Origin: Bacteroidaceae bacterium
Lineage (GTDB): Bacteria > Bacteroidota > Bacteroidia > Bacteroidales > Bacteroidaceae
DNA length: 42,231 nt
Reading direction: 5' to 3'
Assembly: GCA_017483605.1 (NCBI GenBank)
Contig: JAFUWG010000017.1
Location: forward strand, 1 to 42,231
The stretch's first letter is position 1; each line of letters starts with the position of its first letter. Below the pieces are notes generated by a model. The model had not been told where the DNA came from, ran no database searches, and worked only from the letters and a program-made list of their open reading frames with translations. Made by a program: the position numbers and the translations under genes. Of the stretch, positions 1 to 42,231 are shown piece by piece.

Positions 1-363
1 GACCAGCGCGTCCGCTTCATCGGCACCTACGGCCCCCTGTCGTTCTCCGCTGAGAACAAGAGCATCCTGATGATGGGCGCCGCCAACACCCTCTACTATC
101 CCCTCAACGGCGCCAGCATCGGCGCCCAGCGCGCCTACTTCCTCATCGGCGACGACGCCACCGACGACGCCACCGAGCCCAACGCCCAGAACGCCGCCGC
201 CCGCCTCACCGCCTTCAACATCAACTTCGGTGACAGCGAGGCCACGGGAATCATATCAATTGAAAATGGAAAATTGAAAATTGAAAATGACGCCGATGCC
301 TGGTACTCCCTCGACGGTCGCAAGCTGCAAGGCAAGCCCTTGTATATATTAATAATGGTATAA
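1..363 (+). CDS. C-terminal fragment of exported surface protein, sorting tail frameshifted
   Basis: The gene enters from the left edge in frame 1, so only about 120 C-terminal residues are visible. They match the end of the large protein at 694-4584: a 'NTLYYP' segment, a '(A/E)TGII' linker and 'W(Y)SLDGRKLQGKP', the lead-in to a Bacteroidales type IX (T9SS) type A-like sorting tail. In the paralogue the tail continues to 'GIYINNGRKIVIK'. Here frame 1 stops at 361-363, but frame 3 directly after encodes 'VYINNGIKVVIK' and stops at 378-380. Compared with the paralogue, 10 bases are missing between the CCC codon (337-339) and the TAT codon at 345. The reading frame therefore seems broken by a small deletion or a sequencing error. 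If real, the product would lack its tail and may not be secreted or anchored. The linker contains an AT-rich repeat (259-290) unlike the GC-rich surroundings. Confidence 0.75.
   Translation, partial: DQRVRFIGTYGPLSFSAENKSILMMGAANTLYYPLNGASIGAQRAYFLIGDDATDDATEPNAQNAAARLTAFNINFGDSEATGIISIENGKLKIENDADAWYSLDGRKLQGKPLYILIMV
259..290. repeat. AT-rich short tandem repeat inside coding linker
   Basis: Four imperfect copies of an 'ATTGAAAAT/GGAAAATTG' motif form the linker coding for 'IENGKLKIEND', just before the sorting tail. The surrounding coding DNA is strongly GC-rich, so this stretch stands out. It resembles the simple AT-rich linkers seen between genes elsewhere in the window. Confidence 0.6.
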
Positions 364-395
364 AAGTAGTCATTAAATAAAGAACAAACAAGACA

Positions 396-569
396 ATGAA
401 AAAGGATTATTGCAAGCCCACCATGAACGTGGTGAAGATACAGCACTCACAGATGCTCTGCGGCAGCATCACTGGCGTGGAAGGTGGTGACACCGGCATC
501 ACTGGCGGCGGCCCCGGTTCCGGCCCCGCCCGCGCCCGCAGCTTCGACTGGGACGACTGGGACGAATAG
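396..569 (+). CDS. Short peptide (57 aa), MKKxYxKP...DWDxWD family
   Basis: A 57-residue product starting 'MKKDYCKPTMNVVKIQ', followed by 'QMLCGS', a Gly/Thr-rich stretch and the tail 'ARARSFDWDDWDE'. There is no signal peptide or membrane segment. It lies 32 bases after the stop of the truncated surface gene, or 15 after the stop that gene would have without its frameshift. It is clearly related to the 69-residue product at 4601-4810: both share MKKxYxKPxM at the N terminus, a cysteine-serine spot, a glycine-rich middle, G(P)ARA and an acidic tryptophan tail DWDxWD. The second copy occupies the same place behind a paralogous surface gene, which supports it as a real gene. No Shine-Dalgarno is visible here. 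Function unknown; short proteins of this general form are familiar in Bacteroidales but I know of no assigned role. Confidence 0.7.
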   Translation: MKKDYCKPTMNVVKIQHSQMLCGSITGVEGGDTGITGGGPGSGPARARSFDWDDWDE

Positions 570-578
570 CCCCACACA

Positions 579-620
579 GGCCCGCAGGGGTTCTTGCTAA
601 GGCAAGCGTCCCTGCGGGCC
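579..620 (+). terminator. Hairpin after first cassette
   Basis: An 11-bp GC-rich stem, GGCCCGCAGGG (579-589) with CCCTGCGGGCC (610-620), has an inner CTTGC/GCAAG stem. It lies 9 bases after the peptide stop codon. No T-run follows, so it may be an mRNA-end stabiliser or a Rho-assisted end rather than a classical intrinsic terminator. Confidence 0.5.
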
Positions 621-693
621 GAGCGCGACTCCCCCGCGGGTCACAAAGAAAAAAATTTAGGTAACAACAAGTTTAATTTCAAAAACAAAAGCA

Positions 694-3600
694 ATGAGAC
701 AAAAGTTTCTATTCATCCTCGCCTTGCTGCTGACGGCAGTCACGGACGCGTGGGCCGACGAATGGGATGTGGTCTATTGGCAGACGCAGACCAAACAGTC
801 GGACTGGACGGCGCTGAGTGCGGGCTCCACCACGGGGCGGACGCTGGGCAGCGCAGATGCCGTGACGTACTATTACGTCACAAGCAACCTCAGCTTCACC
901 AACTCGACCGCGGGCGGCAGCGGCCTGACTATCCAGGGCACGGTGTATCTCTACATCCCCACGGGCGTGACGCTTACCTGCACAGGCGCCAATGCCAGCG
1001 GACAGACTGGTGGCGGTGCCGGCATCGAGCTGACGCTGGGCAACTCGCTCTACCTCATTGGTGGCGGTACGCTTAATGCCAACGGCGGAAACGCAGCCAA
1101 TGGTGGTAATGGCGGCAAAGGTGTTGACTCCGGTGGCACTTGGGATGAATCGACATCTACAGGCTCAGGTGGCTCTGGCGGCTATGGCGGTGGCGGAGCC
1201 GGTGCCGGCATAGGAACACACGGCGGCAATGGCGGCAATGGCGGTGCTGGCGGTAGCGGCTATACATACACTGATTGGAAAGCACATAATGGAACCGATG
1301 GTATTTCTGGTAGTGCAGGTTCTACCGTCGGTGCGATGGGTGCACTCTATGTGTACCAGGCTACCGGCACTACGGTAAATGCTACTGGCGGCACAGCAGG
1401 TTCAACAGGTAGTAGTGGCGGCGGTCGCGGTCGTGGCCGTATAGATGATGAGGGTTATAACTATAGTGTGTCCGGCGGCGGCGGTGGTGGCGGCGGCGGC
1501 TTCGGCGGCGCAGCCAGCAACATCGGCACCGGTGGTCCCGGCGGTGGTGGTGGCGGCGGCGGTGCCGGCGGTGCACAGGATTGGAAGGGCTCTGGATACT
1601 ACGATGTAACAGCTTACGGAGGCCATGGCGGACAAAATGCGAATGGCACTTTTGCTGCCGATGGCGCAGAAGCTCTGACAAGTCGCCTCGCCATGGAGGC
1701 AGGCTTGGTAGATACCAATTATGCTGGTTGGGATGACGATGACGCAAATTCACCAAGCGGCGCTGCTACTTTTGGCAACGGCGGCGCGGGCGGCGCAGCA
1801 GGTTCTGCCAGCGTCGGCGGCTCCTACGGCACCGTGACGTTGAACTGGACTACGCAGGAGGACGACTGGAACTTGGTTTGCCTTCGGACGAACAGCACCC
1901 GTGCAGACTGGGTTCACCTGGCTGACGGTTCCACAAAGGGCAAGACGCTCGGTGCGGCAGGCACCACGACGTATTATTACACCGCCTTCGACCGCACGTT
2001 CAGCAACAGCAACGCGGGCGGCAGTGGACTGACCATCCTCGGCACGGTGTATCTCTACATCCCCTCCGGCAAAACGATTACCTGCACGGGAGCCAATGCC
2101 ACCGCCCCCACCGGCGGCGGCGCGGGCATTGAACTGGCGGCGGGCAACACGCTCTACATCATCGGCAGCGGCAGACTCGTCGCCACGGGCGGCAACGCTG
2201 CCAACGGCGGCAACGGCGGTGCAGGCGGTGATGCTGATTTCAGTGTGGAAAACTGGGTACAGTCTGGCGCAGGCGGCAAAGGCGGTGACGGCGGCGGCGG
2301 CGCCGGTGCTGGCATCGGTACATGCGGCGGCGCAGGCGGCACAGGCGGTACAGGCGGTGCCAGCAATAAAGTGAATTTACAGGGTGAGCCGACAGGCAAT
2401 GTCGGTGATAACGGTGCCAGCGGCAGCACCGCTGCTGAGATGGGCACGCTCTATATTTACCAGTTGCCTGCCCCTACGACGGAGTTTCATGGTGGCAGCG
2501 TTGGCACAGCCAGCGACAATGGTGGCAACGGAGGTCGCCACGCTTTATATAGGCAAATAACTGGTCCTAATTCCTACGTCACATGGTCCATAGGTGGCGG
2601 AGGAGGCGGTGGCGGCGGCGGCTTCGGCGGCGCAGCCAGCGACATCGGTACCGGCGGCCCTGGCGGCGGCGGTGGCGGAGGCGGTGCCTCAGGAAGCATT
2701 CAAATGAAAAGTGGTACGATTACTTTCTACCATGTAGGAGCCTTAGGAGGTAGTCCAGGTACTAATGTAGATGGAACCATCGCTGGTGCAGGTGAAAGCA
2801 CGCTGATGGTGAGCGATGACAAAAATCTCTTGGCCCGAAAATATCCGGAAAATGTATCTTTTGTAAACCCTTACTGGCAAAACGGCGACAACCGCGCTGC
2901 GGGCGGCAACGGCGGCGGCAGGGGCGCGGCCAGCACGAGCGGCTCGGCCAACGCCGTGACGGCGGGATGGCCCACGCAGGGCAAAGGCATCGAGGACACC
3001 CCCTTCATCGTCAGCAGCACCGACGACTGGAACACGTTTGCCGGCTACGTCAACAGCGGCTACGCCTTCAGCGGCAACTTCGTGAAGCTGGGCGACGACA
3101 TCAGCGTCTCCACGATGGCGGGCACAAGCGATGCCAACTCGTTCCAGGGCACCTTCGACGGCGACGGCCATACGCTGACCTTCACCAAAGGCACGTCCGC
3201 AGAGCCATTCGCCGAAGAATACTGCGCCCCGTTCCGCCATGTGAAGAACGCCACGATTAAGAACCTGCACGTTGCCGGCACCATCTACACAAACCAGAAG
3301 AAGGCCGCCGGCATCGTTGGCATCTCGCATCAGAACCTGAGTATCACCGGCTGCCGCAGTTCCATCAGCATCGTCAGCAGCACCGTTACCGGCGACGACA
3401 ACCACGACGGCACCCACGGCGGACTTGTCGGCACGCTGGCCGGCGAAAACAACACCGTCACCATCGACGGCTGCGTCTTCGACGGCTCCTTCGCCACCAC
3501 CAACGGCACCATCAACTGCGGCGGCTTCATCGGATGGGTGACATATAACAAGCCCACCATCACGAACTCGCTGATGGCTCCCGCCAGCGTGGGCGCAGGA

Positions 3601-4584
3601 ATGGTCGCCAACACCTTCTCCCGCTGGCACACTGGCTACGAGCCGACCATCACGAACAGCTACTACGTCGCCACTACCAACCTGCCCACCGACCAGGGCA
3701 CGGCGGCCTACGCCACCGCCACCGCCCCCGCCAACCTCGGCAGCCTCGTTGAGGACTACGGCATGGTGGAGGCATACACCAACGGCATCCTCGTCGGCGG
3801 CACATACTACGTGGCCCCCGCCACCGTCACCCTCGCCGACGGCAGCGACAACAACACCGCCATCAGCAGCGCTGACGGCTGCGTGGCCGACGTGACGCTC
3901 TCGGGCCGCACGCTCTTTAAGGACGGCTCATGGAACACCATCTGCCTGCCGTTCAGCGTGACGCTCGCCGGTTCGCCCCTCGCCGGAGCCACTGCCCGTC
4001 CGCTCACCAGCGCCAGCATCAGCGGCTCGACGCTCACGCTCACCTTCAGCGACGCCGTGACGACGCTTAAGGCCGGCACGCCGTATATCATCAAGTGGAC
4101 TAAGCCCGACCCCTACGTGGCATACGACGGCACCAATGCCGACGGGACCAGCGACATCGTCAGCCCCGTCTTCAGCGGCGTGACCATCAGCAGCACCGCC
4201 GCCGACATGGTGACCGACGCCGTGACCTTCCGCGGCACCTTCAGCCCCGTGAACATCCCCGGCGAAGACCGCAGCATCCTCTTCCTCGGCTCCGCCAACA
4301 CCCTCTACTATCCCAACGCCGCCATGCAGATAGGCTCCTGCCGTGCCTATTTCCAACTGAACGGCATCACGGCGGGCGACCCCGGCAGCGGTGCTCCTGT
4401 CCGCACCTTTGTGCTCCACTTTGGCGATGAGGACGAGGCAACGGGCATCATCTCCATCTCCAAAGAATCAAAGAGTCAGGGAGTTGCCGACGGCTGGTAC
4501 ACCCTCGACGGTCGCCGCTTGCAGGGTCAGCCCTCGCAGCGTGGCATCTACATCAACAATGGAAGAAAGATCGTAATCAAATAA
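694..4584 (+). CDS. Large exported glycine-rich, beta-repeat surface protein with T9SS-like tail
   Basis: 1296 residues. A Sec signal peptide ends at 'TDAWA' (residue 21). Residues 22-388 and 389-about 760 are two tandem copies of one module: an aromatic start (DEWDVVYW / DDWNLVCL), a beta part with 'GTVYLYIP' and 'GGGAGIEL', then long Gly/Asn/Ala runs of GGNGG and poly-Gly. From about 765 a GLUG/beta-helix-like part follows ('GTFDGDGHTLTF', 'GGLVG', 'GGFIGW'). At about 1062 comes a domain with 'WNTICLPFSV', and the last 24 residues form a sorting tail, 'YTLDGRRLQG...GIYINNGRKIVIK'. The family view is an outer-surface protein exported through T9SS; the substrate or partner is unknown. The poly-Gly parts could pack as polyglycine-II helices, which is inference. 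A peptide gene follows after 16 bases. The gene is more GC-rich than most of the window, and its module DNA is partly duplicated (1474-1566 and 2594-2688). Confidence 0.85.
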   Translation: MRQKFLFILALLLTAVTDAWADEWDVVYWQTQTKQSDWTALSAGSTTGRTLGSADAVTYYYVTSNLSFTNSTAGGSGLTIQGTVYLYIPTGVTLTCTGANASGQTGGGAGIELTLGNSLYLIGGGTLNANGGNAANGGNGGKGVDSGGTWDESTSTGSGGSGGYGGGGAGAGIGTHGGNGGNGGAGGSGYTYTDWKAHNGTDGISGSAGSTVGAMGALYVYQATGTTVNATGGTAGSTGSSGGGRGRGRIDDEGYNYSVSGGGGGGGGGFGGAASNIGTGGPGGGGGGGGAGGAQDWKGSGYYDVTAYGGHGGQNANGTFAADGAEALTSRLAMEAGLVDTNYAGWDDDDANSPSGAATFGNGGAGGAAGSASVGGSYGTVTLNWTTQEDDWNLVCLRTNSTRADWVHLADGSTKGKTLGAAGTTTYYYTAFDRTFSNSNAGGSGLTILGTVYLYIPSGKTITCTGANATAPTGGGAGIELAAGNTLYIIGSGRLVATGGNAANGGNGGAGGDADFSVENWVQSGAGGKGGDGGGGAGAGIGTCGGAGGTGGTGGASNKVNLQGEPTGNVGDNGASGSTAAEMGTLYIYQLPAPTTEFHGGSVGTASDNGGNGGRHALYRQITGPNSYVTWSIGGGGGGGGGGFGGAASDIGTGGPGGGGGGGGASGSIQMKSGTITFYHVGALGGSPGTNVDGTIAGAGESTLMVSDDKNLLARKYPENVSFVNPYWQNGDNRAAGGNGGGRGAASTSGSANAVTAGWPTQGKGIEDTPFIVSSTDDWNTFAGYVNSGYAFSGNFVKLGDDISVSTMAGTSDANSFQGTFDGDGHTLTFTKGTSAEPFAEEYCAPFRHVKNATIKNLHVAGTIYTNQKKAAGIVGISHQNLSITGCRSSISIVSSTVTGDDNHDGTHGGLVGTLAGENNTVTIDGCVFDGSFATTNGTINCGGFIGWVTYNKPTITNSLMAPASVGAGMVANTFSRWHTGYEPTITNSYYVATTNLPTDQGTAAYATATAPANLGSLVEDYGMVEAYTNGILVGGTYYVAPATVTLADGSDNNTAISSADGCVADVTLSGRTLFKDGSWNTICLPFSVTLAGSPLAGATARPLTSASISGSTLTLTFSDAVTTLKAGTPYIIKWTKPDPYVAYDGTNADGTSDIVSPVFSGVTISSTAADMVTDAVTFRGTFSPVNIPGEDRSILFLGSANTLYYPNAAMQIGSCRAYFQLNGITAGDPGSGAPVRTFVLHFGDEDEATGIISISKESKSQGVADGWYTLDGRRLQGQPSQRGIYINNGRKIVIK
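1474..2688 (+). repeat. Pair of about 93-bp near-identical poly-glycine coding repeats
   Basis: Bases 1474-1566 and 2594-2688 encode almost the same poly-Gly/FGGAAS(N/D)IGTGGPGG stretch, with mostly synonymous differences. They sit at equal places in the two protein modules. Such direct repeats could recombine to lose or gain a module. Confidence 0.6.
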
Positions 4585-4600
4585 AAAAGGAGGCAAAGCA

Positions 4601-4810
4601 ATGAAAAAGACATATCAGAAACCAGCAATGGAAGTGGCTGCTGACGTGAGGACTGACATCATCTGCACGAGTGGTGGTGACATCTTAAACATAGACGACG
4701 GTGACATTGGCATCGAGATTGGCGGTGGCAGCGGCGGCGGTGCCCGTGCCCCCATGCGTTTAGGCTCAGACGGCGACATTGACTGGGATCTGTGGGACTT
4801 AGGCGACTAA
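4601..4810 (+). CDS. Short peptide (69 aa), MKKxYxKP...DWDxWD family
   Basis: The product begins 'MKKTYQKPAMEVAADV', continues 'DIICTSGGDILNIDDG', has a Gly-rich middle 'IGGGSGGGARAP' and ends 'DIDWDLWDLGD'. It has no signal peptide or membrane span and is strongly acidic at the end. A clear Shine-Dalgarno, AAGGAGG, lies about seven bases before the ATG, unusual for Bacteroidales and a good sign of real and strong translation. It starts 16 bases after the large surface gene and is probably cotranscribed with it. It is a paralogue of the 57-residue product at 396-569, with the same position and the same conserved ends. Possible roles are a secreted or modified peptide precursor, a small chaperone or escort for the surface protein, or a regulatory peptide; nothing in the sequence decides between them. 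Confidence 0.75.
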   Translation: MKKTYQKPAMEVAADVRTDIICTSGGDILNIDDGDIGIEIGGGSGGGARAPMRLGSDGDIDWDLWDLGD

Positions 4811-4863
4811 TGACCGCCATTTGCTCACCCCAGAAAAGACTCCCGACGGAAGGGAAAGAATGT

Positions 4864-4911
4864 TTTAGCCCCGAAAAACGCTGAACAAGAGCAGCGTTTT
4901 TCGGGGCTAAA
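4864..4911. terminator. Bidirectional terminator, 20-bp stem
   Basis: A perfect 20-bp inverted repeat (4864-4883 with 4892-4911; core GCCCCGAAAAACGCTG) with an 8-base loop. It lies between the converging peptide gene and argF' gene and can serve both strands. Confidence 0.85.
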
Positions 4912-4935
4912 TGGTTGGGATGCCAACCTGAATGG

Positions 4936-5964
4936 TTACAGGCTTTCCAGCATCCGTTTGAGCACCACGGTGGCAGAAATCTCCCGGTTGGCTGCTTCGG
5001 GGATGACGATGGAGGTGGGGGCTTCGATGACGCTGTCGGTGACAATTATGTTGCGACGCACGGGTAGGCAGTGCATGAAGAAGGCTTGGTTGGTCACTGC
5101 CATCTGACGGTCGGAAACGGTCCAAGAGAGGTAATCGTGGTAGTCGCCGAGCACTTTTCCATAGTCTTCGGGACGGGTGACGCCTGGGCAACTCCAGTTC
5201 TTGGCATAGATGAAGTCGGCACCTTCGAAGGCTTTCATCTGGTCGTATTCCACGGGGGCATTGCCTACAAACTGTGGGTCAAGTTCGTAACCCTCGGGAT
5301 GGGTGACGACGAAATCGACATCGGCGGCATTCATCCATTCGGCGAAGGAGTTGGGCACAGCCTGTGGGAGTGCCTTGGGGTGCGGAGCCCATGAAAGCAC
5401 CACCTTGGGACGCCGGTTGGGAGTACGCTGCACGGGGTTGCCGCCGAAGAGAGGATTGGGCTGGATGAAAGTCTTGTCTTTGTACTCCTCGATGGTGATG
5501 AGGTCGGCAAATGCCTGCAAGGGGTGAACCGTGGCACTCTCCATGAAGAACACGGGGCGGCCGCTGTACTGGATGAACTGGTTGAGGATTTTCTCTTCGT
5601 AGTCGTCCTTGCGAGACTCGAAACGGGCAAAGGAACGCACGCCGATGAGGTCGCAGTAACAGCCCATCACGGGGATGGCTTCGAGGAGGTGTTCGCTCTT
5701 GTCGCTCTCCATGATGACTCCACGCTCGGTCTCCAGTTTCCATGCCCCTTGGTTGACGTCGAGCACGATGACGTTCATGCCGAGGTTGAGGGCTGCCTTC
5801 TGGGTGGAGAGGCGGGTGCGGAGGGAGTTGTTGAAGAAGATGAGCATGGCGGTCTTGTTCTTGCCCAACTCTTGGTACTTATAGCGGTTTTGTTTGATTT
5901 CGAATGCGTCGGCGAGGGCTTGTTGCAAGTTGCCGATGTCGGATACGTGTTGGAAGATTTTCAT
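4936..5964 (-). CDS. argF': N-succinylornithine (or N-acetylornithine) carbamoyltransferase
   Basis: 342 residues. It transfers the carbamoyl group of carbamoyl phosphate to an N-acylated ornithine in the acylated arginine route of Bacteroidetes; cytoplasmic. Visible family marks are the carbamoyl-phosphate loop 'FFNNSLRTRLST' (43-54), 'ESATVHPLQAFADL', and 'HCLPVRRN' near the C terminus. By comparison with the Bacteroides fragilis enzyme as I remember it, residue 90, which separates succinyl (Pro) from acetyl (Glu) substrate use, is Ser here ('ESDKSEHLLEA'). Published mutants of the Xanthomonas enzyme with Ser at that site behaved as succinyl-type, so N-succinylornithine is the better guess. 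It is the last gene of the operon, 94 bases after ybeY, with an octamer repeat in the gap, and ends before the strong hairpin at 4864-4911. Confidence 0.9.
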   Translation of the reverse strand: MKIFQHVSDIGNLQQALADAFEIKQNRYKYQELGKNKTAMLIFFNNSLRTRLSTQKAALNLGMNVIVLDVNQGAWKLETERGVIMESDKSEHLLEAIPVMGCYCDLIGVRSFARFESRKDDYEEKILNQFIQYSGRPVFFMESATVHPLQAFADLITIEEYKDKTFIQPNPLFGGNPVQRTPNRRPKVVLSWAPHPKALPQAVPNSFAEWMNAADVDFVVTHPEGYELDPQFVGNAPVEYDQMKAFEGADFIYAKNWSCPGVTRPEDYGKVLGDYHDYLSWTVSDRQMAVTNQAFFMHCLPVRRNIIVTDSVIEAPTSIVIPEAANREISATVVLKRMLESL

Positions 5965-5973
5965 ATATGGGGT

Positions 5974-6021
5974 GAGTTTTTGAGTTTTTGAGTTTTTAAG
6001 TTTTTAGGTTTTTGAGTTATT
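5974..6021. repeat. Six tandem 8-bp units (GAGTTTTT type)
   Basis: Three exact GAGTTTTT units are followed by AAGTTTTT, AGGTTTTT and GAGTTATT. They fill half of the gap between ybeY and argF', just before the argF' start, and could affect its expression through length changes. A pyrimidine-rich 'TTCTTCATT' repeat follows to about 6073. Confidence 0.75.
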
Positions 6022-6058
6022 GACTTCGTCGAGCCAAAGATTCTTCATTTTTCACTCT

Positions 6059-6502
6059 TCATTCTTCATTTTTTAGTAATGCAAGGGCTTTGTTTTCGGC
6101 GGCTTCCATGATTTCGCGTTCGCCGGGTCCTTTGTCGTTGATGCCGCAGAGGTGAAGAATGCCGTGGATGATGACACGGTGCAGTTCTTCGTCGTAGGTG
6201 GTTCCTTGCTGCTGGGCGTTGGAACGCACGGTGTCGAGGCTGATGAAGAGGTCGCCAGAGATGGTGTCTTTCTTGCCCATCAGTGCTGCGTCATCGCAAT
6301 AGTCGAAGGTGATGATGTCGGTATAGTAGTCGTGCTGGAGGTATTGTTGGTTCACCTCCAGAATCTTCTCGTCGTTGCAGAAGATGTAGGCGATGTCGCC
6401 CACTTTCTTGCCGTAGGTGGCAGCGACCGCCTTAATCCACGCACTGGTGTCTCGACGGCGGATGGCAGGCATTTTCACGCCGTCAACTTGGTAGGTAATC
6501 AT
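6059..6502 (-). CDS. ybeY: Endoribonuclease YbeY (rRNA maturation factor)
   Basis: 147 residues, normal length for the family. YbeY is a metal-dependent RNase in 16S rRNA 3'-end maturation and ribosome quality control. The active-site segment is 'HGILHLCGINDK' with His113 and His117. The third ligand, His in the classical HGxLHLxGxDH motif, is at position 123 replaced by Asp, with Lys after it; I believe related Bacteroidetes sequences often have this form (KDK), but cannot check. Another family mark is 'TDIITFDY' (61-68). The start 'MITYQVDG' lies 15 bases after the S41 protease stop, so it belongs to the same operon. Confidence 0.9.
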   Translation of the reverse strand: MITYQVDGVKMPAIRRRDTSAWIKAVAATYGKKVGDIAYIFCNDEKILEVNQQYLQHDYYTDIITFDYCDDAALMGKKDTISGDLFISLDTVRSNAQQQGTTYDEELHRVIIHGILHLCGINDKGPGEREIMEAAENKALALLKNEE

Positions 6503-6517
6503 GGGTCGTGATGAGTT

Positions 6518-8185
6518 TTAGTTGGAGTGAATGCCTTGGAACAGTTCCTCGTTCTTCAGGGCTTTCAGTCCTTGGGTGTAAATCTCGCTGGAAGTGTTGA
6601 AAATCTCGTGATATTCTGACATGTCCCAGAGGTCGCGTGCCACGAGTGCCTTCAGTTGCAGTTTGAGTAGGGGCAATGTGGCTTGGAATGCAGAATCGGT
6701 GTATTCAATCTTCTCTTCTTTTGCTTTGGCAATGAGGATGTCCATCATGTCCTGTGGCACGGTGAAGTCCTGTTTGAAACGCTCGAAACCGCTACGAATG
6801 TCCTCCACCTTGTAACTCTTGCCACTGAGCCACTTGGCGTGTGCTTTGCGATAGGCATCGATGTCGTACTCTTTGGTCAGGCGTTTGCGGTTCTTCTCAA
6901 TCCACTTGAGGGTGGTGCCAGTGATGCAACTCTTGGCTGCCAGTTCGCGATGCAGATGTGTGTAGGCTGCGGTGTCGAGCGGTACATACACATCGGGCAT
7001 GATGCCACCACCACCATAGACGATACGTCCCCCTCGGGTGGTGTACTTCAGCGAGTCGGGGAAGTGGATGCTGTCGGCACTCATTAGTTCGCCGCTGTTG
7101 AGGCGGTCGAGCATGTCCATGTCATAACTCTTTTTGTCTCCCTTGGTATAGGGCTTTTGGAAGCAACGTCCCACGGGGCTGTAGTAGTGGGCGATGGTAA
7201 GACGGATGAGCGAACCATCTGGCAGGTCAATCGGACGTTGTACTAATCCTTTGGCAAAGGTGCGGCGACCGACGATGATGCCACGGTCGTTGTCTTGAAT
7301 GGCTCCAGAGAGAATTTCGGAGGCGGAGGCGGTGAAACCATCTACCAGGATGACCACCTTGCCGATGTCCATCTTCTCTTCCTTAGCACGGTATTCGTGT
7401 CTGCCCACGGAGCGTCCTTCGGTATAGACAATCATCTCGCCCGTGTTGAGGAAGTGGTTGGAGAGGTCAACAGCGGCTTGCAGATAGCCTCCACCATTGC
7501 CTTGCAGGTCGATGACGAGGTCTTTCATGCCCAAAGCAAAGAGGTAGTCGGTCGCTTTCACAAACTCTTCGTTGGTGGTGGCACCGAACGAACTGATGCG
7601 GATGTAGCCTGTGGTGGAGTCTATCATGTAGTAGGCATCGATGGTGTAAACCGGGATTTTATCTCGGGTGACGGTGAAGGTCTGAATACCTTTGACGCCC
7701 TGACGAATAATGCCTAATTTCACTTTGCTGTCTTTCGGTCCCCTCAGCCGTTTCATCACCTCTTCACGCGACATCTTTACGCCTGCGATGGTGGAATCGT
7801 TGACCGTGACGATTTTATCGCCTGCAATGATGCCCACTTTCTCGGAGGGACCGCCGCTGACGGGCTGGATAACGACCAGCGTGTCTTCGTTGATGTTGAA
7901 TTGTACACCGATGCCCTCGAATGAGCCGTTGAGAGGCTCGTTCAGCGATTGAACGTCCTTGGCAGGGGTGTAGGTAGAGTGGGGGTCAAGTTCTTTCAAC
8001 ATGCCACGGATGGCATCTTCCGTCATCTTCTCAAAGTTTACGGTATCTACATACAATTGACTGATGGCACTTTGGGAGTAGATGAGTTTGCGAATCTGTA
8101 CGTCCAACGGATTGCCTTTTTGTTGTGCCAACACAGACGTGCTCACAACCATCAACGCCAATATGAAAATCGATTTTATCTTCAT
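6518..8185 (-). CDS. S41 family C-terminal processing peptidase
   Basis: 555 residues with a Sec signal peptide ending at 'STSVLA' (1-20), so it is probably periplasmic. A PDZ domain spans about 85-170 ('GIGVQFNINEDTLVVIQPV'). The protease core follows with Ser287 in 'GFTASASEIL' and Lys312 in 'TFAKGLVQRP', the Ser/Lys dyad 25 residues apart as in Ctp/Prc enzymes. 'DLQGNGGGYL' is also typical. The C-terminal 170 residues are helical and charged. The family cleaves periplasmic proteins at their C termini, often envelope or wall-enzyme regulators; the substrate here is unknown. Its ATG overlaps the coaD stop (ATGA), so the two are translationally coupled. Confidence 0.93.
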   Translation of the reverse strand: MKIKSIFILALMVVSTSVLAQQKGNPLDVQIRKLIYSQSAISQLYVDTVNFEKMTEDAIRGMLKELDPHSTYTPAKDVQSLNEPLNGSFEGIGVQFNINEDTLVVIQPVSGGPSEKVGIIAGDKIVTVNDSTIAGVKMSREEVMKRLRGPKDSKVKLGIIRQGVKGIQTFTVTRDKIPVYTIDAYYMIDSTTGYIRISSFGATTNEEFVKATDYLFALGMKDLVIDLQGNGGGYLQAAVDLSNHFLNTGEMIVYTEGRSVGRHEYRAKEEKMDIGKVVILVDGFTASASEILSGAIQDNDRGIIVGRRTFAKGLVQRPIDLPDGSLIRLTIAHYYSPVGRCFQKPYTKGDKKSYDMDMLDRLNSGELMSADSIHFPDSLKYTTRGGRIVYGGGGIMPDVYVPLDTAAYTHLHRELAAKSCITGTTLKWIEKNRKRLTKEYDIDAYRKAHAKWLSGKSYKVEDIRSGFERFKQDFTVPQDMMDILIAKAKEEKIEYTDSAFQATLPLLKLQLKALVARDLWDMSEYHEIFNTSSEIYTQGLKALKNEELFQGIHSN

Positions 8186-8625
8186 GGGAGAAATTCTTTT
8201 ACGTCTTTGTGATAGGAGAGGAGTTCACGCACCACGCTCGAACTGATGCAAGCCAATTGTGGGTCGCACAGGAGCAACACAGTTTCGATGCCTGTCAGGC
8301 GGCGGTTCACTTCTGCCATATCTCGTTCAAATTCAAAATCTTTTACACTTCTTACACTTCGCAGCAGAAAACTTGCTCCTATCTGTTTGGCATAATCAGT
8401 TGTCAGTCCTTCATAGGTCTCGACACGCACCCGGCTGTCGCCTTGATAGACAGCACGAATGGCTTTCTGCCGCTCTTCAGCAGAAAACATGCCCTTCTTC
8501 TCATAGTTGACACCAATGGCAATCACCACTTCGTCAGCCACGCTCGAAAGAGCACGGTTGACAATGTCTTGATGTCCTTTGGTGAAGGGGTCGAAACTCC
8601 CTGCAAATAATGCAATTTTATTCAT
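8182..8625 (-). CDS. coaD: Phosphopantetheine adenylyltransferase
   Basis: 147 residues from '[18 protein letters not shown]'. It joins ATP and 4'-phosphopantetheine to dephospho-CoA, the fourth step of CoA synthesis; cytoplasmic, usually a hexamer. The nucleotidyltransferase TxGH motif is Thr15-Lys-Gly-His18; '[14 protein letters not shown]' and the ISSSxVR variant '[10 protein letters not shown]' near the C terminus are also present. I chose the start at 8625 rather than an upstream in-frame Met because the homologous N terminus begins there and it overlaps the parE stop by 8 bases. It overlaps the S41 gene by 4 bases. Confidence 0.95.
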
Positions 8626-10585
8626 CTTCTGCCAATTCTGTATCTTCTTCTGGTTTGTCTTCCTCAATCACCAGATTGTTGATGATAAAGTTTTGTCGTT
8701 GCATGGTGTTTTTACCCATGTAATACTCCAGGAGTTCTTTTACTTGGTCTGTCTTGCGGAGGGTGACAGACTCCAAACGGATGTCTGGGCCAATGAAATT
8801 CTTAAACTCATCGGGAGAAATCTCACCTAAACCTTTGAAGCGGGTGATTTCTGGCTCGGGTCCCAACATGTCGATGGCTTTTACACGCTCTTCCTCGCTG
8901 TAGCAATACAGCGTGATGAAGTCGCCCTTGCTGTCGGGGTGCTCTTCCAGATATTTCTCGAGCACGGCTTTCTTGATGCGTTTCTTGCGATTACGGACAC
9001 GGAAAAGCGGGGTCTGCAAGATGTAAACATGCCCTGTCTTAATCAGTTCGGGGAAGAATTGCAGGAAGAAGGTAATCATGAGCAAGCGGATGTGCATTCC
9101 GTCCACATCGGCATCGGTAGCCACAATCACTTTGTTGTACCGCAAGCCGTCGATGCCGTCTTCAATGTTGAGAGCGGCTTGAAGCAGGTTGAACTCTTCG
9201 TTCTCGTACACGACCTTCTTGGTCAAGCCGAAAGAGTTGAGAGGTTTACCACGCAGGGAGAACACTGCTTGGGTCATCACGTCGCGGCTCTTGGTGATAC
9301 TTCCGCTGGCGGAATCGCCCTCTGTGATGAAGATGGAACTTTCTTCTTTGAGTTCGCCCTTCGCATCGTTGAGGTGAATCTTGCAGTCACGCAACTTTCG
9401 GTTGTGCAGGTTGGCTTTCTTGGCACGCTCACGGGCCAATTTGGTCACACCGGCAATCGCCTTTCGGTCACGTTCGTTGTCCTTGATTTTCTCTTCGATA
9501 ATTTCTGCCACATCAAGATTCTTGTGCAGGTAGTTATCGACCTCTGTCTTGATGAAGTCGCCCACAAACTTGTTCACGCTGATGCCGCCATTCGGCTCCA
9601 TGGTGAGCGAACCGAGTTTAATCTTGGTTTGTGACTCGAATTGCGGCTCTTGCACGTTGATGGCAATGGCAGCGATGATGCCCGAACGGATGTCACTATA
9701 CTCGTAGTTCTTTCCGTAGAACTCCTTGATGGTGCGGGCGATGTGCTCTTTGAAAGCACTCTGATGTGTACCTCCCTGGATGGTGTGTTGACCATTCACG
9801 AACGAGTGGTATTCTTCGCCATATTGTTGGTTGGTATGGGTGAAGGCAATCTCGATGTCATCCCCCTTCAGATGGATGATGTCGTAAAGTGGTGTGGTGT
9901 CCATCGTGTCTTTCAGGAGGTCTTTCAGACCATTGCGGCTCACGATGCGGCTGCCGTTATAGTAAATTTCCAGTCCTGTGTTCAGGTAGGTATAGTTGCG
10001 GAGCATATTGCTGACGAACTCATCCTGAAAACGATAGTTGAGGAACAGCGTGTCGTCTGGTTGGAAGTAGATGAAAGTACCGCTTTCCTCTGTGGTGTCT
10101 TCGGTCTTGTCCTCCACCAGTTTGCCTTTCTCGAACACAGCGGAACGCACTTTCCCGTCGCGATAACTTCTGACCTCGAAACGTGTGGAAAGTGCATTGA
10201 CGGCTTTGGTACCTACACCATTCAAACCGATAGACTTCTGGAAGGCTTTGGAGTCATATTTACCACCTGTGTTGAGGATGGAAACAGCCTCTATCATCTT
10301 GCCTTGAGGGATGCCTCGACCATAGTCACGCACGGTGACGGCGAGATTGTCTTTCACCTCCACTTCGATGCGTTTGCCTGCCTGCATCTTGAACTCATCG
10401 ATACTGTTGTCCACAATTTCTTTCAGCAACACATAGATGCCGTCTTCGGCGTGGCTGCCATCGCCCAGACGGCCGATGTACATACCAGGACGCAGACGGA
10501 TGTGCTCAACTCCAGTGAGGGTGATGATGTTAGCGTCGTCGTAGTTGTAGTTGGGGGTATTATTCTTCAGGTTTAGTTCTTCCAT
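8618..10585 (-). CDS. parE: DNA topoisomerase IV subunit B (type IIA topoisomerase ATPase subunit)
   Basis: 655 residues. This subunit supplies ATPase and TOPRIM functions; with ParC, not in this window, it decatenates chromosomes. The GHKL ATPase has '[11 protein letters not shown]' (Asn60) and 'DYGRGIPQG' (Asp87 onward), then '[11 protein letters not shown]'. The TOPRIM part has '[10 protein letters not shown]' and '[12 protein letters not shown]', and the C-terminal part 'RFKGLGEI'. The length is that of a ParE or short GyrB without the long proteobacterial insert; gyrase B cannot be fully excluded. The start is set at 10585 ('MEELNLKNN'), 8 bases after the acetyltransferase stop; an upstream Met would intrude into that gene. 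The acidic tail overlaps the coaD start. Confidence 0.88.
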
Positions 10586-10593
10586 CTTCTTTC

Positions 10594-11727
10594 TTACTTT
10601 ATGGTCTTCTTGTAGCAACGTCTTCTCTTGTGTTGTCTTCTCTCAAAGTAAATCCACTGCTGCTGCACTTTCGAGTTCTCCTCCAGTTCGGGGTTGGTCT
10701 CCACATAGTCATATCCTTCAGAGATGTAGATGGGCAGAAGGTCGTAGAAGAGGATGGCATTGACACCCTTGCTCTGATATTCTGGCAAAACGCCAACTAG
10801 CATGAGGTCGAGTGTCTTGGGTTTCTTGATTTTGAGGGCTTTCAGCAGATGCCACCATCCCAGAGGCGTGAGTTTTCCTTTCGCTTTCTGCAAGGCTCTC
10901 GACAGCGATGGCATGGAGATACCAACTGCCACCAGACGGCCATTTGCTTCTGTGATGAGGCTCACCAGTTTGAGGTCAAGGATGGGGAGATACATCTTCA
11001 CATACTGGTCTATCTGCTTCTGGCTCAGTTCGCTATATCCGAAGAGCGGTTTGAATGCCTCGTTGATGACCGCAAAGATTTCCTGTCCATACTCCTTGGC
11101 GATTTTCTTTGCTGAGGTATATTTTTTGATACGGAGGTCGTATTTCTTCATCACGATTTCGGCAATGCGGCTCAGTCGTTCAGGCATTCCCTCCTTTTTC
11201 GGCACGGTCATGAGCATCTCAATCCAGTCGGCATCTTTTTCAAAGCCCAGTTTTTCGATGTGCTTCTGGTAGTAGGGGTAGTTGTAGATGGTTGCCATCG
11301 TGGAAAGTTCCTCAAAACCTTCAATCAGCATACCTTCCGCATCCATGTCGGTGAAGCCGAGAGGACCCTGTATGGTGTCCATGCCTTTTTCTTTTCCCCA
11401 CTTTTCAACCGCCTCCAGCAGTGCTTGGCTCACTTCTTCGTCGTCGATGAAGTCAATCCATCCGAAACGTACATTTTTCAGATTCCATGTCTTGTTGGCT
11501 TTGTTGTTGATGATGCCTGCTATGCGACCCGCCAACTTTCCGTCTTTGTATGCCAAGAAATAAACAGCCTCGCAAAATTCCATTGCGGCGTTTTTATCAG
11601 AAAAAGTATTGAGCATATCCTCATAGAGGTCAGGGACAGAATAGGGGTTGTCCTTGTATAACTCGTAATTAAAACGGATGAACTGTTTTAGTTCTTTTTG
11701 AGTCTCAACTTTCTTGATTGTCACCAT
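10594..11727 (-). CDS. GNAT-like N-acetyltransferase, substrate unknown
   Basis: 377 residues, soluble. The N-terminal half has '[21 protein letters not shown]' and '[14 protein letters not shown]'; the C-terminal half has '[21 protein letters not shown]', the acetyl-CoA loop of GNAT folds (Q/RxxGxx variant QSKGVN). This pattern fits a conserved uncharacterised Bacteroidetes family annotated as N-acetyltransferase. The acceptor cannot be told. It is the first gene of a six-gene operon leading to parE, coaD, S41 protease, ybeY and argF'. The end is very basic ('[12 protein letters not shown]'). A clear -7 promoter box lies just upstream. Confidence 0.75.
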
Positions 11728-11747
11728 GATTTCACACGAATTTTTGG

Positions 11748-11755
11748 CAAAGATA
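11748..11755 (-). promoter_or_regulatory. -7 promoter box TATCTTTG
   Basis: On the minus strand TATCTTTG fits the Bacteroidetes TAnnTTTG consensus exactly, 21 bases before the acetyltransferase ATG. A TTG about 25 bases further upstream could be the -33 element, with slightly long spacing. Confidence 0.7.
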
Positions 11756-11847
11756 CAATTTTTTCTGCTTTTATTTTGTTCAATTACTTTTTATTAACTA
11801 ATTTTACACCCAAATACCGAAAAAACTCTTAAAAAAACTAAAAAGTT

Positions 11848-13056
11848 ATGCGTATTCTTAAATCTCTCGTTGCTATCGCAATGGTTGCATTGTGTAGCAC
11901 GAACGTGATGGCTCAGGAAGAGAGTTGTTGCGGAAGCGGCGTATGTGCCGAGGCTCAAGAACTGGGCTATAAGCCTTATTCTTATGGGTTCGTTCAAGTG
12001 CAGGGTGGTGTTGGTACCACATTTACAGATGTCAGTTGCTGGAAACTGCTTTCTCCAACTGTCAGCATCGCTGCAGGTAAAATGTTCACCCCCATTGTTG
12101 GTGCTCGTCTGCATGTCAACGCATGGGAGTCAAAGGGTGGTTTTGACACAATGGCTCAGTACTATCCTGGCATCACGGCTTACGACCAGGCACAGGGTGC
12201 GTGGGAACTGCTGGGGTCTCCTCTGAAGTACAAATTCAACTACTTCAACACGAACGTTGACCTCATGATTAACGTTCTGAACATCTTCTCAAAGAAAGTG
12301 CATCGCCCATTCGACCTCTACCTCATTGGTGGTGTAGGTTTGAATTACGCTTGGCACAACAATGACTTTGAGAGCATTACTTCTCGCTACAATGTTTCCA
12401 GCGACATTTCTAACGCTTGGGGCAAGAACCAGACTCCACGTCACAACTTGCTCAGCCACAACCTTCGTCTGGGTGTTCTTGCTGACTATAACATCGCCAA
12501 GAACTGGAGCATCGGTGCTGAAATCGATTTCAACTCGCTCGACGACCGTTTCAACAGCAAGTACAAGGATGCTGACGACTGGATGATGACAGGTCAGATT
12601 TCACTCACTTATAAGTTTGGTTTCAAGAAGGTCAGCAAGCCTGCACCTCCAGCACCAGTCATCGAGAAGGCTCCAGAGCCAGAACCTGTGAAGGAAGTGG
12701 CTCCAGCACCTGTGGAGAAGCCAAAGCCAGTTGTGGTTGAGGAACCTATCAAGGAGACGATTTTCTATGCCATCCGCGAGAGTGACGTGGAGACTCAGAG
12801 CATCATTAACCGCGTGGTTGCTTGGTGCAAGAAGTATCCAAACAAGAAGATTACGGTGGACGGTTATGCCGACAAGGGCACAGGTAATCCAAAACTGAAC
12901 GTTGGTTATGCTCAGAAGCGTGCCGAGAAGGTGGCTTCTCTCCTTCAGGAGAAGGGCGTTCCTGCCAGCCAGATGGTTGTGAAGTCATACGGCGACACCG
13001 TTCAGCCATTCCCAGAGAACGACAAGAACCGTTGTGTGATTATCGAGGGTAAGTAA
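11848..13056 (+). CDS. OmpA-family outer membrane beta-barrel protein
   Basis: 402 residues. The signal peptide ends at 'CSTNVMA' (22). A beta-barrel of about 230 residues follows with alternating strands ('YGFVQVQGGVGTTF', 'DLYLIGGVGLNYAW', 'LTYKFGFKKV'). A Pro/Glu/Lys-rich hinge (about 265-305) leads to an OmpA C-terminal peptidoglycan-binding domain with 'ITVDGYADKGTGNPKLNVG' and 'AQKRAEKVASLLQEKGV'. It probably links the outer membrane to peptidoglycan. A Cys-rich patch 'ESCCGSGVC' lies right after the signal cleavage site. It is probably cotranscribed with the FKBP gene 34 bases downstream. No exact TAnnTTTG box is visible in the 120-base upstream gap. Confidence 0.9.
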   Translation: MRILKSLVAIAMVALCSTNVMAQEESCCGSGVCAEAQELGYKPYSYGFVQVQGGVGTTFTDVSCWKLLSPTVSIAAGKMFTPIVGARLHVNAWESKGGFDTMAQYYPGITAYDQAQGAWELLGSPLKYKFNYFNTNVDLMINVLNIFSKKVHRPFDLYLIGGVGLNYAWHNNDFESITSRYNVSSDISNAWGKNQTPRHNLLSHNLRLGVLADYNIAKNWSIGAEIDFNSLDDRFNSKYKDADDWMMTGQISLTYKFGFKKVSKPAPPAPVIEKAPEPEPVKEVAPAPVEKPKPVVVEEPIKETIFYAIRESDVETQSIINRVVAWCKKYPNKKITVDGYADKGTGNPKLNVGYAQKRAEKVASLLQEKGVPASQMVVKSYGDTVQPFPENDKNRCVIIEGK

Positions 13057-13090
13057 TCTTTCTCTTGGCAAAAAAGACGAACAACAAGCA

Positions 13091-13699
13091 ATGGACAAAT
13101 TAAGTTATGCATTAGGTCTGGGCATCGGACAGCAACTCAAGCAGATGGGCTTGAAAGATGCTCTCAAGATAGAGGATTTCGCTGCATCTATCGTTGATGT
13201 GCTGAACGAGAACCCATTGAAAGTGAGCAATCAGGAGGCACAGCAGATTGTCAACACATTCTTCCAGAGGATGGAGGCTGAGCAGAACGCTGCAAAGGCA
13301 GAGGCTGGTAAGGCTGCCAAGGAAGAAGGGGCAAAGTTCTTGGCTGAGAATGCGAAGAAAGAAGGCATCATCGTGACCAAGAGCGGCTTGCAGTATGAGG
13401 TGCTTACTGAGGGCACAGGCAAGAAGCCAAAGGCTACCGACACCGTGCGATGCCACTACGAGGGTCGTCTGCTCGACGGCACCGTGTTCGACAGCAGTTA
13501 CAAGCGTAACGCCCCTGCCGACTTCGGTTTGCAGCAGGTCATCGCAGGTTGGACAGAAGGTGTTCAACTGATGGGCGAGGGAGCCAAATATCGCTTCTAC
13601 ATCCCTTATATGCTGGCATACGGCGAGGGTGGCGCAGGTGCGATGATTCCTCCGTTCGCTACACTGATTTTCGATGTAGAACTCATCAAGGTGCTCTAA
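13091..13699 (+). CDS. FKBP-type peptidyl-prolyl isomerase
   Basis: 202 residues. An N-terminal FKBP_N-type helical dimerisation part (1-90, rich in Ala, Lys and Glu) precedes a C-terminal FKBP catalytic domain with 'VRCHYEGRLLDGTVFDSSYKR', 'QVIAGWTEGVQLM', 'YRFYIPYMLAYGEGG' and 'LIFDVELIKVL'. There is no clear signal peptide ('MDKLSYALGLGIGQQLKQM' is the start of the FKBP_N domain), so it may be cytoplasmic, unlike the other two FKBPs of the window. It would catalyse proline cis-trans isomerisation. It follows the OmpA-like gene and is closed by the hairpin at 13717-13749. Confidence 0.9.
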   Translation: MDKLSYALGLGIGQQLKQMGLKDALKIEDFAASIVDVLNENPLKVSNQEAQQIVNTFFQRMEAEQNAAKAEAGKAAKEEGAKFLAENAKKEGIIVTKSGLQYEVLTEGTGKKPKATDTVRCHYEGRLLDGTVFDSSYKRNAPADFGLQQVIAGWTEGVQLMGEGAKYRFYIPYMLAYGEGGAGAMIPPFATLIFDVELIKVL

Positions 13700-13716
13700 G
13701 CAGATACCCAACAGAA

Positions 13717-13749
13717 AGAGGGGGCAAACCGCCGTGGTTTGCCCCCTCT
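13717..13749. terminator. Bidirectional terminator hairpin
   Basis: AGAGGGGGCAAACC pairs with GGTTTGCCCCCTCT around a 5-base loop, 17 bases after the FKBP stop and 21 before the stop of the converging hydrolase gene. The A- and T-rich flanks suit both strands. Confidence 0.85.
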
Positions 13750-13770
13750 CTTTGTCTTGTGGGTTGGGTT

Positions 13771-15639
13771 TTATCCGTTGTAACTCTGTACTTCCCGCAT
13801 CACTCGCAGGAAGTTGCCGCCCCAGATCATCTGAATCTGCTCTTCCGTGTAGCGTTCACGCAACAGGTGGCGGGTGAAGTTGATGAGTTCGCTGGCGGAG
13901 GCACAACCACGGATGCCGCCATCGCCGTCAAAGTCGGTGCCGATGCCGACGTGCTCGATACCCATGATGTTGACCATGTGGTTGAGGTGTTCGATGGCAT
14001 CCAGAATGGTGGCTTCAGTCACGCCAGTGGTGGGTGAGTCGAACGCTCTGAGCACATTCTGCGGGTTGTAATCGACCGAATCCTTCACCAAGAAGCCGTG
14101 ATAGAGGGTCACTTGAGCCACACCGCCAGCATCGGCGAGGGCACGCATCTGTGCGTCCGTGAGGTTGCGTGGATGGTCGCACAGGGCACGTGCCGATGAG
14201 TGGCTGCACACAATCGGCGTCCGGCTGATTTTCAGGGCGTCGTAGAAACTCTCTTCGCCAGCATGACTGAGGTCAACCATCATGCCCACACGGTTCATTT
14301 CTTGGATGACCTGTTCGCCAAAGGCACTCACGCCGCCATGTTCATGGTGGCTCTTGTTGGCGGAGTCGCAGATGTCGTTGTCGCCGTTGTGGCAGAGGGT
14401 CATGTACACCACGCCACGCTTGCGGAATGCCTCCACGTTTTTGAGGTCTTTGCCGATGGCGTATCCGTTCTCAATGCCCATCATAATAGCCTTTTTCCCC
14501 TCCCGCTTCAGTCGCCAGAGGTCGTCGGGCGTATAGGCAATATCGACGGCTGTGCAGTTCTTCGCCACCATTTCCTCTATCTGTGTGAGAATCTGGTTTG
14601 CCTTTGCCGTCGCATTTTCCAGCGATGCCTCGTCGCGTTCCTGCTGGGGCAGATAAGCCACCATGATGGTGGAGTCGAGGTGTCCTTCCGTCATCTTGTG
14701 CAAATCGACCAGGATTTTCGGGTCACGCGAAGCGAAATTGATGCCCTTCCCGAAGAACATCGGTGTGTCGCAATGGCTGTCGAGGGTCAGGATTTTGTGG
14801 TGCAACGCCTTTGCCTGCTTGAACTCCGCACTCTCTCCGACCAGCCACTGGAAGATGGGCAGCATCTCGTGGTTTCCCCTCAAGATGAATGTCTCAGGAT
14901 GCCACTGCACACCCAGAATGGACTTGAACTCGTTGCTTTCCACCGCTTCAATCACCCCGTCGGGACTCACGGCTGTCACCTTCAGACAAGGGGCTGCCTC
15001 CTTGCAAGCCTGGTGATGGAAGGAGTTGACGGCGAGGGTAGAGGTGTTGCCTTGCTCCTTTTCCTGCGATGCCGCTGCGTCAGAAGGGACTGCGGCAGGG
15101 AAGAGGCGGGCAAGAATGGAACCAGCCGAGAGGGTCACGGTGTGTGATGGATACCGCCTGTCTTCGTCCTGCGAATGCTTGATGCGTGTGCCCTCCCTTT
15201 GGCTGTAAATGTCTTGATAGTTGCTGCCTCCGAGGGCGGCGTTGATGATTTGGATGCCCTTGCAGATGCCCAGCATCGGAAGTTGACGGTCATACGCCAA
15301 GCGTGCCAGCAGCAACTCTTGTTGGTCGCGTTCGGGCGTGATGCCGTGCAGTTCTTTGATAGGCTCCTCGCCCAGCAGCAGCGGATTGATGTCGCCCCCA
15401 CCGCTGAAGATGATGCCGTCCAGCCGGTCGAGCAGTTCGCCCAGCCGGTCGGTCTCGTAGAACGGAGGAATGATGAACGGGATGCCTCCTGCTTTCAGCA
15501 CCGACTGATAATAGCCCTCAGCCAGCGTGCAGGTCTCGTTGGCATAGTTGCCCGTGATGCCAATGACGGGGCGAGCCGCCTTGGTGGGGAAGTGGCTGTT
15601 GATGCCCTCGTATGTCGCTTGCCAGTCAAAACTTTTCAT
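13771..15639 (-). CDS. Fusion of C26 gamma-glutamyl hydrolase-like domain and M19 dipeptidase
   Basis: 622 residues with two complete enzymes. Residues 24-270 are a class I glutamine-amidotransferase-like C26 domain (gamma-glutamyl-GABA hydrolase, PuuD type): 'FSGGGDINP' (78-86), nucleophile Cys126 in 'LGICKGIQ', and His247/Glu249 in 'GVQWHPET'. Residues 283-615 are an M19 renal-type dipeptidase: 'DSHCDTP' (His289, Asp291), bridging Glu390, His459 in 'DLSHAG', His480 in 'CSHSSARAL' and Asp569 in 'IGTDFDGDGG'. All expected metal and catalytic residues are present. No signal peptide is seen, so it is probably cytoplasmic. A likely job is stepwise breakdown of gamma-glutamyl and dipeptide compounds; the substrate is inferred only. 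It converges with the FKBP gene and is separated from the helicase gene by an AT-rich palindrome. Confidence 0.9.
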   Translation of the reverse strand: MKSFDWQATYEGINSHFPTKAARPVIGITGNYANETCTLAEGYYQSVLKAGGIPFIIPPFYETDRLGELLDRLDGIIFSGGGDINPLLLGEEPIKELHGITPERDQQELLLARLAYDRQLPMLGICKGIQIINAALGGSNYQDIYSQREGTRIKHSQDEDRRYPSHTVTLSAGSILARLFPAAVPSDAAASQEKEQGNTSTLAVNSFHHQACKEAAPCLKVTAVSPDGVIEAVESNEFKSILGVQWHPETFILRGNHEMLPIFQWLVGESAEFKQAKALHHKILTLDSHCDTPMFFGKGINFASRDPKILVDLHKMTEGHLDSTIMVAYLPQQERDEASLENATAKANQILTQIEEMVAKNCTAVDIAYTPDDLWRLKREGKKAIMMGIENGYAIGKDLKNVEAFRKRGVVYMTLCHNGDNDICDSANKSHHEHGGVSAFGEQVIQEMNRVGMMVDLSHAGEESFYDALKISRTPIVCSHSSARALCDHPRNLTDAQMRALADAGGVAQVTLYHGFLVKDSVDYNPQNVLRAFDSPTTGVTEATILDAIEHLNHMVNIMGIEHVGIGTDFDGDGGIRGCASASELINFTRHLLRERYTEEQIQMIWGGNFLRVMREVQSYNG

Positions 15640-15711
15640 GGTTGTTGATATTTATAGCGTTCCTGTTTTTGTCTTGTGAGCCTTCTCCAACCCCCTTTTG
15701 CCGCAGACGCT

Positions 15712-15820
15712 CTTAAAACTAAAGTTAGATTTTATAAAATTAAACTTAAATTTTATAAAATTAAACTTAAATTTATATAAATCTAACTTGAATTTTATAA
15801 AATCTAACTTTAGTTTTAAG
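15712..15820. repeat. AT-rich palindrome with internal 21-bp tandem units
   Basis: Perfect 30-base inverted arms lie at 15712-15741 and 15791-15820. Between and across them run about four 21-base units of the type TTAAACTTAAATTTTATAAAA. The flanks (to about 15690 and 15835) also mirror each other loosely ('TTGCCGCA' and 'TTGCGGTAA'). It sits between the deaD-like gene end and the start of the fusion hydrolase, about 70 bases before that start. It may act as a transcription barrier or as a repeat element of the genus. Confidence 0.85.
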
Positions 15821-15840
15821 AACCCTTGCGGTAAGGGTAC

Positions 15841-15879
15841 AAAAATAGCCTGTAAGGAAGGTGGTTGCCATCCCTACAG
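15841..15879 (-). terminator. Terminator of the purL-helicase operon
   Basis: On the minus strand CTGTA (from 15879) pairs with TACAG (to 15850) with further G-C pairs inside, followed by GCTATTTTT. It starts about 10 bases after the helicase stop codon. Confidence 0.65.
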
Positions 15880-15889
15880 ACTATCAGTC

Positions 15890-18001
15890 TTACTTCTTCT
15901 TTTTCTTCTTTTTGAATGATTCGTAGAAGGGCTGTTCCTCTACCTGTCCTTCAAAGAACTTGGCCCATTCAGCCGCACCCTTTGGTCCGCGGGGGGCGGT
16001 GTAGCCACGCTCTTCACGAGACGGTTTGGCGGCTGCTCCACGCACCACGCCGCTGCCTTTCTTGCTGCGTTTCTCCTCACGCGGACGGTCGCTGCGTTCG
16101 CTCCGCTTGTCCACACGGCTGGTACGTTCGCCCCTGACGGAACGGAAACTGCCTCGGTCGCCACCTCTGTCGCTCTTCTTCGGAGCACGCTGTCCTTCGG
16201 GCTGGTCAGTCACCTCTACGTTCACACGTCTGCCGTCGAAGTCGGTGCCGTTCAGCACCCGGAGCACGGTTTTGGTTTGTGGCTCCGGCACCTCGAAGAA
16301 GGAGAAGTTCTGCATGAGGTCGATGCGTCCGAGGTCAATGTGCTCACCCTGCGATACGCGGTTGATAAAGCCCATGAACACCTTGGGGCTGATGCCGTCT
16401 TTCTTGCCCAGATTGATGAACAGGCGTGTGTAGCCAGCCTCGGCGGTGCGATTGCGTTCGCCACCACGGCTGCGGCTGCGTTCGCCACGGCTCCGCTTTT
16501 CGCCCCCTTCGCCTCGCTCGTTGCGGCGGTCGCCTTTCTCCGAGGGCTGAATGATTTCGGGCGCGTTCTTATAGTAGTTGAGGAAGGTGTTGAACTCCAT
16601 CGACACCATGCGTTTGATGAGGTCTTCCTTCTCCATCATGTCAAACTTGCGGTACACTTCGGGGAGGAAAGGTGCGATTTCCTCTTCGTCCACCTCGACC
16701 TTCTCGATGTCGTCGATGACTTTATAGAGTTGTTTGGCACAGATTTCCTGACCTGTAGGCAGGATGCCCGGCACAAACTTCTTTTTGATCTGGTTCTCAA
16801 TGTCACGCACCTTCCGCTTTTCCTTGACGTGGATGATGGAGATAGACGTGCCCGACCTGCCTGCTCGACCTGTTCGGCCCGAGCGGTGGGTGTAACTTTC
16901 GATGTCGTCGGGCAAACCATAGTTGATGACGTGGGTCAATTCGTCCACGTCCAAGCCACGGGCTGCCACATCGGTTGCCACCAGCAACTGCACACGATGC
17001 TGGCGGAACTTCTGCATGGTCAGGTCGCGCTGTGCCTGCGAGAGTTCTCCGTGCAAGGATTCGGCGTTGTAGCCATCCTTGATGAGTTTGTCCGCAATCT
17101 CTTGGGTCTCCATGCGGGTACGGCAGAAGATGATGGCATAGATTTCGGGGTAGTAGTCAGCCACACGCTTGAGGGCATTGTACTTATCGCGCGCGGATAC
17201 CATATAATATATATGATTCACATGCTCGGCACCTTCGTTGCGGCTGCCCACCACGATTTCCTTGGCATCGTGGAGGTAGTTTTTCGAGATGCGTTCGATT
17301 TCCTTGCTCATTGTTGCCGAGAAGAGCAGGGTGTTACGCTCGGCAGGAACACCTGCCAGAATCGTGTCGATGCTCTCCGAGAAGCCCATGTTGAGCATTT
17401 CGTCCGCCTCGTCCAGCACGACGTTCTCCACCGTGTCCAGTTTTGCCACTTTGCGTTCCATGAGGTCAACAAGACGGCCAGGCGTGGCAACAATCACCTG
17501 CACTCCTTTCTTCAAGGCACGAATCTGCGGCTCGATGCTGGCACCGCCATAGACGGCAAGCACGTGCAGCCCCTTGATGTACTTGGAATAGTCCTTCAAG
17601 TCGTCGGTGATTTGGAGGCAAAGTTCACGGGTTGGTGCCATGATGATGGCCTGTGTGTCGGTGCGGTTCGTATCCACCTTTTGCAGTACGGGCAAACCGT
17701 ATGCCGCCGTTTTGCCTGTGCCCGTCTGGGCGAGTGCGACCACGTCGTTGTTGTGTCCTAACAGGTAAGGAATCACCTTTTCCTGCACCGGCATGGGGGT
17801 CTCATAGCCCATCTCTTTGATGGCCTTGAGGATTTCGCCTGACACACCCAGTTCTTCGAAAGTGGAGTTGGTCTTGGCAAAAGCGTCCTCCAATGGAGGC
17901 TCGGCGTTTGCTGCGTTCTGCTCCACCTCGTTCTGTGGCAGGGCAGTGTCCATTGTTGACAGTTCGTTGTCCATAGTTTCTAAGTTATTTGTTTCTTCCA
18001 T
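15890..18001 (-). CDS. DEAD-box ATP-dependent RNA helicase
   Basis: 703 residues from 'MEETNNLE'. The order of motifs is complete: an acidic N-terminal leader (1-45), Q motif ('FEELGVSGEILKAIKEMGY'), Walker A 'AQTGTGKT', 'PTRELCLQ', 'TPGRL', 'DEAD', 'SAT', then 'ARGLDV' and 'HRSGRTGRAG'. A basic RGG-like stretch leads to a DbpA-type RNA-binding domain ('YTRLFINLGKKDGISPKVFMGF'), then an Arg/Lys/Ser-rich tail ending in seven lysines. It resembles DeaD/CsdA/DbpA helicases that remodel rRNA or mRNA in the cytoplasm, often for ribosome assembly or cold growth. The start at 18001 overlaps the kinase gene by 17 bases; an in-frame Met four residues earlier is possible. Confidence 0.93.
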   Translation of the reverse strand: MEETNNLETMDNELSTMDTALPQNEVEQNAANAEPPLEDAFAKTNSTFEELGVSGEILKAIKEMGYETPMPVQEKVIPYLLGHNNDVVALAQTGTGKTAAYGLPVLQKVDTNRTDTQAIIMAPTRELCLQITDDLKDYSKYIKGLHVLAVYGGASIEPQIRALKKGVQVIVATPGRLVDLMERKVAKLDTVENVVLDEADEMLNMGFSESIDTILAGVPAERNTLLFSATMSKEIERISKNYLHDAKEIVVGSRNEGAEHVNHIYYMVSARDKYNALKRVADYYPEIYAIIFCRTRMETQEIADKLIKDGYNAESLHGELSQAQRDLTMQKFRQHRVQLLVATDVAARGLDVDELTHVINYGLPDDIESYTHRSGRTGRAGRSGTSISIIHVKEKRKVRDIENQIKKKFVPGILPTGQEICAKQLYKVIDDIEKVEVDEEEIAPFLPEVYRKFDMMEKEDLIKRMVSMEFNTFLNYYKNAPEIIQPSEKGDRRNERGEGGEKRSRGERSRSRGGERNRTAEAGYTRLFINLGKKDGISPKVFMGFINRVSQGEHIDLGRIDLMQNFSFFEVPEPQTKTVLRVLNGTDFDGRRVNVEVTDQPEGQRAPKKSDRGGDRGSFRSVRGERTSRVDKRSERSDRPREEKRSKKGSGVVRGAAAKPSREERGYTAPRGPKGAAEWAKFFEGQVEEQPFYESFKKKKKKK

Positions 18002-18914
18002 AATTGTCGGCAAATTCTTTACTGATAGAGTTATTAAAACTTTGGCACACCTCGGCAGCCAGTGCTTGGCCGTGTGCGATGATGCGGTTCCACTGCTCTT
18101 CGGTGAGGGAAGCGATGTCGTCTTTTCCCACTCCTTCCTTCATGAGTCCGAAAACGATGCCTGCGTTGAAGTTGTCGCCTGCCCCGATGGTCGAAACGGT
18201 TTCAATCTTATGGACCTTGTAGGTCTTGGTCACGCTGGGAGAGAAAAGACTGATTTCGCCGTCTGCGTCGGTGCAGAGCATCTGTTTGCAGTAGAAGGAG
18301 ACTTCTCGTTTGTAGGCTTGTTCGGGGTTGTCAAGGCGGAACATATTCTGGAAGTCTTCGGTGGAACCACGCACGATGCTGGCATATTCAAAGTTTTCCA
18401 AAATGGTAGAATACAGTTTGATGGCTTCCGAGGCATGAGAGGAACGGAAATTGATGTCATAATAGATGAGTGCCCCACGCTGGGTGGCATAGTCAAGAAA
18501 CTCTTTCACTTTTGCCCTCAACACAGGGTTGAGCACGAAATAAGAACCCATCATCACGATGTCGTCTTTGTTCACCTCGGGCCATACCACATCAAGCCTT
18601 GCCTTGGGATAGTCTTTGTAGAAAGTGTATTCTGCGTCGTTTCGCTCGTTCAGGTAGGCAAGTGAGATGGCGGTGCGTCCGTCTTCGTACATGCAGACAC
18701 AGGAATCATCCACGCCGTTATCTTTCATGAATTGCTTGATGATGCCGCCCACCTTGTCATTGCCTGTCTCGGTAATCATCGTGACAGGCATACCGAGACG
18801 GCCTAACGAGATGATGCCGTTGAAGGTGGAGCCTCCAGGCACGGCGGCTGTTGGCTGTTCGTTCTTGAAGATGATGTCGAGGATGGTCTCCCCGATACCT
18901 ATAATCTTTCGCAT
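17985..18914 (-). CDS. PfkB-family carbohydrate kinase (fructokinase-like)
   Basis: 309 residues, standard length. N-terminal 'GIGETILDIIF' and 'PGGSTFNGIISLGRLG' bind sugar and form the lid; 'YYDINFRSSH' (151-160) matches the DxNxR substrate region, and 'STIGAGDNFNAG' holds the anion hole and catalytic base Asp247. It phosphorylates a sugar or nucleoside with ATP. Fructose is a common substrate in Bacteroidales homologues, but specificity cannot be read here. Its start overlaps the M16 peptidase stop (TAATG) and its end overlaps the helicase gene, so all are one transcript. Confidence 0.88.
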   Translation of the reverse strand: MRKIIGIGETILDIIFKNEQPTAAVPGGSTFNGIISLGRLGMPVTMITETGNDKVGGIIKQFMKDNGVDDSCVCMYEDGRTAISLAYLNERNDAEYTFYKDYPKARLDVVWPEVNKDDIVMMGSYFVLNPVLRAKVKEFLDYATQRGALIYYDINFRSSHASEAIKLYSTILENFEYASIVRGSTEDFQNMFRLDNPEQAYKREVSFYCKQMLCTDADGEISLFSPSVTKTYKVHKIETVSTIGAGDNFNAGIVFGLMKEGVGKDDIASLTEEQWNRIIAHGQALAAEVCQSFNNSISKEFADNYGRNK

Positions 18915-20200
18915 TATCTGAAAATCAATGTTGTTAAACTTTTTTCGTCAAATATTTCTTGTGCCACTTCTTGCAAAAGTTGTGGCGTGAGGTTTCTCAA
19001 GTGGTTGTAGGTATCCTCCATGCCCTCAAACTTGTTGTAGTGCAGATAGGACTTTGCCATGTCGAGGGCGTAATTCTCGAAGTTGTCGCAAGCCACTCCT
19101 ATCTGCCCTTCCATCTGTTTCAGTGCAGCGTTGAACTGTCGCTCCGTGAGTGGTTTGTTCATCAGTTTGTCCAACTCCTGACGTACAATCTTCAGACATT
19201 TGCTCACATCTTCGGGGTCGCAACCGAAATAGATGGCCCATGTGGAGGTGTCGGTATAATTGGTCAACGTACTCTCTACGGTGTACACAAATCCTGTATG
19301 CTCCCGCAATGCCACGTTCAACCGTGAGTTCATGCCAGGTCCTCCAATGATGTTGTTGAGGAAATAGAGGGCAATGCGTTTATCATCCTTGGCTCCGTAT
19401 GCTGCTCTTCCCACCATGACATGGGCTTGATGGGTACCCCGCTCTTCGGTGTGGAAGATTGGCGTTTGCTGCGGTTTGTCAAGACTATCCAGATTCTTTG
19501 GAGTTTCTGCATTGCTCGAACCTTCTGGCTTCGCTTGACTTTCCTGTCTTTCTTCATGTTCTTGTTTCTCCACATTCCTCCCTACAATCTTTTTCACTTC
19601 CTCAAAGTCAACATCTCCGAAAACGAAAAACACCATCTTGTTGGGCTTATAAAGCCGTTTCGTGAAACGCAGGGCATCTTCGGTCTTGAAACGTCTTACA
19701 TTCTCGGCTGTTCCTAAGATATCATGTCCGAGGCTATTTCCCTCGTAGATGATATCCTCGAACCGGTCAAAAATCAGTTCTGCAGGAGAGTCGTTGTAAC
19801 TCTCAATTTCATCGACGATGACCTCACACTCTTTGTCTATCTCATGTTGAGGATAGGTGCTACGAAATACAATGTCAAAAATCAGTTCCGCGGCACGGGT
19901 AAAGTGCTCTTTCAGGAAGGCTGCATACACCACCGTTTCTTCCTTGTTGGTATAGGCATTCAGGTCGCCACCTACTGCCTCCATGCGGTTAATGATGTGC
20001 CACGCCTTTCGTTTTTCGGTTCCCTTGAACATCATGTGTTCGCAAAAGTGTGCCATGCCTTCCTCTCCACGTTCTTCATCCCTTGTGCCGGCATCAATGC
20101 TGATGCCACAATATGCCACATTGGTAGGGGAAGCGATATGGATGAGTCGCAACCCATTTCCAAATTCCCATGTCTGTGCCACTTCTCTTGTCTTTCCCAT
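18914..20200 (-). CDS. M16 family zinc metallopeptidase
   Basis: 428 residues. The inverted zinc motif HxxEH is 'HFCEH' (His51, Glu54, His55), with the third ligand Glu131 in 'VDEIESYND', 76 residues after the second His as expected. A hydrophilic linker (about 209-248, Glu/Gln/Ser/Pro-rich) joins the two M16 halves, and the second half has 'NNIIGGPGMNSRLNVALREHTG'. The family cleaves short or unfolded peptides, as in processing peptidase and insulinase relatives. There is no signal peptide. It lies between the chromate-transporter and kinase genes, 18 bases after the former. Confidence 0.9.
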   Translation of the reverse strand: MGKTREVAQTWEFGNGLRLIHIASPTNVAYCGISIDAGTRDEERGEEGMAHFCEHMMFKGTEKRKAWHIINRMEAVGGDLNAYTNKEETVVYAAFLKEHFTRAAELIFDIVFRSTYPQHEIDKECEVIVDEIESYNDSPAELIFDRFEDIIYEGNSLGHDILGTAENVRRFKTEDALRFTKRLYKPNKMVFFVFGDVDFEEVKKIVGRNVEKQEHEERQESQAKPEGSSNAETPKNLDSLDKPQQTPIFHTEERGTHQAHVMVGRAAYGAKDDKRIALYFLNNIIGGPGMNSRLNVALREHTGFVYTVESTLTNYTDTSTWAIYFGCDPEDVSKCLKIVRQELDKLMNKPLTERQFNAALKQMEGQIGVACDNFENYALDMAKSYLHYNKFEGMEDTYNHLRNLTPQLLQEVAQEIFDEKSLTTLIFR

Positions 20201-20218
20201 GCTGTCCGTCTCCCTTTC

Positions 20219-20791
20219 TCAATAAATCAGCAGCCCTGCCAATCCACATAGAACAATCATCAAGATGGGATGCACCTTGTACAATCTCGTGCCGACAAAG
20301 GCAAAGAGGAAGATGATAATGCTGAGGATGAACTGGAATGTTGATTCAGTCGGGTTGCCGAAATTTTCTTTCGACATCAACATGATGGCAGCCGCAGCAA
20401 TCAGTCCCACAATGGCAGGACGCAGCGAACCAAAAATGTCCGTCACGAATTTCGACTGATGGTGCTTGATGAGAAACTTGCTGATGTAGATCATCAAGAT
20501 GAAAGGCAGCCAAATGATACTCAAGGATGCTAAGATGGCCCCCAACACCGCAGCCCATGTCGGATAGCCGGCATGAATCACTGCCGTATATCCTGTGTAG
20601 GTGGCACAGTTGATACCGATAGGACCAGGAGTGGATTGACTGATTGCCACGATATCCGTAAACTCGTTCACGGTCATCCAATGGTGTTTGTTCACCACTT
20701 CGTCTTGAATGAGCGACAACATGGCATAACCACCTCCAAAATTGAAGATGCCTATCTTTGAGAAGACGTAGAACAGTTGTAGGAATATCAT
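20219..20791 (-). CDS. Chromate transporter family protein, half-size subunit 2
   Basis: 190 residues from 'MIFLQLFYVFSKIG'. The ChrA signatures are 'FNFGGGYAML' and 'SQSTPGPIGIN', with about six membrane segments. It is homologous to the preceding gene, and the two half-size proteins probably form an antiparallel pair equal to one long ChrA. Transport of chromate or a related oxyanion is a family assignment; in gut-type anaerobes the natural substrate is uncertain. The start overlaps the previous stop (ATGA, 20788-20791). Longer upstream reading frames run inside the neighbour and are not used. Confidence 0.88.
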   Translation of the reverse strand: MIFLQLFYVFSKIGIFNFGGGYAMLSLIQDEVVNKHHWMTVNEFTDIVAISQSTPGPIGINCATYTGYTAVIHAGYPTWAAVLGAILASLSIIWLPFILMIYISKFLIKHHQSKFVTDIFGSLRPAIVGLIAAAAIMLMSKENFGNPTESTFQFILSIIIFLFAFVGTRLYKVHPILMIVLCGLAGLLIY

Positions 20792-21321
20792 CTTTTTATT
20801 CTTCCGTAAATGAAACCACCAAGCCCCGCTGCCAAGATGCACCAGATGGGTGAGACACCCAGAGCGGCAATCAGCACAGTACAAACCACAGGAATCCACC
20901 AGTTGTAGCGGTTGAGGTTCGCTTTTCTCGCCATTCCGAAACAGGGAGCGAGGATTAGAGCCACCACACAGGGACGTACACCCATGAAGATTTTCTCCAC
21001 ATAGATGTTGCCCTTGAAGGTCTGAAAGAACATGGCAATCAACAGGATGGCAACAATCGAAGGCAAGGCGGTGGCGAGTGCACCCACAATACCTCCTTTC
21101 ACACCTTTGAGTTTGAAGCCTATGTGCGACGCCATATCGATGGCAAAGAGTCCGGGAGTACTCTGTGCCACGATAAGCGTATCCATAAATTCCTCTTTGT
21201 CAAGCCAGTGCTTATTGTCAACGACTTCTTTCTCCATCATCTGCACCATAGCATAGCCTCCACCCAAAGTGAAACTACCTATCTTGGCAAACGTGAGGAA
21301 CAACTCTGTATAGATTCCCAT
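20788..21321 (-). CDS. Chromate transporter family protein, half-size subunit 1
   Basis: 177 residues. 'FAKIGSFTLGGGYAMVQMM' and 'AQSTPGLFAID' are the ChrA domain marks, with about five or six membrane spans and a basic C terminus 'GRIKR'. It is paired with the overlapping downstream half-gene, as in short-chain CHR pairs. It follows purL by 30 bases and is probably cotranscribed with it. The role is inner-membrane oxyanion transport by family; the substrate is not proven. Confidence 0.88.
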   Translation of the reverse strand: MGIYTELFLTFAKIGSFTLGGGYAMVQMMEKEVVDNKHWLDKEEFMDTLIVAQSTPGLFAIDMASHIGFKLKGVKGGIVGALATALPSIVAILLIAMFFQTFKGNIYVEKIFMGVRPCVVALILAPCFGMARKANLNRYNWWIPVVCTVLIAALGVSPIWCILAAGLGGFIYGRIKR

Positions 21322-21351
21322 CTTCTGCTTTTCCTTTCGGTCTCAGATGGA

Positions 21352-24300
21352 CTATTTCAATTTGTTTTCCACCCACTTTCTGGCATTGACGAATGCTTCA
21401 ATCCATGGAGTCACTTCGTCTGCCTTGCGGTCAGCAGGGTAGTTTGCCTGCTGCCATGGGAAGATAGCACGCTCCAAGTGAGGCATCATTGCCAAGTGGC
21501 GACCGTCAGCCGATGCAATACCAGCCACGTCGTATGTAGAACCGTTAGGATTGCCTGGATAGCCAGAGTAATTGTACTTTGCCACGATGTGATATTCGCT
21601 CTCAGCCTTAGGCAGACGGAAGTTGCCCTCGCCGTGTGCTACCCACAAGCCGAGTTTGCTGCCACTCAGCGAACCAAACATCACTGACTGATTTTCTGGA
21701 ATCTGCAATGTCACAAACTCACTCTCAAACTTGTGGCTGACATTATGCAACATCTGTGCGTAATCCTTCGCGTCGGTCACGGCATGATTATGGTTCAACA
21801 GGCCCAGTTCCACCATCAACTGACAACCGTTGCAGATGCCCAATGACAAGGTGTCTTCACGAGCATAGAACGCATCGAGTGCAGCCTTTGCCTTGGGGTT
21901 GAAGAGGAAAGCACCAGCCCAACCTTTTGCAGAACCCAGCACGTCAGAGTTGGAGAAGCCTCCACAGAAGACAATCATGTTGATGTCTTCCAATGTCTCT
22001 CTGCCACTTACGAGGTCGGTCATCATCACGTCCTTCACATCGAAACCTGCCAGATAGAGCGAGTAAGCCATCTCACGTTCACCGTTCGTTCCTTTCTCAC
22101 GAATGATGGCTGCCTTAATGCCTGTACGTTCGCGGCGGTCTGCACTGACACCATATTGTGCCAACTTGCCTGTGAACGAAGCAGGGAACTTGTGCTCGAT
22201 AGGTTGATTCTTATAATTTTCAAAACGTTCCTTTGCCATGCCGTTAAACGACTGCTTCGTATCGAGACGGTAAGAAGTCGAATACCAGATGTCACGTAGT
22301 TTGTCAATGTCGAAATAGCGGTTGCGACCACCTTTCTTCACCACAATTTGACGTTCCTCAATCGGGTGACCAATTTCCACATAGCCAACGCCTGCGTTGT
22401 CAAGCATCTTTTCCACGTCCTTCTTATCAGCGTTTTTCACCTGGATAACGACACCCGGATTCTCCGCAAACAGCAACTTCACAGGGTCTTTCTCGGCAAT
22501 GCCGTTGAGGTCTGCCTTGATACCACCTTTCTGATTTGCGAATGTCATCTCCAAAAGGGTTGTGATAAGACCGCCGGCACTGATATCATGGCCTGCCAGA
22601 ATCAGCCCTTCTTTCACAAGGTCTTGTACAGCCAAGAAAGCATCTCGGAAATATTCGGGGTTCTTCACGGTTGGCACATCGCTGCCCACCTTGCCCAAAC
22701 TCTGGGCGAAAGCAGAACCGCCAAGTTTCAAAGAGTCAAACGAGAAGTCGATATGCAACAATGTGGTATCCTGATCATTCACCAAAACTGGTGAAACGAC
22801 TTTTTTCACGTCAGAGACTTCGCCGCCCGACGATACAATCACGGTGCCAGGGGAGATAATCTTGCTTCCGTCAGGATATTTTTGTGTCATCGACAGCGAG
22901 TCCTTACCCGTAGGCACATTCACTTGCAAGGCACAGCAGAAGTCGCTCAAAGCCTGCACGCCAGCATAAAGACGGGCATCCTCACCTTTTTGCGAACGGC
23001 AAGGCCACATCCAGTTTGCCGACAGGCTCACGGAGTCAAGGCCCTCTGCCATCGGTGCCCACACGAGATTGGTCAACGACTCTGCCACCGACAGCACCGA
23101 ACCTGCTGCGGGGTCTGCTAAACCAGCCTGTGGTGCATGACCAATAGCGGTAGCAATACCTTTTTCTCCACGATAATCGAGTGCTACTACACCACAGTCG
23201 GACAATGGCAACTGAATCTCACCTTGACACTGCTGGCGGGCAATCTTACCTGTCACGGAACGGTCCACCTTATTAGTCAACCAGTCCTTACAAGCCACAG
23301 CCTCCAGTTGGAGCACGTTCTCCAAGTAACTCTCAATCTCTTTATACGAATAAGCCACGTCCTCGTACTTCCGCTCCACGGTTTCGTCTCGCATGTAAGT
23401 CTTAGGTGAGTGACCGAACATCTGTGCCACATCGAGGTCGAATGGACGCACGCCATCGCCCTGCTGGAAGGCGAAGTGGGCATCGCCCGTGCATTCGCCC
23501 ACCACATACAGCGGTGCACGTTCACGTTCTGCAATCTGACGCACATGCTCAATATGTTTCTCGTCAATCAGCAGACCCATACGTTCCTGGCTCTCGTTAG
23601 CGATAATTTCTTTCGAACTCAGCGTCTGGTCACCAATCGGTAACTTCGTCATGTCAATCAGACCACCGCATTCTTCCACCAACTCCGACAGACAGTTCAC
23701 ATGACCTGCAGAACCGTGGTCGTGAATGCTCACCACAGGATTTACCTCTTCCTCACAGAGTGCACGTACCAAATTGTTCGCACGTTTCTGCATTTCAGGG
23801 TTCGCACGTTGCACAGCATTCAACTCGATGCCAGAAGAATAACGCCCAGTATCTACAGATGATACAGAGCCACCGCCCAGACCGATGCGATAGTTGTCAC
23901 CACCCACCACAACAATCTTATTCCCCTTCTCGGGAGTGCCTTTCAGACAGTCACGCTTAGTGCCATAACCAACACCACCTGCCAGCATGATCACCTTATC
24001 ATAACCATAGTCTTCCTTCACATCGCCTTGCTGCTCCGAGTGCTCAAACGTCAGCACCGAACCGCAGATAAGAGGCTGACCAAATTTGTTGCCGAAGTCA
24101 CTGGCACCATTCGATGCCTTGATCAGAATCTGTTCAGGTGTCTGATAGAGCCATTGGCGGATAGGAAGAATCTCCTCCCATGGACGAATATCCCCTTCTT
24201 TGTCTGAGTTCGTCCATTTGGGATAACTATGTGGCTGACTCGGAGCAACGCCATTGCGTGGATAAGATGTCATATATACGGCTGTACCAGCAATGGGCCA

Positions 24301-25137
24301 ACTGCCGACACCTCCACCCATACGGTCGCGAATCTCGCCGCCTGTGCCTGTTGCGGCACCATTGAATGGCTCTACTGTCGTGGGGAAATTGTGGGTCTCT
24401 GCCTTCAGCGAAATCACCGACTCGATGTCCTTCACCTCAAAGTAGTCGCTGGTCGAGTGGTCAGCAGGGGCAAACTGCTCTACCATAGGACCTTGACTGA
24501 ACGCCACATTATCCTTATATGCCGAAAGAATCTTGTTCGGATTCTCCTGTGTTGTCTTCTTGATCATCTGGAACAGCGAACTTTCCTTTTCCTCGCCATC
24601 GATGATGAACGTGCCGCCAAAAATCTTATGGCGGCAGTGCTCAGAGTTGATTTGGGCGAAACCGAACACTTCCGAGTCAGTCAACTTTCTGCCCAACTGA
24701 CCTTCCACTTTGTGCAGATACTCGATTTCCTCAGGTGAGAGGGCAAGACCTTCCTGCTCGTTATACTCTTCCAAGTTCTCGATGTGGAGGATAGGGGCTG
24801 GCTCGATGTTCACCGTGAAGATATCTTGGTTCAACCCGTTGTACATGCGTTGCAGCATAGGGTCGTACTCGGCATCCTCATTATCCACGGGGAAATACTC
24901 TTCGATACGCTGTACACCTTGAATCGCCATGTTTTGGGTAATCTCCACAGCATTGGTACTCCACGGAGTAATCATCTCACGACGAGGACCCACAAAATAG
25001 CCCTCCAAACAGTCCTTGTTTTCTGGTACGGCTTCGCCATACAACCAGCAAAGTTCATTGGTTTCATCAGCAGAGAGTTTGTGATTGGTTTGAGTGGCAA
25101 TCACACTCTTGGCTGGCGTTCTGAAAAAATAAATCAT
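21352..25137 (-). CDS. purL: Phosphoribosylformylglycinamidine synthase (large, single chain)
   Basis: 1261 residues from 'MIYFFRTPAKSVIA', the usual N terminus of Bacteroidales PurL; an in-frame extension of 49 residues upstream crosses the promoter and is not used. It makes FGAM from FGAR, glutamine and ATP, the fourth step of purine synthesis. Visible parts are the N-terminal domain, 'NSEHCRHKIFGG', the synthase ATP sites ('KAETHNFPT', 'GAATGTGGEIRDRM') and a C-terminal class I glutaminase with Cys1102 in 'LGICNGCQ', His1220 and Glu1222 in 'MPHLERAI'. This long single-chain type has built-in PurS and PurQ parts. It heads the operon down to the helicase. Confidence 0.96.
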   Translation of the reverse strand: MIYFFRTPAKSVIATQTNHKLSADETNELCWLYGEAVPENKDCLEGYFVGPRREMITPWSTNAVEITQNMAIQGVQRIEEYFPVDNEDAEYDPMLQRMYNGLNQDIFTVNIEPAPILHIENLEEYNEQEGLALSPEEIEYLHKVEGQLGRKLTDSEVFGFAQINSEHCRHKIFGGTFIIDGEEKESSLFQMIKKTTQENPNKILSAYKDNVAFSQGPMVEQFAPADHSTSDYFEVKDIESVISLKAETHNFPTTVEPFNGAATGTGGEIRDRMGGGVGSWPIAGTAVYMTSYPRNGVAPSQPHSYPKWTNSDKEGDIRPWEEILPIRQWLYQTPEQILIKASNGASDFGNKFGQPLICGSVLTFEHSEQQGDVKEDYGYDKVIMLAGGVGYGTKRDCLKGTPEKGNKIVVVGGDNYRIGLGGGSVSSVDTGRYSSGIELNAVQRANPEMQKRANNLVRALCEEEVNPVVSIHDHGSAGHVNCLSELVEECGGLIDMTKLPIGDQTLSSKEIIANESQERMGLLIDEKHIEHVRQIAERERAPLYVVGECTGDAHFAFQQGDGVRPFDLDVAQMFGHSPKTYMRDETVERKYEDVAYSYKEIESYLENVLQLEAVACKDWLTNKVDRSVTGKIARQQCQGEIQLPLSDCGVVALDYRGEKGIATAIGHAPQAGLADPAAGSVLSVAESLTNLVWAPMAEGLDSVSLSANWMWPCRSQKGEDARLYAGVQALSDFCCALQVNVPTGKDSLSMTQKYPDGSKIISPGTVIVSSGGEVSDVKKVVSPVLVNDQDTTLLHIDFSFDSLKLGGSAFAQSLGKVGSDVPTVKNPEYFRDAFLAVQDLVKEGLILAGHDISAGGLITTLLEMTFANQKGGIKADLNGIAEKDPVKLLFAENPGVVIQVKNADKKDVEKMLDNAGVGYVEIGHPIEERQIVVKKGGRNRYFDIDKLRDIWYSTSYRLDTKQSFNGMAKERFENYKNQPIEHKFPASFTGKLAQYGVSADRRERTGIKAAIIREKGTNGEREMAYSLYLAGFDVKDVMMTDLVSGRETLEDINMIVFCGGFSNSDVLGSAKGWAGAFLFNPKAKAALDAFYAREDTLSLGICNGCQLMVELGLLNHNHAVTDAKDYAQMLHNVSHKFESEFVTLQIPENQSVMFGSLSGSKLGLWVAHGEGNFRLPKAESEYHIVAKYNYSGYPGNPNGSTYDVAGIASADGRHLAMMPHLERAIFPWQQANYPADRKADEVTPWIEAFVNARKWVENKLK

Positions 25138-25173
25138 ACGGATGGTTGATGATAATACATGTAAAATCTTTTG

Positions 25174-25181
25174 CAAAGGTA
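25174..25181 (-). promoter_or_regulatory. -7 promoter box TACCTTTG of purL operon
   Basis: An exact TAnnTTTG match on the minus strand, 36 bases before the purL ATG. A TTTG (complement at 25207-25210) lies 25 bases further up, rather far for -33. It supports the start chosen at 25137. Confidence 0.7.
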
Positions 25182-25452
25182 CGCATTTTTCTTCTAACAT
25201 GGAGAACAAAACATCTTGAACTTGTATTATGAGGTGAAAAAATCCTTTTATGACCACTCTTTTTTTAAGAAACCGCCGTGTCATAAAACGATTTTGGCTT
25301 CATTCTTTCCCCTCCTCTTTTGATAGAAAGTTTCCAGCACAAAACGTTTAATGCGAGCCTTTTTACCCCTTTCTATAAGTTAAAAAGAGTTAAAATTGAG
25401 GCTCGATTGGTATTTTTTTATTGAAATGTTCCTTGTTGTCAAGTTTTAATTG
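25182..25452. other. Divergent intergenic region with inverted repeat
   Basis: This region lies between the purL and fimbrial promoters and has no convincing gene. CGAGCCT (25354-25360) pairs with AGGCTCG (25399-25405), with partly matching T-rich and A-rich runs inside (CTTTTTAC / GTTAAAAAG), so a stem is possible upstream of the fimbrial promoter. I see no riboswitch fold that I recognise. Confidence 0.4.
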
Positions 25453-25460
25453 TACTTTTG
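25453..25460 (+). promoter_or_regulatory. -7 promoter box TACTTTTG of fimbrial operon
   Basis: An exact TAnnTTTG match 60 bases before the ATG at 25521. TTG at 25433-25435 is a possible -33 with short spacing. The reading frame upstream of 25521 would cover this promoter, which favours the later start. Confidence 0.65.
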
Positions 25461-25520
25461 CCACCTAATTATGGTGTTTTCAGACATTTATCACATGTCA
25501 AAACACGGAGTGAGAAAATC

Positions 25521-27257
25521 ATGATGAAAGTTATCAGTTTGGTTATGTGTATGCTTGCTGTAACTTGTGTTACTAAAGCACAGGACACTATCACCATTAA
25601 CAATGCGAAACTGATACGTGTGGGAGATTCCGTGCAACTCTCAATGAGCATTGACATGAGGCAGAGTGAGATAGGGCGGAATGAGATTGTGTTGATAGAA
25701 CCTATCATTGAAGTTCCTACATCGTCAGCAGTCATTCTGCCGTCGGTAGGCATCTATGGGCAAAAGCCCTATTATTACTATCTGCGTTCGGGCAATCGTT
25801 GGCTGCAGCGGCAGGGAGACATAATGCTGAGGGCAAAAAAGGTGAAACAGCCGATTCAATATGTGCATACCATGCCATACGAGGCGTGGATGGACACGGC
25901 GAGAGTCAATATCACCGTCAGCAGCAATCATTATTGTGATGGAACGACAGCATTGACCGACTTTACCGTATTTTCGGCTGAGCCACACGCCGTGCAAGGG
26001 CGGCTGCATACTGAGACCATCTACAAGACGTTGAAAGGGCAGGCACACATCGATTACGTGGTCAATGTCACCACCATCAACCCGACCTATCACGATAACG
26101 CCCGAGAGTTGAACAAGATACGTCAGAGCATTGACTCTGTGCGAACCGATACGGCGAATGCCATCCGAGATATTACCATCAAAGGATATGCTTCGCCTGA
26201 AGGACCTTACGACAACAATGTGCGACTGGCGAAGGGGCGAACAGAGAGCCTTGCACGCCATATCGCTGAAGCATATAACATACCCAATGAGAGGATGCGT
26301 ACAGACTATCAGCCAGAGGACTGGGAAGGACTGTACAAACGGGTGGAGCAGTCAACGCTGCCACATAAGGCAGAAATCCTTGCACTCATTGATGATGTCA
26401 GTCTTAACGACGACCTCGATGCCAAGTTGCAACTCATCAAGTCCGAGTTTCCCTCGGATTATCAGTACATCCTCCGCGACATCATGCCCTACCTGCGTCA
26501 TTCGGATTACACCATTAACTATGATCGGCATGTAGCACGGGTGGTAGAGGCAGGTGCTGACACCATCTGGACACTTCCGTCAGGGGAGCCACTTCCCGAG
26601 AAGACGATGGAGGAGATGCCTAAGCCGTTCCGTCCGTTGCTTGCGGTGAAGACCAACTTGCTCTTCGATGCGTTGGCGACACCCAACTTCGAGATAGAAG
26701 TACCTTTCGGCAGGAACCGGCAGTGGAGCCTGATGGTAGAAGACTGGTTCCCGTGGTGGCTCTTCAGTAAAAATGCCCAGGCAGATGTCAATCCGTTGAG
26801 GCTTCTGGGCGTGCCATACTATCGCGAGAGTGCCAGAGGTTACCAAGATGCCTACGAGGTGTGGACCGTTGGTGTAGAACTTCGTCGTTGGTTCAGCAAA
26901 TGTTGGGGTAATCAGCCGCTCATGACAGGGCATTTCGCAGGGCTTTATGCCGCCAGCGGAAAGTACGACATCGAGCGGAACAGTGTGGGCGACCAAGGAG
27001 AGTTTGTCAGTCTCGGAGCCACATGGGGCTACTCATGGCTGCTGGGCAGACGGCTCAACCTTGAACTTTCAGCCAGCGTAGGCGTGCTGTGGGGACCACA
27101 GCGTCACTACCACGGCGAGTATGACGACACCCACCTTATCTGGAAAGAAAACAGAAACTTCACCTATTTCGGCCCCACCAAACTTAAACTTTCCATTGCA
27201 TGGCTGCTGGGCGACACGCTTCGCAAGAAGCAGAGAAAGGAGGTGAGAGATGAATAA
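25521..27257 (+). CDS. DUF3868 / OmpA-like / DUF3575 fimbria-locus protein
   Basis: 578 residues from 'MMKVISLVMC', with a signal peptide ending near 'VTKAQ' (21). The N-terminal third ('INNAKLIRVGDSVQLSMSID', 'PSVGIYGQKPYYYYLR') looks like DUF3868. The middle has an OmpA-like 'ITIKGYASPEGPYDNNVRLA' and 'GRTESLARHI'. The C-terminal third ('LAVKTNLLFDALATPNFEIE', 'VGVELRRWF', 'LNLELSASVGVLWGP') looks like DUF3575, a beta-rich outer membrane domain. Proteins of these families stand in Bacteroidales fimbrial loci and probably help anchor or assemble pili at the outer membrane. It overlaps the DUF5119 gene by 8 bases. Here the two DUFs seem joined in one chain. The domain names come from memory of typical sequences. 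Confidence 0.75.
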   Translation: MMKVISLVMCMLAVTCVTKAQDTITINNAKLIRVGDSVQLSMSIDMRQSEIGRNEIVLIEPIIEVPTSSAVILPSVGIYGQKPYYYYLRSGNRWLQRQGDIMLRAKKVKQPIQYVHTMPYEAWMDTARVNITVSSNHYCDGTTALTDFTVFSAEPHAVQGRLHTETIYKTLKGQAHIDYVVNVTTINPTYHDNARELNKIRQSIDSVRTDTANAIRDITIKGYASPEGPYDNNVRLAKGRTESLARHIAEAYNIPNERMRTDYQPEDWEGLYKRVEQSTLPHKAEILALIDDVSLNDDLDAKLQLIKSEFPSDYQYILRDIMPYLRHSDYTINYDRHVARVVEAGADTIWTLPSGEPLPEKTMEEMPKPFRPLLAVKTNLLFDALATPNFEIEVPFGRNRQWSLMVEDWFPWWLFSKNAQADVNPLRLLGVPYYRESARGYQDAYEVWTVGVELRRWFSKCWGNQPLMTGHFAGLYAASGKYDIERNSVGDQGEFVSLGATWGYSWLLGRRLNLELSASVGVLWGPQRHYHGEYDDTHLIWKENRNFTYFGPTKLKLSIAWLLGDTLRKKQRKEVRDE

Positions 27258-28383
27258 GCGTTCTTTGATATGCAACAGGACCTGCCGAACGTTCCGGGTT
27301 CTTCCGCTCATCGGGCTTCTGCTGACGCTGCTTGCCTCCTGCGAGCGTCGTCCGTTGGAGTTGGAAGTGGAAGAAGACGTGCGAGTGAAACTGCTGGTCA
27401 AGTGGAAAGTGGCATTCGAGTTCATCTATGGCATTGAGCCGACAGGTATGACCGTCATGCTGTGGGGCGACAACGCCGCTGCTCCGCAGGTGGAAATCAG
27501 CAACTCCGACTCCGTGCTGCTCAAACTTGAGCCCGACCGCTATCGTATGATTATCTTCAATCAGACCTTCAGCGAGTTCCCCTACCTCGGGTTCTACGAC
27601 ACCTCTCGTTTCGACAGCATTGCGGCACGTTCGCTCAGTTACACCACGCGGGCGTGGAACTCAGGCATCACCAACCTCTACTATCCCGACCCGATGGCTG
27701 TGGCAGTCGATTCGTTCACCATCTCCAAAGACATGGTGCACCAAGATTCCACCATTTTTGTCAACTACAACGATTACGTGGAAGACAAGTCGTCCATCTA
27801 TAGCGAGCGGATACGTTACTATGAGATACCCGAAACGCCCTATCCGATGACCGTCACGCTCTTTGTCAAGGCGAAAGTGAAGCGTCGGCAGAGCATCAAG
27901 TCTATCGAGGCGAGCCTCAGCGGTTTGGCAGAGGGCTTCTACATGAGCAAGGTGAACCGCACCCGAGAGGGTGGCACCATGGAACTCAATGACGAGCGGT
28001 GGAAACGCTATACCTATGGCGAAGAGGAGGACAGCATGGGCTACATCGTGGCGGAGATGCCTTCCTTCGGGCTTCCCTACGGCAAAGAACTTCGTGCCGA
28101 GCGTGACAGCCTTGACAATGTGCTCAAGTTCCACTTCACCCTCATCGATGGCGAGACGCTGGATTTGACCTACCATGTGGGCAAAGACATTCAGTACATC
28201 ACTCCCGATGGCGAGGAGGCACAGATACGTTATCGAGAAGACCTCTACAACCTCAAACTGGAGGTGGACTTGACGGATGTCATGGTGATGCCATACAAAC
28301 CGCCCGTACAGTCTGGTGCAGGCTTCAATGCCGAAGTGGCAGATTGGGAAGAAGGCCCTATTATTGATATGGGCACTTTCTGA
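27250..28383 (+). CDS. DUF5119 lipoprotein, Mfa2/FimB-like fimbrial component
   Basis: 377 residues. A long n-region is followed by the lipobox 'LLASC' with Cys31, so it is probably a lipoprotein. After it comes 'RRPLELEVEEDVRVKLLVKW', typical of DUF5119 proteins in Bacteroidales fimbrial loci, then 'YGIEPTGMTVMLWG'. Related Mfa2/FimB proteins anchor the pilus and limit its length at the outer membrane; such a role here is inferred. The ATG lies inside the end of the preceding gene (8-base overlap), and a fimbrillin gene follows after about 60 bases. Confidence 0.78.
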   Translation: MNKRSLICNRTCRTFRVLPLIGLLLTLLASCERRPLELEVEEDVRVKLLVKWKVAFEFIYGIEPTGMTVMLWGDNAAAPQVEISNSDSVLLKLEPDRYRMIIFNQTFSEFPYLGFYDTSRFDSIAARSLSYTTRAWNSGITNLYYPDPMAVAVDSFTISKDMVHQDSTIFVNYNDYVEDKSSIYSERIRYYEIPETPYPMTVTLFVKAKVKRRQSIKSIEASLSGLAEGFYMSKVNRTREGGTMELNDERWKRYTYGEEEDSMGYIVAEMPSFGLPYGKELRAERDSLDNVLKFHFTLIDGETLDLTYHVGKDIQYITPDGEEAQIRYREDLYNLKLEVDLTDVMVMPYKPPVQSGAGFNAEVADWEEGPIIDMGTF

Positions 28384-28445
28384 GTCCGAGCATCTATCAG
28401 AGAAAGAAAAAAGAAGTGATATTAATAACTAAAAACAATATGATT

Positions 28446-29981
28446 ATGAAAAAATTTAACAATCTAAAGAGTTGGATGCCAGCGTTTTCTTTGGCTGCTT
28501 TCTTGTTTGCTGCTTGCTCGCAAACAGAGACACTGGAAGACATTACCCAAAATTCTCAAGATGCAGCACCGACAGCCGTGCAGTTTGGCACATATCTAAA
28601 CGGTGGAAAGGAGAGTCGTGCAGGGCATGTTGGCGATATAAACACAACTCAGTTGCAACAGAGCAAAGACCAGGGTGGTGGTTTTGGTGTTTTTGCATAT
28701 TTCACTGGTTCAACAGATTGGAGTTCATCAAGTGAACCGACACCCAATTTCATGTATAATCAGTTGGTGACATATAATAGTACAGATAACAAGTGGACGT
28801 ATTCTCCAATTAAATACTGGCCCAACGGAAATGCTACAGCGGATAATCAACAAGCAACAGGCGAAGATGGAGGTAAAGTAAGTTTTTTTGCTTATGCACC
28901 ATATGTGGACGTAACTCAAAACTCTAATGATGCAACAAAAAATGCAGAGCCGAGTGGTAAAGACAACGGTATTATCGCCCTTACAGGAAATAAAGGAACA
29001 GGTAATCCTAAAGTAACGTATAAGTTGGACGCATCAAACCCTGTAGATTTGTTGTGGGGTACACGTTCAAGCACCACAAGTTATAATTTAGCAGGATACC
29101 CTTCTGGTGGTTCCCAGACAGACACAGGAGGTGATACAAAGAAAGTCAATACAAACCTAACGAAACAAACGATAGGCGAGACTGTTGATTTTACATTCAA
29201 GCATACTTTGGCTCGAATCGGAGGAAGTCCAATTACTATAAACAACGCTGAGTATGGAGGTGTATATGTTGCGTTGGATATTGATGATAATACCCATAGT
29301 AGTATAGACCGTGAGGAAGATACAGATGGAAACTATCTTACACTTGTTACGGTTAATTCAATTACTATCGCAAATACAACAGATAACGATAATAGAGCAA
29401 ACAGCAACATTAAATCAAGAGGTGTTTTTGATTTGTGTAATGGGACATGGGATGTTACAAGTGCAGAAGAAATGACAATTAACGATGTTGTTAATTTTTC
29501 ATCAGATGGTACAACAAAAGGTATTAATAAGGACTTTGCAGAGCCATCATCAGTTCCAACCTTTACTTCAGGTTCTGAAAAGGGGTGGAGTATGAAAGGC
29601 GTGACCTCAACATTGGAAAAATTATACACGAATAAAGAGGGTTTTTTGGTCATCCCCTCGCCAGAAGATCAAAAACTTAGAATTACGATTAAATATACGG
29701 TAAGGACTTATGATAAAAACTTGGCAGCCCCCGCAAATGGAGAAAGCAATTGTTCAAAGGTTGATCAGACTATAACTAAGGATATTACATTTGAAAGAGG
29801 TTTGAAAAGTAATAAAATTTACCGTCTGAATCTATATCTTGGCCTTACTTCTGTCAAATTTGATGCAAAGGTTGTAGATTGGGGTGATGATAATGGTGAT
29901 GGAACCATAGGAACTGGTGAGGGTGAACAAAAACAGGAAGTTGATTTGCCCATCAACGTGTCAGATCCAGCAACAACATAA
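28446..29981 (+). CDS. Fimbrillin-family major pilin lipoprotein (Mfa1/FimA-like)
   Basis: 511 residues from 'MKKFNNLKSW' (starts at 28440 and 28416 are also possible). The signal is lipoprotein-type, 'SLAAFLFAACSQTETLED' with Cys24. The 'FKHTLARIG' segment and 'KSNKIYRLNLYLGLTSVKFD' near the end are typical of Bacteroidales fimbrillins, which are secreted as lipoproteins, cut by a gingipain-like protease at an Arg/Lys and polymerised by strand exchange. Codons are clearly more A/T-rich than in the two upstream genes, which suggests replacement by transfer or recombination. The acidic 'DDNGDGTIGTGEGE' near the C terminus resembles a calcium loop. A terminator follows at 30009-30035. Confidence 0.85.
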   Translation: MKKFNNLKSWMPAFSLAAFLFAACSQTETLEDITQNSQDAAPTAVQFGTYLNGGKESRAGHVGDINTTQLQQSKDQGGGFGVFAYFTGSTDWSSSSEPTPNFMYNQLVTYNSTDNKWTYSPIKYWPNGNATADNQQATGEDGGKVSFFAYAPYVDVTQNSNDATKNAEPSGKDNGIIALTGNKGTGNPKVTYKLDASNPVDLLWGTRSSTTSYNLAGYPSGGSQTDTGGDTKKVNTNLTKQTIGETVDFTFKHTLARIGGSPITINNAEYGGVYVALDIDDNTHSSIDREEDTDGNYLTLVTVNSITIANTTDNDNRANSNIKSRGVFDLCNGTWDVTSAEEMTINDVVNFSSDGTTKGINKDFAEPSSVPTFTSGSEKGWSMKGVTSTLEKLYTNKEGFLVIPSPEDQKLRITIKYTVRTYDKNLAAPANGESNCSKVDQTITKDITFERGLKSNKIYRLNLYLGLTSVKFDAKVVDWGDDNGDGTIGTGEGEQKQEVDLPINVSDPATT

Positions 29982-30008
29982 TTTTAATTGTAAATCTTAC
30001 AAACAAGG

Positions 30009-30035
30009 GGCGGAGCCAACACACTCCGCCTTTAT
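30009..30035 (+). terminator. Intrinsic terminator of fimbrial operon
   Basis: GGCGGAG (30009-30015) pairs with CTCCGCC (30024-30030), followed by TTTATTTTA. It lies 27 bases after the fimbrillin stop. Confidence 0.85.
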
Positions 30036-30061
30036 TTTAACCTCTAAAACACATTTGTATA

Positions 30062-30370
30062 ATGAACACATACAAAGGACAAAGAAAAGTAACCACGACC
30101 ACGGAAGAGTCGTGGGAAACAGACAAACTGCAAGAAAATAAACAGCCACGTGAGAAAAATGCAGGAGCCAAAGCCATTTTAGGAGAAATTGGAAAAATCT
30201 TCTTTGGTGCGGCTCAAGCCGTACTTGCTGCAGGTATTTTTGCTTGGCTTCAAGGAGTTGTAACGGAACAGCCTTCAACCCCGATGTGTATAGTCATTAT
30301 AATTACTATCATCCTTTTCTTAGCAGGTGCCATGTTCAATTATTATTCACGTTCTGTATCGTCGTGTTGA
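30062..30370 (+). CDS. Small two-span membrane protein, unknown function
   Basis: 102 residues. A charged, Thr/Glu/Lys-rich N-terminal 37 residues is followed by two hydrophobic segments: about 40-66 ('IFFGAAQAVLAAGIFAWLQG') and 75-95 ('CIVIIITIILFLAGAMF'). It is probably an inner-membrane hairpin protein. It stands alone after the fimbrial terminator and before a hairpin-rich stretch. Small Bacteroidetes proteins with a 'GEIGKIFF...' segment exist, but I cannot name the family with confidence. It may have its own weak promoter; none matches TAnnTTTG in the 80-base gap. Confidence 0.6.
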   Translation: MNTYKGQRKVTTTTEESWETDKLQENKQPREKNAGAKAILGEIGKIFFGAAQAVLAAGIFAWLQGVVTEQPSTPMCIVIIITIILFLAGAMFNYYSRSVSSC

Positions 30371-30475
30371 TGCCTTATCTATTTTCAAGTATCGAGACGA
30401 TAAGGAAGAAATGTGTAACTTTTCCATGTCTCTCGAATAGAGAGAGGGTGGAAATGAGATAAGGTGCATAGTCGT
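30371..30475. other. Structured stretch, possible RNA element
   Basis: TTTCCA (30421-30426) with TGGAAA (30449-30454) encloses TCTCTC/GAGAGA around a GAATA loop. Outer arms around CTTATCT and AGATAAG near the two ends could close a larger fold. No gene is seen. It might be a 3'-UTR structure of the preceding membrane-protein gene or a small RNA. Confidence 0.4.
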
Positions 30476-30507
30476 AACGAGTACACGAGTTAATTCGTGT
30501 ACTCGTT
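30476..30507. terminator. Hairpin terminator, 13-bp stem
   Basis: AACGAGTACACGA (30476-30488) pairs with TCGTGTACTCGTT (30495-30507), loop GTTAAT. A second stem, CGTGTCG/CGACACG (30519-30525, 30542-30548), follows. They separate the plus-strand membrane-protein gene from the converging rdgB. Confidence 0.75.
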
Positions 30508-30576
30508 TTGTATGATTACGTGTCGAGTGCATGAATTGATACGACACGAGGTAACGACAAGGGGGGAGGTGAAAAT

Positions 30577-31227
30577 TTAGGGTTGCTCGTTGAGGAATGC
30601 GGCGAGTTGGGCGACGGCTCGGGCACGGTGGCTGATGCCGTTTTTGATGTCGGTGCCGAGTTCGGCGAAGGTTTGGGTGTAGCCGTCGGGAATGAAGAGG
30701 GGGTCGTAGCCGAAACCGCCGGTGCCACGCTTCTCGGGGATGATGCGGCCGGTGACGATGCCATCGAAGTAGTGCTCTTCGCCGCCCAAGAGCAGGGCGA
30801 TGCTGGTGCGGAAGGCGGCGGGCCAGGAGGGGGTGCTGATAGAATCTGCGGAGCCGTCAGAAGTGGCGGAAGAATGAGCGGGGAGGGCGCGGAGACGGTC
30901 AAGGAGGGTGTCCATGTTGGCTTCGTCCTTAGTAGGGGAGGGGGTGCGGCCGTGGATGGCGGCGTAGCGGGCGGAATAAACGCCTGGTTCGCCGCCCAGG
31001 GCATCGACTTGCAGACCAGAGTCGTCGGCAAAGCAGTCGAGCCCATAGTGTTCCTTCACGTAGCGGGCTTTCTGCATGGCATTTTCGCTGAAGGTGGCAC
31101 CCGTCTCGGGGATGTCAACGTCGCAGCCGATGTCTTTCAGGCTCTTGATTTCGTACTTGCCGCCAAGGATGGCTCGTATCTCTTCCAACTTGTGGGTGTT
31201 GTTGCTGGCAAAAACTAATGTCTTCAT
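30577..31227 (-). CDS. rdgB: Non-canonical purine NTP pyrophosphatase (RdgB/HAM1)
   Basis: 216 residues. It hydrolyses dITP, XTP and ITP to monophosphates and so keeps them out of DNA and RNA. Marks are 'SNNTHKLEEI' (8-17), Asp69 in 'FADDSGL', 'GGFGYDPLF' (170-178) and 'ISHRARA'. An extra Ser/Ala-rich segment at about 117-135 lies just before 'AAFRTSIALL', where most homologues are shorter; it probably forms a surface loop and does not touch the active site. The gene is divergent from the AsnC-type regulator and converges with the hairpins at 30476-30548. Confidence 0.93.
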   Translation of the reverse strand: MKTLVFASNNTHKLEEIRAILGGKYEIKSLKDIGCDVDIPETGATFSENAMQKARYVKEHYGLDCFADDSGLQVDALGGEPGVYSARYAAIHGRTPSPTKDEANMDTLLDRLRALPAHSSATSDGSADSISTPSWPAAFRTSIALLLGGEEHYFDGIVTGRIIPEKRGTGGFGYDPLFIPDGYTQTFAELGTDIKNGISHRARAVAQLAAFLNEQP

Positions 31228-31349
31228 ACGCTGTAAAATTGATGAATGTCAAATTTGTCAATTGCAGTTGTAAAATTAGCACTTTTCTTTCATCTTGAAT
31301 GTCATTTTTCTAAAAAAATCACTTTTTCGTGCATTTTTTCTTGTTTTTG

Positions 31350-31381
31350 TTTGACAAATAGAAAAAAAACACCTACTTTTG
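31350..31381 (+). promoter_or_regulatory. Promoter TTTG-N20-TACTTTTG
   Basis: The -33 TTTG (31350-31353) and the -7 TACTTTTG (31374-31381) are spaced 20 bases apart, an excellent Bacteroidetes vegetative promoter. It lies 65 bases before the Lrp/AsnC start. Confidence 0.8.
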
Positions 31382-31446
31382 TTTACAATATGTTCAAAAG
31401 CCGATAACAAAACCATTCAACTAAATCATAGAAAAAACTCCTTACA

Positions 31447-31971
31447 ATGGAAAAGATTGATAAACTTGACAAGCAGATTATGGAGATTATCTCTGCCAAT
31501 GCCCGCATTCCTTTCAAGGATGTGGCTGCTGTTTGTGGCGTGTCTCGTGCAGCGATACACCAGCGTGTGCAACGTCTGATCGACACCAATGTCATCATTG
31601 GTTCTGGCTATGTCATCAACCCGAAGAGTCTGGGTTACAACACCTGTACATACGTGGGTATCCGTCTGGAAAAAGGCTCGATGTATGCCCGGGTGGTGGA
31701 CGAGTTGAACAAGATTCCCGAGATTGTGGAATGCCACTACACGACGGGACCTTACACCATGCTGGTGAAACTCTACGCTCGCGACAATGAACAACTGATG
31801 GACTTGTTGAACCGCAAGATTCAGGGCATCACAGGCGTGGATTCGACCGAAACGCTGATTTCGCTCGACCAGAGTATCAAGAAAGAAGTGCCCATCTGTG
31901 TGACAGACAATCTGGAAGAGAAGATTCAGAAAGGCGGCAAGGCGAAGATTATCCTTGCCGATGACGAGTAG
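31447..31971 (+). CDS. Lrp/AsnC family transcriptional regulator
   Basis: 174 residues. The N-terminal winged helix-turn-helix is 'DKLDKQIMEIISANARIPFK', then 'DVAAVCGVSRAAIHQRVQRL'; it is followed by the RAM ligand-binding domain, with 'YVGIRLEKGSMYARVVDEL', 'VECHYTTGPYTMLVKL' and 'GVDSTETLISL'. Such proteins form octamers and sense amino acids or related metabolites while binding DNA. Target genes cannot be told; it is divergent from rdgB. The C-terminal Lys/Glu-rich tail extends beyond the typical 150-residue length. It ends only 2 bases from the stop of the deacetylase gene on the other strand. Confidence 0.93.
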   Translation: MEKIDKLDKQIMEIISANARIPFKDVAAVCGVSRAAIHQRVQRLIDTNVIIGSGYVINPKSLGYNTCTYVGIRLEKGSMYARVVDELNKIPEIVECHYTTGPYTMLVKLYARDNEQLMDLLNRKIQGITGVDSTETLISLDQSIKKEVPICVTDNLEEKIQKGGKAKIILADDE

Positions 31972-31973
31972 GA

Positions 31974-32615
31974 TTATTTCAGGTGTCGGGAATGATGCAG
32001 GTTCTCGTCGAACACCTTGAACGTATAGCCCTCCTTCTGTAGCCACTCAATGCTGCGGGGGAGGGCTGTTTTTAGTTTGTCGATGCTTCGCAAGGAGTCG
32101 TGGAACGTGATGATGGACCCGTTGCGAGTGTAATTCTTGATGTTGTTGAAGACATCGTCGGCGGTGAGATTCTTGGAGTAGTCGCGTGTGACGAGGTCCC
32201 ACATGATGATGGTGTAGTGGCGGCGGAGGCTGATGTACTGGGCATTTCTCATCCATCCACGTGGGGGGCGGAAGAGGTTGGAGTGTATCAGCGTGTCGGC
32301 TTTGTTGGCGTTGCGCAGGTAGCGTTTGCTGCCCACGGTGAGGCCGCCGATGTGGTTGAACGTGTGGTTGCCCAGACGATGCCCGTGCGACTTGATGAGT
32401 TCGAACAGTTCGGGATATTTCCGCACGTTGTCGCCCACCATGAAGAAGGTGGCTTTCACGCCGTAGCGGTCGAGTGTCTCAATCAGCCAAGGGGTGGACT
32501 GGGGAATGGGCCCATCGTCGAAGGTCAGATAGACGGCCTTCTCCGTTGGGTCCATTCTCCAGATTGCACTGGGATAAAGCCAGCGTAACCACTTGGTTGG
32601 TTGTTCTATAATCAC
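31974..32615 (-). CDS. Polysaccharide deacetylase family protein (NodB domain)
   Basis: 213 residues. The NodB catalytic motifs are complete: 'TFDDGP' (31-36, Asp33 and Asp34), 'HRLGNHTFNH' (79-88, metal His84 and His88), 'FRPPRG' (115-120) and 'SIITFHDS' with His172. It removes acetyl groups from an N- or O-acetylated sugar polymer such as peptidoglycan or an exopolysaccharide; the substrate is unknown. No signal peptide is seen, only a short aromatic N terminus ('WLRWLYPSAIWRM') that may touch the membrane. It lies downstream of the DUF2723 gene, with an inverted repeat between them. Confidence 0.9.
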   Translation of the reverse strand: MIIEQPTKWLRWLYPSAIWRMDPTEKAVYLTFDDGPIPQSTPWLIETLDRYGVKATFFMVGDNVRKYPELFELIKSHGHRLGNHTFNHIGGLTVGSKRYLRNANKADTLIHSNLFRPPRGWMRNAQYISLRRHYTIIMWDLVTRDYSKNLTADDVFNNIKNYTRNGSIITFHDSLRSIDKLKTALPRSIEWLQKEGYTFKVFDENLHHSRHLK

Positions 32616-32642
32616 GGGAAATTGTTAAAAGTCAAAAGTTAA

Positions 32643-32720
32643 ATGTGAGATGTTAAATGTCAAATGGGCTGTAGGAAACGTGCATCGCGTCAGCCACATT
32701 TGACATTTAACATCTTACAT
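32643..32720. repeat. 24-bp inverted repeat between DUF2723 and deacetylase genes
   Basis: The arms at 32643-32666 and 32697-32720 match at 23 of 24 positions (core GATGTTAAATGTCAAATG). An inner GGCTG/CAGCC pair extends the stem. It ends 1 base from the DUF2723 stop codon and may act as a terminator or mRNA stabiliser. A related 'GTTAAAAGTCAAAAGTTAAA' run lies just to the left. Confidence 0.8.
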
Positions 32721-32721
32721 C

Positions 32722-35700
32722 CTATTGTAGTTGTATGCCTGCATTGTCACACTTGGAAACGAAGGCACTGTAGAGGCTTTGCAGTTCCTTGTCCAACTGC
32801 TCGTAGTGCTTCTTGTAGTCTGCCTTCTTGGCTGCATTGGAGTCGCCCAGTTTTTGGTAGATGTCCTGCATGTTGAGCAGGGCATAAATGTCGCTGTAGC
32901 AGTCTCGCCATGCCCCCTGGAAGTAGGTGTTCTCGAGCGAAAGGTACCACTTGATGTACTCTTTCGACTTCTTTTCCACGTCTGCCAGAATGACGGCAGC
33001 CTTTTCGGGCTGACCGCAGGCGATGTAGCCATTCACAAGGTCGAGCGAAGCACTTTCGGTGCTGTGTGGCACGTTGTACGATGGAATCTCTGTCTCGCAC
33101 TTGTCGAGTGCCTTCAACGCCTTGTCGAGTTTGCCTTCCTTCACCAGATTGGTGATGAGGGTGGCAAACCAGCGACGGTGGGTGTAGCACATACGCATGG
33201 TGGTCTCGTCGATGTAGAGGTCAGGATGCTTCAAGTTGCCGTAGTGGTACTTGTTCATCATGTTCTCGTACATCTTTTCGGTGTCAACCACCGAGTGTAC
33301 GACGCCACGAATCAGTTCGTTATCGTCGAAGACAAATGGACTGATACGCCATGCGATGCCTTCCTGGATGAAGTGACGCCAGAGGTTGCCGAAGTTGCTG
33401 GCTCCCACGGTGGTGGACATGTAGAGCGGACGGGAGAAGTTGCTCTGGGCAATCATCTCCAGCATCATGATGAAACTCTTGGTGACACGTCCCTGCCCCT
33501 TGAGGCTGATGACCATCTGGTCGGGGATGGAGTCTTCGGGGATGAGCATACCGGAGCGTTTCACTGCCTCCTTGTCGATGTCGAGGTAGAGTGTGTCGCT
33601 GGGCAGGCAAGGCTTGATGCCCTTCACCAACTCACGGTCAGCGTCGGACAGGTCGCCATACTCCTGGAGCACGAACTTCTTGATGGCGGTCTTGATTTCA
33701 AAAGGATTGTCGCCCCACAGACGTTTTGCCAAAGCGGAATCCTGCTCGATGACCAATCGAACGATGTCTTTGATATTCAGTCCATCAGAAATCTCTGGAT
33801 TCACATCAATCATTTCGTTCTTGCCTGTGGTGTACTGGTAGCGTTTCCAACTGATGGGCAATGGACTTGACTGGCCTTCGCCAGCGTAGGCAGGACGCTT
33901 CATCTGGTCGATGTACCAATCGGTCTGGAGGTAGGAGAGGTTGCAGACACGCACGTCGGTGCGGTTGCCCTCGGTGTCCTCGTTGTACCAGAGAGGGAAG
34001 GTGTCGTTGTCGCCGTTGGTGTAGATGACGCCGTCGTGAGGAATGGTCTCCAGATAGTTCAATCCGAAGTCACGGCACACGTAGCGGTTGGAGCGGTCGT
34101 GGTCGTCCCATGTCTGGCTGACCATCTGCAATGGTACAGCAACGGCGGGGACAAGACCAATGATGCCAGCAGCGATGGCTGCCATGCGAGGATTCATCTT
34201 CTTGCCCAAGAACTTGCCCAGCCATTCGTAGATGGCGGCAATGCCAAGACCGCACCAGATGGCAAATGCATAGAACGAGCCTGCATAGGCATAGTCACGT
34301 TCACGAGGCTGCAACGGTGTCTGATTCAAGTAGATAACGATGGCGATACCTGTCATGAAGAAGAGGAAGAACACCACCCAGAACTGCTGAATGCCTTTCT
34401 TGTCGCGGAATGCCTGCCAGAAGAAGCCGAGCAGACCGAGAATGAGGGGAAGGCAGTAGAAGACGTTGTGTCCCTTGTTGTTCTTCAGGTCGGATGGCAA
34501 CATGTCTTGGTTGCCCAAACGTGCATCGTCAATCGCGCTGAAGCCCGAGAGCCAGTTGCCGTGCTCCAGTTCTCCATTGCCCTGAATGTCGTTCTGACGA
34601 CCGGCAAAGTTCCACATGAAGTAACGCCAGTACATCCAGTTCATCTGATAGGAGAGGAAGAAGCGGATGTTGTCCATCTGGCTTGGAATCTCAACCGTGC
34701 GAGACTCGCGGCCAGGTATCTTGTATTCCACAGAATGTGTGTTCACACCACCCAACCATGACTGATAGGCTGCAACATGATTGCTTTCGTCGCTGTAGAT
34801 GCGAGGGAAGAGCATACACTGGTTGGAAGGATAGACGAGTGAGAACTTCTCACGTACCATGATGTATTCGTCCTTCTCGCTCTCGTCTTTCTTGTCCTTG
34901 CGCTGATAGACAGGAGCACCCTTTTCGGTGGCGTAAGACATGGTGCCATCGCCGTTGTCCTTGATTTCGGGCTGTGACATGAAGGTCTGGCCATAGAAGA
35001 GAGGACGTTCGCCATACTGCTCACGACCTAAATACTCGCCCAGCGTGAACACATCTTCGGGAGAGTTCTGGTCCATTGGCGGATTGGCTTCCGAACGGAT
35101 GACAATCACAGCGTATGAACTGTAGCCGACGGTCATCAAAGTCATGCAGAGAATGGCTGTATTGAGAATGCGAGGTGTTGCCTTGCGAGTGACGAACAAC
35201 ACGCCAGCAATGGCTGCCAGCACCAAAATGCCGATGATGACAGAAGCAGCACCGTGGCCATAGAATGGAATACCGAGCAGGGCTGTGCTGACGAGGAACG
35301 ATACGTACATACGGTTCTCGCTCTTTGCCTTTGTCGTTTCCCAGAGAGCCCAGATGAGGGCTGCTGCCAACAGGGTGAGGTAGATGTAAAGACCTGTATT
35401 GTAAGGCATTCCGAGCGTGTTGACGAACAGAAGTTCAAACCAGCCACCAATCTTCACGATGCCAGGCACAATACCGTAAAGCACGGCAGCGACAATCACC
35501 ACCGAGATGCCTAACACGATGAGGGAGCCTTTTCCTGTTGGGTTCTTGCTCATCTTGTAGTAGTAAACCAGCACAATGGCAGGGATACACAAAAGGTTCA
35601 GAAGGTGTACGCCGATGGAGAGGCCGACCAGATAGGCGATGAAGACGAGCCAGCGGTCGGAATGAGGTGCATCGGCATTGTCTTCCCACTTGAGAATCAG

Positions 35701-36177
35701 CCAGAAAACCAATGCAGTGAAGAAACTGGAGAAAGCATAGACCTCACCTTCGACGGCTGAGAACCAGAAGGTGTCGCTCCATGTGTAGATGAGAGCACCT
35801 GCGATGCCGCTACCCATAATGGCGAGTATCTGCCCAATGGTTGGCTGCTCTTCGTCCTTGACCAGCAGTTTCTTTGCCAAGTGTGTCACGCTCCAGAAGA
35901 GGAACAGGATGCAGCCTGCACTGAGCAAGGCGTTCATCGTGTTAATCATCTTTGCAATCTGTGTAGCGTCACTGGCAAAAAGTGAGAAGAAATTGCCAAA
36001 GAGCATGAAGAAAGGTGCACCAGGTGGGTGTCCAACCTCCAGTTTGGCGGCTGTGGAAATGAACTCAGGGCAGTCCCAGAAACTTGCCGTGGGTTCGATG
36101 GTAGAGCAGTAGGTGAATGCCGCAATAGCAAAAATCACCCAGCCGACTACGTTATTGATGAATTTGTACTGTTTCAT
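32722..36177 (-). CDS. DUF2723 multi-pass membrane protein (glycosyltransferase-like)
   Basis: 1151 residues. The N terminus 'FINNVVGWVIFAIAAFTYCS' leads to 'PTASFWDCPEFIS' and 'HPPGAPFFMLFGNFFSLFA', the hallmark of DUF2723 proteins, which are distant relatives of GT-C protein O-glycosyltransferases such as O-mannosyltransferases. About ten or more membrane segments fill the first 690 residues ('PRERDYAYAGSFYAFAIWCG' lies in this part). The C-terminal 450 residues look soluble, with a TPR-like helical end. In Bacteroidetes a role in O-glycosylation of exported proteins has been discussed, so it may act with the two FKBP foldases encoded directly upstream (9-base gap). Function is inferred. 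Confidence 0.88.
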   Translation of the reverse strand: MKQYKFINNVVGWVIFAIAAFTYCSTIEPTASFWDCPEFISTAAKLEVGHPPGAPFFMLFGNFFSLFASDATQIAKMINTMNALLSAGCILFLFWSVTHLAKKLLVKDEEQPTIGQILAIMGSGIAGALIYTWSDTFWFSAVEGEVYAFSSFFTALVFWLILKWEDNADAPHSDRWLVFIAYLVGLSIGVHLLNLLCIPAIVLVYYYKMSKNPTGKGSLIVLGISVVIVAAVLYGIVPGIVKIGGWFELLFVNTLGMPYNTGLYIYLTLLAAALIWALWETTKAKSENRMYVSFLVSTALLGIPFYGHGAASVIIGILVLAAIAGVLFVTRKATPRILNTAILCMTLMTVGYSSYAVIVIRSEANPPMDQNSPEDVFTLGEYLGREQYGERPLFYGQTFMSQPEIKDNGDGTMSYATEKGAPVYQRKDKKDESEKDEYIMVREKFSLVYPSNQCMLFPRIYSDESNHVAAYQSWLGGVNTHSVEYKIPGRESRTVEIPSQMDNIRFFLSYQMNWMYWRYFMWNFAGRQNDIQGNGELEHGNWLSGFSAIDDARLGNQDMLPSDLKNNKGHNVFYCLPLILGLLGFFWQAFRDKKGIQQFWVVFFLFFMTGIAIVIYLNQTPLQPRERDYAYAGSFYAFAIWCGLGIAAIYEWLGKFLGKKMNPRMAAIAAGIIGLVPAVAVPLQMVSQTWDDHDRSNRYVCRDFGLNYLETIPHDGVIYTNGDNDTFPLWYNEDTEGNRTDVRVCNLSYLQTDWYIDQMKRPAYAGEGQSSPLPISWKRYQYTTGKNEMIDVNPEISDGLNIKDIVRLVIEQDSALAKRLWGDNPFEIKTAIKKFVLQEYGDLSDADRELVKGIKPCLPSDTLYLDIDKEAVKRSGMLIPEDSIPDQMVISLKGQGRVTKSFIMMLEMIAQSNFSRPLYMSTTVGASNFGNLWRHFIQEGIAWRISPFVFDDNELIRGVVHSVVDTEKMYENMMNKYHYGNLKHPDLYIDETTMRMCYTHRRWFATLITNLVKEGKLDKALKALDKCETEIPSYNVPHSTESASLDLVNGYIACGQPEKAAVILADVEKKSKEYIKWYLSLENTYFQGAWRDCYSDIYALLNMQDIYQKLGDSNAAKKADYKKHYEQLDKELQSLYSAFVSKCDNAGIQLQ

Positions 36178-36186
36178 GTCAATCTG

Positions 36187-37209
36187 TTATTTCTCAATTT
36201 CATGAAGTTCCACCTTGAAAATCAGAGCAGAATAAGGCTTAATGTCCTTGCCGGTCTCGCGTTCGCCGTATGCCAACTGATAAGGGATGTAAAGTTCCCA
36301 TTCAGAGCCAACAGGCATCATTTCCAATGCTTCTGTCCAGCCCTTGATGACCTGATTTACTTGGAAACTGGTGGGTTTGCCACGCTTATAACTGCTGTCG
36401 AACACGGTGCCGTCGATAAGGCGACCTTCGTAATCGACACTCACTTTCTGCTTGGCTGTTGGCTTTTCGCCAGTACCCATCTTGATGACTTTATACTGCA
36501 AGCCGCTGGCTGTGGTGATGACACCCTCTTTGGTCTTGTTCTCTTCGAGGAACTTTTCGCCAGCGATGCGATTGGCAGCGTACTTCTTCTCTTGGTTGGC
36601 TGTCTGACGTGCTTGCATCTTGGTATTTAACTCCTTGCCTGCATCTTCTGCTGTCATGTCGCTTTTGCCGTACAATGCTGCAACTAAGCCACTTACGATG
36701 ATTTTTGGGTCAACGCTCATGCCTTCATCGGCAGAATAATAGTCGTCGGAAAAACGCTTCGCATTCTGCAGAATCTGTCCGCCAGTGCTCTCGCCGGCAC
36801 TATGTGCAGCCTTTTCCTTGTCGTTAGGGTCGGCATTGGAACGGTCGAGGATGCCCTGAACGAAGGTGTCAAAATGGTCTTCTGCCACGCCGAGTTGACC
36901 TGTAGCATACTGCTTTAAGCCTTGTGACATGGCGATGCCATACATATAACCAAGAGAGTCGCCTGCATTGGCTAATGCAGGTTTTTCCACTTGAATATCA
37001 GTCTTTTTCCCTTTCTTCTGAGCATCGATGAAAGCGGCAAGGTCTGCCTTTTGTTTCTCTTTGAATGCCTTCAGGTCAGCGGCATCCTGTGCCTTCTTTG
37101 CTTTGATGGCTTCTTTAGCAGCCCAGATGGAGTCTTTGACTTCTGTCTGCGCAAAAACAGCGCTTGCCATGGCAAACGCTGCTATTGTGAGTATGAATGA
37201 CTTTTTCAT
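36187..37209 (-). CDS. Exported FKBP-type peptidyl-prolyl isomerase
   Basis: 340 residues from 'MKKSFILTIAAFAMASAVFA', a Sec signal peptide ending at residue 20; an in-frame Met five codons earlier is less fitting. A Lys/Ala/Asp-rich coiled stretch (about 25-75) follows, then an FKBP_N helical dimer domain and the FKBP catalytic domain ('VSVDYEGRLIDGTVFDSSYKR', 'QVIKGWTEALEMM', 'YIPYQLAYGE'). It folds proline-containing proteins in the periplasm. It is a tandem paralogue of the gene at 37258-38121 and is followed after 9 bases by DUF2723. The 48-base gap upstream holds TTGACAAT repeats. Confidence 0.92.
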   Translation of the reverse strand: MKKSFILTIAAFAMASAVFAQTEVKDSIWAAKEAIKAKKAQDAADLKAFKEKQKADLAAFIDAQKKGKKTDIQVEKPALANAGDSLGYMYGIAMSQGLKQYATGQLGVAEDHFDTFVQGILDRSNADPNDKEKAAHSAGESTGGQILQNAKRFSDDYYSADEGMSVDPKIIVSGLVAALYGKSDMTAEDAGKELNTKMQARQTANQEKKYAANRIAGEKFLEENKTKEGVITTASGLQYKVIKMGTGEKPTAKQKVSVDYEGRLIDGTVFDSSYKRGKPTSFQVNQVIKGWTEALEMMPVGSEWELYIPYQLAYGERETGKDIKPYSALIFKVELHEIEK

Positions 37210-37257
37210 AATGCAAATTGTCAATTCTCAACGATTGATTGTCAACTTATCAATGAA

Positions 37258-38121
37258 TTATTTCAGCACTTCAATGGTGAAGACAAGTGTAGAGAAAGGC
37301 TTAATCTGACCCATGTTCTGTGAACCGTAGCCAAGTTCCTGTGGAATCGTTACTTCCCATTTAGAACCAGCAGGCATCATCTTGAGGGCCTCAACCCATC
37401 CTGGGATGACACGTGGATTGGCCATATCGACCTCGAATGGCATGTTACGCTCATAACTGCTGTCGAACACAGTGCCATCGATGAGTTTGCCTTCGTAGTT
37501 CACCTTTACGGTTGTGGTGTCAGAAGGAAGGGCGCCATCGCCAGCTACAAGCACTTTGTACTGCAAGCCGCTTGCTGTGGTCTGCACACCTTCTTTTGAC
37601 TTATTTTCAGCCAGATACTTCTCGCCTGCAGCCTTGTTGTCGCCAAACTCCTTCATCATTTTGGCATCCTGATAAGGCTTCAACAACTCCTGGAATTTCA
37701 CGTTTGCGTCTTCGGCAGATATGTCTCCTGTGCCCTTCAGACCAGCAACGATACCAGCAACGATGCTTTTTACATTGATAGTCTTAGTTGAGTCGTCGCC
37801 ATAAACCTCTTGACCGAGACCTTTTGCCATCTGCTGAAGGTCGTGACCGATTTCAAGTCCCTTTGTATAGGCGTCTTTCTTGGGGTCAACCTCGTTGACA
37901 GCACCTTCCTTGATACCCTTGATGAACTGGTCGATGTTGACAGAGTCAATGCCCAGTCGCATGGTCATATACTGCTTCAAATTTTCTGACTGAGCCAAAC
38001 CTACATAATAAGCGATAGAGTCTGCATTGTCCTTGAGACCAGCACTTGAGCCGCCGTCACAAGAAACCATTGTCATGGCAGTCGTTGCAACAGCCGCTGC
38101 CACCATAAGAATTTTCTTCAT
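37258..38121 (-). CDS. FKBP-type peptidyl-prolyl isomerase, probable lipoprotein
   Basis: 287 residues. The N-terminal 'VATTAMTMVSC' (Cys21) is a lipobox-like signal, so it probably sits on a membrane facing the periplasm. An FKBP_N domain (about 30-160) and a C-terminal FKBP domain ('VKVNYEGKLIDGTVFDSSYER', 'RVIPGWVEALKMM', 'TIPQELGYG', 'STLVFTIEVLK') follow. It acts in envelope protein folding, like Mip or FkpA. It is the first gene of an FKBP-FKBP-DUF2723 run, with the -7 box TAACTTTG at 38193-38200 upstream. Confidence 0.92.
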   Translation of the reverse strand: MKKILMVAAAVATTAMTMVSCDGGSSAGLKDNADSIAYYVGLAQSENLKQYMTMRLGIDSVNIDQFIKGIKEGAVNEVDPKKDAYTKGLEIGHDLQQMAKGLGQEVYGDDSTKTINVKSIVAGIVAGLKGTGDISAEDANVKFQELLKPYQDAKMMKEFGDNKAAGEKYLAENKSKEGVQTTASGLQYKVLVAGDGALPSDTTTVKVNYEGKLIDGTVFDSSYERNMPFEVDMANPRVIPGWVEALKMMPAGSKWEVTIPQELGYGSQNMGQIKPFSTLVFTIEVLK

Positions 38122-38192
38122 TTTTTTATTGTTTTTTTAGTGAATATATTCTTTTTGGAGTGTACGAGGTTTTTATCGTGCACAAAATCATG

Positions 38193-38200
38193 CAAAGTTA
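38193..38200 (-). promoter_or_regulatory. -7 promoter box TAACTTTG of FKBP operon
   Basis: An exact TAnnTTTG match on the minus strand, 72 bases before the FKBP start and after the terminator at 38307-38339. No clear -33 is seen at the usual distance. Confidence 0.65.
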
Positions 38201-38306
38201 ACGTTTATTTTGCTGATAATCTGTCTATCCAAGCAAAAAACACCTCTTTTTAATATTTTTTTGTACATGAACCTAACTTTTATCCATTATAAAGGACAAA
38301 AAGAAA

Positions 38307-38339
38307 GATGCATCGCAGGTGTAAAACCTTAGATGCATC
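38307..38339 (-). terminator. Terminator of the small-peptide transcript
   Basis: GATGCATC arms (38332-38339 and 38307-38314) with an inner AGG/CCT pair are followed on the minus strand by TTTCTTTTT. It separates the small-peptide unit from the FKBP promoter. Confidence 0.6.
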
Positions 38340-38446
38340 CTCATTATCTTGTTAATACTTTGTTTCTTTTTTCTTCCCTCGTCGAACTCAAGTGCCAAAT
38401 TGGCACTGAGTGTTTCGGAAAGTTTTTTTGCAGCGTTCAATCTCAA

Positions 38447-38524
38447 TTATTTAACGATTGATACATTGCTAACGATTGCTGCGATTGCTACGATAGCCAC
38501 TGCGATAATTGTCATAGTTTCCAT
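38447..38524 (-). CDS. 25-residue hydrophobic small protein
   Basis: The ORF begins 'METMTIIAVAIVAIAAIV' and ends 'SNVSIVK', forming a single short hydrophobic helix with few charges. A strong Shine-Dalgarno (AAAGGAGA) stands 7 bases before the ATG, rare for this phylum and the main support for translation. Upstream on the same strand lies a good promoter at 38915-38945 and downstream a hairpin with a T-run, so the peptide seems to have its own transcript of about 600 bases with a long leader. An inverted repeat, AGTGCCAA/TTGGCACT, lies about 50 bases after the stop. It may be a small membrane protein, a type I toxin-like peptide or a regulatory peptide. I do not recognise a family. The overlapping plus-strand frame seems to be only a shadow. 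Confidence 0.5.
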   Translation of the reverse strand: METMTIIAVAIVAIAAIVSNVSIVK

Positions 38525-38914
38525 AAAACAATCTCCTTTCTTTAATTAAATTAATAATTAATACTTTGAATGTTTAACTAAACCTTTAACTTTATGAACC
38601 TAACCTTTATCTTTATATCCTAAACAACCTTTCACCCGACTTATTGAGACATCTTGAATCTTTTTACCTTGTCTCTTGTCTTTTTACCTTATACTTATTA
38701 TTATATGTTGTGTCTTGCGACTAATGAAAGTTCTTAAAAATTGGAGGAGGGCTTCTCACGAAGACCTAACTCCTAAATAACAATCTTTTACTAACCTAAA
38801 TCTAATACCTTTACCAAAACCTATATGATAGAATACTAACCTGTATCTTTTTAGGTGTCTCAGAAACTTGTCTTCATCACTCGCTTGTGACCTCTTTGTT
38901 TCCTTTTGACGATG
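38525..38914 (-). other. Long leader region with GGTTAG-type words
   Basis: About 390 AT-rich bases between the minus-strand promoter and the small ORF. On the minus strand it holds many scattered GGTTAG / AGGTTTAG / AAAGGTTA words and an AGGAGGG block around 38745. No conventional gene is seen in either strand. It could be a long 5' UTR with regulatory structure or a non-coding RNA. Confidence 0.4.
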
Positions 38915-38945
38915 CAAAGGTACGGGGTTTTCAAATATTGACCAA
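38915..38945 (-). promoter_or_regulatory. Promoter TTG-N20-TACCTTTG, minus strand
   Basis: TACCTTTG (complement of 38915-38922) with TTG (complement of 38943-38945) exactly 20 bases upstream. It fits the Bacteroidetes consensus and points towards the small ORF at 38447-38524. Confidence 0.7.
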
Positions 38946-39024
38946 GAGAAAACTGGAGATTTTAAAGAAAAAACGGTGTTTTATTGATTTGAATCAAGAT
39001 TTGTGTGCGAACACACGGCAAAAA

Positions 39025-39066
39025 GCCCCTAAAACTGTGTGTGCACACAGTTTTTTCGGAAGGGGC
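39025..39066. other. Strong hairpin upstream of sdh
   Basis: GCCCCT, AAAA and CTGTGTG (39025-39041) pair with CACACAG, TTTT and AGGGGC (39044-39066), with a TTCGGA bulge on the right side. A neighbouring arm, GTGTGCGAACACAC (39003-39016), is itself palindromic. AAAAAGACG (39068-39076) and CGTCTTTTT (39102-39110) make a further stem. It may be a terminator for leftward or rightward transcription, or a regulator site. Confidence 0.55.
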
Positions 39067-39207
39067 AAAAAAGACGTCTTTGAACACATCCTCCCTTGCA
39101 GCGTCTTTTTACACATTATTTATAATATAAACATTCCTTTTGGGGCTCTTAACGGGGGGCTTGAAAGAAAAATCACAGCCTTAAACAAAGATTTTTCCCG
39201 AAAAGGC

Positions 39208-39238
39208 TTGGGAGTTTGGGACAAAAAAGGTATTTTTG
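39208..39238 (+). promoter_or_regulatory. Promoter of sdhCAB (TTG-N20-TATTTTTG)
   Basis: The TTG at 39208-39210 and TATTTTTG at 39231-39238 fit the Bacteroidetes -33/-7 pattern with 20-base spacing, about 60 bases before the sdhC ATG. Confidence 0.7.
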
Positions 39239-39300
39239 CATTTACATCTTCGTTGAAACTAAAATAAACTCAATTAATAACTTAAATTCATTAACATTTT

Positions 39301-40008
39301 ATGTGGTTATGTAACTCTTCAATCGGAAGGAAAGTCATCATGTCTGTCACAGGCTTGGCACTTATCCTCTTCCTGACGTTTCATGGATGCATGAACGTAG
39401 TGGCACTTTTCAGTGCGGAGGCGTACAACCAAATCTGTGAATTGCTTGGTTCCAACTGGTATGCCATTGCGGCAACCTGTGGCTTGGCTGCCCTGATGGC
39501 AATCCACATCATCTACGCCTTCATCCTCACCTTCCAGAACCGGAAGGCTCGTGGCAACAACAAGTATGCCATCACTGACAAACCCAAAGCAGTGGAATGG
39601 GCGAGCCAGAACATGCTCGTGCTTGGCATCATTGTGTGCCTCGGTCTGGTGCTTCACCTGAAGGACTTCTGGGCAAACATGATGTGGGCTGAAATCATCG
39701 GTGCAGAGGGTCAGTTCTCTCCAACAGACGGTTTCGGCTGGATCAAGTACACCTTCTCCAACCCCGTCTTCGTGGTACTCTACCTCATTTGGATTGCAGC
39801 CATCTGGCTTCACCTCACACACGGCTTCTGGTCAGCCCTTCAGACACTCGGCTGGAGCGGTCACACTTGGTTCTGCCGCTGGAAGTATATTGGCTACATC
39901 TGGTCAACCGTGGTGATGGCAATGTTTGCCATTGTGGTTATCGCATTTGCACTTTGTCCCGACTGTCTCGGCGGTTGTGAAGGCAAGGTTGTTCCTTTCT
40001 GGATGTAA
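39301..40008 (+). CDS. sdhC: Succinate dehydrogenase / fumarate reductase cytochrome b subunit
   Basis: 235 residues, five membrane spans, di-heme type as in Wolinella and Bacteroides. It anchors the complex and passes electrons between quinone and the iron-sulfur subunit. His28, His69, His119, His171 and His174 lie in or near the membrane spans and are the heme-ligand candidates. 'SSIGRKVIMSVTGLALILFL' is the typical start. In Bacteroidales this complex mainly reduces fumarate with menaquinol in anaerobic succinate formation. It is the first gene of sdhCAB with its own promoter and a 94-base gap to sdhA. Confidence 0.95.
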   Translation: MWLCNSSIGRKVIMSVTGLALILFLTFHGCMNVVALFSAEAYNQICELLGSNWYAIAATCGLAALMAIHIIYAFILTFQNRKARGNNKYAITDKPKAVEWASQNMLVLGIIVCLGLVLHLKDFWANMMWAEIIGAEGQFSPTDGFGWIKYTFSNPVFVVLYLIWIAAIWLHLTHGFWSALQTLGWSGHTWFCRWKYIGYIWSTVVMAMFAIVVIAFALCPDCLGGCEGKVVPFWM

Positions 40009-40011
40009 TAA

Positions 40012-40091
40012 AATTGAAAAAGTCAAAAATTGAAGAATTGAAGTCGCTAATGAGAAAAACTTCAATTTTTCAATCCTTCAATTCTTAAATT
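40012..40091. repeat. AT-rich self-complementary linker between sdhC and sdhA
   Basis: Repeated TTGAA(G/A)AATTGAAG words (40012-40043) are mirrored by CTTCAATTTTTCAAT and CCTTCAATTCTTAAATT (40060-40091). The fold would lie inside the operon mRNA, just before the sdhA start, and could set the ratio of the subunits. Confidence 0.65.
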
Positions 40092-40102
40092 CTAAAAACA
40101 TT

Positions 40103-42085
40103 ATGGCAATCAATATCGATTCTAAAATACCTGAGGGACCCGTTGCTGAGAAATGGTCGAACTATAAGGCACATCAGCGTTTGGTGAACCCAAAGAACAA
40201 ACTGAAGTTGGATGTCATCGTCGTTGGTACGGGTTTGGCAGGTGCTTCAGCAGCCGCATCTCTTGGTGAGATGGGCTTCAACGTCCTCAACTTCTGTATT
40301 CAGGACTCTCCACGCCGTGCACACTCCATCGCTGCACAGGGTGGTATCAATGCTGCCAAGAACTATCAGAACGATGGCGACTCTATCTATCGCCTGTTCT
40401 ATGATACCGTGAAGGGTGGTGACTACCGTGCTCGCGAGGCAAACGTGTATCGTCTGGCTGAGGTCAGCAACTCCATCATCGACCAGTGTGTGGCTCAGGG
40501 CGTTCCTTTCGCTCGCGAATATGGTGGCACACTCGCCAACCGTTCCTTCGGTGGTGCACAGGTGTCTCGTACTTTCTATGCCAAGGGTCAGACAGGTCAG
40601 CAACTCCTGCTCGGTGCATACAGTGCCCTTTCTGCACAGGTGAATGCCGGCAAGGTGAAACTCTACACCCGTTATGAGATGCTCGACGTGGTGATTATCG
40701 ATGGAAAGGCTCGTGGTATCATCGCCAAGAACCTCGTCACAGGTAAACTGGAGCGTTTCTCTGCCAATGCTGTGGTCATCGCTACAGGCGGTTATGGCAA
40801 CACATACTTCCTTTCTACCAATGCAATGGGTTGCAACGTGACAGCAGCGATGTCTTGCTACCGCAAGGGTGCTTACTTTGCCAATCCTTGCTACGTGCAG
40901 ATTCACCCCACTTGTATTCCTGTTCACGGCGACAAGCAGTCGAAACTCACCCTCATGTCTGAGTCTCTGCGTAACGATGGCCGTATCTGGGTGCCCAAGA
41001 AACTCGAAGATGCCAAGGCATTGCAGGCTGGCACCAAGGAGGGTTACGAAATTCCAGAAGAAGACCGCGACTACTACCTGGAGCGTCGCTATCCAGCATT
41101 CGGCAACCTCGTTCCTCGCGACGTGGCTTCACGTGCTGCCAAGGAGCGTTGCGACAAGGGCTTCGGTGTGAACAACACGGGTCTTGCCGTTTATCTCGAT
41201 TTCTCCGAGTCTATCCAGCGTCTCGGCATCGACGTGATTCGTCAGCGTTATGGCAACCTCTTCGACATGTATGAGGAGATTACTGACGTGAATCCAGGCG
41301 AAAAGCGTAAGACCGTCAACGGTGTTGACTATTATAACCCCATGATGATTTTCCCAGCCATCCACTACACGATGGGCGGTATTTGGGTTGACTACGAATT
41401 GCAGACCTCCATCCCTGGTCTCTTTGCCATTGGCGAGTGCAACTTCTCCGACCACGGAGCCAACCGCCTCGGTGCTTCTGCTCTCATGCAGGGTCTTGCT
41501 GACGGTTACTTCGTATTGCCTTACACCATCCAGAACTACCTCGCCGACCAGAGTATCTGGCCACGCATCTCTACCGATGCACCAGAGTTCGCCGAAGTGG
41601 AGAAGGCAACCGAAGAGCGTATCCAGAAACTCATGAACATCAAGGGTAAGCGTTCTGTTGATTCCATCCACAAGGAACTGGGTCACATCTGCTGGGAGTA
41701 CATTGGCATGGGTCGCACCAAGGAAGGACTCGAAAAGGGTATCAAACTCATCGACGAACTCCGCAAGGAATTTGACACCAACCTCTTCATCCCAGGCTCT
41801 CGTGAGGGTCTCAACGTGGAACTTGACAAGGCCATCCACCTCGACGACTTCATCACCATGGGTAAACTCATCGCCTACGACGCCCTCTCTCGCGAGGAGT
41901 CTTGCGGCGGTCACTTCCGCGAGGAGCACCAGACCGAGGAAGGCGAGGCAAAGCGTGACGACAAGAACTTCTTCTACGTGGGCTGCTGGAAGTATGAAGG
42001 CAACGACGCCACTGCTCCATCGCTCATCAAGGAGCCACTCGAGTATGAAGCAATCAAAGTACAAACCCGTAACTACAAGAACTAA
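40103..42085 (+). CDS. sdhA: Succinate dehydrogenase / fumarate reductase flavoprotein subunit
   Basis: 660 residues. It carries covalent FAD and the dicarboxylate site and interconverts succinate and fumarate at the cytoplasmic face. The dinucleotide-binding fold is '[18 protein letters not shown]' (38-55). His74 in '[13 protein letters not shown]' is the expected FAD-linked histidine. '[13 protein letters not shown]', '[20 protein letters not shown]', '[14 protein letters not shown]' and '[17 protein letters not shown]' line the active site and FAD pocket. The C-terminal helical part ends '[13 protein letters not shown]'. The length is that of the epsilon-type (Bacteroides/Wolinella) enzyme. 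sdhB starts 5 bases downstream. Confidence 0.97.
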
Positions 42086-42090
42086 TCACC

Positions 42091-42231
42091 ATGGCTGAAA
42101 AAGTATTAAAATCATTCACAGTAAAATACTGGAAGCAGAATGGTCCGAAAGATGCGGGTCATTTTGAAGAGAAGGTAATGAAGGACATCCCTGGCGATAC
42201 TTCGTTCCTCGAAATGCTCGACATCCTCAAC
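42091..42231 (+). CDS. sdhB: Succinate dehydrogenase / fumarate reductase iron-sulfur subunit, 5' part
   Basis: Only 47 residues are in the window, running off the right edge. 'VLKSFTVKYWKQNGPKDAGH' and 'DTSFLEMLDILN' match the N-terminal 2Fe-2S ferredoxin-like domain of the Bacteroidales SdhB/FrdB. It follows sdhA by 5 bases, completing the C-A-B order. The cysteines of the clusters would lie beyond the edge. Confidence 0.92.
   Translation, partial: MAEKVLKSFTVKYWKQNGPKDAGHFEEKVMKDIPGDTSFLEMLDILN

Follow-up and report, generated by a model that had tools for sequence, protein, structure and literature searches.

Organization of the locus

The window analysed here, a stretch of 42,231 nucleotides from Bacteroidaceae bacterium (contig JAFUWG010000017.1), opens with two large surface-protein genes, each followed by a short ORF on the same strand (Table 1). 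Both short ORFs are present as described in the initial annotation, and the ends of the two large proteins are indeed paralogous (49% identity over 71 aa). The protein next to ORF 1 is represented by its last 120 codons only, owing to the contig end; its stop lies at 361-363, and ...VYINNGIKVVIK-stop can be read to 380 in a different frame. Counted from that position, the gap between surface protein and peptide start is 15 nt for ORF 1, versus 16 nt for ORF 2. The short products share the ends noted earlier, M-KK-x-Y-x-KP-x-M and (P)ARA...DWDxWD, of which DWDxWD did not hold as a signature of the family described below. The ribosome site AAGGAGG ahead of ORF 2 was confirmed; a Shine-Dalgarno-like site precedes 21 of the 90 family peptides and is thus no general feature. 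A Pfam and NCBIfam scan of the window's two peptides gave no convincing family, with one NCBIfam match at chance level (E 0.11).

Table 1. Features of the two peptide-surface protein cassettes in the window (LPP, linear polyphosphorylated peptide).
Feature	Position	Strand	Basis or remark
Surface protein next to ORF 1, 3' end only	1..363	+	Frame broken shortly before last tail residues
Short ORF 1 (57 aa), predicted to encode a precursor	396..569	+	ORF translation, profile matches, motif statistics
ORF 1 predicted leader, about residues 1-21	396-458	+	Boundary by analogy with LPP
ORF 1 candidate core, from residue 22	459-566	+	Boundary by analogy with LPP
ORF 1 conserved Ser24	465-467	+	At Y+19
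Surface protein next to ORF 2, 1296 aa	694..4584	+	N-terminus like a signal peptide; body rich in Gly; tail WYTLDGR...GIYINNGRKIVIK at the C-terminus
Short ORF 2 (69 aa), predicted to encode a precursor	4601..4810	+	ORF translation, profile match
ORF 2 predicted leader, about residues 1-21	4601-4663	+	Boundary by analogy with LPP
ORF 2 candidate core, from residue 22	4664-4807	+	Boundary by analogy with LPP
ORF 2 conserved Ser24	4670-4672	+	At Y+19

The 1296-aa surface protein has no Pfam or NCBIfam match. Tails of this kind were matched 35 times across the genome (E up to 10), a number that includes the two in the window. Judging from the motif and from the contrast with genera lacking SprA (see below), these proteins are probably T9SS-tailed. 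The Por_Secre_tail sorting-domain models matched one of seven tails (NCBIfam, E 0.052) and one of six (Pfam, E 0.042), both below cut-off, and did not match the window's own tail. The T9SS translocon is present in the genome, as SprA (TIGR04189) was found over cut-off at G000:C46:7821-15164.

A widespread peptide family with a conserved N-terminus

The peptide family is represented by 19 dispersed profile matches in the genome. Within the genus, a profile built from six peptides of this genome found matches (E up to 1) in 43 of 45 genomes; at the level of the taxonomic family, 222 out of the 301 genomes sampled had profile matches. The reading frame is conserved: seven pairs of homologues with the same length were compared, of which two do not differ at the DNA level, and pN/pS is 0.13-0.48 in the other five. 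Family breadth and frame conservation led us to reject a chance ORF as explanation. When 40 members were compared with Pfam and NCBIfam, no convincing family emerged from the scattered weak matches, the best of which (PF16700, E 5e-4, one member) was taken as chance. No literature on such peptides in Bacteroidota was found in a search beyond whose reach most subscription journals lay.

Motif statistics were collected for 90 peptides, a set that omits four genus loci (L086, L103 and L117, which have no in-frame Met, and L062). The leader has the consensus M-E-V-V...(I/L)-C-x-S and contains P in all 90 peptides, Y in 89 and K-K in 86 or more. A Ser is found at Y+19 in 68 peptides and at Y+18 to Y+20 in 89, compared with a Ser frequency of 7% elsewhere in the core. 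The C-terminus is acidic in general, and in 82 of 90 peptides W or F occurs among the six final residues. The N-terminal sequence (Y-x-x-P, then Ser) is similar to leaders to which RiPP recognition elements (RREs) bind.

Association with exported surface proteins

The pairing with exported surface proteins, proposed initially from the two cassettes of the window, is real and general. Of the refuting outcomes named in the initial annotation, the two open to sequence analysis, lack of enrichment and lack of frame conservation, were not observed. A strict-pattern tail lies directly upstream of 13 of the 19 own-genome peptides versus 9 of 114 background genes, five of these nine looking like true tails and the background consisting of ten arbitrarily chosen stretches, mostly contig starts. 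Such a tail was also found upstream in 43 of 63 loci of the genus, in 18 of 22 loci of other genera (taken from the best profile matches of the family-wide search) and for 9 of 25 peptides in a sample of the order outside the family; in G099, where SprA is present, it preceded none of four peptides. Strict tails numbered 19 in the first 29 genus loci and 62 across the 90 peptides of the motif set, as counted with a hand-made regular expression that misses evident tails (e.g. L045, L064) and by eye gives false positives at L049 and L205. Among the genomes of the 22 loci, the SprA test covered G347 alone, in which SprA was not found, yet tails are present.

In genera without SprA, the peptide gene precedes a lipoprotein gene in 19 of 29 loci; inspection by eye suggests that L204 is a spurious call among these 19 and that seven of the ten loci not counted also have a lipoprotein. 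True tails are absent from all 29 loci, the sole pattern match being L205. Of these loci, 26 come from genomes that tested negative for SprA and three from genus g191, another genome of which was negative, and the SprA-lacking genomes were mostly chosen for having peptide matches. A partnership with T9SS cargo only was rejected, because these genera keep related peptides beside lipoproteins and because three own-genome peptides likewise precede lipoprotein-like genes, by 33-47 nt.

Core and cargo similarity were compared over 56 peptide-cargo pairs. Similar cargoes go with similar cores (Mantel r 0.63, p 0.0002); among distant pairs no co-variation was detected (Spearman 0.05, p 0.055).

Putative maturation enzymes and their linkage to the peptides

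Two enzyme loci were found in the genome. Locus C6 carries genes for an HprK-like protein, an S26-like protein and a PqqD protein in a row, and locus C10 for an HprK-like protein, a PqqD protein and an ABC exporter; together they provide two PqqD/RRE proteins, two HprK-like kinases, one signal-peptidase-like protease and one ABC exporter. PF05402 (PqqD-like, discrete RRE) was over cut-off in 31 of 34 genomes, with two matches in the own genome. The kinase gave weak matches only to sequence models; its structural model (pLDDT 92.8) matches PEPCK and HPr kinase structures, and the motif GxSGTGKSTH is invariant in 18 of 18 aligned sequences. In the S26-like protein (158 aa in C6), S33, H71 and D86 fall in Ser/His/Asp columns invariant in 13 of 13 sequences; its L281 homologue matches an archaeal signal peptidase model (E 2e-7, below cut-off), and a Foldseek search of the own model returned LexA folds as best (E 3e-4) and signal peptidase (E 1e-3), with modest TM-scores. 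The exporter of C10 (544 aa) combines PF00664 and PF00005. PF14907 marks an NTP transferase in each of the clusters L281 and L282; next to the two enzyme loci of the genome itself, no NTP_transf_5 gene was seen.

The precursors of the genus lie mostly far from enzyme genes, one own peptide being 2.6 kb from the ABC gene (L278). In three relatives, four loci have the peptide gene inside a cluster of RRE, kinase, protease and exporter type. In G395, the peptide follows the ABC gene of a full set by 16 nt (L281), and a second locus reads peptide, lipoprotein, full set (L282). With gene names given partly by resemblance, the peptide of G063 lies just before HprK (L334), and the locus of G274 reads peptide, lipoprotein, HprK, S26, PqqD, NTase, ABC (L324). 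The L324 peptide was first found by a leader pattern that matched three times in 211,843 bases, one match appearing spurious; the same pattern had no match in 181,725 background bases and one in five shuffles. The leader model was trained with the peptides of L278, L282, L284, L285 and L324 included, so scores at these loci are not independent.

Across SprA-lacking genomes, a PqqD gene is no more than 10 kb away from 9 of 41 peptides, versus roughly 0.5 expected from a rough density, a comparison in which the 10-kb limit was set after the data were seen and neighbouring peptides of one cluster are not independent. At the level of the order (n=295), the kinase was found in 8 of 10 peptide-bearing versus 28 of 285 other genomes (Fisher p 9e-7); the kinase search gave no match in the peptide-bearing genomes G129 and G337, and the PqqD search none in G337 and G442. 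Nine of the 28 kinase-bearing genomes without peptide match were read, and a leader peptide was seen near the kinase in G274, a weak one in G157 (E 0.56) and none in the remaining seven. Among 20 PqqD loci read, a leader peptide was present in seven, most of which were chosen for proximity already known, and absent from 13.

Proposed role and alternative explanations

Judging from these sequence comparisons, we think it likely that the two short ORFs encode precursors for an LPP-like RiPP system whose genes are scattered through the genome, in which RRE, kinase, protease and exporter would mature peptides that partner adjacent surface proteins. Of the options listed in the initial annotation, a secreted peptide modified elsewhere fits best, as it would accommodate a leader-like motif together with enzymes encoded in trans; nothing seen here points positively to an escort or regulatory role. 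The RRE would bind the Y-x-x-P leader, the kinase would phosphorylate the conserved Ser, the protease may cut the leader off near residues 21/22 (the core often starting C-x-S), and the ABC transporter would export the core. The mature phosphopeptide may then act at the cell envelope with, or on, the surface protein of the adjacent gene, either a T9SS-type cargo encoded upstream or a lipoprotein encoded downstream. About twenty dispersed precursors would be handled by the two enzyme loci; they are considered clients of these loci because the leader is shared.

It is unlikely that the peptides are instead unmodified cytoplasmic small proteins, serving as cargo-specific escorts, anti-folding factors or regulators of the adjacent exported protein. 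Cassette pairing and the co-inheritance of core and cargo among close homologues would suit such a role, as would the fact that 87 of 90 peptides are without signal-peptide-level hydrophobicity, which three reach; it leaves unexplained the Y-x-x-P leader with its nearly invariant downstream Ser, the peptides inside the enzyme clusters of some relatives, and the similar N-terminus of peptides placed before lipoproteins. Quite improbable, too, is that the enzyme clusters handle adjacent peptides only, the peptides beside surface proteins being orphan relatives with another function or none: the distance of most own-genus peptides from enzyme genes and the 13 PqqD loci without leader peptide are in its favour, whereas 89 of 90 peptides, of which almost all are dispersed, retain the leader and Ser geometry, and kinase presence tracks peptide presence.

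Beyond the maturation of dispersed precursors, we advance a wider reading tentatively, as possible: in Bacteroidaceae-type gut bacteria, LPP-type RiPPs may form a general cell-surface companion system and not rare secondary metabolites, one enzyme set maturing about twenty phosphopeptides, each of which would be encoded next to one particular surface protein, be inherited together with it and act on it, whether that protein leaves by the T9SS or the lipoprotein route. If true, LPPs would thereby gain a first clue to their function, and their placement beside surface proteins would make that role testable. Should Bacteroidota have a counterpart with many precursors in each genome, the LPP class would extend to a major gut phylum, and many unannotated short genes would acquire a family and a pathway along with a leader motif.

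Comparison with known systems

Paeninodin-type phosphorylated lasso peptides likewise combine a PqqD/B1 RRE, an HprK-like kinase, a nucleotidyltransferase and a transporter (PMC8498205), and lasso leaders are also of the type Y/W-x-x-P (PMC13381572). In the present clusters, an S26-like protease is found in place of the B2 peptidase. That the family consists of macrolactam-ringed lasso peptides with a Y-x-x-P-x-L leader is nevertheless judged very improbable: the paeninodin-family precursor model finds weak matches in 2 of 40 members, the best at E 0.014, and the C10 PqqD weakly matches lasso PqqD models and TbiB1 (E 0.056), while the B2 leader peptidase (PF13471, Transglut_core3) exceeds its cut-off in 1 of 29 genomes, the own genome scoring 22.3 bits against a cut-off of 26. 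The HPr-rel-A system (TIGR04352/TIGR04353) shares an HprK-related kinase and a PqqD-like protein; the matches are weak and far below the curated cut-offs.

LPPs were described in 2026 and, according to that report, are restricted to Bacillota and of unknown role (PMC13381572). As presented there, their clusters encode a discrete RRE, an HprK-like kinase, an SpI-like leader peptidase and an MsbA-like exporter, with an NTP transferase in some, and their precursors of 35-200 aa have a Y-x-x-P N-terminus and a variable C-terminus; this is paralleled here, with the NTP transferase seen in clusters of relatives and not beside the own loci, as is the location of some clusters next to polysaccharide-type genes (here L283 and L284, by eye). 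In the LPP motif YxxPxVLxHQxIxFET/xxS the phosphorylated Ser stands at Y+18, which is core position 3 (PMC13381572), and the Ser conserved in the present family lies at nearly the same distance. Relative to that account, the present system differs in belonging to Bacteroidota, in its 19 dispersed profile matches in one genome versus 1-3 ORFs per LPP cluster, in a leader of the form M-E-V-V...(I/L)-C-x-S instead of VLxHQxIxFET, and in that most precursors adjoin the gene of an exported surface protein. By analogy, it is probably a dispersed Bacteroidota counterpart of LPPs, in which exported, Ser-phosphorylated peptides would accompany surface proteins.

The two short ORFs and the peptide family

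The initial annotation placed two short ORFs, here predicted to encode RiPP precursor peptides, directly after large surface-protein genes, an arrangement that was seen for both ORF 1 and ORF 2. Their genome comprises 3.06 Mb in 56 contigs (82% complete), the window being its contig C53. The first surface-protein gene is truncated at the contig end, and the last residues of its tail, a C-terminal secretion-type (T9SS-like) motif, are out of frame and still readable in another frame up to a stop at 380, a break that reflects either an error in the assembly or recent pseudogene formation. ORF 1 starts 15 nt past this stop, and the spacing of ORF 2 is similar (16 nt). No convincing family was found for either peptide in Pfam or NCBIfam. 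A near copy of the ORF 2 peptide (86% identity across 56 aa) is found in the same genome, some 240 bases away from the end of a contig, and is without a normal start region. The window also encodes a protein with DUF3868 and DUF3575 domains, which may belong to a fimbrial locus.

Coordinates and gene order of the features described (G, genomes, G000 being the own genome; C, contigs; L, loci)
Feature	Location	Length	Remarks
First surface-protein gene	window 1-380		truncated
ORF 1	window 396-569	57 aa	open frame
ORF 2	window 4601-4810	69 aa	open frame
DUF3868/DUF3575 protein	window 25458-27257
Near copy of ORF 2 peptide	G000:C9:103911-104093 (L008 3912-4094)
Dockerin-like repeat protein	L010 3400-6398
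Run of peptide genes	L238-L240 (G476:C1:1795000-1852000)	51 kb	eight leader-peptide matches
Enzyme set	own genome C6		HprK-S26-PqqD
Enzyme set	own genome C10		HprK-PqqD-ABC
Enzyme cluster with peptide	L281, G395		peptide after ABC gene
Enzyme cluster with peptide	L282, G395		peptide before lipoprotein and full enzyme set
Enzyme cluster with peptide	L334, G063		peptide just before HprK; peptide E 0.0066; gene names partly by resemblance
Enzyme cluster with peptide	L324, G274		peptide-lipoprotein-HprK-S26-PqqD-NTase-ABC; gene names partly by resemblance

A profile built from six own-genome members matched 43/45 genomes of the genus (E up to 1), while a 40-member profile gave 19 matches in the own genome and matched 222/301 genomes of the family (E up to 0.001) and 10/295 evenly drawn genomes of the order (E up to 0.01). 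The 90 genus members share a constant N-terminal shape, K-K-x-Y-x-x-P-x-M-E-V-V, about eight residues and (I/L)-C-x-S, followed by a variable middle and an acidic C-terminus whose final six residues include W or F in 82/90. The Ser lies 19 residues after the leader Tyr (Y+19) in 68/90 peptides and between Y+18 and Y+20 in 89/90, whereas Ser makes up 7% of the remaining core positions; hydrophobicity at the level of a signal peptide was found in 3/90. Among seven equal-length homologous pairs, the DNA was identical in two and pN/pS was 0.13 to 0.48 in five.

Association with adjacent surface proteins

The gene directly upstream carries a tail, scored with a strict hand-made pattern, for 13/19 own-genome peptides (14 with the broken tail before ORF 1), against 9/114 background genes from ten arbitrarily chosen stretches of this genome (Fisher p 2e-8), so that the placement beside tailed genes, raised initially as a matter to be checked against chance, proved to exceed it. 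In three further cases the peptide gene is followed, after 33-47 nt, by a lipoprotein-like gene (585-630 aa); one peptide has no neighbour of either kind, and another is close to a contig end. Upstream tails were found at 43/63 and 19/29 loci of the genus, at 18/22 loci of other genera, and at 9/25 in the order sample (G155 4/5, G337 4/4, G255 1/4, others 0/12, including G099, which has SprA, a T9SS protein). In G289, three of four peptides are preceded, by eye, by another short tail. Peptides at L090, L116, L144, L149 and L155 lie behind genes with another short tail, of the NG...I...Y-N-x-x-G-x-x-(I/V)-K type, which escapes the strict pattern. The assignment of the tails to T9SS is by motif, sorting-domain models having matched 1/7 tails, below cut-off; SprA was found in the own genome. 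G347 (L215-L219; stated completeness 100%) has 16 peptide matches and tailed genes and gave no SprA match; its SprA may be absent from the assembly. At L010, a tailed 409-aa protein with a peptide of its own is encoded directly downstream of a protein in which two dockerin-like repeats were recognized by eye.

SprA is absent in 16/16 genomes of two genera, of which 14/16, most of them picked for having matches, encode related peptides. A true upstream tail was found at 0/29 loci of SprA-lacking genera (three of them from a third genus), and the directly downstream gene has a lipoprotein signal at 19/29, versus 4/127 background genes under a strict pattern. Five of these downstream genes were scanned: Mfa_like_1 was over cut-off in one and below it in one, a glycan-binding domain was found in one, and two gave no match. 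Since tails are absent and lipoproteins adjoin the peptides in these genera, the constant feature of peptide loci is the neighbouring surface protein rather than T9SS. In the L238-L240 run, several peptides directly precede lipoprotein genes (about 750-1100 aa), and the run also includes PqqD and a set of kinase, peptidase and ABC genes.

Core similarity follows similarity of the tailed surface protein (cargo), i.e. joint inheritance (Mantel r 0.63, p 0.0002, 56 pairs), a correlation undetectable in distant pairs. Gene placement and co-inheritance suggest that the peptide may act with the adjacent surface protein.

Candidate maturation enzymes

A run of peptide genes in one genome without SprA also encodes an HprK-like kinase, an ABC transporter and a small protein that aligns with signal-peptidase-like ones. 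PqqD/RRE (PF05402), the RiPP recognition element, was over cut-off in 31/34 genomes searched, twice in the own genome, and a PqqD gene lies at most 10 kb away for 9/41 peptides of SprA-lacking genomes, where we estimate about 0.5 to be expected. The set recurring at these loci comprises the kinase (~300 aa), an S26-like peptidase (about 150-165 aa; Ser, His and Asp kept in 13/13) and PqqD (~89 aa), often with an ABC exporter (~545 aa) and in some with an NTP_transf_5 protein. PDB sequence searches gave weak matches at best; structure models matched the folds of PEPCK and HPr kinase for the kinase (pLDDT 92.8), and of LexA and, more weakly, signal peptidases for the peptidase (pLDDT 83.6). Ten close relatives of one own-genome enzyme gene come from Bacteroidaceae or Bacteroidales assemblies, several being ruminant or horse by title. 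At L283 and L284, PqqD-NTase-HprK genes are flanked by glycosyltransferase-like and polysaccharide-export-like genes (by eye).

Four enzyme clusters in three relatives contain a peptide gene, one of these relatives (G274) having no profile match. Counting against such linkage, no leader peptide was present at 13/20 PqqD loci read. Across the order sample the kinase occurs in 8/10 peptide-bearing genomes (no match in G129 and G337) versus 28/285 others; of these 28, all profile-negative, nine were read, and a leader peptide was found nearby in one, a weak candidate in one and none in seven.

Comparison with linear polyphosphorylated peptides

The linear polyphosphorylated peptides (LPPs) of Bacillota, described in May 2026, are, according to the paper describing them, restricted to that phylum and of unknown role, and involve a SpI peptidase, an RRE, an HprK-like kinase, an NTP transferase and an MsbA-like exporter; their precursors combine the leader YxxPxVLxHQxIxFET with a subsequent x-x-S, whose Ser receives phosphates from the kinase, and the peptidase cuts after the T with RRE aid (PMC13381572). 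Its main text contains no word beginning Bacteroid-, and our literature searches turned up no description of comparable peptides from Bacteroidota. Leaders of the Y-x-x-P type are recognized by the RREs of lasso peptide systems (PMC10368454, PMC12710340). From these RREs, the LPP-like parts and the similar Ser position, we infer a scheme in which the RRE would bind the leader, the kinase would phosphorylate Ser24, the peptidase would cleave near residue 21/22, and the exporter would release a core beginning C-x-S.

By analogy, the present system looks as if it works like that of LPPs; we do not assign it to the LPPs proper, because the leader consensus differs. Its parts are of the same types as those of LPPs, and its Ser mostly lies one residue farther from the Tyr. 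The polysaccharide-type surroundings of L283 and L284 recall the capsule loci that house LPP clusters in Bacillota. The dispersed, surface-paired layout of the present family is new with respect to LPPs.
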